The notes under the pieces: generated by a model
Seen by the model: the letters and a program-made list of their open reading frames with translations, nothing else
The model's database searches: none
Told to the model about the DNA's origin: nothing
Origin: Pedobacter sp. BMA
GTDB lineage: Bacteria; Bacteroidota; Bacteroidia; Sphingobacteriales; Sphingobacteriaceae
Length of the DNA stretch: 64,000 bases
NCBI RefSeq assembly: GCF_001027745.1
Contig: NZ_LECU01000004.1
Span: forward strand, 372,001 to 436,000
Reading direction: 5' to 3'
Shown here: one piece after another, positions 1-64,000 of the stretch
Layout: every line of letters starts with the position of its first letter
Position numbering within the stretch: the first letter of the stretch is position 1
Translations under genes and position numbers: made by a program

Positions 1-1
1 G

Positions 2-481
2 GCTAAGCAGGACAAAGGTGTTGAAATAATTGCCGGTGGTAATTATGATAAGAGCAAAGGTTATTTTATTGAGCCAACTGTTTTAGTGGTTGAGGATCCG
101 AAATACACTACAATGTGTGAAGAACTATTCGGACCTGTTTTAACGGTTTATGTTTATGCTGATAAAGACTTCGATTCTATTCTAGAAGTAATTGATACCA
201 CATCTCCATATGCTTTGACTGGTGCTTTCATTGCACAAGATCGTTATGCGATTGAAAAGGCCAGCCATGCTTTGCGTAACTCTGCAGGTAATTTTTACAT
301 CAATGATAAATGTACCGGTGCAGTGGTGGGACAGCAACCATTTGGTGGTGCCAGAGGTTCTGGTACAAATGACAAAGCAGGTTCGATGATTAATCTGCTA
401 CGTTGGGTTTCTCCACGTACGATTAAAGAGGTTTTCGAGTCTCCAACCGATTATCGTTATCCGTTTTTAGCAGAAGATTAA
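2..481 (+). CDS. pruA: 1-pyrroline-5-carboxylate dehydrogenase, C-terminal part
   Basis: This is the last roughly 160 codons of a gene cut by the window edge; the open frame runs in from base 2. P5C dehydrogenase oxidises glutamate semialdehyde to glutamate with NAD+ in proline catabolism. The aldehyde dehydrogenase C-terminal signature is visible: EELFGPVLTVYVY, then ALTGAFIAQ, GNFYIND and QQPFGGARGSGTNDKAG, ending in a P5CDH-like SPRTIKE tail. The catalytic cysteine would lie upstream of the window. A hairpin with a T-rich tail follows the stop. A related aldehyde dehydrogenase is the only real alternative. Confidence 0.93.
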   Translation, partial: AKQDKGVEIIAGGNYDKSKGYFIEPTVLVVEDPKYTTMCEELFGPVLTVYVYADKDFDSILEVIDTTSPYALTGAFIAQDRYAIEKASHALRNSAGNFYINDKCTGAVVGQQPFGGARGSGTNDKAGSMINLLRWVSPRTIKEVFESPTDYRYPFLAED

Positions 482-531
482 TTACAAATATTCTGAACAG
501 GATACCATAAATTATCTTATTATTTATATCT

Positions 532-562
532 AAAACCCTTGAGCAATCGAGGGTTTTTCTTT
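532..562 (+). terminator. Rho-independent terminator after pruA
   Basis: The arms aaaaccct and agggtttt enclose a short loop and are followed by a T-rich stretch (tttctttttc). It sits about 50 bases after the stop codon. Confidence 0.75.
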
Positions 563-684
563 TTCTAAAAGATTATCGCAATGACAACACATGCACATTG
601 CGGTGGATTTTTATTTAGTATCGGATCATTCTCATCAAACTATCACAGGTTTCTGCTGTTCTAAATAGATCAAAGCAAGACATT

Positions 685-936
685 ATGAAAAACGAGAATG
701 ACAATTTGAAGGACAAAAACGCAGATAACAGTGCCGATAAAAGCAACATGCCTGATCAGCTTGTACCACGTCACCATAGTGATGAAAACAGTGATAAAAA
801 CAAAGTAAAATCTGATGCTGGTAACCTTGGAAGAAATTTTGGCAGAGGGGACTTTGGTTCGGAAGAAGCCCGTGAAGATGCGGAAAAAGGAAACAAAGGG
901 CATGCAGGGAATATGCCAAACTCTGCAGCAGAATAA
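685..936 (+). CDS. Small hydrophilic, probably disordered protein
   Basis: This 83-residue product is almost entirely polar: Asp, Asn, Lys, Glu, Ser and Gly dominate, with no Cys or Trp, no signal peptide and no membrane segment. It has a Gly-rich centre (GNLGRNFGRGDFGSEEARED). I do not recognise a characterised family. The composition resembles hydrophilin or stress-type proteins, and three similar small genes lie at 56.0-57.3 kb. The gene stands alone between pruA and a convergent transporter gene. It overlaps open frames on the other strand, but this frame has the natural start, the hydrophilic composition and a hairpin right after its stop. Confidence 0.6.
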   Translation: MKNENDNLKDKNADNSADKSNMPDQLVPRHHSDENSDKNKVKSDAGNLGRNFGRGDFGSEEAREDAEKGNKGHAGNMPNSAAE

Positions 937-938
937 AG

Positions 939-957
939 CCCCGGGAATAACCGGGGC
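939..957 (+). terminator. GC-rich hairpin after the small hydrophilic gene
   Basis: A seven-base stem (gccccgg/ccggggc) begins two bases after the stop codon. No T-run follows, so this is a weak terminator candidate or an mRNA-end stabiliser. Confidence 0.45.
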
Positions 958-1070
958 CTGAAGATTATACTAATTAGCTTAATTGAATGCTGGTGCTGCA
1001 TTATGGAGATAGTTACAGGCTACCATCATATTTATAATGATGTGGCTTGTTAGGTTGTAAACCTGTAACC

Positions 1071-2675
1071 TTATTTATTTATATCTTCTAAAATCTGATT
1101 GGTTAATTTGGGAACAGTGTAATGCTTCCGGATGTTTTCGAGGGTGACAATGATGCCCTTCGTATAAGCATTGTGTTTGTAATTAAAAATAGTTTCCAGT
1201 ACATCAGGATCAATATATCGTGCATTTGAGCCATCTATAATGACGTTGGTTTCTCTTGGAATATTGGTTAGTACAACCTGAATTGCTGCTTTATTTAAAA
1301 ATGACACTTCTTCCGCCAGTTTGATCCTCACATTTTTTTTATCGCCATCATTGGTAATTCTATAAAAGTAAGGGTTACGCATGTTGGTGCGCAACAGATA
1401 GAAAATCGAAACGAGCATACCCACAGCTACTCCTTTAAGCAAGTCGGAGAATAAAACTGCAACGATGGTCACCACAAATGGCACAAACTGATCCCAGCCC
1501 TTGTGGTACATATGCTTAAAGAGGCTCAACCTGGTAAGTTTATAACCTGTTACAAGGAGGATTGCCGCTAAACAGGATAACGGAATCATGTTAATGACTT
1601 GTGGAATGAACAACAGTGACAATAACAACCACCCTCCATGAAAAATAGCTGACATTTTAGTTCTTCCACCGGCATTTACATTTGCGGAACTTCTGACGAT
1701 TACAGAGGTTAAGGGTAAACCGCCGACCATACCGCTGGCGATATTGCCAATACCTTGTGCCATCAATTCTCTGTTCGTTGGAGAAACCCTTTTGATGGGA
1801 TCGATTTTATCGATAGCTTCAATGCTCAACAGCGTTTCCAAACTTGCCACAACGGCTATTGTTATCGCAACGATGTAAACATTTTTGTTGCCTAGTTGAG
1901 AAAAATCGGGTATGGTAAACAGACCTAAAAATTCACTGAACCCTCCTACTACGGGTATTTTCACCATTTGATCTGGCCGGAGCGGATGTCCTGTTTGCGC
2001 GAAAAATACGGTACCAGCCACACCAAGGATAACCACTAATAGCGGTGCAGGCACAATGGCGAGCTTCGTTAACTTAGGCCAGAAAAGCAGAATAGCTATT
2101 GACAGGAGACTAATTACTACAGCACCCAGACTAAAATGACCAATAGCGGCGGAAATAGCCGAAAACGTATTCTCATGATCTTGCTGAAAAAATCCTTCAT
2201 CACCTGTAAAATCAGTATCAACCCCTAAAGCGTGCGGAAGCTGTTTGAGTATTAAAATGAGTCCGATGGCCGCAAGCATTCCTTCGATAACGCTAGAAGG
2301 AAAGTAATTGCCTATTGTACCAGCCTTAACCAGGCCCAGAATTAGCTGAAGAACCCCTGCTAAAACTACAGCCAGTAAGAAAGTAGGATAATTGCCGAGT
2401 GAAGTTATAGCTCCCAGTACAATTACGGTTAACCCAGCCGCCGGGCCGCTTACACTTAGTTGTGAACCACTAACAGAGGCTACAACTATCCCGCCGATAA
2501 TACCAGTTACCAGACCAGCAAATAACGGAGCACCAGAAGCAAGTGCAATACCTAAACAAAGTGGCAAGGCCACCAAAAAAACCACAATACTTGATGGGAG
2601 ATCCTTTTTAAGGTTCTTTTTGAGAAAATACTTTTTTATATCTATGCCTGATGACGAATGATCTGACTGTTTCAT
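1071..2675 (-). CDS. SulP family inorganic anion transporter
   Basis: A SLC26/SulP membrane transporter of about 534 residues, predicted to move sulfate, bicarbonate or a related anion across the inner membrane. The start is placed at MKQSDHSS; the frame is open for 29 more codons upstream, but they encode no conserved N-terminus. The family core begins with KKDLPSSIVVFLVALPLCLG, followed by GLVTGIIGGIV and SGPAAGLTVIV, and by the GNIASGMVGGLPLTSVIVRS segment. After the membrane part comes a short C-terminal STAS-like region (about the last 90 residues, including NVIIDGSNARYID). No carbonic anhydrase gene is adjacent, so the substrate is open. Confidence 0.9.
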   Translation of the reverse strand: MKQSDHSSSGIDIKKYFLKKNLKKDLPSSIVVFLVALPLCLGIALASGAPLFAGLVTGIIGGIVVASVSGSQLSVSGPAAGLTVIVLGAITSLGNYPTFLLAVVLAGVLQLILGLVKAGTIGNYFPSSVIEGMLAAIGLILILKQLPHALGVDTDFTGDEGFFQQDHENTFSAISAAIGHFSLGAVVISLLSIAILLFWPKLTKLAIVPAPLLVVILGVAGTVFFAQTGHPLRPDQMVKIPVVGGFSEFLGLFTIPDFSQLGNKNVYIVAITIAVVASLETLLSIEAIDKIDPIKRVSPTNRELMAQGIGNIASGMVGGLPLTSVIVRSSANVNAGGRTKMSAIFHGGWLLLSLLFIPQVINMIPLSCLAAILLVTGYKLTRLSLFKHMYHKGWDQFVPFVVTIVAVLFSDLLKGVAVGMLVSIFYLLRTNMRNPYFYRITNDGDKKNVRIKLAEEVSFLNKAAIQVVLTNIPRETNVIIDGSNARYIDPDVLETIFNYKHNAYTKGIIVTLENIRKHYTVPKLTNQILEDINK

Positions 2676-2800
2676 AACGATATTAATATCTGGTACGCTG
2701 AAAAATAAACAATTCCGTAGGTACTTGCCGTGGCGGATGTAAACACCAGCGCGCAGCAGCATACAGCTTTGCTGAAAGAATTTAGATTAAGAAGGGGATA

Positions 2801-3145
2801 TTAAATAAGGTTTGGGGGAGGTGTTGGAACCGTTGGATGATACGGATCGGCATAGCGGCGGAAATGCTCTATGAAACTACTTTTTAAAATGAAATGACTG
2901 GAAGAAAACTCGTACGAGAAAATTGGGTGGTTTAGTTCTACCAGCTTAAAATCAGTAAACTTGGCTGTATCTTTAGCAGTATCTTTTCCACCGTCATGTT
3001 CAAGCTCAATCTGCATAATTACAGCCTTCATCATGTCTTTATCAATGCTCGAAAAAAATACCGGCGCTCCAGAAATCCCCATCTTTGCAACAAAGATGAG
3101 CATAAATGCTGTTACGATGAGGTATTTATACTTTCTGAAAAGCAT
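2801..3145 (-). CDS. Hypothetical small protein with N-terminal membrane segment
   Basis: An unrecognised 114-residue protein. Residues of about 8-28 form a hydrophobic segment (YLIVTAFMLIFVAKMGISGA), consistent with a membrane anchor or uncleaved signal. The rest is mixed polar sequence, ending in a proline-rich tail (HPTVPTPPPNLI). It lies about 125 bases upstream of the SulP gene on the same strand. A good promoter match lies 33 bases before the start, which supports it being a real gene. No function can be assigned. Confidence 0.6.
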   Translation of the reverse strand: MLFRKYKYLIVTAFMLIFVAKMGISGAPVFFSSIDKDMMKAVIMQIELEHDGGKDTAKDTAKFTDFKLVELNHPIFSYEFSSSHFILKSSFIEHFRRYADPYHPTVPTPPPNLI

Positions 3146-3178
3146 GATGGTTCTCTAATCTTATTCTAATGTGTTGTA

Positions 3179-3207
3179 CAAAAGTAAACGCTTAATTGGT
3201 TTTTCAA
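3179..3207 (-). promoter_or_regulatory. Bacteroidota-type promoter for the 2801-3145 gene
   Basis: Read on the minus strand, TACTTTTG is an exact match to the -7 consensus TAnnTTTG. A TTG lies 18 bases further upstream, as expected for the -33 element. The start codon is about 33 bases downstream. Confidence 0.65.
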
Positions 3208-3410
3208 TGTATATCTGAAAAAAAATTATCGGATTGACACATAATCTCAAAACACTAAGCGATTGAATTTCAAAGCCGCCAATGTTTTGATTTGCTACCC
3301 GGTGATACAGCGGTACTTTCTATCTTTACTTACAATCAAAAACAAAGGTTAATTATGTACTTGCATTCACAGGACTAATTTTTAAATTTAGATTCTGTTA
3401 ATTGCGGTTT

Positions 3411-4952
3411 ATGGATAAAAAGATAGCACTACTTCAGGATAAAATAAAACAGGCTCAGCTTGGCGGTGGCCAGCTACGGATTGACAGTCAGCATCAAAAA
3501 GGAAAGTTAACAGCGCGTGAGCGTATTCACTTTTTAATGGATGAAGGTAGTTTTGAAGAGATAGGTATGCTGGTAACCCACCGCAGCACAGACTTTGGAA
3601 TGGAGCGTGAGCAATATCCTGGAGATGGCGTAGTTACCGGTTACGGCACCATAAACGGCCGGTTAACCTACATTTTTTCTCAGGACTTTACTGTGTTTGG
3701 GGGATCCTTGTCTGAAACTCACGCCGAAAAAATCTGTAAGATAATGGATATGGCCATGAAAAACGGGGCTCCCCTGATTGGCCTGAATGATAGTGGAGGT
3801 GCGCGAATACAGGAAGGGGTAGTTTCATTGGGCGGCTATGCTGATATTTTTTACAAGAACGTTCAGGCATCGGGCGTGATCCCGCAGCTATCGGCGATTA
3901 TGGGGCCATGTGCCGGTGGTGCTGTGTATTCTCCTGCAATTACCGATTTTATTTTGATGGTTGAGCATACTTCGTATATGTTTGTTACTGGTCCAAACGT
4001 GGTAAAAACAGTAACCCATGAAGAAGTCACTTCAGAGGAACTAGGGGGGGCAACTACCCACGCTACCAAATCCGGTGTAACACATTTTGCCTGTGCCAAT
4101 GAAATAGAGGCAATAAGCCATGTAAAAAAACTCTTGAGTTACATGCCTCAGAATTGTGAGGAAATACCAGCTTCACTTCCCTATGATTTGGCTGATGAAA
4201 GCAGGGTGCTGTTAGACCAACTCTTACCCGAAAATATATCTCAGCCGTACGACATGCGGGAGGTAATATCTGCTGTAAGCGATAGCGGTTCTTTTTTGGA
4301 AGTGCATAAAGATTTTGCCGAGAATATTGTTGTCGGCTTTGCGCGCCTTGCAGGCAGAAGCATAGGGATTGTAGCCAACCAGCCCGCCTATCTTGCTGGT
4401 GTTCTTGACAGTAATTCTTCAGTTAAAGCCGCGAGGTTTGTACGTTTTTGCGATTGTTTTAATATACCGCTATTGGTTTTTGAGGACGTTCCTGGTTTTC
4501 TCCCTGGTACCGATCAGGAATGGAATGGTATTATATCGAACGGAGCTAAATTATTATACGCATTTAGCGAAGCCACGGTACCACGTATCACTGTAATAAC
4601 CCGAAAAGCTTATGGCGGGGCATATGATGTAATGAACAGCAAACATATCGGTGCGGATATGAATTATGCCTGGCCTAGTGCAGAAATTGCCGTAATGGGT
4701 GCTAAAGGAGCGGCAGAAATTATTTTCAAGAAAGAGATTTCAATGGCTGAGAACCCGGAAGAGAAATGGCTGGAGAAAGAAAAACTGTATTCAGAAATTT
4801 TTGCGAATCCTTACCGCGCCGCAGAACGTGGGTTTATTGATGAAGTAATAGAACCAGCGCAAACGCGTATTAAACTGATCAAAGCTTTTAAAATGCTGGA
4901 GAATAAAGTAGTAAATAACCCCAGAAAGAAACACGGAAATATACCTTTGTAA
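3411..4952 (+). CDS. Acyl-CoA carboxylase carboxyltransferase (beta) subunit, propionyl-CoA type
   Basis: A 513-residue biotin-dependent carboxyltransferase that moves the carboxyl group from carboxybiotin to an acyl-CoA. The start is taken at ATG (MDKKIALLQ); a TTG three codons upstream is also in frame. Both crotonase-like halves are complete. The oxyanion-hole motifs GGARIQEG (N-half) and GGAYDVM (C-half) are present. The Asp in AYDVM matches enzymes preferring propionyl-CoA over acetyl-CoA. The biotin carboxylase and biotin carrier subunits are not adjacent, so the partners must be encoded elsewhere. A decarboxylase alpha subunit of the methylmalonyl-CoA type is the main alternative. Confidence 0.9.
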
Positions 4953-5035
4953 AAACTCTCAACCGTCATCATTCAACAAATACACAAAAAATGTATATGG
5001 AACTCGTGAGCGGTGACCAGTGAATTAAGACAATT

Positions 5036-6205
5036 ATGCAGATTACTACAAAATTATCACGGATTGATATATTACTGATGGCCTTTTGCACGGGTTTGAT
5101 AGTTGCAAACATTTATTACTGCCAGCCACTGGTAATCCTGATTGCAAAAGATTTCAACTTATCGGAAACCTACGCAGGGCGCATCACCTACATCACCCAG
5201 ATTGGCTATGCGCTGGGTTTATTCCTGTTAGTACCGCTTGGCGATATGTTTGAGCGCAAGAAGCAAATACTATTTATAACCGGTTTGGCCATTTTAGCCT
5301 TACTTGTTGCCGCCGTTTCACATACTTTTTTTTTACTCGAGATTGCCTCACTGTTAATTGGCTGCTGCTCTATAGTGCCTCAGCTTATTTTACCGCTTGC
5401 CGCTAATTTAAGTACCGATGAAAATCGTGGAGCCAATATAGGCTCAATTATGAGTGGATTACTGGTTGGTATTTTGGCTTCCAGAGCGGTAAGCGGTAGT
5501 ATAGGCTTTTGGCTGGGATGGAGAGCCGTTTACTACATTGCAGCGGGAATATGTTTGTTGCTGATTGGTTTAATGGCAAAACGTTTTCCTCAAAGCTATC
5601 CGTCTTTTAAGGGCGGGTATCGCCAGCTGATGACTTCTATGTTCAGCTACATTAAAACACAACCCGTATTGAGGGAGACATCAATCATTAACTTTTTGGC
5701 CTTTGCCATTATCAGTGCCTTCTGGACAACCATGGTGCTGTTTCTTGCTAATCCTCCTTTTAATTTCCAGACGCTGCAAATTGGTTTGTTTGGAATTGCC
5801 GGTGCAGCAGGTGCCCTGGCCGCCCCGCTTGTGGGCAAATTAAGCGATGGAAATAATCCGAGACAGAACCTGATGATTGGGTTTATTTTACAGATGGTGA
5901 GTGTTGCGCTTTTCTATTTTACTGGCAACCATTTGTACTTATTTGTAATTGGAATTGTTTTGATCGATATCGGGCAGCAGGCCATACACGTAACCAATCA
6001 AACACGGATTTACACCTTAATTCCGGAAGCCAGGAACCGTTTGAATACTATTTTCATGTCCGTTAGCTTTATCGGTGCCAGCTGTGGTTCGGCTTTAGGT
6101 TTGCTTTTGTGGGATAAAGGTGGCTGGAATTTCTTTTGCTATGGATTGACGGCCATTATCATTTTGAATATATTAATTTATAAATTTTATGGTAAAACCA
6201 GCTGA
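5036..6205 (+). CDS. MFS transporter
   Basis: A 389-residue major facilitator with about twelve hydrophobic segments. It carries the family signature in the loop between segments 2 and 3 (LGDMFERKK), and the N-terminus includes IVANIYYCQPL, common in drug/sugar efflux MFS proteins of the AraJ/YgaY kind. Its last 17 bases overlap the next gene, so the two are probably co-translated. The substrate cannot be told from sequence. Confidence 0.88.
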   Translation: MQITTKLSRIDILLMAFCTGLIVANIYYCQPLVILIAKDFNLSETYAGRITYITQIGYALGLFLLVPLGDMFERKKQILFITGLAILALLVAAVSHTFFLLEIASLLIGCCSIVPQLILPLAANLSTDENRGANIGSIMSGLLVGILASRAVSGSIGFWLGWRAVYYIAAGICLLLIGLMAKRFPQSYPSFKGGYRQLMTSMFSYIKTQPVLRETSIINFLAFAIISAFWTTMVLFLANPPFNFQTLQIGLFGIAGAAGALAAPLVGKLSDGNNPRQNLMIGFILQMVSVALFYFTGNHLYLFVIGIVLIDIGQQAIHVTNQTRIYTLIPEARNRLNTIFMSVSFIGASCGSALGLLLWDKGGWNFFCYGLTAIIILNILIYKFYGKTS

Positions 6206-6656
6206 TCTTGCACCCACCATCCAGATTGAACAAATATTCCCTTCCCTTACCTGGCGTATCCGCCATGAAGTAATGTACCCCGAACTACCTTTCGACAGTG
6301 TGAAACTTGATGATGATTTTGAAGGAATACATTTCGGACTTTACCTTGACCATAAGCTTACAGGCGTGGTTTCCTTATTCAATAAACGAGATGTATACCA
6401 ATTCAGAAAACTGGCCATATCCAGTAATTTTCAGAAATCGGGACTGGGAAGCAGGCTAATGGAATATCTGCTGGATTTTTGTAAAATTCAGAAAGCATCT
6501 AAGTTATGGTGCAATGCCAGGGTAAATGCTAAAGAATTTTATTATAAATTTGGCTTTCATGAAACAGAAAAAACCTTCTTTAAAGACGGGTACGATTTTG
6601 TAGTAATGGAATTAACATTAAATAACGAAGAACCACAGAAGCACGAAGAAATATAA
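6189..6656 (+). CDS. GNAT family N-acetyltransferase
   Basis: A 155-residue acetyltransferase of the GCN5-related fold. The acetyl-CoA binding motif A is visible as FRKLAISSNFQKSGLGSRLM (the Q/R-x-x-G-x-G/A loop), followed by the C-terminal NAKEFYYKFGF motif. The start overlaps the preceding MFS gene by 17 bases. The acceptor is unknown; the pairing may mean that transporter and acetyltransferase act on the same small molecule, but that is inference. Confidence 0.85.
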   Translation: MVKPADLAPTIQIEQIFPSLTWRIRHEVMYPELPFDSVKLDDDFEGIHFGLYLDHKLTGVVSLFNKRDVYQFRKLAISSNFQKSGLGSRLMEYLLDFCKIQKASKLWCNARVNAKEFYYKFGFHETEKTFFKDGYDFVVMELTLNNEEPQKHEEI

Positions 6657-6697
6657 ATTTTATGTTTTTTGTATCCTGCTGGTAAAACCAATATCAC

Positions 6698-7813
6698 ATG
6701 GCTAAGAAAAAAGACGACGAAAAGAAAAAACACGTTGCTGTGGTGACCAAAAAATCACTTCAGTTTTTAGAAGAATATATAAATAACCCTGCCCCTACCG
6801 GCTACGAATGGGAAGGTCAAAAATTGTGGTTGAATTACCTGAAGCCATATATTGACGAGCATTTTGTAGACAACTATGGTACTGCTGTTGGAGTTATTAA
6901 CCCGAAGGCAGCTTATAAGGTAGTGATTGAAGCACATGCTGATGAAATATCATGGTATGTAAATTATATTACCAATGACGGACTGATTTATGTTATTCGC
7001 AACGGAGGTTCAGACCATCAGATTGCGCCTTCGAAGCGTGTAAATATTCATACTGAAAAAGGACTGGTAAAAGCTGTATTCGGCTGGCCTGCAATCCACA
7101 CCCGCCATGGAGAAAAAGAGCAAGCCCCTGAGCTTAAAAATATTTTTCTTGACTGCGGCTGTACATCAAAAGAAGAAGTAGAACAACTGGGTATTCACGT
7201 TGGATGTGTTATTACCTATGAAGATGAATTCATGATTCTGAACGACCGTTATTATGTTGGCCGTGCCTTAGATAATCGCGTAGGTGGCTTCATGATTGCT
7301 GAGGTGGCCCGTTTGTTAAAAGAAAACAAGAAAAAACTTCCTTTCGGTTTATACATTGTTAACTCGGTACAGGAAGAAATTGGTTTACGTGGTGCAGAAA
7401 TGATAGCTCAGCGTATTAAACCAAATGTTGCCATTATTACGGATGTAACCCATGATACAACTACACCGATGATTAACAAAAATACCCAGGGCGATTTATC
7501 GGCAGGGAAAGGTCCAGTAGTATCGTATGCTCCGGCTGTTCAAACCAACCTGAATAAACTGTTAATTAAAACGGCAGAGAAAAACGAAATTCCGTTTCAG
7601 CGCCAGGCTTCGTCGCGTTCAACCGGAACCGATACTGATGCCTTTGCCTACTCGAATGGAGGTGTTCCATCGGCATTAATTTCCCTACCCCTGCGTTACA
7701 TGCACACTACTGTAGAGATGGTACATAAGGAAGATGTGGATAATGTAATCAGCTTAATTTACGAAAGCTTGCTGAACATTAAAGACGGGCAGGATTTTAG
7801 AGAATTTAAATAA
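6698..7813 (+). CDS. M42 family metallopeptidase (aminopeptidase)
   Basis: A 371-residue dinuclear-metal peptidase of the glutamyl-aminopeptidase/TET group. Recognisable metal and catalytic segments occur in order: EAHADEISWYV (usual HxDE), RALDNRVGG, QEEIGLRGAEM (the general base Glu pair), TDVTHDTT and LPLRYMHTTVEMV (the last His ligand). The N-terminus is Lys-rich (MAKKKDDEKKKH), without a signal peptide, so it is cytoplasmic. Its stop overlaps the start of the next small gene (TAATG), implying translational coupling. Confidence 0.93.
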   Translation: MAKKKDDEKKKHVAVVTKKSLQFLEEYINNPAPTGYEWEGQKLWLNYLKPYIDEHFVDNYGTAVGVINPKAAYKVVIEAHADEISWYVNYITNDGLIYVIRNGGSDHQIAPSKRVNIHTEKGLVKAVFGWPAIHTRHGEKEQAPELKNIFLDCGCTSKEEVEQLGIHVGCVITYEDEFMILNDRYYVGRALDNRVGGFMIAEVARLLKENKKKLPFGLYIVNSVQEEIGLRGAEMIAQRIKPNVAIITDVTHDTTTPMINKNTQGDLSAGKGPVVSYAPAVQTNLNKLLIKTAEKNEIPFQRQASSRSTGTDTDAFAYSNGGVPSALISLPLRYMHTTVEMVHKEDVDNVISLIYESLLNIKDGQDFREFK

Positions 7814-8088
7814 TGGAGGTTGAAAAGATAAACTATGGTAAAATTGCTATTAACACCTTTATAAGGGTTTTATTAATGATTGTTATCATTTTTACATTGA
7901 ATTCCTGGCCAAGCATAAAAGCAAGTTTAAGTGGACATATACCGTCATTCAGTTATTGGCTTGACCATAGTTTTAAGCCTAGTAACATTATTTTGATAGT
8001 TGGCTTTGGCGCGTATTTCTTTTACAAAGATCTGAGTGATCAAAAAGAAGCATTAAAAAAACAGCAGGAGCTTAACGAAAACCAATAG
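7813..8088 (+). CDS. Small two-helix membrane protein
   Basis: An unrecognised 91-residue protein with two hydrophobic segments: residues of about 10-28 (IAINTFIRVLLMIVIIFTL) and 55-70 (SNIILIVGFGAYFFY). The tail is charged and Gln/Glu/Lys-rich. The start codon shares a base with the stop of the M42 peptidase gene, so it is expressed with it. It may be a membrane partner, but no family was recognised. Confidence 0.7.
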   Translation: MEVEKINYGKIAINTFIRVLLMIVIIFTLNSWPSIKASLSGHIPSFSYWLDHSFKPSNIILIVGFGAYFFYKDLSDQKEALKKQQELNENQ

Positions 8089-8091
8089 ATT

Positions 8092-8122
8092 AAAGGCTTG
8101 AATTACCGATTCAAGCCTTTTG
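8092..8122 (+). terminator. Rho-independent terminator after the M42 operon
   Basis: A perfect 12-base stem (aaaggcttgaat/attcaagccttt) with a five-base loop, four bases after the stop codon and followed by a modest T-rich tail. Confidence 0.8.
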
Positions 8123-8187
8123 CTTTAAGGAGATATTTAACATATTTCTGATAAACAATCTGCCGATTAGTTTGCTATCAATATATT

Positions 8188-8877
8188 ATGAAAAAAATCG
8201 TACTCGTTCGTCATGGGGAAAGTGTTTACAATCTGGAAAACCGTTTTACAGGTTGGACTGATGTAGATTTATCAACCAATGGGCATGAAGAAGCAAAGAA
8301 GGCTGGAGAGATTTTAAAGAAGCATGATTATAATTTTGATATTGCTTTTACCTCTGTACTGAAGCGGGCTATTAAAACTTTACATATTATTTTAGAAGAT
8401 TTAGATCACTTATGGATCCCGGAATATAAAAGCTGGCATTTAAACGAACGTTTTTATGGTGCTTTACAGGGTTTAAATAAACAAGATACCGCCGGGAAAT
8501 ATGGATTTGATCAGGTACAGAAATGGCGAAGAGATCCTGATGAGGAACCTCCCGCGGTAGATGCAAGTGATGATCGCTACCCCGCGCATGATTGCCGGTA
8601 CCAATATTTAAGTGCCGAAGAAATTCCAAAAACTGAAAATCTTGGTGATACAATTGCACGTGTACTGCCTTACTGGAACGAATCAATCGTTCCAGCCATC
8701 AGCAAAAATGAAAAGGTAATTATTGTTGCACACGGCAATAGCCTAAGGGCCTTAATAAAATATATTGATCGCTTGAGCAATGATGAAGTAACCGCATTAG
8801 AAATACCGACCGCGAAACCACTCGTTTATGAACTTGATGAAAATTTACAGAAAATCAGGCATTATTATCTGGAATGA
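8188..8877 (+). CDS. gpmA: 2,3-bisphosphoglycerate-dependent phosphoglycerate mutase
   Basis: A 229-residue histidine phosphatase superfamily enzyme interconverting 3- and 2-phosphoglycerate in glycolysis. The phospho-acceptor motif [10 protein letters not shown] is near the N-terminus. It is followed by the dPGM signature [13 protein letters not shown], the catalytic Glu segment [15 protein letters not shown], and the second His in [10 protein letters not shown]. The length is slightly shorter than the 250-residue E. coli enzyme but all core motifs are intact. It is monocistronic, with a convergent neighbour (xth). Confidence 0.96.
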
Positions 8878-8928
8878 CCGACGAGGTAACGTTACTTCAT
8901 ACGATGTGAACATGATAAATGTAGAGAT

Positions 8929-9702
8929 TTAAATTTCAACCTCTATCCAAACCGGCCCGTGATCACTTGTTTTTTCCCATCCCCTTACTTCCCGATCGAC
9001 GCCAGCCGCTTTCAACCTATCATTCATTTGCGGGCTTAATAAAAAATGGTCTATTCTTAATCCGGCATTTCTGCCATAGGCATTGCGGAAATAATCCCAG
9101 AAAGTATAAATGGTGTCATCAGGATATAATTTTCGAATGGCATCGGTCCATCCCTGAGCGAGCAATTTTTCAAAAGCCTGCCGGGTTTCTGGTCGGAAAA
9201 GCGCATCCTCGACCCACCTTTCAGGCTTATATGCGTCTCTTTCCGTTGGGATAACATTATAATCACCTGCGAGAACCACAGGGACATTGTAGCTTAATAA
9301 CCTGGCTGCATGTTCAGTGAACCGTTCAAACCACGATAACTTATAATCAAATTTTGGGCCTGGTGCAGGATTTCCGTTCGGAAGGTAGAGGCATCCAATA
9401 ACAATACCGTTAATTTCTGCCTCTATATACCTGCTATGTAAGTCGTCGGGGTCGCCATCCAACCCTCTTCTTAATTCTTTAATTTCTAACCCCTTAGCCA
9501 GAATAGCTACTCCATTCCAACTTTTCTGCCCGTGCCAGATGGCATTATAGCCCGCATCATTAATTGCTTCAAGCGGAAATTTTTCATCGGGTGCCTTTAA
9601 CTCCTGTAAACACACTACGTCAGGTTGGGTTTCTTCCAGCCATTTTAATAAAACAGGTAAGCGACCGTTAATTCCGTTGACGTTATATGTTGCAATTTTC
9701 AT
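8929..9702 (-). CDS. xth: Exodeoxyribonuclease III (AP endonuclease)
   Basis: A 257-residue EEP-fold nuclease that incises abasic sites and degrades the 3' end of duplex DNA in base-excision repair. Visible motifs: KIATYNVNGINGR at the start, CLQELKAPDEKFP (metal-binding Glu), GDYNVIPTERD (Asp/Asn pair), and the C-terminal SDHGPVW catalytic His. The full length matches XthA proteins. It is divergently oriented from the sigma/anti-sigma pair. Confidence 0.95.
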   Translation of the reverse strand: MKIATYNVNGINGRLPVLLKWLEETQPDVVCLQELKAPDEKFPLEAINDAGYNAIWHGQKSWNGVAILAKGLEIKELRRGLDGDPDDLHSRYIEAEINGIVIGCLYLPNGNPAPGPKFDYKLSWFERFTEHAARLLSYNVPVVLAGDYNVIPTERDAYKPERWVEDALFRPETRQAFEKLLAQGWTDAIRKLYPDDTIYTFWDYFRNAYGRNAGLRIDHFLLSPQMNDRLKAAGVDREVRGWEKTSDHGPVWIEVEI

Positions 9703-9847
9703 AAGGTAAATTTGAAGAAATTAAATCAGTAATAAAACAAAAATTAAGTTTCGTTGGCTATTAACCTATGTAAATATTTATGGCAATTTTTAGTCAGTTT
9801 TAAAAATTTGCCCTTATCTTGCAACTGATTAAGATCAATTCATATCA

Positions 9848-10291
9848 ATGTTCAACGCAGTTTTTAACGTCCCGTCTGCCGAACCGATGGATATCCGTTG
9901 GTTTTATAATAAATATGCCGCCATGTTGTTAGGCTATATCAATGGAATTGTACAGGATCATCAAAAGGCAGAAGATCAGATGGCATTCATACTCACATCT
10001 TTTGCGAAGGAATTTAATGTTCAGGAAAGCAATAATCTTAATATTTGGTTTCAATTGAGGCAGTATGCACAGCGTAAGCTTGCAGCACAAACAATACCCA
10101 TGTGTATTGAGCCCCGACAAACCAAAAACCTTGAGGTACTAAGCGAGTTGGAAAAGGAAATTTTTTGTGCTGTTTACTACAGTGGCAAATCTATTGCTTA
10201 CCTGGCTGTTACGCTTAAAAAAAACGAAGATGAAATTCGGAATCAGCTAAGGTTATCAGTAGATAAAATGAGGAGGGTACGTGGAAATTAA
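9848..10291 (+). CDS. Divergent ECF-like sigma factor
   Basis: A 147-residue protein with the layout of an extracytoplasmic-function sigma factor but poorly conserved. Residues of about 14-80 resemble region 2 (RWFYNKYAAMLLGYINGIV, then HQKAEDQMAFILT). The C-terminus resembles region 4, with an LSELEKEIFCAVYYSGKSIA helix-turn-helix. The usual D-A-E-D-L/V-Q-D-T/V-F region 2 motif is degenerate. The identification rests largely on the next gene, which overlaps it by 11 bases and looks like an anti-sigma factor. A non-sigma DNA-binding regulator is possible. Confidence 0.6.
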   Translation: MFNAVFNVPSAEPMDIRWFYNKYAAMLLGYINGIVQDHQKAEDQMAFILTSFAKEFNVQESNNLNIWFQLRQYAQRKLAAQTIPMCIEPRQTKNLEVLSELEKEIFCAVYYSGKSIAYLAVTLKKNEDEIRNQLRLSVDKMRRVRGN

Positions 10292-10784
10292 AGAAATAAT
10301 AAACAGCGGTTTGCTGGAAACCTACGTAATGGGTGTTGCCACTGCGGAAGAAACAGCGCAAGTATTGCTTCTTAAAAAGCAAAGCCCGGAATTTGGAGAT
10401 GCCCTTGACCAGCTGGAATATGATATGGAGTTATTAGCTCAAGGGATGGCTATTGAACCCCCAAGTGGACTTTTCAAGAAAATTGAAGACGAAGTAAATG
10501 AAATACAACTTCGGGAACGGGGTTTAACAAATCGTCCTTACTACGAGGATTTCGAAAAAGACAGTCAGGATAAAAATACCCGCGAGCGGTACATCGAAGT
10601 CGAGTCTGAATCGAACCAAATGCGAATACACAAAGCCTGGCGATGGGTTTTTGCGGCAGTATTTATTTTGGGAAAAATATTTTTGGCTACAGCAATTTAT
10701 TTTTATCTGGAAAGTAAACAAGCCAAAGAGCAACTCGAAATGCTTAAAACCGAAATGAGACAAATCAAAGCGGAAAACCGTTAA
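10281..10784 (+). CDS. Probable membrane anti-sigma factor
   Basis: A 167-residue protein beginning EIKEIINSGLLETYVMG, the opening typical of Bacteroidota anti-sigma factors. One membrane segment follows (about residues 118-138, WVFAAVFILGKIFLATAIYF), then a short Lys/Glu coiled-coil-like tail; no large extracytoplasmic domain is present. The start is GTG, with an aggagg five bases upstream inside the previous gene. This is unusual for a phylum that rarely uses Shine-Dalgarno pairing, though the bases also encode Arg-Arg there. It overlaps the sigma-like gene, so the two are coupled. Confidence 0.65.
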   Translation: MEIKEIINSGLLETYVMGVATAEETAQVLLLKKQSPEFGDALDQLEYDMELLAQGMAIEPPSGLFKKIEDEVNEIQLRERGLTNRPYYEDFEKDSQDKNTRERYIEVESESNQMRIHKAWRWVFAAVFILGKIFLATAIYFYLESKQAKEQLEMLKTEMRQIKAENR

Positions 10785-10791
10785 GGTTTAT

Positions 10792-10822
10792 AAAAAAAGG
10801 GATAGGTTCCCCAACCTATCCC
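10792..10822 (-). terminator. Rho-independent terminator for the minus-strand sigma factor gene
   Basis: A ten-base perfect stem (gggataggtt/aacctatccc, loop cccc) followed on the minus strand by seven T residues. It lies about 120 bases beyond the stop of the 10945-11463 gene and directly after the stop of the plus-strand anti-sigma gene. Confidence 0.85.
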
Positions 10823-10944
10823 ATATCTAAACCCAAACATGTGCTCAAACATGAAAGAGTGCACAAAAATAACAATTGTGCACAAATTATTGTTTCATTT
10901 GCAAGGGATTAATTATCTACATAACCTATTTACGGCGACATTAT

Positions 10945-11463
10945 TTACGCGGCGGTCCTGTCTTTATAGTTTTTTAGCATTTTTTTAAGGAGCCCCCTGG
11001 CAATATGAATTTTGGTTTTTACCGTGCCAAGTGGAATATTGAGTTCATCGGAAATTTCATGGTACTTGTATCCTTCAAAATATCTGCAAAAACAGTATCT
11101 GCTATCCTCTGGTAACATTAGCAAGGCCTTTTGAATATCTTCCATCATAAACTTACCAGCACCTGCATTGATTGTTGCGCTGGTCACTAACTGTGCCGAA
11201 GAAAGATTCTCCTCTTGTTGAACCAAGTCATTCTTTCTTTTTACTTTATGATAATGGTTTAAAAACGTATTCTTCAGTATGGTAAATAACCAGGCTCTAA
11301 CATTACTACCGAGTTCGAATTTTGCCGAGAACCGAAAAGCTTTCATGAAAGTATCCTGAACCAGGTCGGCGGCTTCATCTTCATCACGTGTATAGGATAG
11401 TGCCTTATCAAACAGAGGTTGTTTATACTTGTAAATATCGCACTCAAAATTTAGTGTTTCCAT
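10945..11463 (-). CDS. RNA polymerase ECF sigma factor
   Basis: A 172-residue sigma-70 family protein with both helical domains well conserved. Region 2 reads YTRDEDEAADLVQDTFMKAF and then GSNVRAWLFTILKNTFLNHY. Region 4 reads MLPEDSRYCFCRYFEGYKYHEI, then IPLGTVKTKIHIARG. It would direct RNA polymerase to a stress or envelope regulon. No anti-sigma gene is adjacent on its strand. It lies next to a two-component pair and may be part of the same regulatory island. Confidence 0.92.
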   Translation of the reverse strand: METLNFECDIYKYKQPLFDKALSYTRDEDEAADLVQDTFMKAFRFSAKFELGSNVRAWLFTILKNTFLNHYHKVKRKNDLVQQEENLSSAQLVTSATINAGAGKFMMEDIQKALLMLPEDSRYCFCRYFEGYKYHEISDELNIPLGTVKTKIHIARGLLKKMLKNYKDRTAA

Positions 11464-11586
11464 AGTAAACCGGGATAATGTTCTAAAGTAACAAATCCGG
11501 CTGCTGGGATGTTATTTGTAGAAATACCCGATTTTTTACGGTTTATTCAAATCGCCTTAATTTGAAGCGTAAAAGGGGCTGATTTA

Positions 11587-12237
11587 TTATAATACGTAGC
11601 CATTTATCATTGCAAAACGCACTAATGATGCTGAATTTTTTGTGCCGGTTTTACTGATCAGAGCTTCCCTTTGACTTTCTACAGTGCGTCTGCTCAGGTA
11701 TAATTTGTCAGCAATTTCCTGGTTAGTCAGGCCTTCTGAAATGAGTGTTAATACATTTATTTCACGCTCCGTAAAATTTATTTTATTACTGCTTTTTTGG
11801 GCAAGCATGTTTAACTGAGTGTTAAAACGTTCTAAAATAGAGATGCATAAATTGGAAGAAAGGTAGCGTTTTCCTTTCATTACATGCTGTAAACAGAACA
11901 ATAATTCATCCTCTTCAATGTCTTTTGAGAGGTAAGCGAAAGCACCTGACACAAAGGCATTTGATGCGTATTTTTCATCGTCGAGAATTGATAAAACAAC
12001 GACTTTGGTTTCATATCCACGCGCTTTAATCTGGCTTGTTAAACTGATTCCATCTAACTGTGGCATTAAAATATCTGAAAGTATGATGTCGGCTTTTAAT
12101 CCTTTTTCAAGGAGTTCTAAAACGGCTGAACCATCTGATACTTCTGCTACAACTTTAATGCCTTCATGCTTTTCGATAAGCGCTTTTAGAGAAGTCCGGA
12201 TAATGTTATGATCGTCCGCAAGAATAATGTTAATCAT
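11587..12237 (-). CDS. NarL/LuxR-type response regulator
   Basis: A 216-residue transcription regulator. The receiver domain (about 1-120) has the acidic pocket LADDHN, the phospho-acceptor Asp55 in LSDILMP, and a Lys in the YLSKD motif. The C-terminal LuxR helix-turn-helix (about 148-210) reads FTEREINVLTLISEGLTNQE, then LYLSRRTVESQR. It lies 40 bases downstream of the PAS histidine kinase gene on the same strand, the presumed partner. A -7 box lies only four bases before its ATG. Confidence 0.93.
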   Translation of the reverse strand: MINIILADDHNIIRTSLKALIEKHEGIKVVAEVSDGSAVLELLEKGLKADIILSDILMPQLDGISLTSQIKARGYETKVVVLSILDDEKYASNAFVSGAFAYLSKDIEEDELLFCLQHVMKGKRYLSSNLCISILERFNTQLNMLAQKSSNKINFTEREINVLTLISEGLTNQEIADKLYLSRRTVESQREALISKTGTKNSASLVRFAMINGYVL

Positions 12238-12241
12238 AACT

Positions 12242-12249
12242 CAAATATA
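12242..12249 (-). promoter_or_regulatory. -7 promoter box directly before the response regulator start
   Basis: Minus-strand TATATTTG is an exact TAnnTTTG match, ending four bases before the ATG. No TTG is found at the -33 distance. If active it would give a leaderless mRNA within the kinase-regulator pair. Confidence 0.4.
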
Positions 12250-12277
12250 ACTTACGTTCATTTAATTTTAAAAACAC

Positions 12278-13354
12278 CTACTTAGGGAGCTTAATGTAAA
12301 AGGTTGTTCCCAGACCAACTTTGCTCTCGAACCATATTTTTCCTTGATGTAAATCAACAATTGCCTTGATAATGCTCATTCCGAAACCTCCGGATTCCTC
12401 ACCTCTCAATCCTGACCGCAGCGTTTGGGGCAAACGGGTAAAGAGGCCAGGCTGCAAGGGCTCGGGTATTCCAATCCCATTATCGGCAACAGTAAGCAAA
12501 ACACTGTTTTCCAATTCCTGAACATGAAGCCGGATAATTCCATTATCATCAGTGAATTTTAGCGAATTTGAAATTAAGTTGTTAATTACCTGTAGAAATT
12601 TCATGCTATCTAACTGCAGAAAAATTTTGTTTGCTGAGGCTTCGAAAACAAATGTTCTTGTTTTTCCGATCTTGGAACGCTTGAAAAACCGGATTACATC
12701 GCGCAGTTCGAGCACAATATCGGTTCTCTCTTTTCCTATTTCTACCTCTGAAGATTTTAAGAACTCTTTATTGATCATACTCCGGATTAATAAAAGATTT
12801 CTTTCGCACATGTTTTTGATAAACGCGATACCACTTGACATTTCTGCATCTTCATTTTTTGCCAATCCCTGTTCAATAGACGAAGCGGCTAACTTCATCA
12901 TCCCAAGAGGTTCTTTAAGATCATGAGCCAATACTTCCAGGGTAATGTTCTTGCGGGAATTAATCTGTTCTATATGAATTTTATTATGCCGCATGATGGT
13001 GGTATCTTCCACAGTGCCAACTAAGTCGATATTATCCCTTCGATGCAAGGGAGAAACAACCACTCTGATATACTTTTCCCTTCCACTTATCTTTAACCTC
13101 ACCTCGTACATTTTTTCTTCATTATCCAATAAACACTCTTCGAAACAAAACATCGCATGCTCACGGTCTTCAGGATGTACCTGATGCAATATTTGCTGAG
13201 GTAACGACTTCAGGTCGCTTTGTTCAATTTCCAGAATTTCGGAAAAGGATTTATTGAGATAAGAAAATTTACGCTCATCTACATGATAAATAAAATAACC
13301 CATTGAAGATATTGAACCAAGCTGAAAAAACAGATCGTAATTTAGTTCAGACAT
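12278..13354 (-). CDS. PAS domain sensor histidine kinase
   Basis: A 358-residue cytoplasmic sensor with no membrane segment. A PAS fold covers about residues 12-115 (GYFIYHVDERKFSYLNKSFS, then HPEDR). The histidine box is EVLAHDLKEPLGMM (about residue 144), a variant of the common SHELRTPL. The ATPase domain has the N box NNLISNSLKFTD, G1 VADNGIGIP and G2 GGFGMSIIKAI. The kinase is HisKA-like, whereas its neighbour regulator is LuxR-type. The signal is unknown; a soluble PAS sensor suggests a cytoplasmic cue. Confidence 0.92.
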   Translation of the reverse strand: MSELNYDLFFQLGSISSMGYFIYHVDERKFSYLNKSFSEILEIEQSDLKSLPQQILHQVHPEDREHAMFCFEECLLDNEEKMYEVRLKISGREKYIRVVVSPLHRRDNIDLVGTVEDTTIMRHNKIHIEQINSRKNITLEVLAHDLKEPLGMMKLAASSIEQGLAKNEDAEMSSGIAFIKNMCERNLLLIRSMINKEFLKSSEVEIGKERTDIVLELRDVIRFFKRSKIGKTRTFVFEASANKIFLQLDSMKFLQVINNLISNSLKFTDDNGIIRLHVQELENSVLLTVADNGIGIPEPLQPGLFTRLPQTLRSGLRGEESGGFGMSIIKAIVDLHQGKIWFESKVGLGTTFYIKLPK

Positions 13355-13687
13355 ATAGAGTGATGATTTAAATGTTCAGAAGCCTGCTTTTATGTAGAAA
13401 AAGCTAAAATTCATGCAAAAATTGCTTCTTCTTGTTTCTAATTTTAAGATATTAACATTTATTTGAAAATGTTTAAAATTATCTCACACGTTAAAACCAA
13501 GGATTCACTAAATTGTTTACCGTAAAAGGACGATAAAAAAGTCCTGTGAGCGGGACATCCGCGGAGGGCAGGCACACCATAAAAAGAGTTATTCTTTTAA
13601 ACAAAAATAGCCATCTGTGTGATGGCTATTTTTGTTTGCTTTTAGTGATTAAAAACCTCACTTAAATTAGCTTTTGGCACCACTAAT
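13355..13687. other. Intergenic region with an orphan strong hairpin
   Basis: These 333 bases separate the divergent kinase and DUF1801 genes. They contain no plausible open frame. A 16-base perfect inverted repeat (13599-13614 with 13622-13637) has the form of a bidirectional terminator, although no gene on either strand ends here. A second, weaker hairpin (gtcc...ggac, about 13540-13555) is followed by six T residues on the minus strand. A small untranslated RNA, or an attenuated leader of the kinase gene, would explain this. Confidence 0.5.
13599..13637. terminator. Orphan bidirectional terminator-like hairpin
   Basis: A 16-base perfect stem (aaacaaaaatagccat/atggctatttttgttt) around a seven-base loop, with T-rich flanks on both strands. 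No annotated gene ends at it. See the surrounding intergenic entry. Confidence 0.6.
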
Positions 13688-14104
13688 ATGGCAAAAAACA
13701 AAACAACGGAAAACGATAGCAGTGTTGAGGATTTTTTAAACGCAGTTTCTGATGATTTAAAGAGGGCTGATTGCTTCGAGTTATCGGCAATAATAGCTGA
13801 TGTAACCGGATTAGAAGCAAAAATGTGGGGAAATGCTATTATTGGTTTTGGAAGCTACCACTACATATACGAGAGTGGTAGAGCTGGTGATGCGCCGCTA
13901 ATTGGTTTTTCGCCCAGAAAAAATGCTATTGTTCTTTATTTGTCGCCTGAGTTTAAACACCGTGATCAGCTTTTAGGCAGATTTGGAAAACACAAAACGG
14001 GAAAATCCTGTGTATACATTCAAAAACTTAATGATAATGACTTAGGGGTTTTAAAACAAATGATTACCAACTCTGTAGAAAGCATACGGAGTACCTATAG
14101 TTAA
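13688..14104 (+). CDS. DUF1801 domain protein
   Basis: A 138-residue protein with the DUF1801 fold (YdhG/YjbR/CyaY-like superfamily). It includes MWGNAIIGFGSYHYIYESGR and then FSPRKNAIVLYLSP, and a C-terminal GKSCVYIQKLNDNDLGVLKQMI. These proteins are small and cytosolic with no firmly established biochemical role. It appears to be monocistronic. Confidence 0.85.
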   Translation: MAKNKTTENDSSVEDFLNAVSDDLKRADCFELSAIIADVTGLEAKMWGNAIIGFGSYHYIYESGRAGDAPLIGFSPRKNAIVLYLSPEFKHRDQLLGRFGKHKTGKSCVYIQKLNDNDLGVLKQMITNSVESIRSTYS

Positions 14105-14226
14105 ATGACGAAAAGCCAGCTAAATTTTATGTTGTATCTCAGAATTTTGCACTTGTAAACAAGAAGTTACCCTTGGAGTATGCAAATTTTGCAATATTTG
14201 ACAGTTAATTATCAAACAAACCGGAA

Positions 14227-16644
14227 ATGATTAAAAAACTTCACCTCTATCTATTTATAGCAGGTGCACTTGTATCTATGAATACATCTGCACAGGACGC
14301 TATCAATTATCAAAGTCCACCGAAAGAAATCTCGGAATTGCTTCTGGCAAAACCTACACCTAGTGTTAGCATTGATGGTAAGGCTGAGTGGGTGCTATTT
14401 AGTGAGCGCAACTCTTACCCCTCTGTTGAAGAGCTGGCCATGCCAGAATACCGTATTGCAGGGTTAAGATTAAATCCTAACAACTATTCTCCGAGCAGGC
14501 AGAATTTTATTAATAATTTCAGTTTAAAGAATATTAAATCCAGCCAGACTTTTCAGGTGGCAGGCTTGCCATCCCCGCTTTATGCAGGAAATCTCATTTG
14601 GAATCCATCAGAAAACAAGATTGCTTTTACAAACACAACACAGAAGGGTGTTGATCTTTACATTATTGATATTGCAACTAAAAAAGCAACAAAAATCAAT
14701 AAGGCTTACTTAAACACGGTATTGGGAAGTGGTTTAACTTGGTTGAACGATCAAACGATTATTTATCGCGCTGTAACAAAACTTGCCAGTACAGCCCCCA
14801 AAAAACCACTGGCACCTAAAGGGCCAACCATACAACAAAATCTTGGCAAAGCATCTCCAAGCGTAACTTATCAGGATTTGATTAAATCTCCTTTTGATGA
14901 GCAGCTTTTTGAATTCTTTGCCACTTCACAGCTTGTAAAAAATACAAATGGCGTAGAAAGTTTGATCGGCAAGCCCACTATTTATGCCAGAGTAACCCTA
15001 TCTCCAGATAAAAGCTACATGATGGTGGAAACCATTCGCAAACCTTTTTCTTACCTGGTTACCGCATACGGATTTCCATCCACAGTTACTGTTACCGATT
15101 TGAATGGTAAAATCGTTAAAACCATTGCAGAATTACCTTCATCGGAGGTATCTCCATCCGGATATGACAATTTACAAAATATTGCCAGAGCATTTGACTG
15201 GAGAGATGATGAACCAGCAACATTAATATGGTCAAAACCTTTAGATAGCGGCCTGATTAAAAATAATGTTCCTTTTCATGATGCTGTATATTCTTTAAGT
15301 GCACCGTTTACAGGCACGGAAAAGGAAATATTTAAAACTCAAACACGTTTCAGGGGGATACAGTGGGGAGACGCTAATCTTGCACTGATAACTGAAGGTT
15401 TACGCAGCAAGCAAACAAGCAAGGTGAGCAGGTACAATCCATCCACTGGCGATATTGAAGAACTTTACAGCCGCAACCAAACCGATGCCTATGGAAATCC
15501 GGGATCGCCAGTGACGACAAGAAACAAATACGGCCGGCAAGTTGTGCATACTGTAGACAATGGTACAAAACTATTAATGAACAATATAGTCGGTTCATCA
15601 GAGAAAGGTGATTTACCTTTTCTGGCAAAATTTGACCTTAATTCCAAAAAGAATGAAATCATCTGGAGAAGTGCTGAAGGGACTTACGAATACGTTAGTG
15701 ATGTAATTGATCCGCAAAAGCTGGTTTTATTAACACGTAAAGAAAGTCAAAAACTTGTTCCAAATTACTATATTAAAAATCTGGTAATGAGGATTGCTGA
15801 CCAGCCCATTACCAGCTTTCCAAACCCCTACCCCTCACTGGATGGAATAAGTAAAGAAAAAATATCGTACAAACGTGCCGATGGAGTCGACTTAACTGGT
15901 GATTTATATTTACCTAAAGGGTATAATAAAGCTAAAGACGGCCCATTGCCAACGCTAATATGGGCTTATCCACGCGAATTTAATTCAGCAGCAGATGCGG
16001 CACAAATCCGGGGATCCAAAGATAAGTTTACCGCCATCTCCTGGGGTTCTCCGATTTACTGGGTAACCAGAGGGTATGCTGTATTGGACAATGCAGAAAT
16101 GCCAATTGTTGCCAAAGATGGTAAGAAACCAAATGATACCTTCGTTGAGCAATTGAGCTTAAATGCAGAGGCTGCAATAAATAAACTTTCTGATTTAGGA
16201 GTAGGTGATAAAAAAAGAATGGCGGTTGGAGGGCATAGCTACGGAGCATTTATGACTGCAAATTTATTAGCGCATACTAATTTATTTGCAGCAGGAATTG
16301 CCCGCAGCGGAGCATATAACCGTACATTAACTCCTTTCGGCTTTCAGAATGAAGACCGTACCTACTGGCAGGTTCCTCAGCTTTATTATGAAATGAGTCC
16401 ATTTAGTTATGCCGATAAAATCAAAACTCCCTTATTATTGATTCATGGCGATTCTGATGACAACACCGGAACATATCCTATCAACAGTGAGCGTTTATTT
16501 GCTGCAATTAAGGGGGCAGGCGGAACTGTAAGGTTTGTTTTTTTACCATACGAAGCACATGGATACCGTGGTAAAGAGAACATTCTTCATACCCTTTGGG
16601 AGCAAGACCAATGGTTGGAGAAATATGTAAAAAATAAAAAATAA
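14227..16644 (+). CDS. Secreted S9 family serine peptidase (prolyl oligopeptidase type)
   Basis: An 805-residue exported peptidase. A signal peptide covers about residues 1-22 (ending NTSAQ). A long propeller-like N-terminal part follows, then the alpha/beta hydrolase domain from about residue 560. The catalytic triad is visible: Ser in GGHSYGAF, Asp in HGDSDDNTG, and His in YEAHGY. The layout resembles the glutamyl endopeptidase branch of S9. It probably acts in the periplasm on peptides. A strong terminator follows, so the gene is monocistronic. Confidence 0.92.
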   Translation: MIKKLHLYLFIAGALVSMNTSAQDAINYQSPPKEISELLLAKPTPSVSIDGKAEWVLFSERNSYPSVEELAMPEYRIAGLRLNPNNYSPSRQNFINNFSLKNIKSSQTFQVAGLPSPLYAGNLIWNPSENKIAFTNTTQKGVDLYIIDIATKKATKINKAYLNTVLGSGLTWLNDQTIIYRAVTKLASTAPKKPLAPKGPTIQQNLGKASPSVTYQDLIKSPFDEQLFEFFATSQLVKNTNGVESLIGKPTIYARVTLSPDKSYMMVETIRKPFSYLVTAYGFPSTVTVTDLNGKIVKTIAELPSSEVSPSGYDNLQNIARAFDWRDDEPATLIWSKPLDSGLIKNNVPFHDAVYSLSAPFTGTEKEIFKTQTRFRGIQWGDANLALITEGLRSKQTSKVSRYNPSTGDIEELYSRNQTDAYGNPGSPVTTRNKYGRQVVHTVDNGTKLLMNNIVGSSEKGDLPFLAKFDLNSKKNEIIWRSAEGTYEYVSDVIDPQKLVLLTRKESQKLVPNYYIKNLVMRIADQPITSFPNPYPSLDGISKEKISYKRADGVDLTGDLYLPKGYNKAKDGPLPTLIWAYPREFNSAADAAQIRGSKDKFTAISWGSPIYWVTRGYAVLDNAEMPIVAKDGKKPNDTFVEQLSLNAEAAINKLSDLGVGDKKRMAVGGHSYGAFMTANLLAHTNLFAAGIARSGAYNRTLTPFGFQNEDRTYWQVPQLYYEMSPFSYADKIKTPLLLIHGDSDDNTGTYPINSERLFAAIKGAGGTVRFVFLPYEAHGYRGKENILHTLWEQDQWLEKYVKNKK

Positions 16645-16664
16645 CGAACATTGCTGCGCAACAT

Positions 16665-16692
16665 AATGCCCCTTGAAGGGGCATTTTTTTTT
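16665..16692 (+). terminator. Rho-independent terminator after the S9 peptidase
   Basis: Stem aatgcccc/ggggcatt with loop ttgaa-like bases, followed by nine T residues; about 20 bases after the stop codon. Confidence 0.88.
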
Positions 16693-16795
16693 ATTAATGA
16701 TATCAATTGATTAAAAGAAGATTGGAATAGGTTCCTTTTAAGTACTTTTAAGCCATCATTACTGAACATTGGTTATTATAATTTGTTATTGAGAT

Positions 16796-17692
16796 ATGGA
16801 CTACATCGATTACTATAAAATTCTCGATTTAAAGAAAGATGCAACTACCGACGATATCAAAAAAGCGTATAGAAAGTTAGCCCGTAAACACCACCCCGAC
16901 CTGAATCCTAACAATGAAGAGGCTAACAAAAAGTTCCAGCAAATCAATGAAGCAAATGAAGTATTAAGCGATCCGGAAAAACGCAAGAAATACGACAAAT
17001 ATGGTAAAGACTGGCAGCGGGCCGACCAGCTGGATGCGCAGGAACAACAGGGCAGACAATATCGTACAGGCGGTAGCGGATATACAGGAAATGACTATTC
17101 AGGGGGATTTGGAGGTGAAGACTTTTCAGATTTCTTTTCATCAATGTTTGGTGGAACAAGAGGACGAAGTAGTAAAAACTCACCATTTAAAGGACAGGAT
17201 TTAAATGCCGACTTACAGCTTAATATTCTGGATGCCTATAAAACGCACAAACAAACCTTAACGGTAAATGGTAAACAGGTTCGGATTACGATCCCAGCAG
17301 GCGTTGAAAATGGCCAAAAGATTAAATTACCAGGTTATGGAGCCGCAGGAGTAAACAATGGTCCTCCAGGAGATTTATATATCAAATTTAATATTACTGA
17401 TCACCCCAGGTTCAAAAGAAAAGGAAACGACATTTATATTTTAGAGGAAATTGATCTTTACACAGCTATTTTGGGTGGTGAAAAGATTGTTGAAACCTTG
17501 AATGGAAAAGTTAAACTTAAAATCCCGGAGGGTACTCAACCTGACACCAACCTAAGACTTAAGGGGAAGGGATTTCCTGTTTATAAGAAAGACAATGTAT
17601 TTGGCGACCTGTATATAAAATGGCAGATCAGAATACCTACTGATCTTAACGCTGAGCAGAAAGAATTAATTGAAAAACTTTCTAAAATGTAA
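16796..17692 (+). CDS. cbpA: CbpA-type J-domain co-chaperone
   Basis: A 298-residue class II DnaJ-like protein that would stimulate a DnaK ATPase. The J domain (about 4-68) has the HPD motif at residues 33-35. A Gly/Phe/Ser-rich linker follows (about 75-130), then the DnaJ C-terminal substrate-binding domain. There is no CxxCxGxG zinc finger, which separates it from DnaJ proper. The next gene, five bases downstream, is a CbpM-like modulator, matching the CbpA-CbpM arrangement of E. coli. Confidence 0.92.
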
Positions 17693-17697
17693 GTACC

Positions 17698-18003
17698 ATG
17701 GAAACCCACTTCATTGCAATTGAAGAAATATGCGCACATCACCATATCGAAATTAAATACATTGAATCATTAGAGGATTTTGGATTGATCCAAACTATTG
17801 TTGTGAAGAAAGTTGCCTGTTTAGCATCATCTGAGCTTTCTAAACTTGAACATTATCTACGTTTGACCAATGATTTAGGTATTAATATGGAAGGCCTGCA
17901 TGCGATATCGCACCTGTTAGATCAAATTGGCCATGTGGAAAATGAAATGAATGCGCTTAGGAACGAATTAAACTACTATAAGCAGATGTACAGGTTAGAT
18001 TAA
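17698..18003 (+). CDS. CbpM-like chaperone modulator
   Basis: A 101-residue MerR-fold-related protein. It matches the CbpM family in size and in its opening (IAIEEICAHHHIEIKYIESL, then EDFGLI), and its C-terminus forms a coiled-coil-like helix (NEMNALRNELNYYKQMYRL). In E. coli CbpM binds and inhibits the J domain of CbpA. The gene follows the CbpA-like gene by only five bases, so an inhibitor-target pair is likely. Confidence 0.85.
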   Translation: METHFIAIEEICAHHHIEIKYIESLEDFGLIQTIVVKKVACLASSELSKLEHYLRLTNDLGINMEGLHAISHLLDQIGHVENEMNALRNELNYYKQMYRLD

Positions 18004-18098
18004 TCAATCGTTTGTGCAATAATTTAGGCAATTACTTAACCTCAATACACAATTAATTAAAGATTTGTTTCTTAAATTGGCGTTCTAATTTCTAAAAT

Positions 18099-19670
18099 AT
18101 GAGCGATTTGTCTTCAAAATTCATCGATAAAATAAAATCATCCTATGCCCCTGCAGGCTCATCTATTTATTTAGGTGCCGGAATTTTGGAAGGGCAGGTT
18201 TACAGTGATGCTGAAGTAAACCTCTCGTTGAAAATGATGAACAGACATGGCTTAATTGCCGGTGCAACAGGAACTGGAAAAACCAGAACCTTGCAGTTAC
18301 TTGCTGAACAACTTTCTGATGCTGGTGTTCCCGTTTTCATGCTTGATGTTAAGGGTGATTTATCAGGGCTGCATCAGGCTGGCGCCGTAAATCCAAAAAT
18401 TGAAGAGAGATCTCAACAACTGAACAAATCCTTCAATGCATCGGGATTTCCAGTGGAAATTTATTCTTTATCAGGTAAAAACGGGGCACAAATGCGTGCT
18501 ACTGTTCTTGAATTCGGACCGACTCTCTTATCAAAGATTTTAGATTTAAACGATACCCAGGCTGGTGTAATGGCGGTTATATTTAAGTATGCTGATGACA
18601 ATAAATTGCCTGTTATCGACTTGAATGATCTAAAAAAACTATTGTCATACTTATCAGACGGTGCTGGCGCAAAGGAAATCAAAGAAAGCTACGGAGCCAT
18701 TTCGAGTGCAACGTCTGGAACAATTCTTAGAAAAATTGTTGCAATAGAACAGCAAGGCTTAGGTGGAATGTTTGGTGAGAAATCATTTGATGTTGAGGAT
18801 CTGTTTGAAAGAATTGATGGAAAAGGAACAATCAGTTTACTAAATATTGCAGATGTGCAAAATCAACCCGTTTTGTATTCAACATTTTTACTGAGCCTTT
18901 TGGCCGAATTATTTAATACAATGCCCGAGGTCGGTGATTTGGATAAACCGAAACTTGTTTTCTTTTTTGATGAAGCACATCTTTTATTTAAAAATTCTTC
19001 GAAAGCGTTTCTTGAGCAGATTGAAACCATAATCAGGTTAATAAGGTCGAAGGGAATCGGGGTATTCTTTTGCACGCAGGCGCCGACAGATGTACCTGAA
19101 AGCGTTCTGGGCCAGCTTGGAAACCGAATTCAACATGCTTTAAGAGCTTTTACGCCAAACGACGTTGACGCTTTGAAAAAAACGGTAAATACTTATCCAA
19201 ATTCTGAGTTCTATGAGATTGATAAGGTATTAACCTCATTAGGAACTGGCCAGGCATTGATCACAGTACTCAATGAGAAAGGGATCCCCACAGAAGTCTC
19301 TGCTACCATGCTGACGCCTCCGCGTGCAGTAATGGGGCCTTTAACTGTAGATGAATTTGATCAATTGGTTCACGCGAGCCCCCGATTCGCAAAATATAAA
19401 GATACGCTCGATCCTGAAAGTGCCTATGATATTCTCACGAAGAGAATAAATGAGCAGACCCTGGAAGCCGAACAACAAAAAGCCCAGATTGAAACTCAAA
19501 AACAAGAACAACAAGCGAGTAAAGAAAAAGGAGGGAAAAGCCTGATCGAAGAAGTGATGGGTGCTACAATTACCCGTCAGATCGGGAAAGAGATTGTTAG
19601 AGGCATTTTTGGTATGCTCACAGGTAAAAAAACCAGAACAAAAAGTGGCGGTGGCCTGTTTGGATTGTAA
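18099..19670 (+). CDS. HerA-like ATPase, DUF853 family
   Basis: A 523-residue P-loop ATPase of the HerA/FtsK superfamily (helicase HerA-like C-terminal, DUF853, E. coli YjgR type). Walker A is GATGTGKT at residues 55-62; Walker B is KLVFFFDEAHLL; and an arginine/sensor segment FFCTQAPTDVP follows. Gln/Lys/Glu-rich residues of about 450-490 form a coiled coil, and the C-terminus is Gly/Lys-rich. No NurA-type nuclease is adjacent, so this is the stand-alone group of unknown role rather than an end-resection pair. Confidence 0.9.
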   Translation: MSDLSSKFIDKIKSSYAPAGSSIYLGAGILEGQVYSDAEVNLSLKMMNRHGLIAGATGTGKTRTLQLLAEQLSDAGVPVFMLDVKGDLSGLHQAGAVNPKIEERSQQLNKSFNASGFPVEIYSLSGKNGAQMRATVLEFGPTLLSKILDLNDTQAGVMAVIFKYADDNKLPVIDLNDLKKLLSYLSDGAGAKEIKESYGAISSATSGTILRKIVAIEQQGLGGMFGEKSFDVEDLFERIDGKGTISLLNIADVQNQPVLYSTFLLSLLAELFNTMPEVGDLDKPKLVFFFDEAHLLFKNSSKAFLEQIETIIRLIRSKGIGVFFCTQAPTDVPESVLGQLGNRIQHALRAFTPNDVDALKKTVNTYPNSEFYEIDKVLTSLGTGQALITVLNEKGIPTEVSATMLTPPRAVMGPLTVDEFDQLVHASPRFAKYKDTLDPESAYDILTKRINEQTLEAEQQKAQIETQKQEQQASKEKGGKSLIEEVMGATITRQIGKEIVRGIFGMLTGKKTRTKSGGGLFGL

Positions 19671-19805
19671 ACGTGTTTTGCAATTTCAATAGTGCAAAAT
19701 ACCTATACGATAATTAATTCTTAAAATACTATTTTCGCAATATGAATGTAAGGTGATAAATGTTTATCATCAGCATAGTCATCTTTACAAGTAAATTAAC
19801 AGTAA

Positions 19806-20705
19806 ATGAAACCAACTTTATTGATTTTGGCTGCAGGAATGGCCAGCCGTTATGGAAGCATGAAACAGATTGATGGCTTCGGCCCTAACGGAGAAACCAT
19901 TATCGACTACTCAATATACGATGCAATTAATGCCGGCTTTGGCAAAGTTGTATTTATCATCAAAGAAGAATTTGTAGATAATTTTAAATCTATATTCGAA
20001 CCCAAACTTAATGGCAGAATTGAAACGGAATACGTTTTTCAAAACTTTGATTTGAAGCAATTCGGAATTGATCAGGAGATTTATCGTGAGAAACCCTGGG
20101 GAACTGCCCATGCCATTCTATCTGGAAGAAATGTAATTAAAGAGCCTTTTTGCGTAATCAATGCGGATGACTATTACGGGTACGATGCATTTAAAAAAAT
20201 GGTAGACTTTTTAAACACCGAAGTTTCGGACAGCAATTATTCAATTATAGGATATCAGATTGGAAAAACACTATCTGAATTTGGAGCTGTTTCTCGTGGG
20301 GTATGTAAAGTAGATGCGTCAGGCAATCTGGAAGAAATTGTAGAGCGTACAAAAGTTTATCCAAAGGAAGATAAGATTTTTTATGAGGAAGGTGGCGAAG
20401 AGTTTCCATTGAGTTTTGAAACACCAGTATCCATGAACTTTTGGGGATTTACACCTTCGGTATTTAAAATTACTGAAAAGCTGTTTGTTGAATTTGCATT
20501 GGCAAATCAGGACAAACCGAAAGCTGAATTTTTTATTCCGTTAATTGGCGAAAATTTAGTGCGAACTGGTGAAGCAAGCTTCAAAGTTGTGCCCACATCT
20601 AATAAATGGTTTGGTGTAACTTATAAAGAAGATAAGCCTTATGTTCAGGATAGTATTGATCAACTGATCAAGAATGGGGCATATCCGGAAAAATTATGGA
20701 GCTAA
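19806..20705 (+). CDS. Sugar-1-phosphate nucleotidyltransferase
   Basis: A 299-residue enzyme of the NTP-transferase family. The N-terminal pyrophosphorylase motif LILAAGMASRYGSMKQ is present, with the metal-binding Asp pair segment VINADDYYG and a product-side ETPVSMNFWGF. It would make an NDP-sugar from NTP and a sugar 1-phosphate. Its stop overlaps the next gene by 10 bases, and that gene encodes an anomeric-kinase-like protein. The two could therefore activate a free sugar in consecutive steps. The sugar and base cannot be read from sequence. Confidence 0.88.
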   Translation: MKPTLLILAAGMASRYGSMKQIDGFGPNGETIIDYSIYDAINAGFGKVVFIIKEEFVDNFKSIFEPKLNGRIETEYVFQNFDLKQFGIDQEIYREKPWGTAHAILSGRNVIKEPFCVINADDYYGYDAFKKMVDFLNTEVSDSNYSIIGYQIGKTLSEFGAVSRGVCKVDASGNLEEIVERTKVYPKEDKIFYEEGGEEFPLSFETPVSMNFWGFTPSVFKITEKLFVEFALANQDKPKAEFFIPLIGENLVRTGEASFKVVPTSNKWFGVTYKEDKPYVQDSIDQLIKNGAYPEKLWS

Positions 20706-21772
20706 ACTTAGACTCTGAAGTTTTAAACGCATACGGATTCAATAATGAGGATCTGGATATTATACAAATAGGTACGGGCTTAATCAACCGTACTTATTTG
20801 CTTTCACAAGGTATTTCGAAGAAAAAATACATTCTTCAGAATATCAACACACTCGTTTTTAAAAATCCGCAGGCTATTGCGGATAATCTCAGATTAATTG
20901 CGGACTACCTTTTAACGGCGTATCCGGATTATCTTTTTATAAAACCAATTCCTATATTAAATGGGGAGGAAATGTTCTTTTTCCAGAATGAGTATTGGAG
21001 AATGTTACCATATGTTCAGGAAACTGTTTCCCTGGATGTATTAACCGAACCCCAACAAGCTTACGAAGCCGCTAAACAATTTGGTAAATTAAGTCGGCTG
21101 CTTGACCAGTTTGACGCCTCTAAACTTGAGCCTACAATCGAAGGATTTCACGACCTTGGATTGCGATATGAACAGTTTCAAACGGCTTTAAATACAAGTT
21201 CAGAGAGTCTAAAACAGCAGGCTCAAAACGAGATTGATGATGCAATTACTCATCGCTATATTCTTGATTATTTCCAGTCCTACATTCTTCGTTCTGACTT
21301 CCCCGACAGGGTAATGCACCATGATACTAAAATCAGTAATGTACTTTTAAATGCTCAAACTAATGAGGGAATTTGCGTAATTGATTTGGACACCATAATG
21401 CCGGGTAAATTTATATCGGATTTGGGCGACATGATGCGGACATATCTTTGTGCATTCAGTGAAAATGAAACTGATTTAAATAAAATAAAAATCCGTCTGC
21501 CATATTTTGAGGCAACAATTGAGGGATATTTATCTGAAATGAAACACATTCTTACTCCAACCGAAAAAGAGTTGATATTATTCTCCGGCAAGTATATTAT
21601 CTACATGCAGGCCTTACGATTTCTGACTGATTTTTTAAATGGAGATAAATATTATCCTACCACCTATCTGATACAAAACCTGGATCGTGCAAAAAATCAG
21701 TTCAGGTTATTGAGTGATCTCACTTCGAGGGAAAAAGAGCTACAGGATATCATCGAAATGCATTTAGATTAA
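20696..21772 (+). CDS. Phosphotransferase resembling N-acetylhexosamine 1-kinase
   Basis: A 358-residue kinase of the aminoglycoside/choline kinase fold. The catalytic loop is MHHDTKISNVLL (Asp base and Asn). The metal site is CVIDLDTIMPG, which is very like NahK-type N-acetylhexosamine 1-kinases. The N-terminal lobe has the glycine-poor nucleotide loop GTGLINRTYLL. It overlaps the nucleotidyltransferase gene by 10 bases. Likely role: anomeric phosphorylation of a free amino sugar for direct recycling to NDP-sugar. A homoserine/choline-type kinase is less likely given the DLDTIMPG motif. Confidence 0.82.
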   Translation: MELNLDSEVLNAYGFNNEDLDIIQIGTGLINRTYLLSQGISKKKYILQNINTLVFKNPQAIADNLRLIADYLLTAYPDYLFIKPIPILNGEEMFFFQNEYWRMLPYVQETVSLDVLTEPQQAYEAAKQFGKLSRLLDQFDASKLEPTIEGFHDLGLRYEQFQTALNTSSESLKQQAQNEIDDAITHRYILDYFQSYILRSDFPDRVMHHDTKISNVLLNAQTNEGICVIDLDTIMPGKFISDLGDMMRTYLCAFSENETDLNKIKIRLPYFEATIEGYLSEMKHILTPTEKELILFSGKYIIYMQALRFLTDFLNGDKYYPTTYLIQNLDRAKNQFRLLSDLTSREKELQDIIEMHLD

Positions 21773-21887
21773 CTGAATAAAACATAAACCGAAATGAATA
21801 TTGAGGTTAAAAGTTTAGTTCGCGTTATATTTTTCATACACAAAGCACATCTCGAAAAGTGTGACATAACAGATTGCTGTAAACGAC

Positions 21888-21925
21888 AAAAGCGTTTCTG
21901 AAACTAATCAGAAACGCTTTTTTAT
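21888..21925. terminator. Bidirectional terminator between the kinase gene and dnaK
   Basis: Stem aaaagcgtttctg/cagaaacgctttt with loop aaactaat, T-run on the plus strand and A-run (T on minus) on the left. It can end both the plus-strand kinase transcript and the convergent dnaK transcript. Confidence 0.88.
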
Positions 21926-21963
21926 TTATGGTCTTGCAACCGGTAAGCATCAGATGAAAAGAT

Positions 21964-23868
21964 TTATTTCTCTTCTTTCACTTCTTCGAAATCAACATCG
22001 GTTACGTTATCGCCGCCACCTTGAGGCTGACCATCAGCTTGTGGTTGTTCGCCACCTTGAGGCTGTCCGCCATCTTTGTACATTTCTTCAGAAGCTACAT
22101 TCCACGCCGCTTGTAATTCAGCAGAAGCCGCATCAATATCTGCAAAGTTACGTGATAAGTGTGCTGCTTTCAATTTCTCTAAACCAGCTTCGATTGGCGC
22201 TTTTTTATCAGCAGATAATTTATCGTCAAACTCTTTTAATTGTTTTTCAGTAGAGAAGATTAAAGCGTCAGCTCCGTTGATTTTATCAGCTTCTTCTTTT
22301 TGCTTAGCATCATCCGCAGCATTAGCTTCAGCTTCTTCTTTCATTTTTTTGATCTCAGCATCGGTTAAACCTGAAGATGCTTCGATACGGATTTTTTGCT
22401 CTTTGCCAGTTGCTTTATCTTTCGCACTTACGTGTAAGATACCGTTCGCATCAATATCGAAAGATACTTCTACCTGAGGCACACCACGAGGTGCTGGTGG
22501 AATACCATCTAAAATGAAACGACCAATTGTACGGTTTTGACCAGCCATTGGGCGCTCACCTTGTAAAATATGGATTTCCACTGATGGCTGGTTATCAGCT
22601 GCAGTTGAGAAAGTCTCCGATTTTTTAGTTGGGATAGTTGTGTTAGACTCGATTAATTTAGTCATTACACCACCCATAGTTTCGATACCTAATGATAAAG
22701 GTGTAACGTCTAATAACAATACATCTTTCACATCACCAGTTAATACACCACCTTGAATAGCCGCACCAATTGCTACAACCTCATCAGGGTTAACGCCTTT
22801 ACTTGGCTCTTTACCGAAGAAAGCTTTAACAGCATCCTGAATTGCAGGAATACGGGTTGAACCCCCTACCAAGATAATTTCATCGATATCGCTTGTGCTT
22901 AAACCAGCGTTTTTCAAAGCAGATTTACAAGGCTCGATAGTACGTTTAATTAAGCTATCAGCCAATTGCTCAAATTTAGCACGAGATAATGTACGTACCA
23001 AGTGTTTAGGGCCACTCGCATCAGCAGTAATGTACGGTAAGTTAATTTCAGTAGAAGTTGTGCTAGATAACTCAATTTTAGCTTTTTCAGCAGCTTCCTT
23101 TAAACGTTGTAGAGCCATCGGATCTTTTGCAAGATCCATGCTGTTTTCTGATTTAAACTCTTCTGTTAACCAATCAATAATAATATGGTCAAAGTCATCA
23201 CCACCTAAGTGCGTATCACCATCAGTAGATTTCACTTCGAATACACCGTCACCTAATTCTAGAACAGAAACATCATGTGTACCACCACCACAATCAAAAA
23301 CAACTATTTTCATGTCTTTGTGTGCTTTATCTAAACCATAAGCTAAAGCAGCTGCAGTGGGCTCGTTAATGATACGTTTTACAGATAAACCTGCAATTTC
23401 GCCAGCTTCTTTTGTAGCCTGACGCTGTGCATCATTAAAGTAAGCAGGCACAGTAATAACTGCTTCGGTAACTTCCTGACCAAGGAAATCTTCAGCAGTT
23501 TTTTTCATTTTTTGAAGAATCATTGCAGAAATCTCCTGTGGAGTATATTTTCTGTCATCGATTTCAACGCGAGGTGTATTGTTATCACCTTTAACAACTT
23601 TATAAGGTACACGTCCAGCTTCTTTCGCACTTTCGTCGTAGCTGTTACCCATAAAGCGTTTGATCGAATATATCGTTTTTGTTGGGTTGGTAATAGCCTG
23701 ACGTTTAGCAGGCTCGCCAACTTTACGCTCACCGTTTTCTGCAAAAGCAACAATAGACGGTGTAGTACGTTTACCCTCACTGTTTGCGATAACTACAGGC
23801 TCATTGCCCTCCATTACGCTTACGCAAGAGTTTGTTGTTCCTAAGTCTATTCCAATAATTTTTCCCAT
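21964..23868 (-). CDS. dnaK: Molecular chaperone DnaK (Hsp70)
   Basis: A 634-residue Hsp70. The start is set at [16 protein letters not shown]; the frame stays open upstream but has no conserved residues there. The ATPase motifs are intact: [34 protein letters not shown] and [10 protein letters not shown], followed by the [11 protein letters not shown] linker and the substrate-binding domain. The C-terminus is Gly/Gln-rich and ends in the acidic EEVKEEK. The usual DIGGGTFD is CGGGTHD here. The grpE and dnaJ genes are not adjacent. No CIRCE operator was seen upstream. Confidence 0.98.
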
Positions 23869-24173
23869 TGTATTTTTATTTTCTCTTTTTAAAGTATTAT
23901 AATTTCTACTCCTGTTAAACAATGCTTGTGCCAATTGGTTTTTGGCAGAGAATAAGCTTAAAAGACTGATAAAATGTTAAAAAACAAAGCTCATATTACT
24001 GACAGCATGACAGAAAGTGGAATATGGAAACGCTTAAGCTTTAATAGACAATTCGAAAACGATAGTTGGAAACCCGTTGAATCGGGTAAAAAAAGACTTT
24101 GTTAAACCGGGGAAGAAAAATACCAATTAATATATAACTAAAGTTTCTATCTTTAAATACCAAACTCAAACCT
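23869..24173. other. Intergenic region upstream of dnaK
   Basis: These 305 bases separate the divergent dnaK and DUF1304 genes. No open frame, RNA gene or CIRCE-like inverted repeat was seen. A small hairpin (acccg/cgggt, about 24072-24087) is present but followed by A residues, so it is not a terminator on the plus strand. No exact TAnnTTTG box was found for dnaK. Confidence 0.5.
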
Positions 24174-24533
24174 ATGCAACTTGCAGCTCAAATTCTTATC
24201 GGAATCATTGCCATTATCCATATTTATATTCTTTGGCTGGAAATGTTTGCATGGACAACGAAAGCACCAAAAGTTTTCAAAACCATACCAAAACATTTAT
24301 TTCAGCCAACCAAGACATTGGCTGCAAACCAAGGGCTATATAATGGATTTCTTGCTGGCGGATTAATTTGGTCGCTCTGTATAACCGATCATCACTGGAA
24401 ATTTTATGTTGCAATATTTTTTCTAACTTGTGTGATTATTGCGGGAATTTATGGTGCAGCGACAGCGAGCAAACGAGTACTTTACGTGCAGTCTATTCCC
24501 GCGTTGGTAGCGCTGATTTTGCTCCATTTGTAA
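24174..24533 (+). CDS. DUF1304 membrane protein
   Basis: A 119-residue integral membrane protein with four hydrophobic segments. The family features are visible: the first helix ends in HIYILWLEMFAW, then ANQGLYNGFLAGGLIW, and the last helices include AGIYGAAT. DUF1304 proteins have no established function. A near-consensus -7 element (TATCTTTA) lies upstream. It appears to be monocistronic. Confidence 0.87.
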   Translation: MQLAAQILIGIIAIIHIYILWLEMFAWTTKAPKVFKTIPKHLFQPTKTLAANQGLYNGFLAGGLIWSLCITDHHWKFYVAIFFLTCVIIAGIYGAATASKRVLYVQSIPALVALILLHL

Positions 24534-24602
24534 TTCAGGGCAAAATCCTGAAGATGAGTTTTATTTGTGATTAAGGGTTTCCACTAACTCAAAGGATCAC
24601 TT

Positions 24603-25805
24603 TTACAACTCTAATAATCTTTCAAGATGATGATATCCAATTCCGAAGTATGCTTTGCTTGCCTTAATTTTATCTTTAATTTCTTCCTGCCTCCCCTTTT
24701 CAGTCTTCGTATTTAAATTTTCTGTCCTTTTAGTACCAACAACGAGCACATTTTTTGGTGTATGTGCATCAGAGATAAACTCAAAAACCTTTGTTTTATA
24801 ACCAAAATACTCTAAAATTAAAGCCCGGATTCCATCGGTCACCATTTCAGCCTGCCGTTCCAGGAAAATCCCATATTTTGTCAAAAAAGTAACGTCGTTA
24901 TTCACTTTATTGTGTTCAATTTCCTTTCTGATCTGCTTGTGGCAACAAGGGGCAACAACAATTAACTCGGCATTGGCTTTGATACCTTTAAAAATGGCAT
25001 CGTCAGTTGCAGTATCACAAGCATGGAGCGCAATTAGTAAGTTGATACCTTCAGCGTTATAATCCTCAATAGTACCCTGAATAAAATTCAGTTTATTAAA
25101 AGAAGATTTACTGGCCACATCATTACATAAATCAACCATATCCCTACGATATTCAACGCCTGTCACCGCCGAATCTAATTTCAAAACTGAATGTAGGTAA
25201 TCATATAATGCAAAAGTAAGGTAACCTTTCCCAGAGCCCATATCAGCGACTTTTTTTATCGTGCCTTCTGGTAACTCTTTGATTAAAGAACTTAGAATCT
25301 CAACATAATGATTAATCTGCCTAAACTTGTCCTGTGCATTTTTAAAAACCTTTCCATCTGCATCTGTTATCTTCAAGTCCGTTAAGTAAGATTTAGCATC
25401 AGATTTGATCAACCTGGATTTCTCCTTATCATGATCTGTTCCTGGAAGCTCTTTGACAGACGCACTCGTTTCTCTTAAAACAACTTTTCCATTATTCAAT
25501 TCTTCAATAATTAAATCTCTTCGGGTAGTAAACAAAGTAGCTATCTTAAACCCGTTGGAAATATAGCCGGCAATCAGGTCTATTCCGTCAGTAGCCAGGT
25601 AATTCTTTATAAGATCTTTGGTTTTGTAACGAAACGTGATGGCTAGCTTTTCTTGATGCTTAATCAAAACCCTCCTCACCAATAGCTGTTTTAGTGAATC
25701 TTCTGTTCCCTTATAATTTCCCAAAGAAATCTTAACAAAGTTCCCGGTTGCTAAGCTATTCTGAAAAGCAGTAATGAATGTTTGAATATGTGTCGAAAAA
25801 GCCAT
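24603..25805 (-). CDS. Class I SAM-dependent methyltransferase (Methyltransf_32 type)
   Basis: A 400-residue methyltransferase; the start is set at MAFSTHIQTF, ten codons inside the longest frame. The SAM-binding motif I is VADMGSGKGYLTFALYDYL. It is followed by GVEYRRDMVDLC and a characteristic LIALHACDTATDDA, then VVAPCCHKQIRKE. The long N-terminal region (about 1-190) is family-specific. The HACDTATD/PCCHKQ pattern is shared with the family that includes eukaryotic METTL25/RRNAD1-like proteins. The substrate, RNA or protein, is not known. Confidence 0.85.
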   Translation of the reverse strand: MAFSTHIQTFITAFQNSLATGNFVKISLGNYKGTEDSLKQLLVRRVLIKHQEKLAITFRYKTKDLIKNYLATDGIDLIAGYISNGFKIATLFTTRRDLIIEELNNGKVVLRETSASVKELPGTDHDKEKSRLIKSDAKSYLTDLKITDADGKVFKNAQDKFRQINHYVEILSSLIKELPEGTIKKVADMGSGKGYLTFALYDYLHSVLKLDSAVTGVEYRRDMVDLCNDVASKSSFNKLNFIQGTIEDYNAEGINLLIALHACDTATDDAIFKGIKANAELIVVAPCCHKQIRKEIEHNKVNNDVTFLTKYGIFLERQAEMVTDGIRALILEYFGYKTKVFEFISDAHTPKNVLVVGTKRTENLNTKTEKGRQEEIKDKIKASKAYFGIGYHHLERLLEL

Positions 25806-25821
25806 ACGAAAATTTAAAATA

Positions 25822-25829
25822 CAAAGATA
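25822..25829 (-). promoter_or_regulatory. -7 promoter box for the methyltransferase gene
   Basis: Minus-strand TATCTTTG exactly matches TAnnTTTG and lies 16 bases before the chosen ATG, which also supports that start. No clear TTG lies at the -33 position. Confidence 0.5.
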
Positions 25830-26072
25830 GCCCAAATTCCTTGCAGAAAAACTAAGTTAAAGGATTGTAACAATTGAGCGACTTTTTAAAAAGTACAATA
25901 TCCTTAAACTGACAAACAATGGCTGTAAACGCCACAGAACTTCAATAGAGGTAATACGATTTAGGAATTACGGAGAATAGATTATCTGTAATGATTCCAA
26001 AAACAGTCTTATCTTTTAGATTTAAGAAAAAAAAGATAAATTAGGATAAACAAAACATCACAGCATAATTTC

Positions 26073-27809
26073 ATGAACGATTTCCAGATTAAAAAATCAC
26101 CTACAGTTTACGATGCCATTGTTGTTGGATCGGGAGCTGGAGGAGGTATGGCAGCGTATGTACTTGCCAACGCAGGTCAGAAAGTTTTAATGTTAGAGGC
26201 GGGCCAGTATTTTGACCCAAGATTAGACTCTCATCAATTGAAGTGGCCATGGGAATCCCCTCGCCGTGGCGCAGGAACGGTGCGTCCTTTTGGCGATTTT
26301 GATGCCTCTTACGGAGGTTGGGAGCTTGAAGGTGAGCCTTATACTCAAAAAAACAAGACCGAATTTGAATGGTTCCGCTCGCGTATGCTGGGTGGTCGTA
26401 CCAATCATTGGGGTAGAATCTCACTAAGAATGGGGCCACAGGACTTTAAGCCTACCGATGGATTAACTGATTCATGGCCGATAACTTATGATGATGTTAA
26501 GCCTTTCTATGATAAAGTTGACAGAATGATTGGAATTTATGGCTCTGTAGAAGGTATAGAAAGTGAGCCAGATGGAATATTCATGAAACCACCGAAACCA
26601 AGATTGAATGAATTGTTTATAAAAAAAGGTGCCGAAAAAGCAGGTGTAAAAGTAATTACAGGCCGCGGAGCAGTGATGACCGAATCGATAAAAGGTAATA
26701 ACGACCGTGCACCTTGCTTCTATTGTGGTCAATGCGGACGGAGTTGTAAAGTTTATGGCGATTTTTCAGCTTCCTCGTGCCTGGTAATTCCCGCAGTTAA
26801 AACCGGTAATTTAACTGTGATTACAGACGCGATGGTTAGAGAAGTAATTACAGATAAAGATGGTACGGCCAAAGGTGTTTCTTATGTAAACCGAAAAGAT
26901 CTTCAGGAGTATCAGGTAACCGGAAAGTTGGTCATCTTGGGCGCCAGCGCGTGTGAATCTGCCCGGATACTCTTGAATTCGAAATCGTCAGCACATCCTG
27001 GCGGCTTGGCGAATAGCAGTGGTGTTGTAGGGAAATATTTACATGATTCTACAGGTGCGGGCGTTTATGGTTTTCTTCCGCAGCTAATGGATCGAAAACG
27101 CTATAACGAAGATGGATTGGGAAGTGTTCATATTTATTCGCCATGGTGGCTGGATAATAAAAAGCTTGATTTTCCCCGGGGATACCATATAGAATACGGA
27201 GGTGGAATGGGTATGCCATCTTACGGGTTTGGAGGTGGGGTTGCCAAAATAAATGGCTTAGTACCGGATAGAAACGGTAAAACTAAGGAGGCTGGAGGGT
27301 ACGGAAAGTCTTTAAAAGACGACTATCGCCGCTTCTACGGAACAAGTGTAGGCATGGCAGGTCGCGGAACAGCGATTGCAAGGAAGGATAATTATTGTGA
27401 AATAGACCCCAATATGGTTGACAAATATGGCATTCCCGTTTTAAGATTTAATTACACATGGGCTAAAGAGGAAATTCTTCAGGCCAAACACATGCAGGAA
27501 ACCTTTCTTTCCATTATGAAAGAAATGGGTGCTATAGTTACCTCCGAAATTCACGGTGCCGACACTAATTATGGTCTCCTGAATCCAGGCAAGATTATTC
27601 ACGAAGTTGGAACCATCCGCATGGGCGATGATCCCAAAAAATCTGCTCTGAACAAATACTGCCAGGCACACGACTGTAAAAACCTATTTGTGGTAGATGC
27701 CGGACCGTTTGTACAACAGGGAGATAAAAATGCTACCTGGACTATCCTCGCATTATCTATGCGAACTGCAGAATATATTTTAGCTCAAAAGAAAAAACAG
27801 AACATTTAA
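26073..27809 (+). CDS. GMC-type FAD dehydrogenase with Cys cluster
   Basis: A 578-residue glucose-methanol-choline oxidoreductase, the catalytic subunit of a sugar or glucoside dehydrogenase. FAD binding is shown by VVGSGAGGGMAAYVLANAG and MLEAG. Residues 215-225 are CFYCGQCGRSC, a cysteine cluster like those holding an iron-sulfur cluster in FAD-glucose and glucoside 3-dehydrogenases. The C-terminal active-site region has HEVGTIRMG and KNATWTIL. It has no signal peptide, but the next gene encodes a Tat-type lipoprotein subunit that could carry it through the membrane. Confidence 0.9.
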   Translation: MNDFQIKKSPTVYDAIVVGSGAGGGMAAYVLANAGQKVLMLEAGQYFDPRLDSHQLKWPWESPRRGAGTVRPFGDFDASYGGWELEGEPYTQKNKTEFEWFRSRMLGGRTNHWGRISLRMGPQDFKPTDGLTDSWPITYDDVKPFYDKVDRMIGIYGSVEGIESEPDGIFMKPPKPRLNELFIKKGAEKAGVKVITGRGAVMTESIKGNNDRAPCFYCGQCGRSCKVYGDFSASSCLVIPAVKTGNLTVITDAMVREVITDKDGTAKGVSYVNRKDLQEYQVTGKLVILGASACESARILLNSKSSAHPGGLANSSGVVGKYLHDSTGAGVYGFLPQLMDRKRYNEDGLGSVHIYSPWWLDNKKLDFPRGYHIEYGGGMGMPSYGFGGGVAKINGLVPDRNGKTKEAGGYGKSLKDDYRRFYGTSVGMAGRGTAIARKDNYCEIDPNMVDKYGIPVLRFNYTWAKEEILQAKHMQETFLSIMKEMGAIVTSEIHGADTNYGLLNPGKIIHEVGTIRMGDDPKKSALNKYCQAHDCKNLFVVDAGPFVQQGDKNATWTILALSMRTAEYILAQKKKQNI

Positions 27810-27810
27810 C

Positions 27811-28443
27811 ATGAACAGACGAGATTCCATAAAGGCTTTAGGTTTAACCGCCATAAGTACAACTGTACTTGTTGAAGCCTGCAAACAACCTGAAAATACT
27901 GCCGACAAACCTATTCCCGAAGAACCGAAAGCAGAGACCGGCAGGGAACAATGGGAAACAGACCGTGATAAAAAACTAAAAGCTGAAAAATATTTCAATG
28001 AGCATGAAATGGCAACCATCACCATTCTCGCAGACATTATCATACCAAAAGATGATATTTCGGGAAGCGCATCAGATGCGAAGGTTCCGGAATTTATCGA
28101 GTTTATTGTTAAGGATATTCCTGAACATAAAGTACCGATGAGGGGCGGACTAAAGTGGCTTGATATTTATTCATTTAACAAATTTGAAAAATCATTTGTC
28201 GAAGCTTCAGAAAGCCAGCGCATTTCCATTATAGATGAAATAGCCTATCCGAACAGGGCCAAACCTGAGGTTCAGCCTGGAGTAACTTTTTTTAACAGGA
28301 TGCGTGATTTAACTGCATCAGGTTTTTACACAACAGAAATTGGGGTAAAAGATATTGGGTATGCAGGAAATGCGCCTAACCAATGGGAAGGTGTTCCTGC
28401 TGATGTACTAAAACAATACGGAATGGAGAATATTAAAATATAA
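27811..28443 (+). CDS. Gluconate 2-dehydrogenase subunit 3-like protein (Tat lipoprotein)
   Basis: A 210-residue small subunit starting one base after the GMC gene. The N-terminus, MNRRDSIKALGLTAI, is a twin-arginine type signal ending in a lipobox-like VEAC. It should therefore be exported folded and lipid-anchored. The body (from about residue 60) matches the gluconate 2-dehydrogenase subunit 3 family (MATITILADIIIPKDD). In characterised relatives this subunit pairs with the FAD subunit and helps its export. The third, cytochrome c subunit is not in this locus. Confidence 0.88.
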   Translation: MNRRDSIKALGLTAISTTVLVEACKQPENTADKPIPEEPKAETGREQWETDRDKKLKAEKYFNEHEMATITILADIIIPKDDISGSASDAKVPEFIEFIVKDIPEHKVPMRGGLKWLDIYSFNKFEKSFVEASESQRISIIDEIAYPNRAKPEVQPGVTFFNRMRDLTASGFYTTEIGVKDIGYAGNAPNQWEGVPADVLKQYGMENIKI

Positions 28444-28478
28444 TAACAAACCGTCATTACAGAGTGGCTTTATCAGCT

Positions 28479-28515
28479 GGCGAAGCAGTCTTAACACAAA
28501 TAAGATTGCTTTGCC
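28479..28515. terminator. Long hairpin between convergent genes
   Basis: A 15-base stem with two G-U pairs (arms 28479-28493 and 28501-28515, loop acacaaa). There is no T-run, so it may act as an mRNA-end structure for either converging transcript or be a dispersed palindromic element. Confidence 0.45.
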
Positions 28516-28549
28516 GCCGCTCTTCGCATGATGAATAGAGGAGTGTAAA

Positions 28550-31510
28550 CTACTCCAGAATCAAAATCATACCCTTCCCTTTTTCAACAGGAATAGATTT
28601 TCCTTCTGGATAACTTCCTGAAGGCTGAAATTTATCAATATTCGGGGCGGAAATTTTTACCTTCGCAGCATCTAATCCCAGCTTACCCCAATCAATTGTC
28701 AGATTAACTTTTGTATCTGCCTCATCCCAACTCGCCAGTGCAACCATTGTTTTATTTTTCTGTTTATATACCGTTGCCAAAACTTTTGGATTATCTGTTT
28801 TTACCGGGCAATTATCGCTCCAATAGCCTATCATTGCCGAACCTTTAATTCCAAAATCATCCCAGACCTTCCACAATGGCCTGGGGTCACTTTTATCAGA
28901 CCAACCCAACCGGTTTGTCATACCGTAAATCATTCCGCGCCAGGGGTTGCCATCGTCCTGTAGCATTTCGCCCATCAAGCCAAATGGAATACCGCTTATT
29001 TCGGTTAAAAAGAAATCGGGTTTATTTTTTTCATAATCGAAATATTCTCCAAACCACAACCGGTTTAAATATGGAAAATGTTCCATGTAAAGGATGGCAC
29101 TGTTGTTAAAACCGTCGCTTTTATTATATTGATTAGCAGAATGCAGATCAATAATACCTGGGTGATTATTTTGAGTCAGGACACGTTTAATCCGTTTCAT
29201 GGTAATACGGTCGAATGCTACGTCATCAAGATAAACGCCATCGATAGCAACATTATTAACCAGCCAGTTCATTCCCTCAACGTAATAGTTATGCCAGCGG
29301 TTCATGCCACTGTTTATGATCGCAGCATCCTTGATCTCCGGTACAAACCAGGCAGCAATGTAGTTTGAATCCAAATGTTCCTGCAACCAGCTAAAACCGC
29401 CACCTTTACCTGGCGAATAAACCTCGGTTCCCAAACTTCTCAAGGCGGGCCATTCATAGGCATGATTGGAAAGCTCGCGAACCGTATTGTAAATCTTAAC
29501 TTTTAATCCTTTCTGATGTGCTTCATTAACGTATGATTTCATTTTTTTCCATTCAATAAACGGATAGTTTATCCAGGGGTTAACCGGTGTGGCATGATGT
29601 ATATTTACTACGGTTGCACCAGTTGCTTTAATCGAATCAAGATCGCCGTATTTATGGTAAAAACGGTTATCCCACTGAAAATCGGTATCGAGTAAATGGA
29701 ATGGGGTAATGAGCAGATTAAAATTATAATACAGCACCTCCCCTTTTTTCATTGTTCTCGCTCCGGTAAAATTATCTGCCAGCATCGAACTTCCTTTTAC
29801 ATTAATCTGAATTCCTCCTTTATTCTCATTACCCCATGATTTAGGTAATACTAAAGGCTTCTGAAGATAAAAATTGGTGTTCAAGGGCCTCACGTAGTTT
29901 TCATCCCTTAAGTTGTAATATAGGCCCACATTTACATTTCCTATCCATACAGCATCTTGATTTTTGTGTCCAACATCCCACTTCCACTGTACAGTATCGG
30001 GCCTTAATCCGCCTTTTTCACCCAGGCCCATCAAGTAGTTTGTAGAATTCTTATCGAAAGGGATATGGAAATTAATATTAGAAAAGCTAACATCTTTTAG
30101 AGCTTCAACTTTAACGCTATAATGAACATAACCATCAAATTCCAGCGATGCTTCAATATTCATCTTCAGGTTTTCTGAAGTATTACCGGCTACCCATTTA
30201 ACTATTCCATCTTCCTTAGTAGTAATTTGCAGGCCAGCAGTGGTAAATTTCTCCTGTGTTTTAGGAGTGGTATAAAAATGAAAGTGTATCGGCTCGTATA
30301 AAATATTATTGGGTTTATCTGTATAATCCGTCATTTCGGAATTGAAATACGTCTGGATTTGTTTTGGAAAACCATCTGCATTAATTTCAAATTTCCTGCC
30401 CAGCAGGGAAATTACATTTCCGTTAACTTTTAAAGAAGTATAGGGTGCCACAACGGTATTGGCCTGTGCAAGTGTAGAATTCAGCCACGTTAAACGGGTC
30501 TGTTTCTCAGGCGTTCCTACCCCAGCATCTGCCAAAAGGTTATTAGCAACATTTAATTGTATATCGATTATCTTAGCGGCACCATTAGACTTTACCGTGA
30601 ACTTACCTTTGTAAACTCCGGCAGGCATGTTTTTCGGAATGTTAACCGTAATCCAAAGTGGCTGAACATTTCCCTTATTTACAGTCACAACATTTATTAA
30701 AGGCTTGCTGTCATAACCTGTTCCATTAGTGTTTATACAAGTAATATACTTTGAGGAAATGCTATTGCCTTTGGCAGACCTCAAATCGCCGAAACTAACT
30801 TTTACATCTGTTAATTGTTTTAACGCGTAAATGCCTAACTGAAAAGAATAATTTTCACCCCTACTTGCTGAACCTACAAAAACTTTTGACGGCCCCTGAC
30901 GTATCCAGCGGTAAGGCAAATCCCTCTGCATCTTAACAGGAAACATTCTGTCCTCAGGAAACACCAGAAAGGGCTTATTAGGATACCTGGATACGAGAGC
31001 AGCTGTTTCCTTTGCAGTTGCGATAACCTCCATAGGGTAAAAGCTGTTGAATGAATCAATTGACTGAATTTCTAAGGGGCTGGCGTTGATTGCAACCTTA
31101 TCGCTCCCAGACAGTTTGATGTTGTTTGCCTTAAGATATGTACTTTTAGGATAGTTACTTCGTCCTTCGTTCTTATATGGCATATAGTAAACATAATACT
31201 TACCATGATTAGGAGCCTCAAAATAGATATCAGCACTTTCCCTGCTGAAATTTTCAGTCCCTAATATCCTAACGTTTTTTCCTTTTTCATTCTGCACAAT
31301 CATTCCCTTTAACCCGGGGTGCTCATCACGACGGCGCCAAAAGATTCTAGTATGCGCTACCTTGCCTACCCCCTTGAAAAAAATTACAACGCGGTGGTTA
31401 CCCAACGAGTCAGGATTCCAGGCACCATTTCCATTGGTATATTTTAAAATCTGGGCGCTAACAGACAGTGAAGAAAAAAAAAGGAAAAAAAGAAAAAGCT
31501 TAAATTTCAT
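28550..31510 (-). CDS. Large secreted putative glycoside hydrolase (DUF6067-like)
   Basis: A 986-residue exported protein. The signal peptide is MKFKLFLFFLFFSSLSVSAQ. About 500 residues of beta-rich sequence come first. They are followed by a probable TIM-barrel region (about 600-870) with the acidic strand end VAIDGVYLDDVAFDR, then FLTEISGIPFGLMGE, and a short beta-sandwich C-terminus. I place it with the uncharacterised Bacteroidota DUF6067/GH123-like glycosidases, tentatively. No SusC/SusD pair or other carbohydrate genes are next to it, so the substrate is unknown. It is transcribed alone, on the same strand as the ribosomal operon, which a terminator closes upstream. Confidence 0.7.
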   Translation of the reverse strand: MKFKLFLFFLFFSSLSVSAQILKYTNGNGAWNPDSLGNHRVVIFFKGVGKVAHTRIFWRRRDEHPGLKGMIVQNEKGKNVRILGTENFSRESADIYFEAPNHGKYYVYYMPYKNEGRSNYPKSTYLKANNIKLSGSDKVAINASPLEIQSIDSFNSFYPMEVIATAKETAALVSRYPNKPFLVFPEDRMFPVKMQRDLPYRWIRQGPSKVFVGSASRGENYSFQLGIYALKQLTDVKVSFGDLRSAKGNSISSKYITCINTNGTGYDSKPLINVVTVNKGNVQPLWITVNIPKNMPAGVYKGKFTVKSNGAAKIIDIQLNVANNLLADAGVGTPEKQTRLTWLNSTLAQANTVVAPYTSLKVNGNVISLLGRKFEINADGFPKQIQTYFNSEMTDYTDKPNNILYEPIHFHFYTTPKTQEKFTTAGLQITTKEDGIVKWVAGNTSENLKMNIEASLEFDGYVHYSVKVEALKDVSFSNINFHIPFDKNSTNYLMGLGEKGGLRPDTVQWKWDVGHKNQDAVWIGNVNVGLYYNLRDENYVRPLNTNFYLQKPLVLPKSWGNENKGGIQINVKGSSMLADNFTGARTMKKGEVLYYNFNLLITPFHLLDTDFQWDNRFYHKYGDLDSIKATGATVVNIHHATPVNPWINYPFIEWKKMKSYVNEAHQKGLKVKIYNTVRELSNHAYEWPALRSLGTEVYSPGKGGGFSWLQEHLDSNYIAAWFVPEIKDAAIINSGMNRWHNYYVEGMNWLVNNVAIDGVYLDDVAFDRITMKRIKRVLTQNNHPGIIDLHSANQYNKSDGFNNSAILYMEHFPYLNRLWFGEYFDYEKNKPDFFLTEISGIPFGLMGEMLQDDGNPWRGMIYGMTNRLGWSDKSDPRPLWKVWDDFGIKGSAMIGYWSDNCPVKTDNPKVLATVYKQKNKTMVALASWDEADTKVNLTIDWGKLGLDAAKVKISAPNIDKFQPSGSYPEGKSIPVEKGKGMILILE

Positions 31511-31630
31511 TGCAATAGTATTTTAAGCTAATTTATAGATACATAGTCGAATTACTGCTATGTAATGAAAAAATGAAGCAAACGTTTGTCTGACTTTTGA
31601 TTAAACGGAACAGGCCTAAAGCATAGACCC

Positions 31631-31661
31631 AAAAAAAAAGTCCTGCTCTTTCGAGCAGGAC
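31631..31661 (-). terminator. Rho-independent terminator of the S10-spc-alpha operon
   Basis: Stem gtcctgctc/gagcaggac with loop tttc; on the minus strand it is followed by about nine T residues. It lies 24 bases beyond the rplQ stop. Confidence 0.92.
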
Positions 31662-31684
31662 CTTTCATTATAAGGTGAATAAAT

Positions 31685-32185
31685 TTATTCTCCTTTTGCT
31701 TCTTCAGTAGCAGGTGCTTCAGTTGCAGCTTCTTCGGTAGCTTCAGCTTTAGGAGCAGCAGTTTTGCTTCTTCCACGACGAGTAGTTTTCTTCTCTTCTT
31801 TAGCTTCCGATTCTTTACCGTAAACTTCGTTATAATCTACCAATTCAATTAAAGCCATCTCAGCGTTATCACCTAAACGGTTGTTTAATTTAATGATACG
31901 AGTGTAACCACCTGGACGATTTGCAACCTTTTCAGCAATTTCACGAAACAAAATTGTTACCACCTCTTTATCTTGTAGATAAGAAAATACAATACGACGT
32001 GAGTGGGTAGTATCACTTTTAGATTTAGTGATAATTGGCTCCACATAACTACGTAAAGCTTTCGCTTTAGCTAAAGTAGTAACGATTCTTTTTGCTTTAA
32101 TAAGTGAAGTAGCCATGTTAGCTAACATTGCTTTTCTGTGGCTGTCGGTTCTGCCTAAGTGATTAACTTTTTTACCGTGTCTCAT
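31685..32185 (-). CDS. rplQ: 50S ribosomal protein L17
   Basis: A large-subunit protein near the exit tunnel. The conserved start [12 protein letters not shown] and the core up to about residue 120 are intact. Beyond it is an extra tail of about 45 residues made of Lys/Arg and then Ala, Glu and Thr ([20 protein letters not shown]), which the 127-residue E. coli protein lacks. It is the last gene of the alpha operon, 95 bases after rpoA, with a hairpin between, and a strong terminator follows. Confidence 0.97.
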
Positions 32186-32254
32186 TGTTCTTTGATTAAG
32201 TGCATACCGTCTCTGTCTCAGAGGGAATTATACACTGTTAAAAATTATTTATTT

Positions 32255-32281
32255 AACGTTTGGCGCTAGGCGCCCAACGTT
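32255..32281 (-). repeat. Hairpin between rpoA and rplQ
   Basis: An 11-base stem with one G-U pair (aacgtttggcg/cgcccaacgtt) touching the last base of rpoA. The minus-strand sequence after it is AT-rich (taaataaataattttt) without a clean T-run. It could protect the upstream mRNA or attenuate rplQ. Confidence 0.55.
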
Positions 32282-33273
32282 TATTCTTCGTCTAACTTAA
32301 ATTTAGACAGGTTCATACCAAATGACAAACCTTTTGATTTTACTAATTCCTGAATCTCTGTTAAAGATTTTTTACCGAAGTTTCTGAATTTTAACATATC
32401 AGCCACATCATAAGAAACTAAATCAGCTAAAGTACGGATGTCAGCAGCTTTTAAGCAGTTTAATGCCCTAACTGAAAGATCCATATCCACTAATTCAGTT
32501 TTAAGGATTTTACGCATGTGTAAAATTTCCTCGTCAACTTCTTTAGTTTCTTCTTTTGCCTGCGACTCTAATACTAAATTTTCATCCGAGAATAGCATAA
32601 AGTGCTGGATAAGAATCTTAGCTGCCTCTTTTAACGCTTCCTCTGGGTGGATAGAACCATCAGTTGAAATGTCTAATACCAATTTCTCATAATCCGTCTT
32701 TTGTTCAACACGGAAATTTTCAATGGTATATTTCACGTTTTTCATTGGTGTGTAGATCGAATCGATAGCGATTACACCTACCACAGCATCAGCAACTTTA
32801 TTTTCTTCAGCAGGAACATAACCACGACCTTTATTGATCGTTAATTCAACTTCCAAAGTAACAGATTTATCCATATTGCAAATAACATGCTCAGGGTTTA
32901 AAACTGTAAAGTTGTTAGAGAATTTAGTAATATCACCGGCTTTAAACTGATCCTGACCGTTTACAATGATGAAAACTTTCTCAGCATCACCAGAATCACC
33001 AGTTTTCTTAAAACGCACTTGTTTTAAGTTCAAAATGATATCAGTTAAATCTTCCACAACACCTTTTATGGTAGAAAATTCATGAGAAACGCCTGAAAAA
33101 CGAATAGTAGTAATAGCATAACCTTCTAATGAAGAAAGTAAAATTCTTCTTAAGGCATTACCAATTGTTACACCGAAACCGGGCTCTAAAGGACGAAATT
33201 CAAATGTGCCATCGAAATCAGTTGATTTCTGCATGATCACTTTGTCTGGTTTCTGAAATGCTAAAATTGCCAT
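32281..33273 (-). CDS. rpoA: RNA polymerase alpha subunit
   Basis: A 330-residue subunit that nucleates RNA polymerase assembly and contacts promoter UP elements and activators. The N-terminal dimerisation domain (about 1-230) has [20 protein letters not shown] and [10 protein letters not shown]. The C-terminal domain (about 255-320) has [14 protein letters not shown] and [14 protein letters not shown]. An intrinsic-terminator-like hairpin separates it from rpsD upstream. Confidence 0.98.
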
Positions 33274-33314
33274 TTATATTTTTTTAAATTCGTTATTGAA
33301 TATATAGTAACAAG

Positions 33315-33347
33315 AAAAAAGTTAATTACCCTTTCGAGGTAATTAAC
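33315..33347 (-). terminator. Intrinsic terminator/attenuator between rpsD and rpoA
   Basis: A perfect ten-base stem (gttaattacc/ggtaattaac, loop ctttcga) is followed on the minus strand by six T residues. It lies inside the alpha operon, 11 bases beyond the rpsD stop and about 42 bases before rpoA. Confidence 0.75.
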
Positions 33348-33358
33348 TATCTTATTTA

Positions 33359-33967
33359 TTACTTCGAGTATAACTCGATGATTAAGTTTTCCTTAATGTT
33401 TTCAGGAATCTCGTCGCGCTGAGGATAAGTTAAGAACTTACCAGTTAACTCGCTAGCATTCCATTCTAACCAGGCAAACTTATTGATTGTTCTGCCTGCA
33501 ACAGAGTTACTAATTGATTCTAAAGATTTAGATTTTTCACGAACCGCCACAACATCACCTGCTTTTAACTGGTATGAAGGGATATTTACAACTTCACCAT
33601 TCACAGTAACGTGTTTATGGCTAACTAACTGGCGTGCACCAGAACGGGTTGTTGCAATACCTAAACGGTAAACTGTGTTATCTAAACGTGCTTCTAACAA
33701 TTGAAGTAAGTTATCACCTGTGATACCAGCACGTGAAGAAGCTTTTTTAAACAAGTTACTGAACTGCTTTTCTAATACACCATAAGTATATTTTACTTTT
33801 TGTTTCTCCATTAACTGGATTGCATACTCAGATTGTTTTCCTCTTCTTTTAGACACACCGTGTTGTCCAGGAGGATAATTTTTTCTGTCTAATACCTTAT
33901 CAGGACCGAAGATTGGTTCTCTGAATTTACGGGCAATTTTTGATTTGGGGCCTGTATATCTTGCCAT
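33359..33967 (-). CDS. rpsD: 30S ribosomal protein S4
   Basis: A 202-residue primary 16S rRNA-binding protein, starting [18 protein letters not shown]. The S4 RNA-binding domain is at about 92-155 ([20 protein letters not shown]). It contains no cysteine, so it is the zinc-free S4 form. In E. coli S4 represses its own operon; whether that holds here is unknown. Confidence 0.98.
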
Positions 33968-34028
33968 TTTTTTCTGTTTTTAAAGTATCATCCAACCTGT
34001 AGCTGGAGATTCTTAGCTTTAAAATTAA

Positions 34029-34418
34029 TTAAACTCTTCTCTTTTTAGGAGGACGACATCCGTTGTGAGGAAGCGGCGTAATATCTTTGATAGATGTTAC
34101 TTCGATACCTGCTACTTGCAAAGTTCTGATTGCAGATTCACGACCTGAACCAGGACCTTTTACAAAAACCTCAACTTTACGTAAACCTAAGTCAAACGCA
34201 ACTTTACCGCAATCTGAAGCTGCTTGACCAGCTGCATACGGCGTGTTCTTTTTAGAACCTTTAAAGCCCATTTTACCAGCAGACGACCATGAAATAGTCT
34301 GTCCGTTGTTATTGGTTAATGTAACGATGATGTTGTTGAAAGTAGCATTGATATGCGCCTGACCGACAGGCTCAATTACAACGATACGTTTTTTTGTTAC
34401 TTTTTTACTCTTAGCCAT
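34029..34418 (-). CDS. rpsK: 30S ribosomal protein S11
   Basis: A 129-residue platform protein. The conserved centre reads [20 protein letters not shown] and the end [20 protein letters not shown]. It is separated from rpsM by a 155-base gap holding an inverted repeat, although these genes usually lie close together. Confidence 0.98.
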
Positions 34419-34435
34419 TTTATCTTTTAGATTTT

Positions 34436-34565
34436 AGATATGAGACTTGAGATATGAGACTTTCTCTATCCCGATACTCAGTATCCTACTTTTTCTCTTT
34501 TATTCCAGATTTGAGCAGATGATAAAGACATGGTTCCCACATCTTGAATCTCACATCTCATATCT
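34436..34565. repeat. Short-period repeat in inverted arrangement between rpsM and rpsK
   Basis: On the left, agatatgagacttgagatat repeats a gagatat-like heptamer. On the right, atctcacatctcatatct is the same motif inverted. The outer ten bases (34436-34445 and 34556-34565) pair perfectly. It can fold in the operon mRNA. Confidence 0.65.
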
Positions 34566-34573
34566 ATCAATTA

Positions 34574-34951
34574 TTACTTAGTAGCTTTTTTCTTGTTAGC
34601 AACTGTTTTTCTCTTACCCTTACGAGTACGTGAGTTATTTTTAGTACGCTGACCACGAGAAGGTAAACCTTTTCTGTGACGTAAACCACGGTAACAACCA
34701 ATATCCATTAAACGCTTGATGTTTAACTGAACCTCTGATCTTAAAGCACCTTCTACTTTAATTTCATCATTGATCATTGTACGGATCGCTGATAACTCAT
34801 CATCAGACCAGTCCTGTACTTTTTTGTTTAGATCGATACCTGCAGTAGTTAAAATACGTTGTGCAGTAGTTCTACCAATACCATAGATATAAGTTAAACC
34901 AATCTCTCCTCTTTTGTTTCTTGGTAAATCAATACCTGAAATCCTTGCCAT
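34574..34951 (-). CDS. rpsM: 30S ribosomal protein S13
   Basis: A 125-residue head protein contacting the P-site tRNA and bridging to the 50S subunit. It begins [20 protein letters not shown], with the helix-turn-helix [11 protein letters not shown] and the conserved [18 protein letters not shown]. The C-terminal tail is very basic. First gene of the alpha section, after rpmJ. Confidence 0.98.
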
Positions 34952-35021
34952 ATTTCTTTATTTTTTTAAGTAATTCCGAACGGCGGGCCACCGTTGTACG
35001 GTACATTACAATATTTTTTAA

Positions 35022-35138
35022 TTACCCCTGACGTTGCTTATACTTAGGATTTTTCTTGTTGATAACGTAAAGTTTACCTTTACGGCGAATAATCTTACAA
35101 TCAGCGCTACGTTTTTTAATTGATGATCTAACTTTCAT
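35022..35138 (-). CDS. rpmJ: 50S ribosomal protein L36, zinc-free form
   Basis: A 38-residue protein read directly from the bases: [20 protein letters not shown], then a middle part and the end PKYKQRQG. In zinc-binding L36 the ligands are Cys11, Cys14, Cys27 and His33. Here position 11 is Ser, 27 is Asn and 33 is Tyr, and only Cys14 remains. This is the zinc-independent version, whose expression does not depend on zinc supply. It starts one base after the infA stop. Confidence 0.95.
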
Positions 35139-35139
35139 T

Positions 35140-35358
35140 TTATTTGTATCTATAAGTGATGCGTCCCTTTGTTAAATCATAAGGAGACATCTCTAGTTTT
35201 ACTTTGTCACCAGGAAGAATTTTGATGTAGTGCATCCGCATCTTTCCTGAAATGTGGGCAATAATCTCGTGTCCGTTCTCAAGTTCTACCCGGAACATCG
35301 CATTTGATAATGCTTCCCTTATTACTCCGTCTTGTTCAATTGAGGCTTGTTTAGCCAT
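35140..35358 (-). CDS. infA: Translation initiation factor IF-1
   Basis: A 72-residue OB-fold protein that binds the 30S A-site during initiation. Starts [20 protein letters not shown] and contains [20 protein letters not shown], then RITYRYK at the end. It lies between map and rpmJ as in many spc operons. Confidence 0.98.
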
Positions 35359-35429
35359 ATTTTATTGATTGTTACTTAATTAGCTGCTTCTAAACAGGGT
35401 TGCAAAATTAAATAAAAATTTTTAATTAT

Positions 35430-36218
35430 TTATTTATTTTGTTGTAAAACTTCTTCTATGATAGAAAAGGTTGATAAAACCTCTGCTTTACCCTTTTTAA
35501 CAGCAACAGTGTGTTCAAAATGTGCTGATGGTTTATTATCATTCGTAGTTACCGTCCACCCATCTTTATGGAACTTAACACCTGCAACCCCTGCATTAAT
35601 CATGGGCTCTATCGCGATAACCATTCCTTCTTCAAGTTTTGGTCCAGCGCCACGTTTGCCATAATTGGGAACCTCGGGTTTCTCATGAAGGTTAATACCT
35701 ACACCATGCCCAACAAGCTCTCTTACAACAGAAAAACCGTTAAGCTCAGCAAATTGTTGAACGGCAAAACCGATATCTCCAACACGCATGCCAGCAACAG
35801 CTTTTTCTATTCCCAGATCAAGACAGCGCCTTGTTACTTCTAAAAGCTTTTGTTTTTCAGCATCAATTTCCCCGATAGCAAATGTATATGCAGAATCACC
35901 GAAATAGTTATTCTTAACTACACCACAATCAACAGAAACCAAATCACCATCTTGTATCACATAACCACTTGGAAACCCATGAACAACTTGTTCATTCGGG
36001 GATATGCAAAGAGAGTTTGGAAAACCATTGTAATTTAGAAATGCAGGGATCGCCCCATGATCATTAATGAATTCGTAAGCCAGCTTGTCCAGAGTTAAAG
36101 TAGTCATGCCTGCCTTTATTACTTTTGCCACTTCAGCTAAAGTTTTTGAAACAAGCATGGAACTTTCTCTTATTAATTCAATCTCTTCAAGAGACTTATA
36201 ATAAATTTTGGACATCAT
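35430..36218 (-). CDS. map: Methionine aminopeptidase, type I
   Basis: A 262-residue enzyme removing N-terminal Met from nascent proteins. All five metal ligands can be placed: the two Asp in SVDCGVVKNNYFGDSAYTF, the His in LVGHGVG, the Glu in AIEPMI, and the last Glu in FEHTVAV. Two adjacent ATG codons could serve as start. It sits between secY and infA in the ribosomal operon, a common arrangement. There is no zinc-finger extension. Confidence 0.97.
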   Translation of the reverse strand: MMSKIYYKSLEEIELIRESSMLVSKTLAEVAKVIKAGMTTLTLDKLAYEFINDHGAIPAFLNYNGFPNSLCISPNEQVVHGFPSGYVIQDGDLVSVDCGVVKNNYFGDSAYTFAIGEIDAEKQKLLEVTRRCLDLGIEKAVAGMRVGDIGFAVQQFAELNGFSVVRELVGHGVGINLHEKPEVPNYGKRGAGPKLEEGMVIAIEPMINAGVAGVKFHKDGWTVTTNDNKPSAHFEHTVAVKKGKAEVLSTFSIIEEVLQQNK

Positions 36219-36305
36219 TTAAGTTTTGAATGCGTCAATTGAGAGAGAGTAGCTATCTAATGGCTTCTATCGCCCGATTTATCATCCAACATTCAATTAT
36301 TGCCA

Positions 36306-37646
36306 CTATAGTGCAGCATTGCTGCTTGCAGCAGGAACGCCGGTTCTGCCAGTAACTCTACCAGTCTTCATTAAGCCATCGTAGTGACGCATTAAAAGAT
36401 AACTTTCAATTTGCTGTAAAGTATCTAATACCACACCAACCAAAATCAACAATGAAGTACCACCAAAGAAATGTGCAAATTCTTGTTTAATACCAAATTT
36501 AACTGCCAAAGAAGGTAAAATAGCAATAATTGCTAAAAAAACTGCTCCTGGAAAGGTAATTTTAGAGATTACATCATCAATAAAACTTGATGTTGCAAAA
36601 CCCGGTTTAACGCCTGGAATAAAACCGCCGTTCTTTTTCATATCATCACTCATTTGAGTTGGATTTACTGTAATTGCAGTATAAAAGAAAGTAAACGCGA
36701 TAATTAAAAATGCAAACGTTAAGCTATAGGCCAACGAAGTTGTATTACTAAACTGAATTAACCATGAACCTTGCAATGAAGGAACAAATTGCATTAAAGC
36801 ACCAGGGATAAACATCAAGGCCTGTGCGAAGATGATCGGCATAACACCGGCAGCATTTACCTTTAAAGGGATATACTGACGAACACCACCGAACTGACGG
36901 TTACCAACAATTTTCTTTGCATACTGCACAGGTACTTTACGTACACCCTGAACAATTAAAATGGTAAACATTACAACTGCAAATAATGCAACGATTTCCA
37001 GCACTAGCGCTACCGGACCTCCACCTTCACTGGCAGAACCAACACGGGCGCTAAACTCCTGAGAAATAGCAACTGGTAAACGGGCGATAATACCAACCAT
37101 AATGATTAGTGAAGTACCGTTTCCAATACCTTTATCGGTAATCTTTTCACCTAACCACATCACAAATAAGGTACCTGCCGTTAATACAAACGTAGATAAA
37201 ACTAAAAATAATGTGTTTGGTAACAAAATTGCCTCTGCCGGAACTTGCGTTTTAACGTAACCTACAGATTGAACGATTGTGATCGCTACCGTTAGGTAAC
37301 GGGTAATCTGGTTCATTTTCTTTCTACCACTTTCGCCCTCTTTCTGCATTTTTTGAAAAGAAGGAACAGCAATACCCAATAGTTGCACCACAATAGATGC
37401 AGAGATATAAGGCATTACGCCTAATGCTAGGATAGACACACGAGAGAATGAACCACCGGCAAACATATCCAGTAAGCCTAATAGTCCTGATTTTTCGTTA
37501 GCGCCTAAAGCAGTCGGATCTACACCTGGTAAAACCACGTGAGATACAAAACGGTATACCAAAAGAATTAAGAGCGTAAATAAAATACGCTCTTTTAATT
37601 CTTGAATTTTCCAGATATTACTTAAAGTAGTAAATAGCTTCTTCAT
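36306..37646 (-). CDS. secY: Protein translocase subunit SecY
   Basis: A 446-residue channel protein of the Sec translocon with ten membrane segments. The opening IQELKERILFTLLILLVYRF, the plug/helix 2a region GLLDMFAGGSFSRVSI, and the cytoplasmic GIGNGTSLIIMVGI segment are recognisable. The gene is in the usual place between rplO and map; adk is absent from this stretch. Confidence 0.98.
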   Translation of the reverse strand: MKKLFTTLSNIWKIQELKERILFTLLILLVYRFVSHVVLPGVDPTALGANEKSGLLGLLDMFAGGSFSRVSILALGVMPYISASIVVQLLGIAVPSFQKMQKEGESGRKKMNQITRYLTVAITIVQSVGYVKTQVPAEAILLPNTLFLVLSTFVLTAGTLFVMWLGEKITDKGIGNGTSLIIMVGIIARLPVAISQEFSARVGSASEGGGPVALVLEIVALFAVVMFTILIVQGVRKVPVQYAKKIVGNRQFGGVRQYIPLKVNAAGVMPIIFAQALMFIPGALMQFVPSLQGSWLIQFSNTTSLAYSLTFAFLIIAFTFFYTAITVNPTQMSDDMKKNGGFIPGVKPGFATSSFIDDVISKITFPGAVFLAIIAILPSLAVKFGIKQEFAHFFGGTSLLILVGVVLDTLQQIESYLLMRHYDGLMKTGRVTGRTGVPAASSNAAL

Positions 37647-37653
37647 TTAATAA

Positions 37654-38100
37654 TTACAATTTTACAATGGAACCACCTGCAGCTTCGATAGCTTTTTGTG
37701 CGGTTGCAGAAAATGCATGTGCAGTAACGTCTAATTTTGCTTTAACTTCACCACGACCTAAAATTTTAACCAGGTCGTTTTTCGAAGCTAAACCATGTGC
37801 TTGTAACGCTGCGAAATCGATAGTTGCTAAGTTATGTTTCTCAGCTAATTCCTGAAGTACATCTAAATTTACACCTACGTATTCAGTACGGTTAATCGGT
37901 TTGAAACCAACTTTAGGCACACGACGTTGTAAAGGCATTTGACCACCTTCAAAACCGATTTTGGTTGAGTGACCAGAACGAGAACCCGCACCTTTGTGAC
38001 CACGGGTTGAAGTACCACCACGACCAGAACCTGTACCACGACCAATTCTTTTGCTGTTTTTTGTAGAACCTTTTGCAGGTTTTAAAGTATTTAAATTCAT
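37654..38100 (-). CDS. rplO: 50S ribosomal protein L15
   Basis: A 148-residue assembly protein of the large subunit. The start is set at [11 protein letters not shown], which matches family N-termini; the longer open frame would run back into rpmD. The Gly/Arg-rich N-terminus ([20 protein letters not shown]) is typical. Confidence 0.97.
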
Positions 38101-38202
38101 TTTTTTGAATTTGTGTTGCCCTTCGCTTTCACTAAACAGGTACAACGATTAAACATATATAAAGCTAGTACAGGTTTATCCCGAACTAGCTTTAAATTTT
38201 TA

Positions 38203-38382
38203 TTAAATTGCTTCGATAGCTACCAAATGATTCACTTTGCGAACCATACCGATAATCTGTGGTGTAGCTTCAACCTCAACACTTTGGTTCATTTTAGATA
38301 AACCCAAAGCCTGAACGGTTCTTTTTTGGCGCTCGCTTCTGTCGATAACGCTTTTTACTTGTGTTATTTTGATCTTAGCCAT
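38203..38382 (-). CDS. rpmD: 50S ribosomal protein L30
   Basis: Translated from the bases as 59 residues: MAKIKITQVKSVIDRSERQK to begin with, IIGMVRKVNHLVAIEAI to end. The KSxIxRxxRQKRTVQALGL pattern is the L30 signature. It lies between rpsE (4 bases away) and rplO, as expected. Confidence 0.96.
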   Translation of the reverse strand: MAKIKITQVKSVIDRSERQKRTVQALGLSKMNQSVEVEATPQIIGMVRKVNHLVAIEAI

Positions 38383-38386
38383 GATA

Positions 38387-38905
38387 TTATCCGTTAAAAA
38401 CTTTGTTTAAATCAATACCACGAGTTTGAGCTACTGTATAAGCATCACGCATTTTAGTTAATGCATCAACAGTTGCTTTTACCACGTTGTGCGGGTTTGA
38501 TGAGCCTTTAGATTTTGCCAATACGTTATGAACGCCAGCACTTTCTAATACAGCACGCATCGCACCACCAGCAATTACTCCGGTACCTACTGCAGCTGGT
38601 TTGATTAATACAAAACCACCTGAGAACTTACCAATTTGTTCGTGAGGAACGGTACCATTTAAGATTGGAACTTTAACCAAATTCTTTTTGGCATCATCCA
38701 CACCTTTAGCGATTGCTTCAGTTACCTCTTTCGCCTTACCTAAACCGAAACCAACAACACCGTTCTCATCACCCACAACAACAATTGCTGAGAAGCTGAA
38801 AGTACGACCACCTTTGGTTACTTTGGCAACACGTTGTATACTAACCAAACGATCCTTTAATTCGATATCGGTGGTTTTTACTCTTTTTATATTAATAGTT
38901 GACAT
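38387..38905 (-). CDS. rpsE: 30S ribosomal protein S5
   Basis: A 172-residue protein at the mRNA entry site, important for decoding accuracy. It contains [30 protein letters not shown] and the C-terminal-half [19 protein letters not shown]. Usual position between rplR and rpmD. Confidence 0.98.
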
Positions 38906-38922
38906 CTTACTTTTTCTTCAGA

Positions 38923-39276
38923 TTAAAATACTAAACCAGCTTCGCGGGCACCCTCTGCCAACGATTTTACACGACCGTGGTATAAATAGCCATTTCTATC
39001 GAAAACAACTTGTTTAACACCAGCTGCAATTGCTTTTTCGGCAACTAATTTACCTACTGCAATTGATTGGTCGCTTTTGCTTCCAGTACCTGCAAAATCT
39101 TTAGATAATGATGATGCTGAAACTATTGTTTGACCGGTTACATCGTTAATTACCTGCGCATAAATTCCTTTATTGCTTCTAAATACAGATAACCTTGGAC
39201 GCTCTTCCGAACCGGTAAGTCTTTTTCTGATCCCTTTTTTAATACGATCTCTTCTTGATAATTTTTTACCTGCCAT
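38923..39276 (-). CDS. rplR: 50S ribosomal protein L18
   Basis: A 117-residue 5S rRNA-binding protein. The conserved [18 protein letters not shown] and the end [19 protein letters not shown] are clear. Tight spacing to rplF and rpsE on either side. Confidence 0.98.
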
Positions 39277-39281
39277 GATTA

Positions 39282-39839
39282 CTATTTTTTAGATGCTGAT
39301 TTACCTGCTTTTCTTCTTAACACTTCACCTACAAACTTGATACCTTTACCTTTGTAAGGCTCTGGTGCACGTAATGAACGGATTTTCGCTGCTACCTGAC
39401 CAATCAATTGTTTGTCGATACTTTCTAAAATAATTTTAGGAGTCTGACCTTTTTCTGATTGAGTAGTAACGGTGATTTCCGCTGGTAATTGAAATACATA
39501 GTGGTGAGAATAACCCAAAACTAAATCTAATGTATTACCTGTGTTTGTAGCACGGTAACCTACACCTACTAATTCCTGAGTTAATTTGTAACCTTCTGTA
39601 ACACCAACAACCATATTGTTAAGCAATGAACGATATAAACCGTGTAAGGCTTTGTGTTTCTTTTGTTCTGATGGACGTTGAACTGACAAAATTCCATCTT
39701 CCTGTCTAACAGTGATATCTGAATCTACTGTTTGAGTTAATTCTCCTTTAGGACCTTTTACAGTTACTACGTTATCATTTGATACGGTAATTGTAACACC
39801 TGCTGGGATTGTAATTGGGGCTTTTCCTATTCTTGACAT
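39282..39839 (-). CDS. rplF: 50S ribosomal protein L6
   Basis: A 185-residue protein near the factor-binding centre. It starts [15 protein letters not shown] and has the signature [20 protein letters not shown] near the C-terminus. Two-domain repeat layout of normal length. Confidence 0.98.
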
Positions 39840-39858
39840 TGTGCTGTTCTCCTAAATA

Positions 39859-40257
39859 TTAATAAACGTGACACAATACCTCACCACCAATATTTAATTT
39901 GGCTGCTTCTTTATCAGTCATTACACCTTTAGAAGTAGATAAGATTGCGATACCTAAACCGTTTAATACTCTTGGCATATTTTCAACACCAGCATAGTTT
40001 CTCAAACCTGGTTTACTTACTCGCACTAAAGTACGAATAGCAGGAACTTTAGTAATCGGATTATATTTCAAAGCGATTTTAATAGTGCCCTGAACTGTGT
40101 TATCTTCAAACTTGTAGTTCGCGATGTAACCTTTATCGAAAAGAACTTTTGTAATTTCTTTTTTAAGGTTTGATGCAGGAATTTCTACAACACGGTGGTT
40201 GGCCTTAATGGCATTCCTTACTCTTGTTAAATAATCTGCTATTGGATCTGTATTCAT
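39859..40257 (-). CDS. rpsH: 30S ribosomal protein S8
   Basis: A 132-residue central-domain 16S rRNA-binding protein, starting MNTDPIADYLTRVRNAIKAN and ending GGEVLCHVY. In E. coli S8 represses the spc operon by binding its mRNA. A 153-base gap with a hairpin lies between this gene and rpsN upstream. Confidence 0.98.
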   Translation of the reverse strand: MNTDPIADYLTRVRNAIKANHRVVEIPASNLKKEITKVLFDKGYIANYKFEDNTVQGTIKIALKYNPITKVPAIRTLVRVSKPGLRNYAGVENMPRVLNGLGIAILSTSKGVMTDKEAAKLNIGGEVLCHVY

Positions 40258-40347
40258 TATTTATTGTTTTTGATAGTGGTTTCCTTCTGCTACCCAGCTG
40301 TGGGACCTGCTATCGGTTAAAATTCTTTTCTAGCGTACATAGACATA

Positions 40348-40391
40348 AGTATCAAGTATCAGGAAACCAATTGGTCTTGATACTTGATACT
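40348..40391. repeat. Short-period inverted repeat between rpsN and rpsH
   Basis: Arms agtatcaagtatca (40348-40361) and tgatacttgatact (40378-40391) pair perfectly over 14 bases. Between them is a second small palindrome, accaattggt. Each arm is two copies of agtatca, a heptamer. Confidence 0.75.
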
Positions 40392-40410
40392 CTGTACTAG
40401 TTACTTTATA

Positions 40411-40680
40411 TTACCAAGATGCTTTTTTAACACCTGGAATTTTACCGTCTAGTGCCATTTGGCGGAATGTTACCCTTGAAATACCAAAGGTACGCATATA
40501 ACCACGTGGACGACCAGTTAATTTACAACGGTTGTGCAAACGTACCGGAGATGAGTTTTTAGGTAATTTATCTAAACCCTCGAAATCTCCTGCAGCCTTT
40601 AAAGCTGCACGTTTTTCAGCGTATCTAGCCACCAATTTTTGGCGCTTAACTTCGCGTGCTTTTACACCTTCTTTTGCCAT
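40411..40680 (-). CDS. rpsN: 30S ribosomal protein S14, long form
   Basis: An 89-residue protein of the long zinc-free class, with one cysteine ([20 protein letters not shown]) instead of the CxxC pairs of the short form. It shares a base with the stop of rplE, so translation is coupled. Confidence 0.97.
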
Positions 40681-41246
40681 TATTCTGCAGTTTTTTGATT
40701 TTTAAATGGTAAGCCGAATTGTTTCAATAACTCAAGCGCCTCAACATCAGATTTTGCCGAAGTTACGAAAGTTATATCCATCCCTAAAATTTTATTGATT
40801 TTATCGATATTAATCTCAGGGAAAATGATTTGCTCAGTAACACCTAAAGTGTAGTTACCTTTTCCGTCAAATCCTTTATCATTGATACCTTTGAAATCAC
40901 GAATACGTGGCAAAGCTACTGAAATTAAACGATCTAAGAACTCATACATGTTATTATCACGTAATGTTACACGTACACCTACAGGCATACCTTTACGTAA
41001 TTTAAAGTTTGAGATATCTTTTTTAGACTGTGCCGGAACCGCTTGCTGACCAGTGATGGTAGTCAACTCAACGATAGTGGTATCCATAATCTTTTTGTCA
41101 GTAACAGAAAAACGACCAACACCCTGATTGATACAGATTTTCTCCAACTTTGGAACCTGCATTACAGTTTTGTACTGAAATTTTTCTTTCAATGCATTTA
41201 CAACTTCTTCTTTGTATTTGCTTTTTAATCTTGGTGTAGTAGCCAT
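40680..41246 (-). CDS. rplE: 50S ribosomal protein L5
   Basis: A 188-residue 5S rRNA-binding protein of the central protuberance. It contains [36 protein letters not shown] and the C-terminal [19 protein letters not shown]. Start and stop each overlap the neighbouring genes by one base. Confidence 0.98.
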
Positions 41247-41584
41247 TATTTAATTTCCTCCCCTGAAATTTTAGCCACTCTAACTATTTTACCATCAGCG
41301 TTTAGTTTACGACCAACGCGTGTAGCTTTACCAGATTTTGGATCAACCAACATCAGGTTAGAAATGTGAAGAGCAGCCTCTTTTTTAATAATACCACCGT
41401 TCGGATTTGCAGCATTTGGTTTAGTATGTTTAGATACTAAGTTAATGCCTTCTACAATGGCTCTGTTTTTATCTATTTGTACTGAAAGTACTTTTCCTTG
41501 TTGACCTTTTGAATCGCCAGCAATTACTTTAACTAAATCTCCAGTGCGGATTTTAAGTTTTGGTGTATTTACTTTGTTTCCCAT
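41246..41584 (-). CDS. rplX: 50S ribosomal protein L24
   Basis: A 112-residue assembly initiator. The KOW motif is [18 protein letters not shown] near the N-terminus, followed by [20 protein letters not shown]. Coupled to rplE by a one-base overlap. Confidence 0.98.
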
Positions 41585-41585
41585 T

Positions 41586-41954
41586 TTATAATACCTCCGG
41601 TGCTAATGATACAATTTTCATGAATTGTTTTTCACGTAGTTCTCTCGCAACCGGGCCAAAGATACGTGTACCTCTTGGCTCATCCTGTGCGTTCAATAAT
41701 ACAGCAGCATTATCGTCAAAACGGATATAAGAACCATCTTTACGACGGATTTCTTTTTTTGTTCTTACAACAACTGCTTTAGAAACTGTACCTTTTTTAA
41801 TGTTACCTGACGGTAAAGCGCTTTTCACGGTAACAACTACTTTATCTCCAATTGAAGCATAACGTTTGCCGGTTCCACCTAGCACGCGAATTACCAATAC
41901 TTCTTTTGCGCCGCTGTTATCAGCAACGTTTAATCTTGATTCCTGTTGTACCAT
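41586..41954 (-). CDS. rplN: 50S ribosomal protein L14
   Basis: A 122-residue protein at the subunit interface, with the start [20 protein letters not shown] and the signature [20 protein letters not shown]. Normal length and position. Confidence 0.98.
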
Positions 41955-41955
41955 C

Positions 41956-42210
41956 TTATTTAGCTCTTTCTAAAATTTGTACCAATCTCCAGTTCTTGTT
42001 TTTACTCAAAGGACGAGTTTCCATAATCAATACCGTATCACCGATACCACACTCATTTTTCTCGTCGTGAGCCATAAATTTGGTAGTTTTCTTCACGAAC
42101 TTACCATAAATTGGGTGTTTTACTTTACGCTCAACGCTCACCACAACAGATTTATCCATCTTGTTGCTTACCACTAACCCAGTTCTTGTTTTTCTTAATT
42201 GTCTTTCCAT
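41956..42210 (-). CDS. rpsQ: 30S ribosomal protein S17
   Basis: An 84-residue OB-fold 16S rRNA-binding protein. The start is set at [20 protein letters not shown]; four extra upstream codons are open but overlap the end of rpmC. The signature [20 protein letters not shown] is present. Confidence 0.97.
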
Positions 42211-42223
42211 GTCGACTATCAAA

Positions 42224-42436
42224 TTATTTAGTTTCAGTAGCTACTTCAGTGTTTTTCACTTGAGTCAACTGCGTGTTTAAACGGGCTATGTCTTTCCTTA
42301 CTTTTGCAATGCGCGAAGGATTTTCGATAGCTGAAATAGTGTGAGCGAACTTTAATTTTGACAAGTTCTCTGTTTCTTCCGCAATCTTAGCTACTAATTC
42401 TTCTTTTGAAAGCCCTGTGATTTCTGAATTTTTCAT
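42224..42436 (-). CDS. rpmC: 50S ribosomal protein L29
   Basis: A 70-residue helical protein at the exit tunnel where SRP and trigger factor dock. It begins [20 protein letters not shown] and contains the [20 protein letters not shown] helix. Confidence 0.97.
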
Positions 42437-42508
42437 TTTTCTTTTCTTTTACGTTGAGTGTAGCGGTTATAATAAACAAGTATTTACAACATTCACCTCA
42501 ACACTTTA

Positions 42509-42931
42509 CTATGCTTCTACGTAATCCCTACGTACTACGAATTTGGTTTGGATTGGTAATTTCTGAGCTGCTAAACGTAATGCTTCTTTAGCAACTTCTA
42601 AAGGCACACCTTCAGCTTCGAAAATTACACGTCCAGGTCTAACAACTGCTACCCAGTATTCAGGAGCACCTTTACCTTTACCCATACGTACCTCAGCAGG
42701 TTTTTTAGTTACCGGTTTGTCCGGGAAAATTCTGATCCATACCTGACCTTCACGTTTCATGAAACGTGTTACGGCGATACGGGCAGCCTCTATCTGGCGA
42801 CTTGTAATCCAAGTAGCTTCTAAAGATTTGATACCGAAAGATCCGAATGCTAATTCAGCTCCACGAGAAGCTAAACCTTTCATTCTGCCTTTTTGCATCT
42901 TCCTGAACTTCGTTCTTTTTGGCTGTAACAT
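42509..42931 (-). CDS. rplP: 50S ribosomal protein L16
   Basis: A 140-residue protein close to the A-site. It begins [20 protein letters not shown] and contains [20 protein letters not shown] and [21 protein letters not shown] 72-base gap separates it from rpmC. Confidence 0.98.
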
Positions 42932-42971
42932 TTTATTTTGTTCTAATCGTTAAACGATGTTAATAAATCAA

Positions 42972-43817
42972 TTATTTACGAGGACCTCTGTTAGCGCCTG
43001 CGCCACCACCTCTGTTTGGACCACCCTGGCCAGGACCACGACCGCCACCTTGGTTTCCACCACGTCTGTCGTTACCACCGCCACGGTTATCTCTTCCGCC
43101 ACCGCGGTTATCTCTTCCACCGAATGCTGGTTTATCTGATGCGCCTTTTGGACCGTTGTTTGTTGAACCAATGTTTGGAGACAAATCACGTTTTCCATAA
43201 ACCTCACCTTTACAGATCCATACTTTAACGCCGATTTTACCATAAGTGGTTAAAGCTTCAGCTAAAGCATAGTCGATATCAGCACGGAATGTATGCAAAG
43301 GCACTCTTCCTTCTTTGTACTGCTCAGTACGTGCCATTTCAGCACCACCTAAACGACCAGAAGTCATGATTTTGATACCTTCAGCACCCATACGCATGGT
43401 TGATGCGATAGAAGATTTCATTGCTCTACGGAATGAGATCCTTGCTTCTAATTGTTTAGCAACACCTTCTGCAACTAATTGTGCATCAAGTTCAGGGCGT
43501 TTAATTTCAAAGATGTTAATTTGAATTTCCTTTTTAGTCAGTTTCTTTAACTCTTCTTTGATTTTATCTACCTCAGCACCTGCTTTACCGATTACGATAC
43601 CTGGACGTGCTGTGTGAATTGTTACGGTGATACGTTTTAACGTACGCTCGATAACAACTTTAGCAACACCACCTTTAGCGATACGGGCAGAAAGGTATTT
43701 TCTTATTTTCTCATCTTCAACTAATTTATCGGAGTAGTTGTTGCCACCGAACCAGTTAGAATCCCATCCTTTGATAATTCCTAACCTGGCACCTATTGGA
43801 TTTGCTTTTTGTCCCAT
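42972..43817 (-). CDS. rpsC: 30S ribosomal protein S3 with Gly/Arg-rich C-terminal extension
   Basis: A 281-residue protein at the mRNA entry tunnel. The core (about 1-215) is typical: [20 protein letters not shown], the KH domain around [18 protein letters not shown], and a C-half ending [14 protein letters not shown]. The last 60-odd residues form an RGG-like low-complexity tail, with a seven-residue tandem unit (GRDNRGG twice, then GNDRRGG) followed by [11 protein letters not shown]. coli S3 has 233 residues. The tail is likely disordered and RNA-binding. Confidence 0.97.
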
Positions 43818-43824
43818 TTCCTAA

Positions 43825-44184
43825 TTAGTTTTGAGTTGTTTCTGTTATTTTACTATCTACAATCAGCGTAACGTGGTTAGAACGCTTACGAATTCTATAT
43901 CCACGACCTTGAGGTGCCGGACGTAAACGTTTAAGTTGACGACCACCATCTACCATAATTGTTTTAACAAATAACTCGCTTCCATCAGAAGTTTTGCCAT
44001 TTTTTGCTTCCCAGTTGTTAATTGCAGATAATAATAATTTCTCAACCCTTATCGCTGCTTCTTTGTTGGTAAACTTTAAAACACTTAATGCTTTTTCTAC
44101 ACGTTCACCTCTGATAAGATCTACAACCAAACGCATCTTACGCGGTGAGGTTGGACAATTGTTTAATTTTGCTATTGCTTCCAT
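43825..44184 (-). CDS. rplV: 50S ribosomal protein L22
   Basis: A 119-residue protein lining the exit tunnel. It shows [20 protein letters not shown] and the tunnel-loop region [20 protein letters not shown]. Usual place between rpsS and rpsC. Confidence 0.98.
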
Positions 44185-44191
44185 TGTCTAA

Positions 44192-44458
44192 TTATTTTTT
44201 CTTTTCAGCGTGTCCTCTGAATGTTCTGGTTGGAGCAAATTCTCCCAACTTGTGACCAACCATGTTTTCTGTAACGTACACAGGGATGAACTTATTTCCA
44301 TTGTGTACTGCAAATGTATGATTCACAAAATCTGGTGATATCATTGATCTGCGAGACCAAGTTTTGATTACAGACTTTTTGCCTGAATCATTCATAGAGT
44401 TTACTTTTTTCTCTACGTTATGGTCAATATAAGGTCCTTTTTTTATCGAACGAGCCAT
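44192..44458 (-). CDS. rpsS: 30S ribosomal protein S19
   Basis: An 88-residue head protein, starting [19 protein letters not shown] and containing [20 protein letters not shown] and [17 protein letters not shown]. It shares a base with the rplB stop. Confidence 0.98.
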
Positions 44459-45282
44459 TATTTCTTCCTTCTCTCTATGATGTAACGATTAGAATATTTT
44501 TTAAGTTCTCTGGTTTTAAAGCCTTTAGCTAAAACACCATTTCTTGAACGTGGGTGACCACCTGATGATCTACCTTCACCACCACCCATTGGGTGATCTA
44601 CTGGGTTCATCGCTACCGGTCTGGTTCTCGGACGACGGCCCAACCAACGTTTACGACCTGCTTTACCTAATACTTCGTTAGCGTGATCTGAGTTAGATAC
44701 AGCACCGATAGTAGCAAGACAAGTAGTCAGGATTAAACGGGTTTCGCCTGAAGGCATTTTCAAAGTAGCATATTTACCATCGCGGGCAGCTAATTGTGCA
44801 TAAGCACCTGCACTACGAGCCAATTGTGCTCCTTTTCCAGGGTGAATCTCCACGTTGTGGATAATTGAACCTAATGGAATGTTCGATAATTTTAAAGTGT
44901 TACCTACTTCAGGTGCAGCTTTATCGCCCGATAGAATTACCGAACCAACTTGCAAACCTTCTGGAGCAATGATATAACGCTTCTCGCCATCAGCATAGTG
45001 TAATAATGCGATGCGGGCAGTACGGTTTGGATCGTATTCAACAGTAGCTACTGTTGCAGGAATATCGAATTTATCGCGTTTGAAGTCGATTAAACGATAC
45101 GATTTTTTATGACCACCACCCATGTAGCGCATAGTCATTTTACCTGTATTGTTACGTCCACCAGACTTTTTTGATGATACAACCAATGATTTTTCGGGCT
45201 TGGTTGCTGTAATCTCCGTAAAACTAGCACCAACTCTGAAGCGGGTACCTGGAGTAACTGGTTTAAATTTTCTTAAGCCCAT
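44458..45282 (-). CDS. rplB: 50S ribosomal protein L2
   Basis: A 274-residue primary 23S rRNA-binding protein needed for subunit association and peptidyl transfer. The highly conserved loop [20 protein letters not shown], containing the functionally important His, is intact. The basic N-terminus ([14 protein letters not shown]) is typical. Confidence 0.98.
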
Positions 45283-45302
45283 AGTTATAATTAATTATTA
45301 AA

Positions 45303-45593
45303 TTAAAGAGTTGCGTAATAATCTATTGTTTCGCCGTCTTTTAACGTTACGATTGCTTTTTTGAATTTCGGGCTACGGCCTGAAACAAAACCTGCTTTAG
45401 TGTAACGAGATTTCGCTTTTCCATCAACAACCATTGTGTTAACTGCAACAATGGTTACACCGTACAATTTCTCAATAGCCGCTTTAATCTGGATTTTGTT
45501 AGCCTTGTGATTAACAGCGAATGTGAAACGGTTAGATTTCTCAGTTAAAGCTGAAGCTTTTTCGGTTAATATTGGTTTTTTTAAAATTTCCAT
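45303..45593 (-). CDS. rplW: 50S ribosomal protein L23
   Basis: A 96-residue exit-tunnel protein that docks trigger factor and SRP. The start is set at MEILKKPILTEKASALTEKS, one base after the rplD stop; four more open codons overlap rplD. The signature TFAVNHKANKIQIKAAIEKL follows. Confidence 0.97.
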   Translation of the reverse strand: MEILKKPILTEKASALTEKSNRFTFAVNHKANKIQIKAAIEKLYGVTIVAVNTMVVDGKAKSRYTKAGFVSGRSPKFKKAIVTLKDGETIDYYATL

Positions 45594-45594
45594 A

Positions 45595-46224
45595 TTACTT
45601 GGCAAATGCCTCCTCCAAAGTTTTAACAGAATCTGCAGTTAACACAAGTACACCAGCATTTAATACATCATAAGTATTTAAATCTGCTGCCGAGATTACT
45701 TTGGTTTTCTGAACGTTTCTGCTTGATAAATAGATATTATTATTTTGTGCAGGTAAAACCAACAAAGTTTTTTGAGTACCTACGTTTAACGCAGCCAATA
45801 AACTTGTATAGTTTTTAGTTTTAGCAGTATCGAAGTTGAAATCTTCTAAAACCACCACACTGTTATCTTTTGCTTTATAAGCTAGAGCAGATTTACGTGC
45901 TAATGATTTTAATTTCTTGTTCAATTTAAAGCTATAATCACGTGGCTGAGGACCAAAAACACGACCACCACCGTTAAACAACGGAGATTTAATGCTTCCG
46001 GCACGTGCACCACCTGTACCTTTTTGTTTGTATAGTTTACGGGTAGAACCAGCAATCTCATTACGTTGTTTAGATTTGTGAGTACCCTGACGTTGATTAG
46101 CCAAATACTGTTTTACATCTAAATAAATCGCGTGGTCGTTAGGCTCGATACCAAATACCGATTCAGGAAGTTGCACCTTGGCACCTGTTTCTTTACCTGA
46201 AATGTTTAATACTTTAACTTCCAT
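45595..46224 (-). CDS. rplD: 50S ribosomal protein L4
   Basis: A 209-residue tunnel protein. The conserved RNA-contacting loop [20 protein letters not shown], then [20 protein letters not shown], is intact. In E. coli L4 represses the S10 operon through its leader; here the operon leader is short (about 78 bases). Confidence 0.98.
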
Positions 46225-46228
46225 TTGA

Positions 46229-46846
46229 TTACTTGTCTAAGATTACGTAAGAACCTTTAGCTCCTGGAACGGAACCACTAACTACTAATAAGTTTTGATC
46301 AGCATAAACTTTCAAAATTTGTAAATTCTGAATTTTTACTCTGTCTCCACCTGTTCTTCCAGCCATGCGCATTCCTTTGAATACACGTGAAGGGAATGAT
46401 GACGCACCCAGTGAACCTGGCGCACGTAAACGGTTGTGCTGACCGTGAGTCTGCATACCAACACCACTAAATCCGTGGCGTTTCACAACACCTTGAAAAC
46501 CTTTACCTTTAGAGGTACCTACAACATCAACAAAATCACCTTCTGCGAATGCATCAACAGTTACTACATCACCTAAATTAAGTGAAGCTGTAAATGAATC
46601 AAATTCTACCAGTTTGCGTTTTGGAGTTGTGTTCGCTTTAGCGAAATGGCCTTTTAACGGTTGAGTTGTGTTTTTCTCTTTAGCCTCATCGTATCCTAAC
46701 TGGATAGATGAATAACCGTCTTTTTCTTCGGTTTTTACCTGTGTAACTACACAAGGCCCAGCTTCGATTACAGTACAAGGAATGTTTCTTCCTTCTGCAT
46801 CGAAAATACTGGTCATTCCTACTTTTTTTCCAATAATTCCTGACAT
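46229..46846 (-). CDS. rplC: 50S ribosomal protein L3
   Basis: A 205-residue early-assembly protein reaching the peptidyl transferase centre. The start is set at [15 protein letters not shown]; the longer frame crosses the leader hairpin. The central loop reads [20 protein letters not shown]; the E. coli counterpart GQNQTPG carries the Gln methylated by PrmB, and that Gln is Ala here. It is the first gene of the operon, since rpsJ is located with the str operon instead. Confidence 0.97.
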
Positions 46847-46871
46847 TTTATCTTTTCTTTTTAACACCCAT

Positions 46872-46889
46872 CGAAGCAGTAGGGCTTCG
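46872..46889 (-). promoter_or_regulatory. Small hairpin in the rplC leader
   Basis: A six-base perfect stem (cgaagc/gcttcg, loop agtagg) lies in the 5' leader between the promoter and the rplC start. It may be a regulatory leader structure or an incidental hairpin. Confidence 0.35.
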
Positions 46890-46924
46890 TTCAAGGTGGT
46901 TGTTCAATCCCCCGAAAGGGACGG

Positions 46925-46955
46925 CAAAGATAGACAAGAATTATTAATTTTCAAA
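46925..46955 (-). promoter_or_regulatory. Promoter of the S10-spc-alpha operon
   Basis: On the minus strand, TTTG, 19 bases, then TATCTTTG: a perfect match to the Bacteroidota primary sigma consensus (TTTG-N19-21-TAnnTTTG). It lies 78 bases before rplC, showing that the operon starts here independently of rpsJ. Confidence 0.85.
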
Positions 46956-47019
46956 TAGTTAGCGAAATATTTTTTCAAATAAATTGCTGATATGATGGAG
47001 TTTAAGATTAATTAACAGA

Positions 47020-47412
47020 TTAATGTGCCAATCCACCACCTAAACTTATGGTTATGATGGTTAAAATGATAAACCCGATAAGCACATACAGGTAGTCTTT
47101 CTCTATAAAAAAGCTAATAATGGCAAAGATAATTCGAGCTATCGGTGTGAAAATCAGCATCAATATACCAAACTGAATGATGGCATCCCCCTCCAGGGAA
47201 GGAATTCCTTTAACTATTTTAATAATAGAAGAAAACTTCGCAAGCTCAGGCTTAAATACCCTATAATCGGTAACTGAGCCTTTCTTGTGAAATAGAAAAA
47301 TAAAACCTCCAACCAGCACAATGGTCATGGATATCACTACTCCGGCACGAAGCATGATACCTAAAATGACCTGAATATCTTTATCACCTGAATTTTTATT
47401 GTGCCTCATCAA
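47020..47412 (-). CDS. DUF1634 membrane protein
   Basis: A 130-residue protein with three hydrophobic segments, the middle one including IIQFGILMLIFTPIARIIFA. DUF1634 proteins are commonly encoded beside TauE/SafE anion exporters, as here: the gene starts one base after the exporter stop. They may form a complex, but no role is established. Confidence 0.85.
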   Translation of the reverse strand: MMRHNKNSGDKDIQVILGIMLRAGVVISMTIVLVGGFIFLFHKKGSVTDYRVFKPELAKFSSIIKIVKGIPSLEGDAIIQFGILMLIFTPIARIIFAIISFFIEKDYLYVLIGFIILTIITISLGGGLAH

Positions 47413-48246
47413 TTATAATCCGCTAATTCCTTTATAAATCATTTGCAGAGCAAGAAAGGTAACCACCACCGCAAAAACAATTTTAAGTTTACCGGTCTTA
47501 ACTTTTAGCAACAGCTTTGAGCCCAAAGTGGCCCCGGTTAGTACACCGATACAAACAGGCATGGCAATACCCGGATCAATTTGTCCTCTGTGCAGATATA
47601 CGACTGCACTGGCAGCTGCTGTTACGCCCATCATAAAATTGCTGGTTGTGGTAGATACCTTGAAAGGGAGGCGCATGATATTATCCATTGCAATAACCTT
47701 TAATGCTCCGCTCCCAATCCCCAATAACCCGGATAGTGTTCCCGCAAGTAACATCATCGAAAAGCCGGCAGGTATATGTTTTACCGCATATTCATGCATA
47801 ATCCCTTTATCCGGATAAGTTCCATTGAGATTGAAGAAATTTGCCCACCTGTCGCTTCTGTCCAGTGTACTGTGATCTGTTTTTTTCCTGAGGGCCATAA
47901 TTGCCGAGAAGATAAGTATGCAACCAAAAATGATGGCGATGTAGCTTGCATTCAGATAAACTGCTACAATTGCACCGCAAACTGCGCCAACAGTAGTTGC
48001 AATTTCAAGAAACATCCCTATTCTGATATTCGTAATTCCCTCTTTAACATATGCTGCTGCCGATCCGGATGAGGTAGCGATTACCGAGACAATTGATGCT
48101 CCTATTGCGTAGTGTATATCGACACCCAAAACAAGGGTAAGTAAGGGAATAATAATAACCCCGCCTCCCAAACCGGTAAGAGAACCCACTAAACCGGCTA
48201 GCAGAGAGCCTAACAAAACGATAAGGGTAAACAGCAACACCGACAT
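47413..48246 (-). CDS. TauE/SafE family sulfite/organosulfonate exporter
   Basis: A 277-residue inner-membrane protein with about eight hydrophobic segments in two related halves. The repeated Gly-rich motifs are GLVGSLTGLGGGVIIIPLL near the N-terminus and GTLSGLLGIGSGALKVIAMD in the second half. It probably exports sulfite or a sulfonate. Together with the adjacent DUF1634 gene it forms a two-gene operon. Confidence 0.9.
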   Translation of the reverse strand: MSVLLFTLIVLLGSLLAGLVGSLTGLGGGVIIIPLLTLVLGVDIHYAIGASIVSVIATSSGSAAAYVKEGITNIRIGMFLEIATTVGAVCGAIVAVYLNASYIAIIFGCILIFSAIMALRKKTDHSTLDRSDRWANFFNLNGTYPDKGIMHEYAVKHIPAGFSMMLLAGTLSGLLGIGSGALKVIAMDNIMRLPFKVSTTTSNFMMGVTAAASAVVYLHRGQIDPGIAMPVCIGVLTGATLGSKLLLKVKTGKLKIVFAVVVTFLALQMIYKGISGL

Positions 48247-48251
48247 ACGGG

Positions 48252-48259
48252 CAAATATA
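48252..48259 (-). promoter_or_regulatory. -7 promoter box directly before the TauE start
   Basis: Minus-strand TATATTTG, an exact TAnnTTTG, ends five bases before the ATG. The -33 region shows no TTG at the right spacing. It would produce a leaderless transcript. Confidence 0.45.
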
Positions 48260-48323
48260 AGATACGTGTTTGGGGTAAACGAACGATTATCTGAATAAAA
48301 TCACGTACGTATATGAGGCTTAT

Positions 48324-49580
48324 CTATTTCCCTAACCTTTTGATCATTTCGGCACTTAAATCCCTTCCGTCATTTAAACGATTGGCAAAGAAAGACTTTG
48401 CTGCTTCGAAATGAGCCTTGTAACCATTCAAATCTCCATAACCTATAATCGATGCCCACTCATGAACCGCTGTATGAAATTCCAAATCATCCCCTCTGAT
48501 AGATTTATCATAAAGTGCAGTGATTATCGACTCTTCAAGCATAGATTCATTTTTAAAAAGATATTCTGCAATGCCTAATCTCAATTTAAAAGGCGGAGTT
48601 TGACAAATCAGGTTATCATATGGGTTAACCCCCATTTTATACCATGCATAAACCATGCTCAATAAACTGAGATGAGAATTTGGTTTGAGCTTATGATTGG
48701 CGTCAGACAGGCTAAATTCTTTCATGATGTTATCATCAAGTAATAGCAGCTGGCGACTTTCGTGAAAAACAAAATCCCTTGCAGCATATATCTTCTCGCG
48801 GAACGCAGTTTCATTTTCACAAATCATCAGCTTGAATAACTCTGATTCTGCCTGCGCATAATACTTCACCTGCTTCTGTGCATAAGGATTTAAAATGGCG
48901 AGACCGGCATAGATATGCGATTTATAACTAAAAATCCTTAATGTAGTTAGAATTTTTACATTATCTATTCCCCCGGCGTAAGCAGGATTATCCCAGGGAA
49001 AAAACCCAGCATTCTTCCAGGCTGATCCCATACTCTCGAACCCCATGTGCGTAACGGCCTGTGTATCGGCTACAATCTTATCATGCTCCCTATAATCATC
49101 CATTTCAATAATATTTGATTTGAGAGACTTGTAAACTTCTAACGCCCTAATGTACACATCATCGGTTGCCCTGTGGCGTACCACTACCAAAGTTTGTCCC
49201 TCGGGACTGAAAGCCGGACCATGCAATGAATGACAAGTAACGATCTGTGTATCCTGTGGAAGATGTTTTTCAAATGCAGCAATTTCAGGATGTTTAACAG
49301 AAGTTTGCCCGGAAACAATGGCACCAAACTTCGTTGAACGGGCGAAATTGGCCACCACTTCATCAATTTTTTCAGCCTCAACACAATAGATGATAAAGTC
49401 TGATTTTCTCGCAACCTCATGTCCATCGATTAATACTTCAATACCTTTTGGTTCCAGTTCATTTTTCAGATCACTAAAACGCAATGGCATGTCTGCCCCA
49501 CATACACTATAGCCAGCATTTACGAACGAAAGGGCATACAACTTGCCCATGTCGCCTAAACCGATAATTCCTATTTGCAT
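48324..49580 (-). CDS. Prephenate dehydrogenase resembling the fungal (Tyr1) enzyme
   Basis: A 418-residue tyrosine-biosynthesis enzyme oxidatively decarboxylating prephenate to 4-hydroxyphenylpyruvate. The N-terminal Rossmann motif is IGIIGLGDMGKLYA. Segments such as SDFIIYCVEAEKIDEVV, HSLHGPAFSPEGQTLVVVRH and EHDKIVADTQAVTHMGFESM, and the later LRIFSYKSHIYAGLAILNP and SHLSLLSMVYAWYKMG, align with yeast Tyr1 along the whole length as I recall it. It is longer than the usual bacterial TyrA dehydrogenase (about 280-370). No aro or tyr genes are adjacent. Cofactor preference cannot be read with certainty. Confidence 0.85.
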   Translation of the reverse strand: MQIGIIGLGDMGKLYALSFVNAGYSVCGADMPLRFSDLKNELEPKGIEVLIDGHEVARKSDFIIYCVEAEKIDEVVANFARSTKFGAIVSGQTSVKHPEIAAFEKHLPQDTQIVTCHSLHGPAFSPEGQTLVVVRHRATDDVYIRALEVYKSLKSNIIEMDDYREHDKIVADTQAVTHMGFESMGSAWKNAGFFPWDNPAYAGGIDNVKILTTLRIFSYKSHIYAGLAILNPYAQKQVKYYAQAESELFKLMICENETAFREKIYAARDFVFHESRQLLLLDDNIMKEFSLSDANHKLKPNSHLSLLSMVYAWYKMGVNPYDNLICQTPPFKLRLGIAEYLFKNESMLEESIITALYDKSIRGDDLEFHTAVHEWASIIGYGDLNGYKAHFEAAKSFFANRLNDGRDLSAEMIKRLGK

Positions 49581-49584
49581 GAGG

Positions 49585-49592
49585 CAAATGTA
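49585..49592 (-). promoter_or_regulatory. -7 promoter box directly before the prephenate dehydrogenase start
   Basis: Minus-strand TACATTTG, an exact TAnnTTTG, ends four bases before the ATG, and the start is fixed by the Rossmann motif. No -33 TTG was found at the usual spacing. Confidence 0.45.
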
Positions 49593-49751
49593 ATCTATCG
49601 TGAATTAATTTATAATAAAAGTTATATAAAAGTGTTAATCTATAGATTATATGAAATCATTTTTATCAATTTGATAATGGATTTACCAAATTAGATTAGT
49701 TGAGGATTGGATAAAAATGTAGTTTTACAATTTAACACCTATATTTAAACT

Positions 49752-50363
49752 ATGCAGAAACTTAAACCTACCCTTTTGTTTTTAGGGGCTATGCTGATTT
49801 TAAACGTTGCGTTTGGACAAGCTAAGCAAGACACATCGAAAAACACTGACCCTTCTCTAAATGGACAGTATGAATTCATGTTAAGAAAATCGAAAAGTTT
49901 ATATGGCGCAAGGCTCATCAATCCTACCCGATTATCATCTTTATGGAAAAGTGTGAATGATACTTTGAGAAAAGAACGCAGAGAACTTCAGGTAGCCAGA
50001 AAAGAAATTAAAACCCAGACAGATAACATCGCCAGTTTAAAAGGCGAAGTTTCCGGAAAAGAAAATTCACTGGCCAGCGCGAATGCATCCGTAAACGAAA
50101 TTAGTTTTCTGGGCATTTCATTTAATAAAGGTACCTATAACACCATAGTTTGGGCATTGATCATATTATTAGCCATTGGCCTTGCGGTTGTAATCATTCA
50201 GTCAGGAAAATTCAGGAAGGAAGCTACTTACCGGACTCAGCTTTACCAGGAAGTTGCTGACGAGTTTCAGGCCCATAAAGTAAAAGCTAAAGACAAAGAA
50301 ATGAAACTGGCGCGTGAGCTTCAGGATGAGCGCAATAAATGGGATGATGCCCGTGGAAGATAA
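49752..50363 (+). CDS. Exported coiled-coil membrane protein of unknown function
   Basis: A 203-residue protein with a signal peptide (ending LNVAFGQ), a Lys/Glu-rich predicted coiled coil (about 65-110, RKERRELQVARKEIKTQ), one membrane helix (about 130-150, IVWALIILLAIGLAVVII) and a second charged helical tail. Proteins like this in Bacteroidota have sometimes been labelled tRNA (guanine-N1)-methyltransferase, but no SAM-binding or SPOUT motif is visible here. Its role is unknown; a cell-envelope scaffold is a guess. Confidence 0.7.
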   Translation: MQKLKPTLLFLGAMLILNVAFGQAKQDTSKNTDPSLNGQYEFMLRKSKSLYGARLINPTRLSSLWKSVNDTLRKERRELQVARKEIKTQTDNIASLKGEVSGKENSLASANASVNEISFLGISFNKGTYNTIVWALIILLAIGLAVVIIQSGKFRKEATYRTQLYQEVADEFQAHKVKAKDKEMKLARELQDERNKWDDARGR

Positions 50364-50385
50364 AAATTGTTAAGGCATTAATTTT

Positions 50386-50438
50386 AAAAAGCTTGTCGAA
50401 AAGCCCCAATATCAAACAGGCATACGACAAGCTTTTTT
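50386..50438. terminator. Bidirectional terminator
   Basis: Arms aaaaagcttgtcg and cgacaagcttttt pair over 13 bases with T-runs on both strands. It ends the coiled-coil gene on plus and the PorP operon on minus. Confidence 0.85.
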
Positions 50439-50449
50439 GTATGATAATG

Positions 50450-51340
50450 CTACTGCGTTTTGAAACTATACTTTAACCCTACCTCAAACTCCCCGTTACT
50501 ATAGTTTTGCATTTTGGATGTATTGGTGGTATACTGCAGTAACAATGAAAATTGTTTTTGGTAGTTTATCCCAAAACCGCCGGTAAAGCTGTTGGTGCTA
50601 TGATAAACCCCATTGAACATGATTTTATCTTCCAGAAACTGGAAATTAACACCAGCATCAAAAATTCCATTGTAGTTTTGTACACCGCGATAAACCAACT
50701 TAGGTTCTACTGAACTCAATACTTTATCGGTAGTAAATTTATATCCGGCCGCGAAAAAATATATCGACCGGTCTACTACATTTCTGATCACATCTCTTTT
50801 AAACAAACGTTTAAGGTTTGGTAAGGCTCCCTGAAGGGTTAAATTGGTATTTCGATAAGCCATACCGAAGTCGCCATCCAAATAAAGCCTGCGATCGTTA
50901 AAACTATTAAGTACATCGTCACTGAGGTCGCCTTGCGCTTTACTGATGTTTACATTTTCGTTCATTACCCCGGCAGATAAACCAAAGTCGAGGTAGCTGG
51001 ACTGAGCGCCAAGAGGCAAGTGATAAGCATAACTAACCGTGGCGCGAAATCTGTTAATTACTCCGGCTGTTTCATTATAGATTAATGCGCCTAAACCAAC
51101 CTTATTGTTAGGCAAGCCATAATCCGCTGTAAGGTATTGCATCCTGGGTGCTCCATCCATTCCAACCCATTGGGCTTTTAAGGCTGCATTTAGGTTAAGG
51201 TTATTTTCTAAGCCTGCCATTGCAGGATTCGCCAAAAACTGATTCTGGTAATAGATACTGCCCATCGGATTAAGTTGAGCAATTGCTGATGGTGAAAACA
51301 ATAACAACATCCCACCTAAAAATATACTGATCTTTTTCAC
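50450..51340 (-). CDS. PorP/SprF family type IX secretion membrane protein
   Basis: A 296-residue outer-membrane beta-barrel-like protein. I choose the GTG start five bases after the upstream stop, giving VKKISIFLGGMLLLFSPSAI as signal peptide; an ATG 54 bases further upstream overlaps the preceding gene. The family opening LNPMGSIYYQNQFLANPAMA and the barrel-strand pattern to the C-terminus are typical. In Flavobacterium, SprF-like proteins are required with type B C-terminal-domain cargo, and such a cargo gene is directly upstream. Confidence 0.9.
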   Translation of the reverse strand: MKKISIFLGGMLLLFSPSAIAQLNPMGSIYYQNQFLANPAMAGLENNLNLNAALKAQWVGMDGAPRMQYLTADYGLPNNKVGLGALIYNETAGVINRFRATVSYAYHLPLGAQSSYLDFGLSAGVMNENVNISKAQGDLSDDVLNSFNDRRLYLDGDFGMAYRNTNLTLQGALPNLKRLFKRDVIRNVVDRSIYFFAAGYKFTTDKVLSSVEPKLVYRGVQNYNGIFDAGVNFQFLEDKIMFNGVYHSTNSFTGGFGINYQKQFSLLLQYTTNTSKMQNYSNGEFEVGLKYSFKTQ

Positions 51341-51344
51341 GTTG

Positions 51345-51851
51345 TTATTTTTTATATAAAATTGATATAAAACCTTTGATGGTGCCGCCCGCACCTAAAT
51401 CAAGAAGGTAATAGTAGGTATCTTCAGCTAGCGGGTTTCCATTTACATATCCATCCCAATTGTTCTGGTAACCGGTAGTTACATAAAGTAAGCGCCCACC
51501 CCTATCAAAAATACTGAGCCTGGCTGAAGGATAGTTTTCAATTCCCTTCACCACAAAATAATCGTTTTTACCATCACCATTGGGCGTTAGAATATTGTTC
51601 ATTATTGCTATGTTGGCAGCGGTTTCGATAACCAGGAAAGGTTGAAGAAATCCCTGTGTTAAGCTAACGGAACCAGTTTGAAAGGTTTGCACCAATACCA
51701 TTTCCCCAACGCTGAAATCGTAAAACTGATTGCTGATTTTAGCAGAACCATTAGCGGCATTTATTGTATATGGTAGGCTTTGCGCCTTCACTTCTGTAGC
51801 GAGGCATCCCCATACAAACGGAATAATAAACAAATAACCGATGTTTCTCAT
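51345..51851 (-). CDS. Small T9SS cargo with type B (gliding-motility) C-terminal domain
   Basis: A 168-residue exported protein. The signal peptide ends near residue 23 (ATEVKAQ). A short N-terminal beta region (FYDFSVGEMVLVQTFQTG) is followed by the conserved sorting domain from about residue 85: NNILTPNGDGKNDYFVVKGI, SIFDRGGRLLY and GTIKGFISILYKK. This domain normally ends a large surface protein; here it is nearly the whole protein. It is encoded four bases after the collagen-like gene and just before PorP, so it may be a separable sorting partner for that adhesin. Confidence 0.85.
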   Translation of the reverse strand: MRNIGYLFIIPFVWGCLATEVKAQSLPYTINAANGSAKISNQFYDFSVGEMVLVQTFQTGSVSLTQGFLQPFLVIETAANIAIMNNILTPNGDGKNDYFVVKGIENYPSARLSIFDRGGRLLYVTTGYQNNWDGYVNGNPLAEDTYYYLLDLGAGGTIKGFISILYKK

Positions 51852-51855
51852 ATCG

Positions 51856-54273
51856 TTAGTTTATAGAAATCCACGAAGTCCCATCACTTTGAATCGTTAT
51901 GGTTTTATTGCCGTTTAAGGTTGTGATATTCGTATCATCATTTAGAGTAACCGGATTGTTAAACGTGATGTTTCCCGATGACAAAGCCTTTACGATAATG
52001 TAAATACGCCCTTTGCACGTTGCGGCAGCAGGAAGATTAATATTAACAGCAGCTGCTGTATTTTTTACCCGAACAGTGTAATGACTGTCATCGAGGGTTA
52101 ATGTACCTGCAGTAGTATACGTTAAAATACTCGCTGAAACAGAGCCATTAATATTTAATGAACTTGTATTGGCGGGAGCATATGATGTGGCGCTTGCAGC
52201 TGAAGAGCCATTAATCACAATTGCACCGCCGTTTGTTGTAAAAGTTCCTTGTATTAGCGGATAGGTGGTATTTGAATTGGCAATCACCAATGTATTGTTT
52301 GCAGCGGTGAGCGTGTTTCCCGCATTGCTGCCAATAAATACATTTCCACTACCGCTGTTTTTTGAACCGGCAGCATATCCTAACGCGGTATTATTATCGC
52401 CATTGCTTGCTTCCAGCGCTATACTACCAATTGCAGTGTTAGCCACACCGGTACCATTTGCCATTAAAGCATGGGTACCAAAAGCGGAATTATTGGAGCC
52501 AACAGTATTGATTAACAATGCCTGCGAACCGAAACCACTATTGTTAATTCCACTGAAACTCCTTTGTAAAACCATGTATCCAAACGCGCTGTTCTCGTAG
52601 CCCGATATATTTAACGACAGGGCTTCCCGTCCGAATGCGCTATTGTAAAATCCTGAAATATTTGAAGTAAACGTTTTGTAGCCGTAGGAAATATTGTTTT
52701 CAGAAGAGTTACCTAATCTGCCGGATTTTTGACCGTTCACCATGAAGTTAATTGCCACGTCGTCGGTATTACCCAAAAAATTGTTTGTCTGGTCAACGTT
52801 TCCTGTATTACCCCCTAAAGCCCAGGCATTTGCATTAGCGAACAATGTTCTGCTAATCAGCTCTGGTTTTCCTGTAGTCGCGTTTGTGATATATACTTTA
52901 TTTGCATCGCCTACACCATTTGTTGTTAATTTAGCCAGCGTAACTGATGCATCCACTAACTTAGGTGTACTTACAGCAGCATCAGCAATTTGTAGTGTGT
53001 TTACTGCTGCATCAGCTATATTCACATTTTTTATTTCCTTGTTACCAATTTTTATCGAAGTAACTGCGGCATCTGCAAGTTTTGAAGTAATAACAGCATT
53101 ATCCGCAAGTTTGACTGTGGTTACTGCACCTGAATTAATATCTACAACAACATCTTTCAGTAAAGCAGTTGAACCGTTTCCACTAATACTTAAGTCTGTA
53201 GATGACAGCGATTTTGCACCTGCCAGCTGAGCCACATCCAAGGTTACCGGTCGCCATGTGGTTCCGTTATATAAAAGAACCTGATTGGCTGATGGAGCAG
53301 CAGCCGATAGAGTGATGCCCTGTAAGCTGGCAATAGTTGGATTTGGATAGTTACCTGTTAAATCGCCACCAGCTACACCAGTCGATGGTCCAACCGGACC
53401 TGTATCTCCCTTTTCACCTTTGTCACCCTTCGCACCTGCTGTACCTGGTATACCCTGAGGTCCTGTTGCGCCTATATCACCCTGCGGCCCCTGTGCCCCG
53501 GTTGCACCTGTAGCGCCGGCAATCCCGGCAACACCTTGTGGACCAACCGGGCCAGTTGCACCAATGTCTCCTTTCAAACCTTGCGGACCTGTAGCTCCTG
53601 TAGCTCCTGTAGCGCCGGCAATCCCTGCAACACCTTGTGGACCAACCGGGCCGGTTGCACCAGTATCGCCTTTTAAACCTTGCGGACCTGTAGCTCCTGT
53701 CGCGCCGGCAACACCAGCAACACCTTGCGGACCAACCGGGCCGGTTGCACCAGTATCGCCTTTTAAACCTTGCGGACCTGTAGCTCCTGTCGCGCCGGCA
53801 ACACCAGCAACACCTTGCGGACCAACTGGGCCAGTTGCACCAGTATCGCCCTTTTGCCCTGTTGGGCCGTTCGCTGCGTACAGCGCATAGGGTACACTCA
53901 ATAACTGAGCGGTTCCGGCTATAGTGAAGTTGGTTCCGTTGTCAGGATCAACTTCAACTTTAATATATTTTAGGCCTGTTCCCCATGTAACTCCTGCTAT
54001 AGTGCCTGTAACTGAAGAAGCGCCAGCGCCACCAATAGCAATAGCATAAAGTCCGACTGTATTTGTGGTAACCGTTCTCACCTCGACATATTGGACAGTT
54101 CCGGTCGCCGAGGCATCAAGAATGCTTAAACGGACAGCAATATTTTTATTGACTAAGGGAGTGCCGCTGGCATTTCTGGCAGCACCCTGATAATTGAATT
54201 GTTGAGGAGCCTGGGCCCGAACGAACATTGCCAAGCCCATACTTAGCAAAGTAATAAGTAAAAGTTTTTTCAT
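51856..54273 (-). CDS. Collagen-like, YadA-head-like surface adhesin
   Basis: An 805-residue exported protein. A signal peptide (ends FVRAQA) is followed by a beta domain (about 22-133, [15 protein letters not shown]). Then come about 50 Gly-X-Y triplets (about 135-290), in which [20 protein letters not shown] recurs. Next is a region of IADAAV/LADAAV heptad-like repeats (about 380-460). A YadA-head-like region follows (about 530-660), with repeated NSAFG..AL units. A terminal beta domain closes it. It has no sorting domain of its own. Trimeric assembly is likely from the collagen and YadA-like parts. First gene of a three-gene cassette with the type B domain protein and PorP. Confidence 0.88.
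53437..53880 (-). repeat. Tandem repeats encoding the collagen-like region
   Basis: Units of 90-99 bases encode [12 protein letters not shown] type triplets. Units 53641-53730 and 53731-53820 are identical over all 90 bases. The next unit (53542-53640) is longer by one triplet and diverged, and the outer units are more degenerate. This suggests recent duplication or gene conversion in the array. Confidence 0.9.
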
Positions 54274-54514
54274 GAATAGGGATAAGATCTAAAGTGCTGC
54301 AGCCTGATTCATCCTGGCAAGCCACAACTCCCAAATCTAATAATTAGTATATCCCTGCACATTCCTTTTACACGAAAGCGCTAATTTATTATACTATTAC
54401 AAATTAATTAGTTTAAAATCAGAAACATGCAAAACAATTCATTTCATTAATTTTACACAAAGTGACATTTATCAATAGAATAATTATAAACAATCCAAGC
54501 GATAAAGATCCTTC

Positions 54515-55858
54515 TTAAGTCTCCGATGGAAATGATATTCCTTTAATATTTCTATATAAATCCACGGCGTAAAGGTCTGTCATACCCGATACGAAATCCA
54601 ACACACTTTGAGTCCTTGCATAGATATCACGCAAGTCAGTATGATACTGTTTAGGAATGAGTTTGACTAACTTTTTATAATAATGCGTATTATTATGAAT
54701 CAGTGCCGGGACAAATTCTTCGAGCAAACCTGCCATAATTTTATAACCTGCCACTTCTTTCTGAATCACTGAAGAAAAATTATAAATACGCTCGATCGAC
54801 ACTTTCTCTATGGCCTTCCAGGCTGCAAGGTAGGGTTCGGGAATTAGATCCGTAAGGCTGTTGTTCAGATCACCTTTTAATAAACTTTTTTGTTCCCTAT
54901 AAAAAATACCAGCACAAATGTTAGTGAGGGTGTTTATTGCTTTGGCCCTAAGTAAACCAACCTTTGCATCATCATCTTCATAATCATTTTTTAACCTGTC
55001 TTCAATTGTATTTGAATTAGCAAAAGGCAGAAGATAATTTTTAACTTCTTCAAAAGATAAAATTTTTAAGCGATGTGCATCTTCAAGGTCTATAATGCTG
55101 TAGCAAATATCATCAGCAGCCTCTACTAAATAAACTAAGGGATGTCGTTTATAGATCAAATATTCATGCTCTTCCCTATCGATATGAAGCTCTTCAGCTA
55201 TTTTCTTAAACGTCTCTTCTTCCGACTGAAAAAAGCCATATTTTTTACGATGTAAAATACCCTTTTGCTTACCAGCAATTGATGCGCAGGGATATTTCGC
55301 TATCGAGGCTAATGTAGAGTATGTGAGGGCATAAGCATCATTTCCTTTGCCTTTGAGAGGGTGAGTCAGTATCCGGATTGCATTTGCATTCCCTTCAAAA
55401 TTAATCAGGTCGTGCCATTGCGATTCTGTCATATCGTGCTGGTACGCTTTTCCATCACCATCAGTAAAATAACGTGAAATAGCGGCTTCACCCGAGTGTC
55501 CGAACGCAGGGTTGCCCAAATCATGGGCCAATGCCGCTGCTGCCACAATATTGCCAACTTCACTTATTAAAGGAACTGATTGAATGAGCGCAGGGTCTTT
55601 TTCTTCGACTGTGTTTAAAAAAATATTTGCCATAGAACGTGCAACACTTGCCACTTCCAGACTATGTGTTAACCGGTTGTGCACAAATACACTTCCCGGC
55701 AATGGGAACACCTGGGTTTTATTTTGCAAACGCCTGAAGGGAGAAGAAAAAATCAGGCGGTCGTAATCTCGTTGAAAATCAGACCTTGCCCTGTCGCGGT
55801 CACCTGTCCAACTTTCCTGACCAAACCTCTTATTTGAAAGCAAATATTTCCACTCCAT
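54515..55858 (-). CDS. dgt: Deoxyguanosinetriphosphate triphosphohydrolase-like protein
   Basis: A 447-residue HD-domain hydrolase that would cleave dNTPs to deoxynucleosides and triphosphate. The metal ligands are visible: HNRLTHSLEVASVARS (first His), AHDLGNPAFGHSGE (HD pair) and YLVEAADDICYSIIDLEDAH (last Asp). It begins with the typical SPFRRLQNKTQVFPL. It is possibly involved in dNTP pool control or phage restriction; nothing nearby favours a defence role. Confidence 0.93.
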   Translation of the reverse strand: MEWKYLLSNKRFGQESWTGDRDRARSDFQRDYDRLIFSSPFRRLQNKTQVFPLPGSVFVHNRLTHSLEVASVARSMANIFLNTVEEKDPALIQSVPLISEVGNIVAAAALAHDLGNPAFGHSGEAAISRYFTDGDGKAYQHDMTESQWHDLINFEGNANAIRILTHPLKGKGNDAYALTYSTLASIAKYPCASIAGKQKGILHRKKYGFFQSEEETFKKIAEELHIDREEHEYLIYKRHPLVYLVEAADDICYSIIDLEDAHRLKILSFEEVKNYLLPFANSNTIEDRLKNDYEDDDAKVGLLRAKAINTLTNICAGIFYREQKSLLKGDLNNSLTDLIPEPYLAAWKAIEKVSIERIYNFSSVIQKEVAGYKIMAGLLEEFVPALIHNNTHYYKKLVKLIPKQYHTDLRDIYARTQSVLDFVSGMTDLYAVDLYRNIKGISFPSET

Positions 55859-56014
55859 TTGTATATCACTGTATTAAATCTGCTGCCAAGTTAAGCAAAA
55901 GCGATAAAAATGCAGGACAATTATTTATGGATACCATGAGGTATTTTGGTACTGAACCCGATATTAATCAGAAACCATTTCATAACTATACTGTTATAAA
56001 TAAAAAAAGCTACT

Positions 56015-56380
56015 ATGAAAACGAGTGTATATAATAAAGATGAGCATTTAGAGGGCTATGTAAACAACGGAAAAAGGGATGAGGCAAAATCTGATGTTCA
56101 AAAGGCTTATGAAACCGGAAATGATTCTGATGAAGTGAACTCTTTTGGTAAAGATCCAAGTCAGCTCATTGAAGGTAATAAAGCTGCACGGGATGGTTAT
56201 GACAACTCTGGAACCCAGGGAAAAGACTCATTAAGCGATGACGCATACAATAGTGAAGACCAACATCCGACTGTTGAAAGTGCCGAAAGTCACACTGGAA
56301 GTTCAAGTGATGATTTTAAAAATCCGACAACTAAAATAAATGAGCAAGATGAAAATCATGCGCTTGATACGGGAATTTAA
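56015..56380 (+). CDS. Small hydrophilic, probably disordered protein
   Basis: A 121-residue product rich in Asp, Glu, Ser, Asn, Lys and Gly with no hydrophobic segment, no cysteine and no tryptophan. It contains EAKSDVQKAYETGNDSDEVN and SAESHTGSSSDDFKNPTT. It is the only plus-strand gene between dgt and the two minus-strand hydrophilic genes. I recognise no family; stress-protective hydrophilin-like behaviour is a guess based on composition. Confidence 0.6.
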   Translation: MKTSVYNKDEHLEGYVNNGKRDEAKSDVQKAYETGNDSDEVNSFGKDPSQLIEGNKAARDGYDNSGTQGKDSLSDDAYNSEDQHPTVESAESHTGSSSDDFKNPTTKINEQDENHALDTGI

Positions 56381-56723
56381 GTAGATAAGCCAATATAAGG
56401 TTCTTCAATCTGACCTCCAATAATACCCGCGCGCATGATTTGTAATGAATAAGAAAACTGTCCTGACAGACATGATCATTTGACATAAATCAATAAATAT
56501 ATCGGCACGAGTTGAGTGATTTGCAATTTATTTTTCGATTTTTGTGATCAAATCAGAATACGCGACAAAAAATTAACCACAGTTCATCATAACTAAACGA
56601 TTTGAGGGCATTCGCTACTCACTTAAAAAACAGGTTGTGGAATTCTGATCCATTTCCATCTACCGGAAATTCATTACTCGTTAAACAGGTAATGTTGATT
56701 ACCGACATTACCTGTTTAATATA
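56381..56723. other. Intergenic region ending in a strong hairpin
   Basis: This 343-base stretch between the convergent hydrophilic genes shows no plausible gene. Its only clear structure is the perfect 15-base inverted repeat at 56681-56719, listed separately. Confidence 0.5.
56681..56719. terminator. Terminator-like inverted repeat
   Basis: Arms ttaaacaggtaatgt (56681-56695) and acattacctgtttaa (56705-56719) are perfectly complementary. It begins 4 bases beyond the stop of the 56724-56966 gene and may end that transcript; a long T-run is lacking. Confidence 0.6.
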
Positions 56724-56966
56724 TTAAAGACTTTTACCCCCAATACCACGATTTTCATCTCTGCTTCGATTGGCAATATCTTCATCCTGACTGAGGTTTT
56801 TATTTTTTAGGTGTTGATTAACATTCTCCTCAGCTTTTTCTGATGGATCGGTTTCAGGCTCATCTTTGCGCTTAACTTCAGGTAACTTATGTCCATAAGT
56901 AGCCTCTCCATTATCCCATTCTATTCCATCATTTGTATGTTGCTCATTAACATTATCCTTATTCAT
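56724..56966 (-). CDS. Small hydrophilic, probably disordered protein
   Basis: An 80-residue product with about two thirds charged or amide residues (PEVKRKDEPETDPSEKAEEN) and no hydrophobic stretch. It ends in a Gly-rich NRGIGGKSL. It shares composition, but no obvious alignment, with the genes at 685 and 57088. A hairpin follows the stop, which supports it being real. The function is unknown. Confidence 0.6.
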   Translation of the reverse strand: MNKDNVNEQHTNDGIEWDNGEATYGHKLPEVKRKDEPETDPSEKAEENVNQHLKNKNLSQDEDIANRSRDENRGIGGKSL

Positions 56967-57087
56967 ATCAGTATTTTTTCAGTGCTATCTGTTTACTAAA
57001 CAGCAAATTGATTAAAAATGTTTCTAATATTATTCGGAAGGATACCAAAGGAATAGCAAAAATAAGGGAGAAATAATACATTTCTAA

Positions 57088-57318
57088 CTAGATTCCTTTC
57101 TCCTGATCCACGCCATTGGTACTATCTACATTTTCCTTGCTTGAGCCATTATCATCTCTTTTACGAGGTGGATTCTCCATTCTGCTTTCTTCAAGTTCCG
57201 AGAAATCGCTTTCTTTCTGGTTTGCTACCTCCCCATGTGATGAAGGTTTTTTGTTTTCTTCCTTCTCATTATCGGCAAAATCCTGTCCTTTCACTGGTAA
57301 ATTTTCGTTATCTGTCAT
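57088..57318 (-). CDS. Small hydrophilic, probably disordered protein
   Basis: A 76-residue product, start set at MTDNENLPVKGQDFADNEKE. It is made of Glu, Lys, Asn, Ser and Asp and contains ENPPRKRDDNGSSKENVD. It has no membrane, signal or folded-domain features. It is followed on the same strand, 121 bases away, by the similar 56724-56966 gene, so they may be co-regulated. Unknown function. Confidence 0.58.
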   Translation of the reverse strand: MTDNENLPVKGQDFADNEKEENKKPSSHGEVANQKESDFSELEESRMENPPRKRDDNGSSKENVDSTNGVDQEKGI

Positions 57319-57365
57319 ACCAATCAAACGCCGGAAAAGGTTTTTTGTTTCTAAAATTCAGGCAC

Positions 57366-57396
57366 AAAAAAAGTCCCGGCTTTCACCGGGACTTTT
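57366..57396 (-). terminator. Rho-independent terminator after rpsJ
   Basis: Stem aaagtcccgg/ccgggacttt with loop ctttca; on the minus strand a T-run follows. It lies about 20 bases beyond the rpsJ stop and ends the str operon before the inserted genes. Confidence 0.9.
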
Positions 57397-57414
57397 CAAT
57401 TCATTTAAATCAAG

Positions 57415-57720
57415 TTACACTTTGATTTCAACTTCAACACCGCTAGGTAATTCAAGTTTCATTAAAGCATCAACTGTTTTAGAGTTAGAGCTATAGATAT
57501 CCAATAGGCGTTTGTAAGCGCACAATTGAAACTGCTCTCTGGCTTTTTTGTTTACGTGTGGAGAACGCAATACAGTAAAGATTTTTTTCTCTGTAGGAAG
57601 TGGAATTGGTCCACTTACAACTGCACCCGTAGGCTTAACAGTTTTTACGATTTTCTCAGCAGATTTATCTACCAGGTTGTAATCGTAAGATTTTAATTTA
57701 ATTCTGATTCTTTGGCTCAT
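57415..57720 (-). CDS. rpsJ: 30S ribosomal protein S10
   Basis: A 101-residue protein that also serves transcription antitermination (NusE). It begins [20 protein letters not shown] and contains [20 protein letters not shown] and [14 protein letters not shown]. It normally opens the S10 operon before rplC; here it closes the str operon and a terminator follows, with rplC over 10 kb away. Confidence 0.97.
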
Positions 57721-57795
57721 CTTATTTTTAATTGTGATTCCCTGTTAGAGCTATTAACAACAGGAACCGGATTTATCTTTAAAAAGGTTGATGGT

Positions 57796-57855
57796 TTAAG
57801 GTGTAAGGCTTGGGGTTTAAAACCTTTAACCTCACGCCTTTTACCTTATACCTTA
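57796..57855. repeat. Short-period repeat in inverted arrangement between fusA and rpsJ
   Basis: On the left, ttaaggtgtaaggc; on the right, gccttttaccttatacctta. They pair imperfectly, and each side is built of heptamer-like units (aaggtat/aaggttt). It is the only structure in the 136-base gap, apart from a small cctgtt/aacagg hairpin. Confidence 0.55.
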
Positions 57856-57856
57856 A

Positions 57857-59971
57857 TTAGTCTTCGGACTTAATTCTACCTTTTGATTTAGCAATTACTT
57901 CGTCCTGAACGTTTTTAGGCGCTGGCTCGTAGTGATCAAATTCCATTGTAGAAGTTGCACGACCTGAAGTAATGGTACGTAACTGAGTTACATAACCGAA
58001 CATTTCTGAAAGTGGAACCAATGCTTTGATTACCTGAGATCCGTTACGTGTATCCATACCTTGTAACTGACCACGACGGCGGTTCATGTCACCGATAACA
58101 TCACCCATGTTTTCTTCAGGGGTTAAGATTTCGATTTTCATAATTGGCTCCATCAATGCAGGTTTACATTTAGGTAAAGCTTCACGGTATGCCATACGGC
58201 CTGCAAGCTCGAATGATAAAGCATCTGAATCGACTGCGTGGAATGAACCATCAATCAAACGTACTTTCATATCAGGAAGTGGATAACCAGCTAGTACACC
58301 GTTAGACATTGCAGATGCAAAACCTTTCTCAACTGAAGGGATGAATTCACGAGGAATTGAACCACCTACAATTTCGTTTACGAATTGCAAACCGCCTTTT
58401 TCAAAATCGGCATCAATTGGAGAAACCACAACTTTGATATCAGCGAATTTACCACGACCACCAGATTGTTTTTTATAGACCTCACGGTGTTCAGTTGTAC
58501 CGAAAATTGCTTCTTTATAAGCCACTTGTGGTGCACCCTGGTTAACTTCAACTTTAAACTCACGTTTTAAACGGTCGATCAGGATATCTAAGTGAAGCTC
58601 ACCCATACCAGAGATTACAGTTTGACCAGTTTCCTGATCTGTTTGCACTCTGAACGTAGGATCTTCTTCAGCTAATTTAGATAATCCCATACCTAATTTA
58701 TCAACATCAGCTTGAGTTTTAGGCTCAATAGCCAAACCGATAACCGGCTCAGGGAAGTTCATAGACTCAAGAACGATTGGGTTTTTCTCTTCACAAAGAG
58801 TATCACCAGTTTTGATATCTTTAAATCCTACTACCGCAGCAATATCACCAGCAGCCACATTAGGCACAGGATTTTGCTTATTAGCATGCATCTGGAAAAT
58901 ACGTGAAATACGCTCTTTACTTTCTGAACGTGTGTTATAAACGTAAGAACCAGCTTCTAAGTTACCCGAGTAAACACGGATAAAACATAAACGGCCTACA
59001 AATGGGTCAGTTGCAATTTTAAATGCTAATGCCGCAAATGGCTCATTGATACTTGGTTTTAATAACACTTCAGCACCTGTATCTGGATTTGTACCTGTTA
59101 CGCCTTCTGAATCAAGAGGCGAAGGCAATAATTCCATCACATAATCCAACATGGTTTGAACACCTTTGTTTTTGAAAGATGAACCACATACCATAGGAAC
59201 GATTTTAGCATCTAAAACGGCTGCACGTAAAGCATCTAAAATTTCACGCTCAGTAATTGAGTTTGGATCTTCAAAGAATTTCTCCATTAAAGACTCATCA
59301 TAATCAGCAACTGATTCTAGTAATTTTTCTCTCCACTCAGCAACCTCATCTAACATATCTTCAGGGATTGGCACTTCGGTAAAGGTCATACCTTTATCGT
59401 GCTCATTCCAAACGATACCACGGTTGTTGATTAAATCAACTACACCTTTAAATGCATCTTCAGAACCGATAGGTAATTGCAAAGGAACTGCATTGCTACC
59501 TAACATATCTTTAACTTGTTTAACAACTTTTAAGAAGTCTGCTCCGGAACGATCCATTTTATTAACGAAACCGATACGGGCAACATTATAGTTGTTAGCC
59601 AAACGCCAGTTGGTTTCAGATTGAGGCTCTACACCATCAACTGCAGAAAACAAGAACACTAAACCATCTAATACACGCAAAGAACGGTTTACCTCTACGG
59701 TAAAATCAACGTGTCCTGGTGTGTCGATGATGTTCATGTGGTAAGCCTGACCTCTGTATTTCCACTCAACCGTAGTTGCAGCAGAAGTGATCGTGATACC
59801 ACGCTCTTGCTCTTGTGCCATCCAGTCCATTGTTGCTGCACCTTCGTGCACTTCACCAATTTTATGACTTACACCAGCATAATAAAGGATACGCTCAGTT
59901 GTTGTAGTTTTACCTGCATCAATGTGAGCAGCGATTCCGATATTTCTTGTAAATTTTAAATCTCTTGCCAT
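57857..59971 (-). CDS. fusA: Translation elongation factor G
   Basis: A 704-residue translocase GTPase. The G motifs are present: [15 protein letters not shown] (P-loop), [17 protein letters not shown] (switch region), DTPGHVDF and NKMDRSG. They are followed by the domain IV loop [13 protein letters not shown] and the C-terminal domain V. It is encoded between rpsG and rpsJ. An EF-G2 paralogue cannot be excluded, but the str operon position argues for the main factor. tuf is not adjacent. Confidence 0.98.
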
Positions 59972-60002
59972 GTTATTTTTTTGATTTTTCTGATCTTAAA
60001 TG

Positions 60003-60096
60003 ATTACACCGATTATGTAAAAACAAATCGGTGTAATTTATCTAATCAGTATAATCTTCTAATTAAATCTGTGTAATCTTACTAATCTGTTAATCC
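60003..60096. repeat. Short-period repeats with a perfect hairpin between rpsG and fusA
   Basis: Arms attacaccgatt (60003-60014) and aatcggtgtaat (60026-60037) are perfectly complementary. Downstream, the related units aatctgtgtaatctt and aatctgttaatcc recur at 60066-60096. The gap is 130 bases, unusually long for these two genes. Confidence 0.7.
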
Positions 60097-60101
60097 TAAG
60101 A

Positions 60102-60569
60102 CTAGAATCTGAAGTGAGAGAACGCTTTATTAGCCTCAGCCATTTTGTGCGTATCTTCTTTCTTCTTAACAGCAGCACCTTCACCTTTAGCAGCAGCTAC
60201 AATTTCACCAGCTAATTTCTCTTTCATGGTTTTTTCACCACGACGACGAGCGTATAAAATTAACCATTTCATACCTAGAGCTGTTTTACGCTCTGGTCTA
60301 ACCTCAGTTGGAACCTGGAAGTTAGCACCACCAACACGGCGAGATTTAACCTCTACAGCTGGCATAATGTTAGTTAAAGCACGTTTGAAGATTTCTAATC
60401 CGTTTTCACCAGCTTTTTTCTCAGCGATTTCAACAGCATCATAAAAAATTGCGTAAGCGATAGATTTTTTTCCATCGTACATCATATTGTTTACAAAACG
60501 GGTTACCTGAACATCGTTAAATTTAGGATCAGGAAGAATAATTCTCTTTTTTGGTTTTGACTTTCTCAT
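60102..60569 (-). CDS. rpsG: 30S ribosomal protein S7
   Basis: A 155-residue primary 16S rRNA-binding head protein. It begins [19 protein letters not shown] and contains [20 protein letters not shown] and [18 protein letters not shown]. In E. coli it represses the str operon. It lies 17 bases after rpsL. Confidence 0.98.
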
Positions 60570-60586
60570 TTCTTATTTCCTCCCGA

Positions 60587-61000
60587 TTATTTTTTCTTTC
60601 CTTTTGCAGGTGCAGCAGCAACTTGACCTGGTTTAGGACGTTTAGTACCATATTTCGAACGACGTTGGTTACGACCAGCAACGCCTGATGTATCTAATGC
60701 ACCACGGATGATGTGGTAACGTACACCTGGTAAATCTTTAACACGACCACCACGAATCAAAACGATTGAGTGTTCTTGTAAGTTGTGACCTTCTCCAGGA
60801 ATGTAAGCATTCACCTCTTTACCGTTCGTTAAACGAACACGGGCTACTTTACGCATTGCTGAGTTTGGTTTTTTAGGGGTAGTGGTGTACACACGTGTAC
60901 ATACACCTCTTCGCTGTGGACAGCTGTCCAACGCTGGAGACTTACTCTTGAACTCCAGTGCTACTCTACCTTTTCTAACTAATTGTTGAATAGTTGGCAT
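60587..61000 (-). CDS. rpsL: 30S ribosomal protein S12
   Basis: A 137-residue decoding-centre protein. The loop [18 protein letters not shown] and the second loop [20 protein letters not shown] keep the Lys residues typical of streptomycin-sensitive S12. It is the first gene of the str operon, with a promoter match 76 bases upstream. Confidence 0.98.
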
Positions 61001-61075
61001 TGTGCTTTTTTATGTTTTTTATTAAAAATTTACCGCTCCCCCGGCTTCCTTTCAGATAGCCTATAAAACGGACTG

Positions 61076-61106
61076 CAAAAGTAGAACAATTCTTTTTATA
61101 AATCAA
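61076..61106 (-). promoter_or_regulatory. Promoter of the str operon
   Basis: On the minus strand: TTG, 20 bases, then TACTTTTG, a full match to the Bacteroidota TTG...TAnnTTTG consensus. It lies about 76 bases before the rpsL start. Confidence 0.82.
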
Positions 61107-61280
61107 GGGGTTAGGAGAAAAATTTTGGAGCAGGTCGTTTTAAGATAAATCATGTGCAGCAATTTTCCATATTCATGGCTCCAGGATGACTTTTTGCAGT
61201 TATGCCATTTTAAAAAAGTCCTCTCGCGGCGGGTTTAAGGGGGTTTTACCAATAAAAAGGGGGTTTAAATGCGTTTCTAA

Positions 61281-61347
61281 TGGGTTTTCCATGCATTTAC
61301 CCAAACATGATGCAAGGAATGTGCAAGGAAAGTGCAGGGAAAACCCA
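61281..61347. repeat. Hairpin enclosing three 11-base direct repeats
   Basis: Arms tgggttttcc (61281-61290) and ggaaaaccca (61338-61347) are perfectly complementary. Between them are tgcaaggaatg, tgcaaggaaag and tgcagggaaaa in tandem (61311-61343). Just upstream are two ggggtttaa-like G-runs. It could be a dispersed non-coding element. Confidence 0.5.
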
Positions 61348-61446
61348 AACGAGTTACCTGCGACGGTACTACTACGATACTACGAATCTACCGGATAGAC
61401 CGAACTGAATTTAGTGGTTTTCTGAAGTATTAATCTAACTGGAAAT

Positions 61447-61668
61447 TTACGAATGAAAAGTATCTAAGAACAAATCCTCTACCTTTTTTCTGGCCCAGGG
61501 CATTCTGCGTAAAAATTTAAGACTTGATTTTATAGTCGGGTTACTGTTGAAACAATCTATCCGGATCAGGCTTCCCAGTTTTTCCCATCCATAATGAACA
61601 TGTAAATCGGTAACGATCTTTTCCAGTGTAATTCCGTGAAGTGGATTGTTTTTCTGCTGCTCGGCCAT
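61447..61668 (-). CDS. VF530 (DUF2132) family protein
   Basis: A 73-residue protein matching the VF530 family: [33 protein letters not shown] and [20 protein letters not shown]. The family is small and possibly DNA-binding, judging by its fold, but no cellular role is known. A -7 box lies four bases before the ATG. Confidence 0.9.
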
Positions 61669-61672
61669 GGTG

Positions 61673-61680
61673 CAAAGTTA
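61673..61680 (-). promoter_or_regulatory. -7 promoter box directly before the VF530 gene
   Basis: Minus-strand TAACTTTG, an exact TAnnTTTG, ends four bases before the ATG. A TTTG lies 26 bases upstream, further than usual. Confidence 0.4.
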
Positions 61681-61714
61681 AATTAAACTGGTTGGAAGTT
61701 GATTTACAAACAAT

Positions 61715-61761
61715 AAAAAACCGCAGATTGCCAGACTTTGATTAAATCTGATCATCTGCGG
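61715..61761 (-). terminator. Rho-independent terminator after the M1 peptidase
   Basis: Arms ccgcagat (61721-61728) and atctgcgg (61754-61761), with an inner cagat...atctg pairing; a T-run follows on the minus strand. It lies about 20 bases beyond the stop codon. Confidence 0.82.
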
Positions 61762-61781
61762 CTAAATTAACATTCTTGTTT

Positions 61782-63767
61782 CTAGTTTCCTGCTGTCCAG
61801 GTATTGTTATCCGGATTTGAGTCAGGCAAAACCTTATTCGGGTCTAAAGTAACTGAAACCACTTCTTCTGTTGTTGGATAGCGCACCAACCAGGTGGTAT
61901 TTTTCATCCAAACATCTACAGGTATTTTAATGATATCTGTTTTACCACTTTTGGTTTTTACCTGAAGGATAATTGGCATTGGCATTTTCTCCAGATTGGC
62001 CACAGTGATGTTGTAACCATTGATGGCATCATTGTTTTTAACCACATCAACTTTAGAAATTGCCTGATCCATTTTCCAGCTGTTTAAGAACCAGCTTCTC
62101 CAGAACCATGCTAAATCCTCTCCGGCACCGTTTTCCATAGAGCGGAAAAAGTCGAAAGGGGTTGGGTGTTTAAATGCCCAGTTTTTAATATACTGGCGGA
62201 ATGCATAATCGAAACGATCTTCACCCAAAATCTGGTCTCTTAGAAGATCCAGACCCCATCCTGGTTTGCTGTAAAGATTAACACCAATATTCCTCTCAAT
62301 CATTCCATCAGGCATTTGCATAATATTTTCGTAAACCGGGTTACCAATTACTGATTTACCGATTCGGTTCATATCAGCAGGACGTTCAGCATATTCCCCT
62401 TTATTGAAGTTTTTAGATGATATACCGTTAATGAAAGTATTAAAACCTTCATCCATCCAGCCGTATTTTCTTTCATTAGATCCAACAATCATCGGGAACC
62501 AGGTATGGCCAAACTCATGATCGATAACTCCCCATGCACTGCCATTCTTTGCTTTCCATCCACAAAATACGATACCCGGATATTCCATCCCTCCAATATT
62601 TGTGGCCACATTCACTGCCATAGGATATGGATACTCGAACCATTTGGTGGAATAATGTTCGATCGTTGATTTTACATATTCTACGCCACGGCCATAACCA
62701 TCAGCACCATTACTTTCTATTGGTTGGGCCGACACTGCAAGCGATTTTTTACCACTTGGCAAATTGATACGTGCCGCATCCAGAACAAAGGATTTTGATG
62801 AAGCCCAGGCTGCATCACGGGCATTTAATATTTTAAATTTCCAGGTCAGTTTATCTTTTGAAGGTCGGGAAGACGGATCAGTTACTTCGCTTTCTGTTCT
62901 GATATGCACAGTGGCATCGCTTGCTTTTGCAGCATTCCAGCGCTGCAGTTGCGTGGCAGTGAAAACCTCCTGTGGATTCAATAATTCGCCGGAGCCCATC
63001 ACAATATGACTCGCCGGAGCGGTGATGGCAAAATTGATATCGCCATATTCGCAATAAAACTCTCCTCCGCCCCAATATGGCAAAGTGTTCCAACCTATAA
63101 CATCATCATAAACACACATCCGCGGAAACCATTGTGCGATAGCGAAGATTTCTCCGTTTTTGGTCGTTAAGTGTCCTGTTCTGTCCGATCCCTCTTTTGG
63201 AACGGTATAAGAATAGTCCAGTTTGATAGTTACAACATCGCCATTAGCCGCAAGGGGCTGATCCAGGCGGATTTGCATGCGTGTATCTTCAATTAATGAG
63301 GTAAATTTTACTGCTGCAGCTTTCTGTGCAACACTGATTGTACCGATTTTGTATCCGCCATCAAACTTTTCGCCTTGCGCACCGTATCGGCTACGGGCAG
63401 GTGTAATCGTTTTACCCCGCGAATCTTCCTTAAAAGTATTCTGATCAAGTTGCAGCCATAAGTATGGCAATTTATCAGGACTATTGTTTTTATAGGTAAT
63501 GGTTACCGTACCTGTCACCAGACTTTTGGTGTCGTCCAGGTTAGCGGTTATATTATAGTCTACCCTGTTTTGCCAGTATTTAGGCCCAGGAGCACCAATA
63601 GCAGAACGAAACTCATTGCCATTCTGAGTATAAAACAATGGATCGAACGCTTCTGAGGGATTATAATTTGTTGGAGTTGTTACAGGTTGTGCGGCTTGTT
63701 GAGCATTTGCCGAAAAAGCAAATACACAACACGACAAACACAGACCTATGAGGTTAGTAATTTTCAT
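61782..63767 (-). CDS. Secreted M1 family metallopeptidase
   Basis: A 661-residue gluzincin aminopeptidase; start set at [20 protein letters not shown], which gives a signal peptide. The zinc site is [10 protein letters not shown] with the third ligand in WMDEGFNTF, the normal 18-residue spacing. The substrate-anchoring GxMEN appears as GGMEYPG. The first ~400 residues form the family's beta-rich N-terminal domain. Because of the variant exopeptidase motif, the exact cleavage mode is open. It is followed by its own terminator. Confidence 0.92.
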
Positions 63768-63864
63768 GATAATAATAAGGTTTACAGGCTGTAAATATAA
63801 AAAAAACCACATTCAGTAAAGAAATGTGGTTATATTGTTACCTGTTTTAAGAAGTGTGTGATGA

Positions 63865-64000
63865 TTAGTTGGTTTTTAGCTTTGGCAAATCCTGAAGCTT
63901 TCTTTGCTCAGGTGTTAGCTTTTGCCACGCAACAAATGCTCTTGAAATATGGAAAGCATAACGATATGGGCGGTCTGCTTTTACAGCCTCTACCGAGGGA
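63865..64000 (-). CDS. C-terminal fragment of an unidentified gene
   Basis: An open minus-strand frame enters from the right edge and ends at 63865. The last 44 residues read PSVEAVKADRPYRYAFHISR, then AFVAWQKLTPEQRKLQDLPK and LKTN. I do not recognise the family from this part. Confidence 0.6.
   Translation of the reverse strand, partial: PSVEAVKADRPYRYAFHISRAFVAWQKLTPEQRKLQDLPKLKTN

Follow-up and report, generated by a model that had tools for sequence, protein, structure and literature searches.

A yeast Tyr1-type prephenate dehydrogenase homologue probably stands in the place of standard TyrA in part of the Sphingobacteriaceae and has its nearest sampled non-bacterial relatives among archaea

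Introduction

Yeast TyrA proteins form a cohesive cluster according to a passage of PMC1173090, and fungal TyrA shares a clade with some archaea, γ-proteobacteria and Chloroflexi in an excerpt of PMC5681985. Archaeoglobus and Ca. Huberarchaea are reported, in PMC11237513, to carry a chorismate mutase/prephenate dehydratase fused to prephenate dehydrogenase. A section of PMC7311316 records the use of Pedobacter mutant data and the confirmation of four TyrA-like proteins, in text that leaves the organisms concerned unstated. Tyr1-type enzymes of the Sphingobacteriaceae or of DPANN archaea have no description among the matches listed from open-access titles and abstract openings; since this literature is restricted to open papers, it is weak evidence of novelty.

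The window analysed here is a stretch of 64,000 nucleotides from Pedobacter sp. BMA (contig NZ_LECU01000004.1, positions 372,001 to 436,000 of the forward strand). It contains an intact open reading frame at 48324-49580 on the minus strand, with an ATG start, that encodes 418 aa. Taken together, the evidence makes it probable that the product is a working prephenate dehydrogenase that was acquired within the Sphingobacteriaceae in TyrA's place, perhaps from a source nearer to DPANN archaea than to yeasts. The protein is enzymatically ordinary, and the surprise is its three-domain, mutually exclusive distribution: a core amino-acid enzyme known from yeasts turns up, very patchily, in bacteria, archaea and eukaryotes alike.

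The gene and its protein

The gene, its parts and the residues discussed below are, in window coordinates:

48324..49580, minus strand: putative tyr1-type prephenate dehydrogenase gene, the one gene in the genome to exceed the PDH_N cut-off
48759..49580, minus strand: residues 1-274, TyrA-like Rossmann and helical dehydrogenase domains
48324..48758, minus strand: residues 275-418 and the stop codon, a mostly helical C-terminal part (alignments, predicted model)
49299..49301, minus strand: Ser94, by alignment the equivalent of catalytic Ser101 of soybean PDH1
49230..49232, minus strand: His117, by alignment the equivalent of catalytic His197 of E. coli and His124 of soybean
48936..48938, minus strand: Arg215, by alignment the equivalent of E. 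coli Arg294
48924..48926, minus strand: Tyr219, by alignment in the column of E. coli Gln298

In BLASTP, the protein aligns end to end with the 452-aa protein P0121 (199/427 positions identical, 47%; E 2e-132), which we take to be Saccharomyces cerevisiae Tyr1 (it is 98% identical to the yeast Tyr1 sequence), and with P0122, the Saccharomyces eubayanus prephenate dehydrogenase (NADP(+)), at 200/424 identical positions (47%). Judged from these alignments the resemblance is far above chance, bearing out the preliminary description, which had claimed likeness to yeast Tyr1 over the full length; every motif quoted there is present in the translation. When six bacterial proteins, the window's included, are aligned with seven from yeasts, mean column identity is 63% and the C-terminal NSHLSLL and DDLEF blocks are conserved. 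S. cerevisiae Tyr1 shares with the window protein the C-terminal part, the Ser/His pair and the Arg, and differs from it in having Asn at the 219 column and a eukaryotic host, the yeast forms also having a short N-terminal extension. The C-terminal ~145 residues are common to the yeast and archaeal Tyr1-type proteins and do not align to the standard TyrA proteins compared. JGI names many of the bacterial matches, and P0196 from the yeast list, 'prephenate dehydrogenase (NADP+)'; the protein searches show the best 120 of 2980, 3313 and 3173 matches.

Standard TyrA, as found in Sphingobacteriaceae (L101-L120) and in E. coli, matches the window protein in fold and catalytic residues over residues 1-274 but has no C-terminal part, and the E. 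coli protein is only 19% identical in the profile alignment. The greater length of the window protein, already remarked on in the preliminary description, is plain within the family, where open frames for standard TyrA span about 280-320 aa as against 418 aa here.

Pfam returns general NAD-binding families for the protein, with PDH_N at 26.4 bits against a cut-off of 26.5 when the protein is scored alone; in a whole-genome PDH_N search the window gene reaches 28.2 bits, over the cut-off, and the next match 13.2 bits. PF27505 is precomputed on the closest bacterial and yeast matches and is absent from the local Pfam scan, whose copy is probably older. The best NCBIfam match is a prephenate dehydrogenase model, at 76.8 bits against a cut-off of 464 and over residues 5-268 only; the cut-offs of the standard-TyrA models (PRK08655, PRK11199 and similar) are not reached (76.8 against 464 and 36.9 against 273 bits), and the yeast record yields the same pattern at 78.1 bits. 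A bacterial TyrA of the ordinary kind with a superficial likeness to the yeast enzyme would share the fold and would account for the best NCBIfam names being prephenate dehydrogenase models, but these scores, the 47% full-length identity to yeast and a tree in which 32 Tyr1-type rows split from 13 standard TyrA rows with support 100/100 refute this explanation, which has next to no chance of being right. The same split upholds the earlier suggestion that the protein lies apart from other bacterial TyrA.

The AF2 model of the 418-aa protein has a pLDDT of 89 and a pTM of 0.85, and TyrA enzymes lead its structural matches. The lower TyrA rows are tied, at a Z of 20-21, with ketol-acid reductoisomerases and pyrroline-5-carboxylate reductases, so that structural Z does not sharply single out TyrA. 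The traits of the TyrA superfamily, a Rossmann and a helical domain with catalytic Ser and His, are present in the alignments and the predicted model. Soybean PDH1 (5t9e, 5whx) is, of the solved structures, the closest in sequence and one of the leading structural matches; unlike the window protein, it is a chain of 271 aa, 23% identical in the Foldseek alignment, with Asn222 at its selectivity site.

Predicted activity

The equivalent of Ser94 is Ser in 193/193 bacterial, 10/10 archaeal and 158/158 yeast rows, and His117 and Arg215 are invariant across the same 361 Tyr1-type rows. The Arg215 column is that of E. coli Arg294, a prephenate-binding residue. Tyr219 would correspond, through the E. 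coli alignment, to the substrate-selectivity site at soybean position 222. This column differs by domain, with Tyr in bacteria, Gly in archaea (10/10) and Asn in yeasts, and an acidic residue (D/E) occupies it in 0/361 Tyr1-type rows. Non-acidic residues at the 222 equivalent go with prephenate preference in a passage of PMC5681985, and the window protein may likewise prefer prephenate over arogenate; its specificity is extrapolated, since Tyr219 is neither the Gln nor the Asn of the prephenate enzymes described there.

The Tyr1-type enzyme probably acts on prephenate in place of standard TyrA, converting it by oxidative decarboxylation into 4-hydroxyphenylpyruvate for tyrosine synthesis. Use of arogenate or some other substrate in vivo is quite unlikely. 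It would fit the change of the selectivity column from domain to domain, and an older report on the yeast enzyme's substrate is questioned in an excerpt of PMC1173090; against it stand the lack of acidic residues at the column in all 361 rows and the mutual exclusion with standard TyrA (below), which argues for the same pathway step. Because the three groups differ at the putative selectivity column, they offer a natural series for testing the evolution of TyrA specificity and feedback.

Distribution among bacteria

In the genome that contains the window (5.04 Mb, rated 100% complete), the profile search places no other gene above the PDH_N cut-off; the preliminary description had asked whether a standard tyrA is also present. 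Across the phylum, nine of 395 sampled Bacteroidota genomes have a Tyr1-type match, all of them Sphingobacteriaceae, and 386 have none, two further members of that family included. Among 161 Sphingobacteriaceae genomes, 88 carry the Tyr1-type gene, 49 standard TyrA (PDH_N at E 2e-27 or better, the next matches being at 4e-8 and weaker, counted within the family), 0 both and 24 neither. The Tyr1-type gene occurs in 12 of the 25 genera and standard TyrA in nine, by table reading. Fisher's p for the exclusion is 2e-23, an overstated value because the sampled genomes are related.

With 88 of 161 genomes carrying the Tyr1-type gene, the window genome is not special. Exclusion without overlap in 161 genomes looks like a clean case in which a distant form took over from a gene of a central pathway; a single clean replacement is a simplification, since genus g185 is mixed (14 Tyr1-type and 4 standard genomes). 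What is shown is full-length homology, the conserved Ser, His and Arg, the lack of another prephenate dehydrogenase gene over the cut-off and the 0/161 overlap; that the protein does the work of TyrA is probable. The 24 genomes with neither type may reflect tyrosine auxotrophy or another route; they include four Pedobacter genomes (G437, G456, G484, G499) rated 99% complete.

Standard TyrA is found in other Sphingobacteriaceae genera, PDH_N is present in a Bacteroides control genome, and a tyrA is noted for B. thetaiotaomicron in the portion of PMC1173090 consulted; against this background the Tyr1-type gene looks acquired in the family. A wider scan, covering one genome per GTDB species with two exact peptide patterns, gave 284 confirmed relatives, of which the best 80 comprise 73 bacterial and 7 archaeal loci. 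The bacterial ones are from Mucilaginibacter (41), Pedobacter (19) and Daejeonella (4), the remainder being labelled Sphingobacterium (1), Sphingobacteriaceae (1) or Bacteroidota at no lower than phylum or order (7). Closest to the window protein among the tree rows is that of Pedobacter fastidiosus, at 93%. A viral source was considered and set aside: 22 pattern matches occur in IMG/VR contigs, and none was confirmed as a relative.

Archaeal carriers

By title, the seven archaea among the best 80 of the 284 relatives are Pacearchaeota (3), Nanoarchaeota, Micrarchaeota, Ca. ainarchaeum and Woesearchaeota, all of which we take to be small-genome archaea of the DPANN group. The archaeal Tyr1-type proteins (L012-L016, L018, L038, L156-L158) resemble that of the window, the seven scan loci being 57-63% identical to it and 417-421 aa long, and are set apart from it by the Gly at the 219 column. 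Archaeal flanking genes, for TFIIB and L31e in L013 and for LSM in L015, indicate that at least these two loci are not bacterial contamination. The phylum of L012 has a match at E <= 1e-100 in 9/371 genomes; four of the nine were already among the scan loci, and two show strong divergence (L159 and L160). L161, L164 and L178 are additional long Tyr1-like forms of that phylum that have diverged; in L161 and L178, Ser replaces His178. Genome G643 has a pair of diverged Tyr1-like genes. The five diverged forms (L159, L160, L161, L164, L178) could possibly have a new function.

A PDH_N search (E <= 0.001) of the seven scan archaeal genomes gives one match each, except in that of L015, which gives none. 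Chorismate synthase was found in 0/7 of these genomes (L012-L016, L018, L038) and in 14/14 controls, and chorismate mutase in 4/13 archaeal genomes with close or diverged forms. The archaeal carriers examined do not seem able to synthesise chorismate, and this makes the enzyme's role and substrate in the seven carriers puzzling; it might work on prephenate taken up from a host or on a changed substrate, both of them guesses. In L012 a phage-type integrase gene (L012:6545-7318) follows tyr1 on its downstream side after about 290 bases and is a possible vehicle of it. Although labelled as different archaeal lineages, L014 (Micrarchaeota) and L018 (Ca. ainarchaeum) have Tyr1-type proteins that pair as sisters (100/98), which suggests spread among archaea.

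Phylogeny and rooting

Median identities are 60.8% between archaea and bacteria, 48.5% between archaea and yeasts and 46.3% between bacteria and yeasts, and the window protein itself has medians of 61% to archaea and 46% to yeasts. Bacterial and archaeal proteins are thus the most alike of the three groups, and the nearest non-bacterial relatives of the window protein, among those seen, are DPANN archaea, not fungi.

The ingroup tree has 32 rows (12 yeast, 11 bacterial, 9 archaeal), a selection from 194 bacterial rows, that of the window among them, 158 from yeasts and 10 from close archaeal forms; it omits L157 and the diverged L159, L160, L161, L164 and L178. The named fungal rows all belong to the Saccharomycotina. 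Yeasts fall on one side of a branch with support 100/100, and the bacteria make up a separate group (100/99; together in 100% of 200 bootstrap trees) outside the sampled yeasts, so that the nesting with fungal Tyr1 envisaged in the preliminary description is not borne out. Archaeal rows lie near the fork of the tree, support for a grouping of their own being as low as 52/0. A topology that unites the bacteria with the two sampled yeasts that branch first is rejected (p-AU 8.7e-5), as is one that joins the archaea to one such yeast (p-AU 6.8e-9); L015 placed with the bacteria, or outside bacteria and the other archaea, gives p 0.43 and 0.47, respectively. The stem of the bacterial group is 0.28 and attaches near the archaeal forks, which can be read, with modest confidence, as a sign of an archaea-like source.

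Minimal-ancestor-deviation rooting (own script) selects the branch between yeasts and prokaryotes, at 0.235 against 0.432 for the next distinct branch. An outgroup of 13 standard TyrA (eight from the phylum of L012, four from Sphingobacteriaceae, and E. coli; L107 left out) attached inside yeasts in 502 of 1000 bootstrap trees, between yeasts and the rest in 247, inside bacteria in 225, inside archaea in 24, beside archaea in one and elsewhere in one. The outgroup stem carries several changes per column and its placement wanders; standard TyrA is too distant to root with or to give the direction of transfer. Adding the diverged L161, L178 and L164 failed as well, these too being too distant. 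A profile hint that archaea are closest to standard TyrA (median bits with the first profile: archaea 130.8, bacteria 122.3, yeasts 106.2) was dropped, since it was gone once the profile was made from E. coli and Bacteroidota standard rows alone (29.1, 31.2 and 29.5 bits, respectively).

Origin of the gene

Inter-domain transfer best accounts for a gene scattered over a single family of bacteria, a small number of DPANN archaea and the fungi. That part of the preliminary description, which had raised transfer in either direction or an ancient shared branch, stands; its fungal emphasis gives way to the archaea as nearest non-bacterial kin. The gene would have entered the Sphingobacteriaceae in a single acquisition, followed by loss of the old TyrA, from a source close to a DPANN lineage rather than to yeasts. 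A passage from archaea to bacteria is weakly suggested, and the root does not support it, since the outgroup falls mostly in or beside yeasts (749/1000). A wider scheme, in which the three-domain lineage was born in DPANN, still home to diverged paralogues, and was passed once to a fungal ancestor and once into the Sphingobacteriaceae, displacing TyrA there, is speculative and rather unlikely; were it true, yeast tyrosine synthesis would run on an archaeal gene.

Should an early fungus have given tyr1 to bacteria and archaea, the prokaryotic proteins would nest inside fungi. The 502 outgroup placements inside yeasts lean this way, and, with Saccharomycotina alone among the named fungal rows, the prokaryotic group could belong within some other fungal branch; the rejected constraints that join bacteria or archaea to the earliest-branching yeasts, and the ancestor-deviation root between yeasts and prokaryotes, speak against it and leave a fungal donor doubtful. 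Bacteria as donor to the DPANN archaea, perhaps also to fungi, would explain why the only clear home of the enzyme is bacterial, the pathway being present in the window genome and chorismate synthase missing from all seven archaea, and 225 outgroup placements fall inside bacteria; yet the archaeal rows lie outside the bacterial group (branch 100/99) and other genera of the family keep standard TyrA, so that the Tyr1-type gene looks acquired there, and this direction, too, is unlikely. Descent from a common ancestor of the domains, with loss nearly everywhere and no transfer, fits the deep split between yeasts and prokaryotes and the diverged homologues (L159-L161, L164, L178) in the phylum of L012. 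It is very improbable in view of the losses it needs, with 386/395 sampled Bacteroidota lacking the gene and matches at E <= 1e-100 in only 9/371 genomes of the phylum of L012, and of the sister relation of L014 and L018 across archaeal labels. Acquisition within the Sphingobacteriaceae from a source near DPANN remains the preferred account.

Genomic setting

On either side of the gene stand rplC (46.2-46.9 kb) and fusA-rpsG-rpsL (57.9-61.0 kb), all named by eye, which confirms its reported position between the two halves of the ribosomal cluster. Its downstream surroundings are, in window coordinates:

46229..46894, minus strand: rplC (by eye), start of the downstream ribosomal half
47020..47412, minus strand: DUF1634 protein, a neighbour (Pfam)
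47413..48246, minus strand: TauE/SafE-type membrane protein, a neighbour outside the claimed function (Pfam)

From the end of rplC at 46.9 kb to fusA-rpsG-rpsL at 57.9 kb, about 11 kb is occupied mostly by other genes. Of the 54 bacterial loci whose 5 kb flanks are complete, 24 include rplC together with tyr1, as expected of a long-settled gene. The TauE-type and DUF1634 genes lie directly downstream of tyr1 in the window, and each is near tyr1 in 5 of the 54 loci. Base composition gives no signal of recent transfer (GC 0.401 for tyr1, 0.390 for the window).

The gene is also, as stated earlier, away from aromatic-acid genes: matches to PDT (pheA) and chorismate mutase sit near each other on a different contig, beside DAHP synthase, EPSPS (aroA) and chorismate synthase (aroC) recognised by eye from the translations. 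The standard tyrA of Sphingobacteriaceae, for its part, adjoins an aminotransferase gene in 13/20 loci. A place in the pheA operon as the mark of a lost tyrA was abandoned because the layout is the same in both genome types: in 30 genomes picked from the 161, a DAHPS/CM gene directly follows pheA in 17/17 Tyr1-type and 12/13 standard genomes. Elsewhere in the window, 51856-54273 encodes an 805-aa protein with collagen-like GXX repeats and coincides with a local G+C peak of 0.51.
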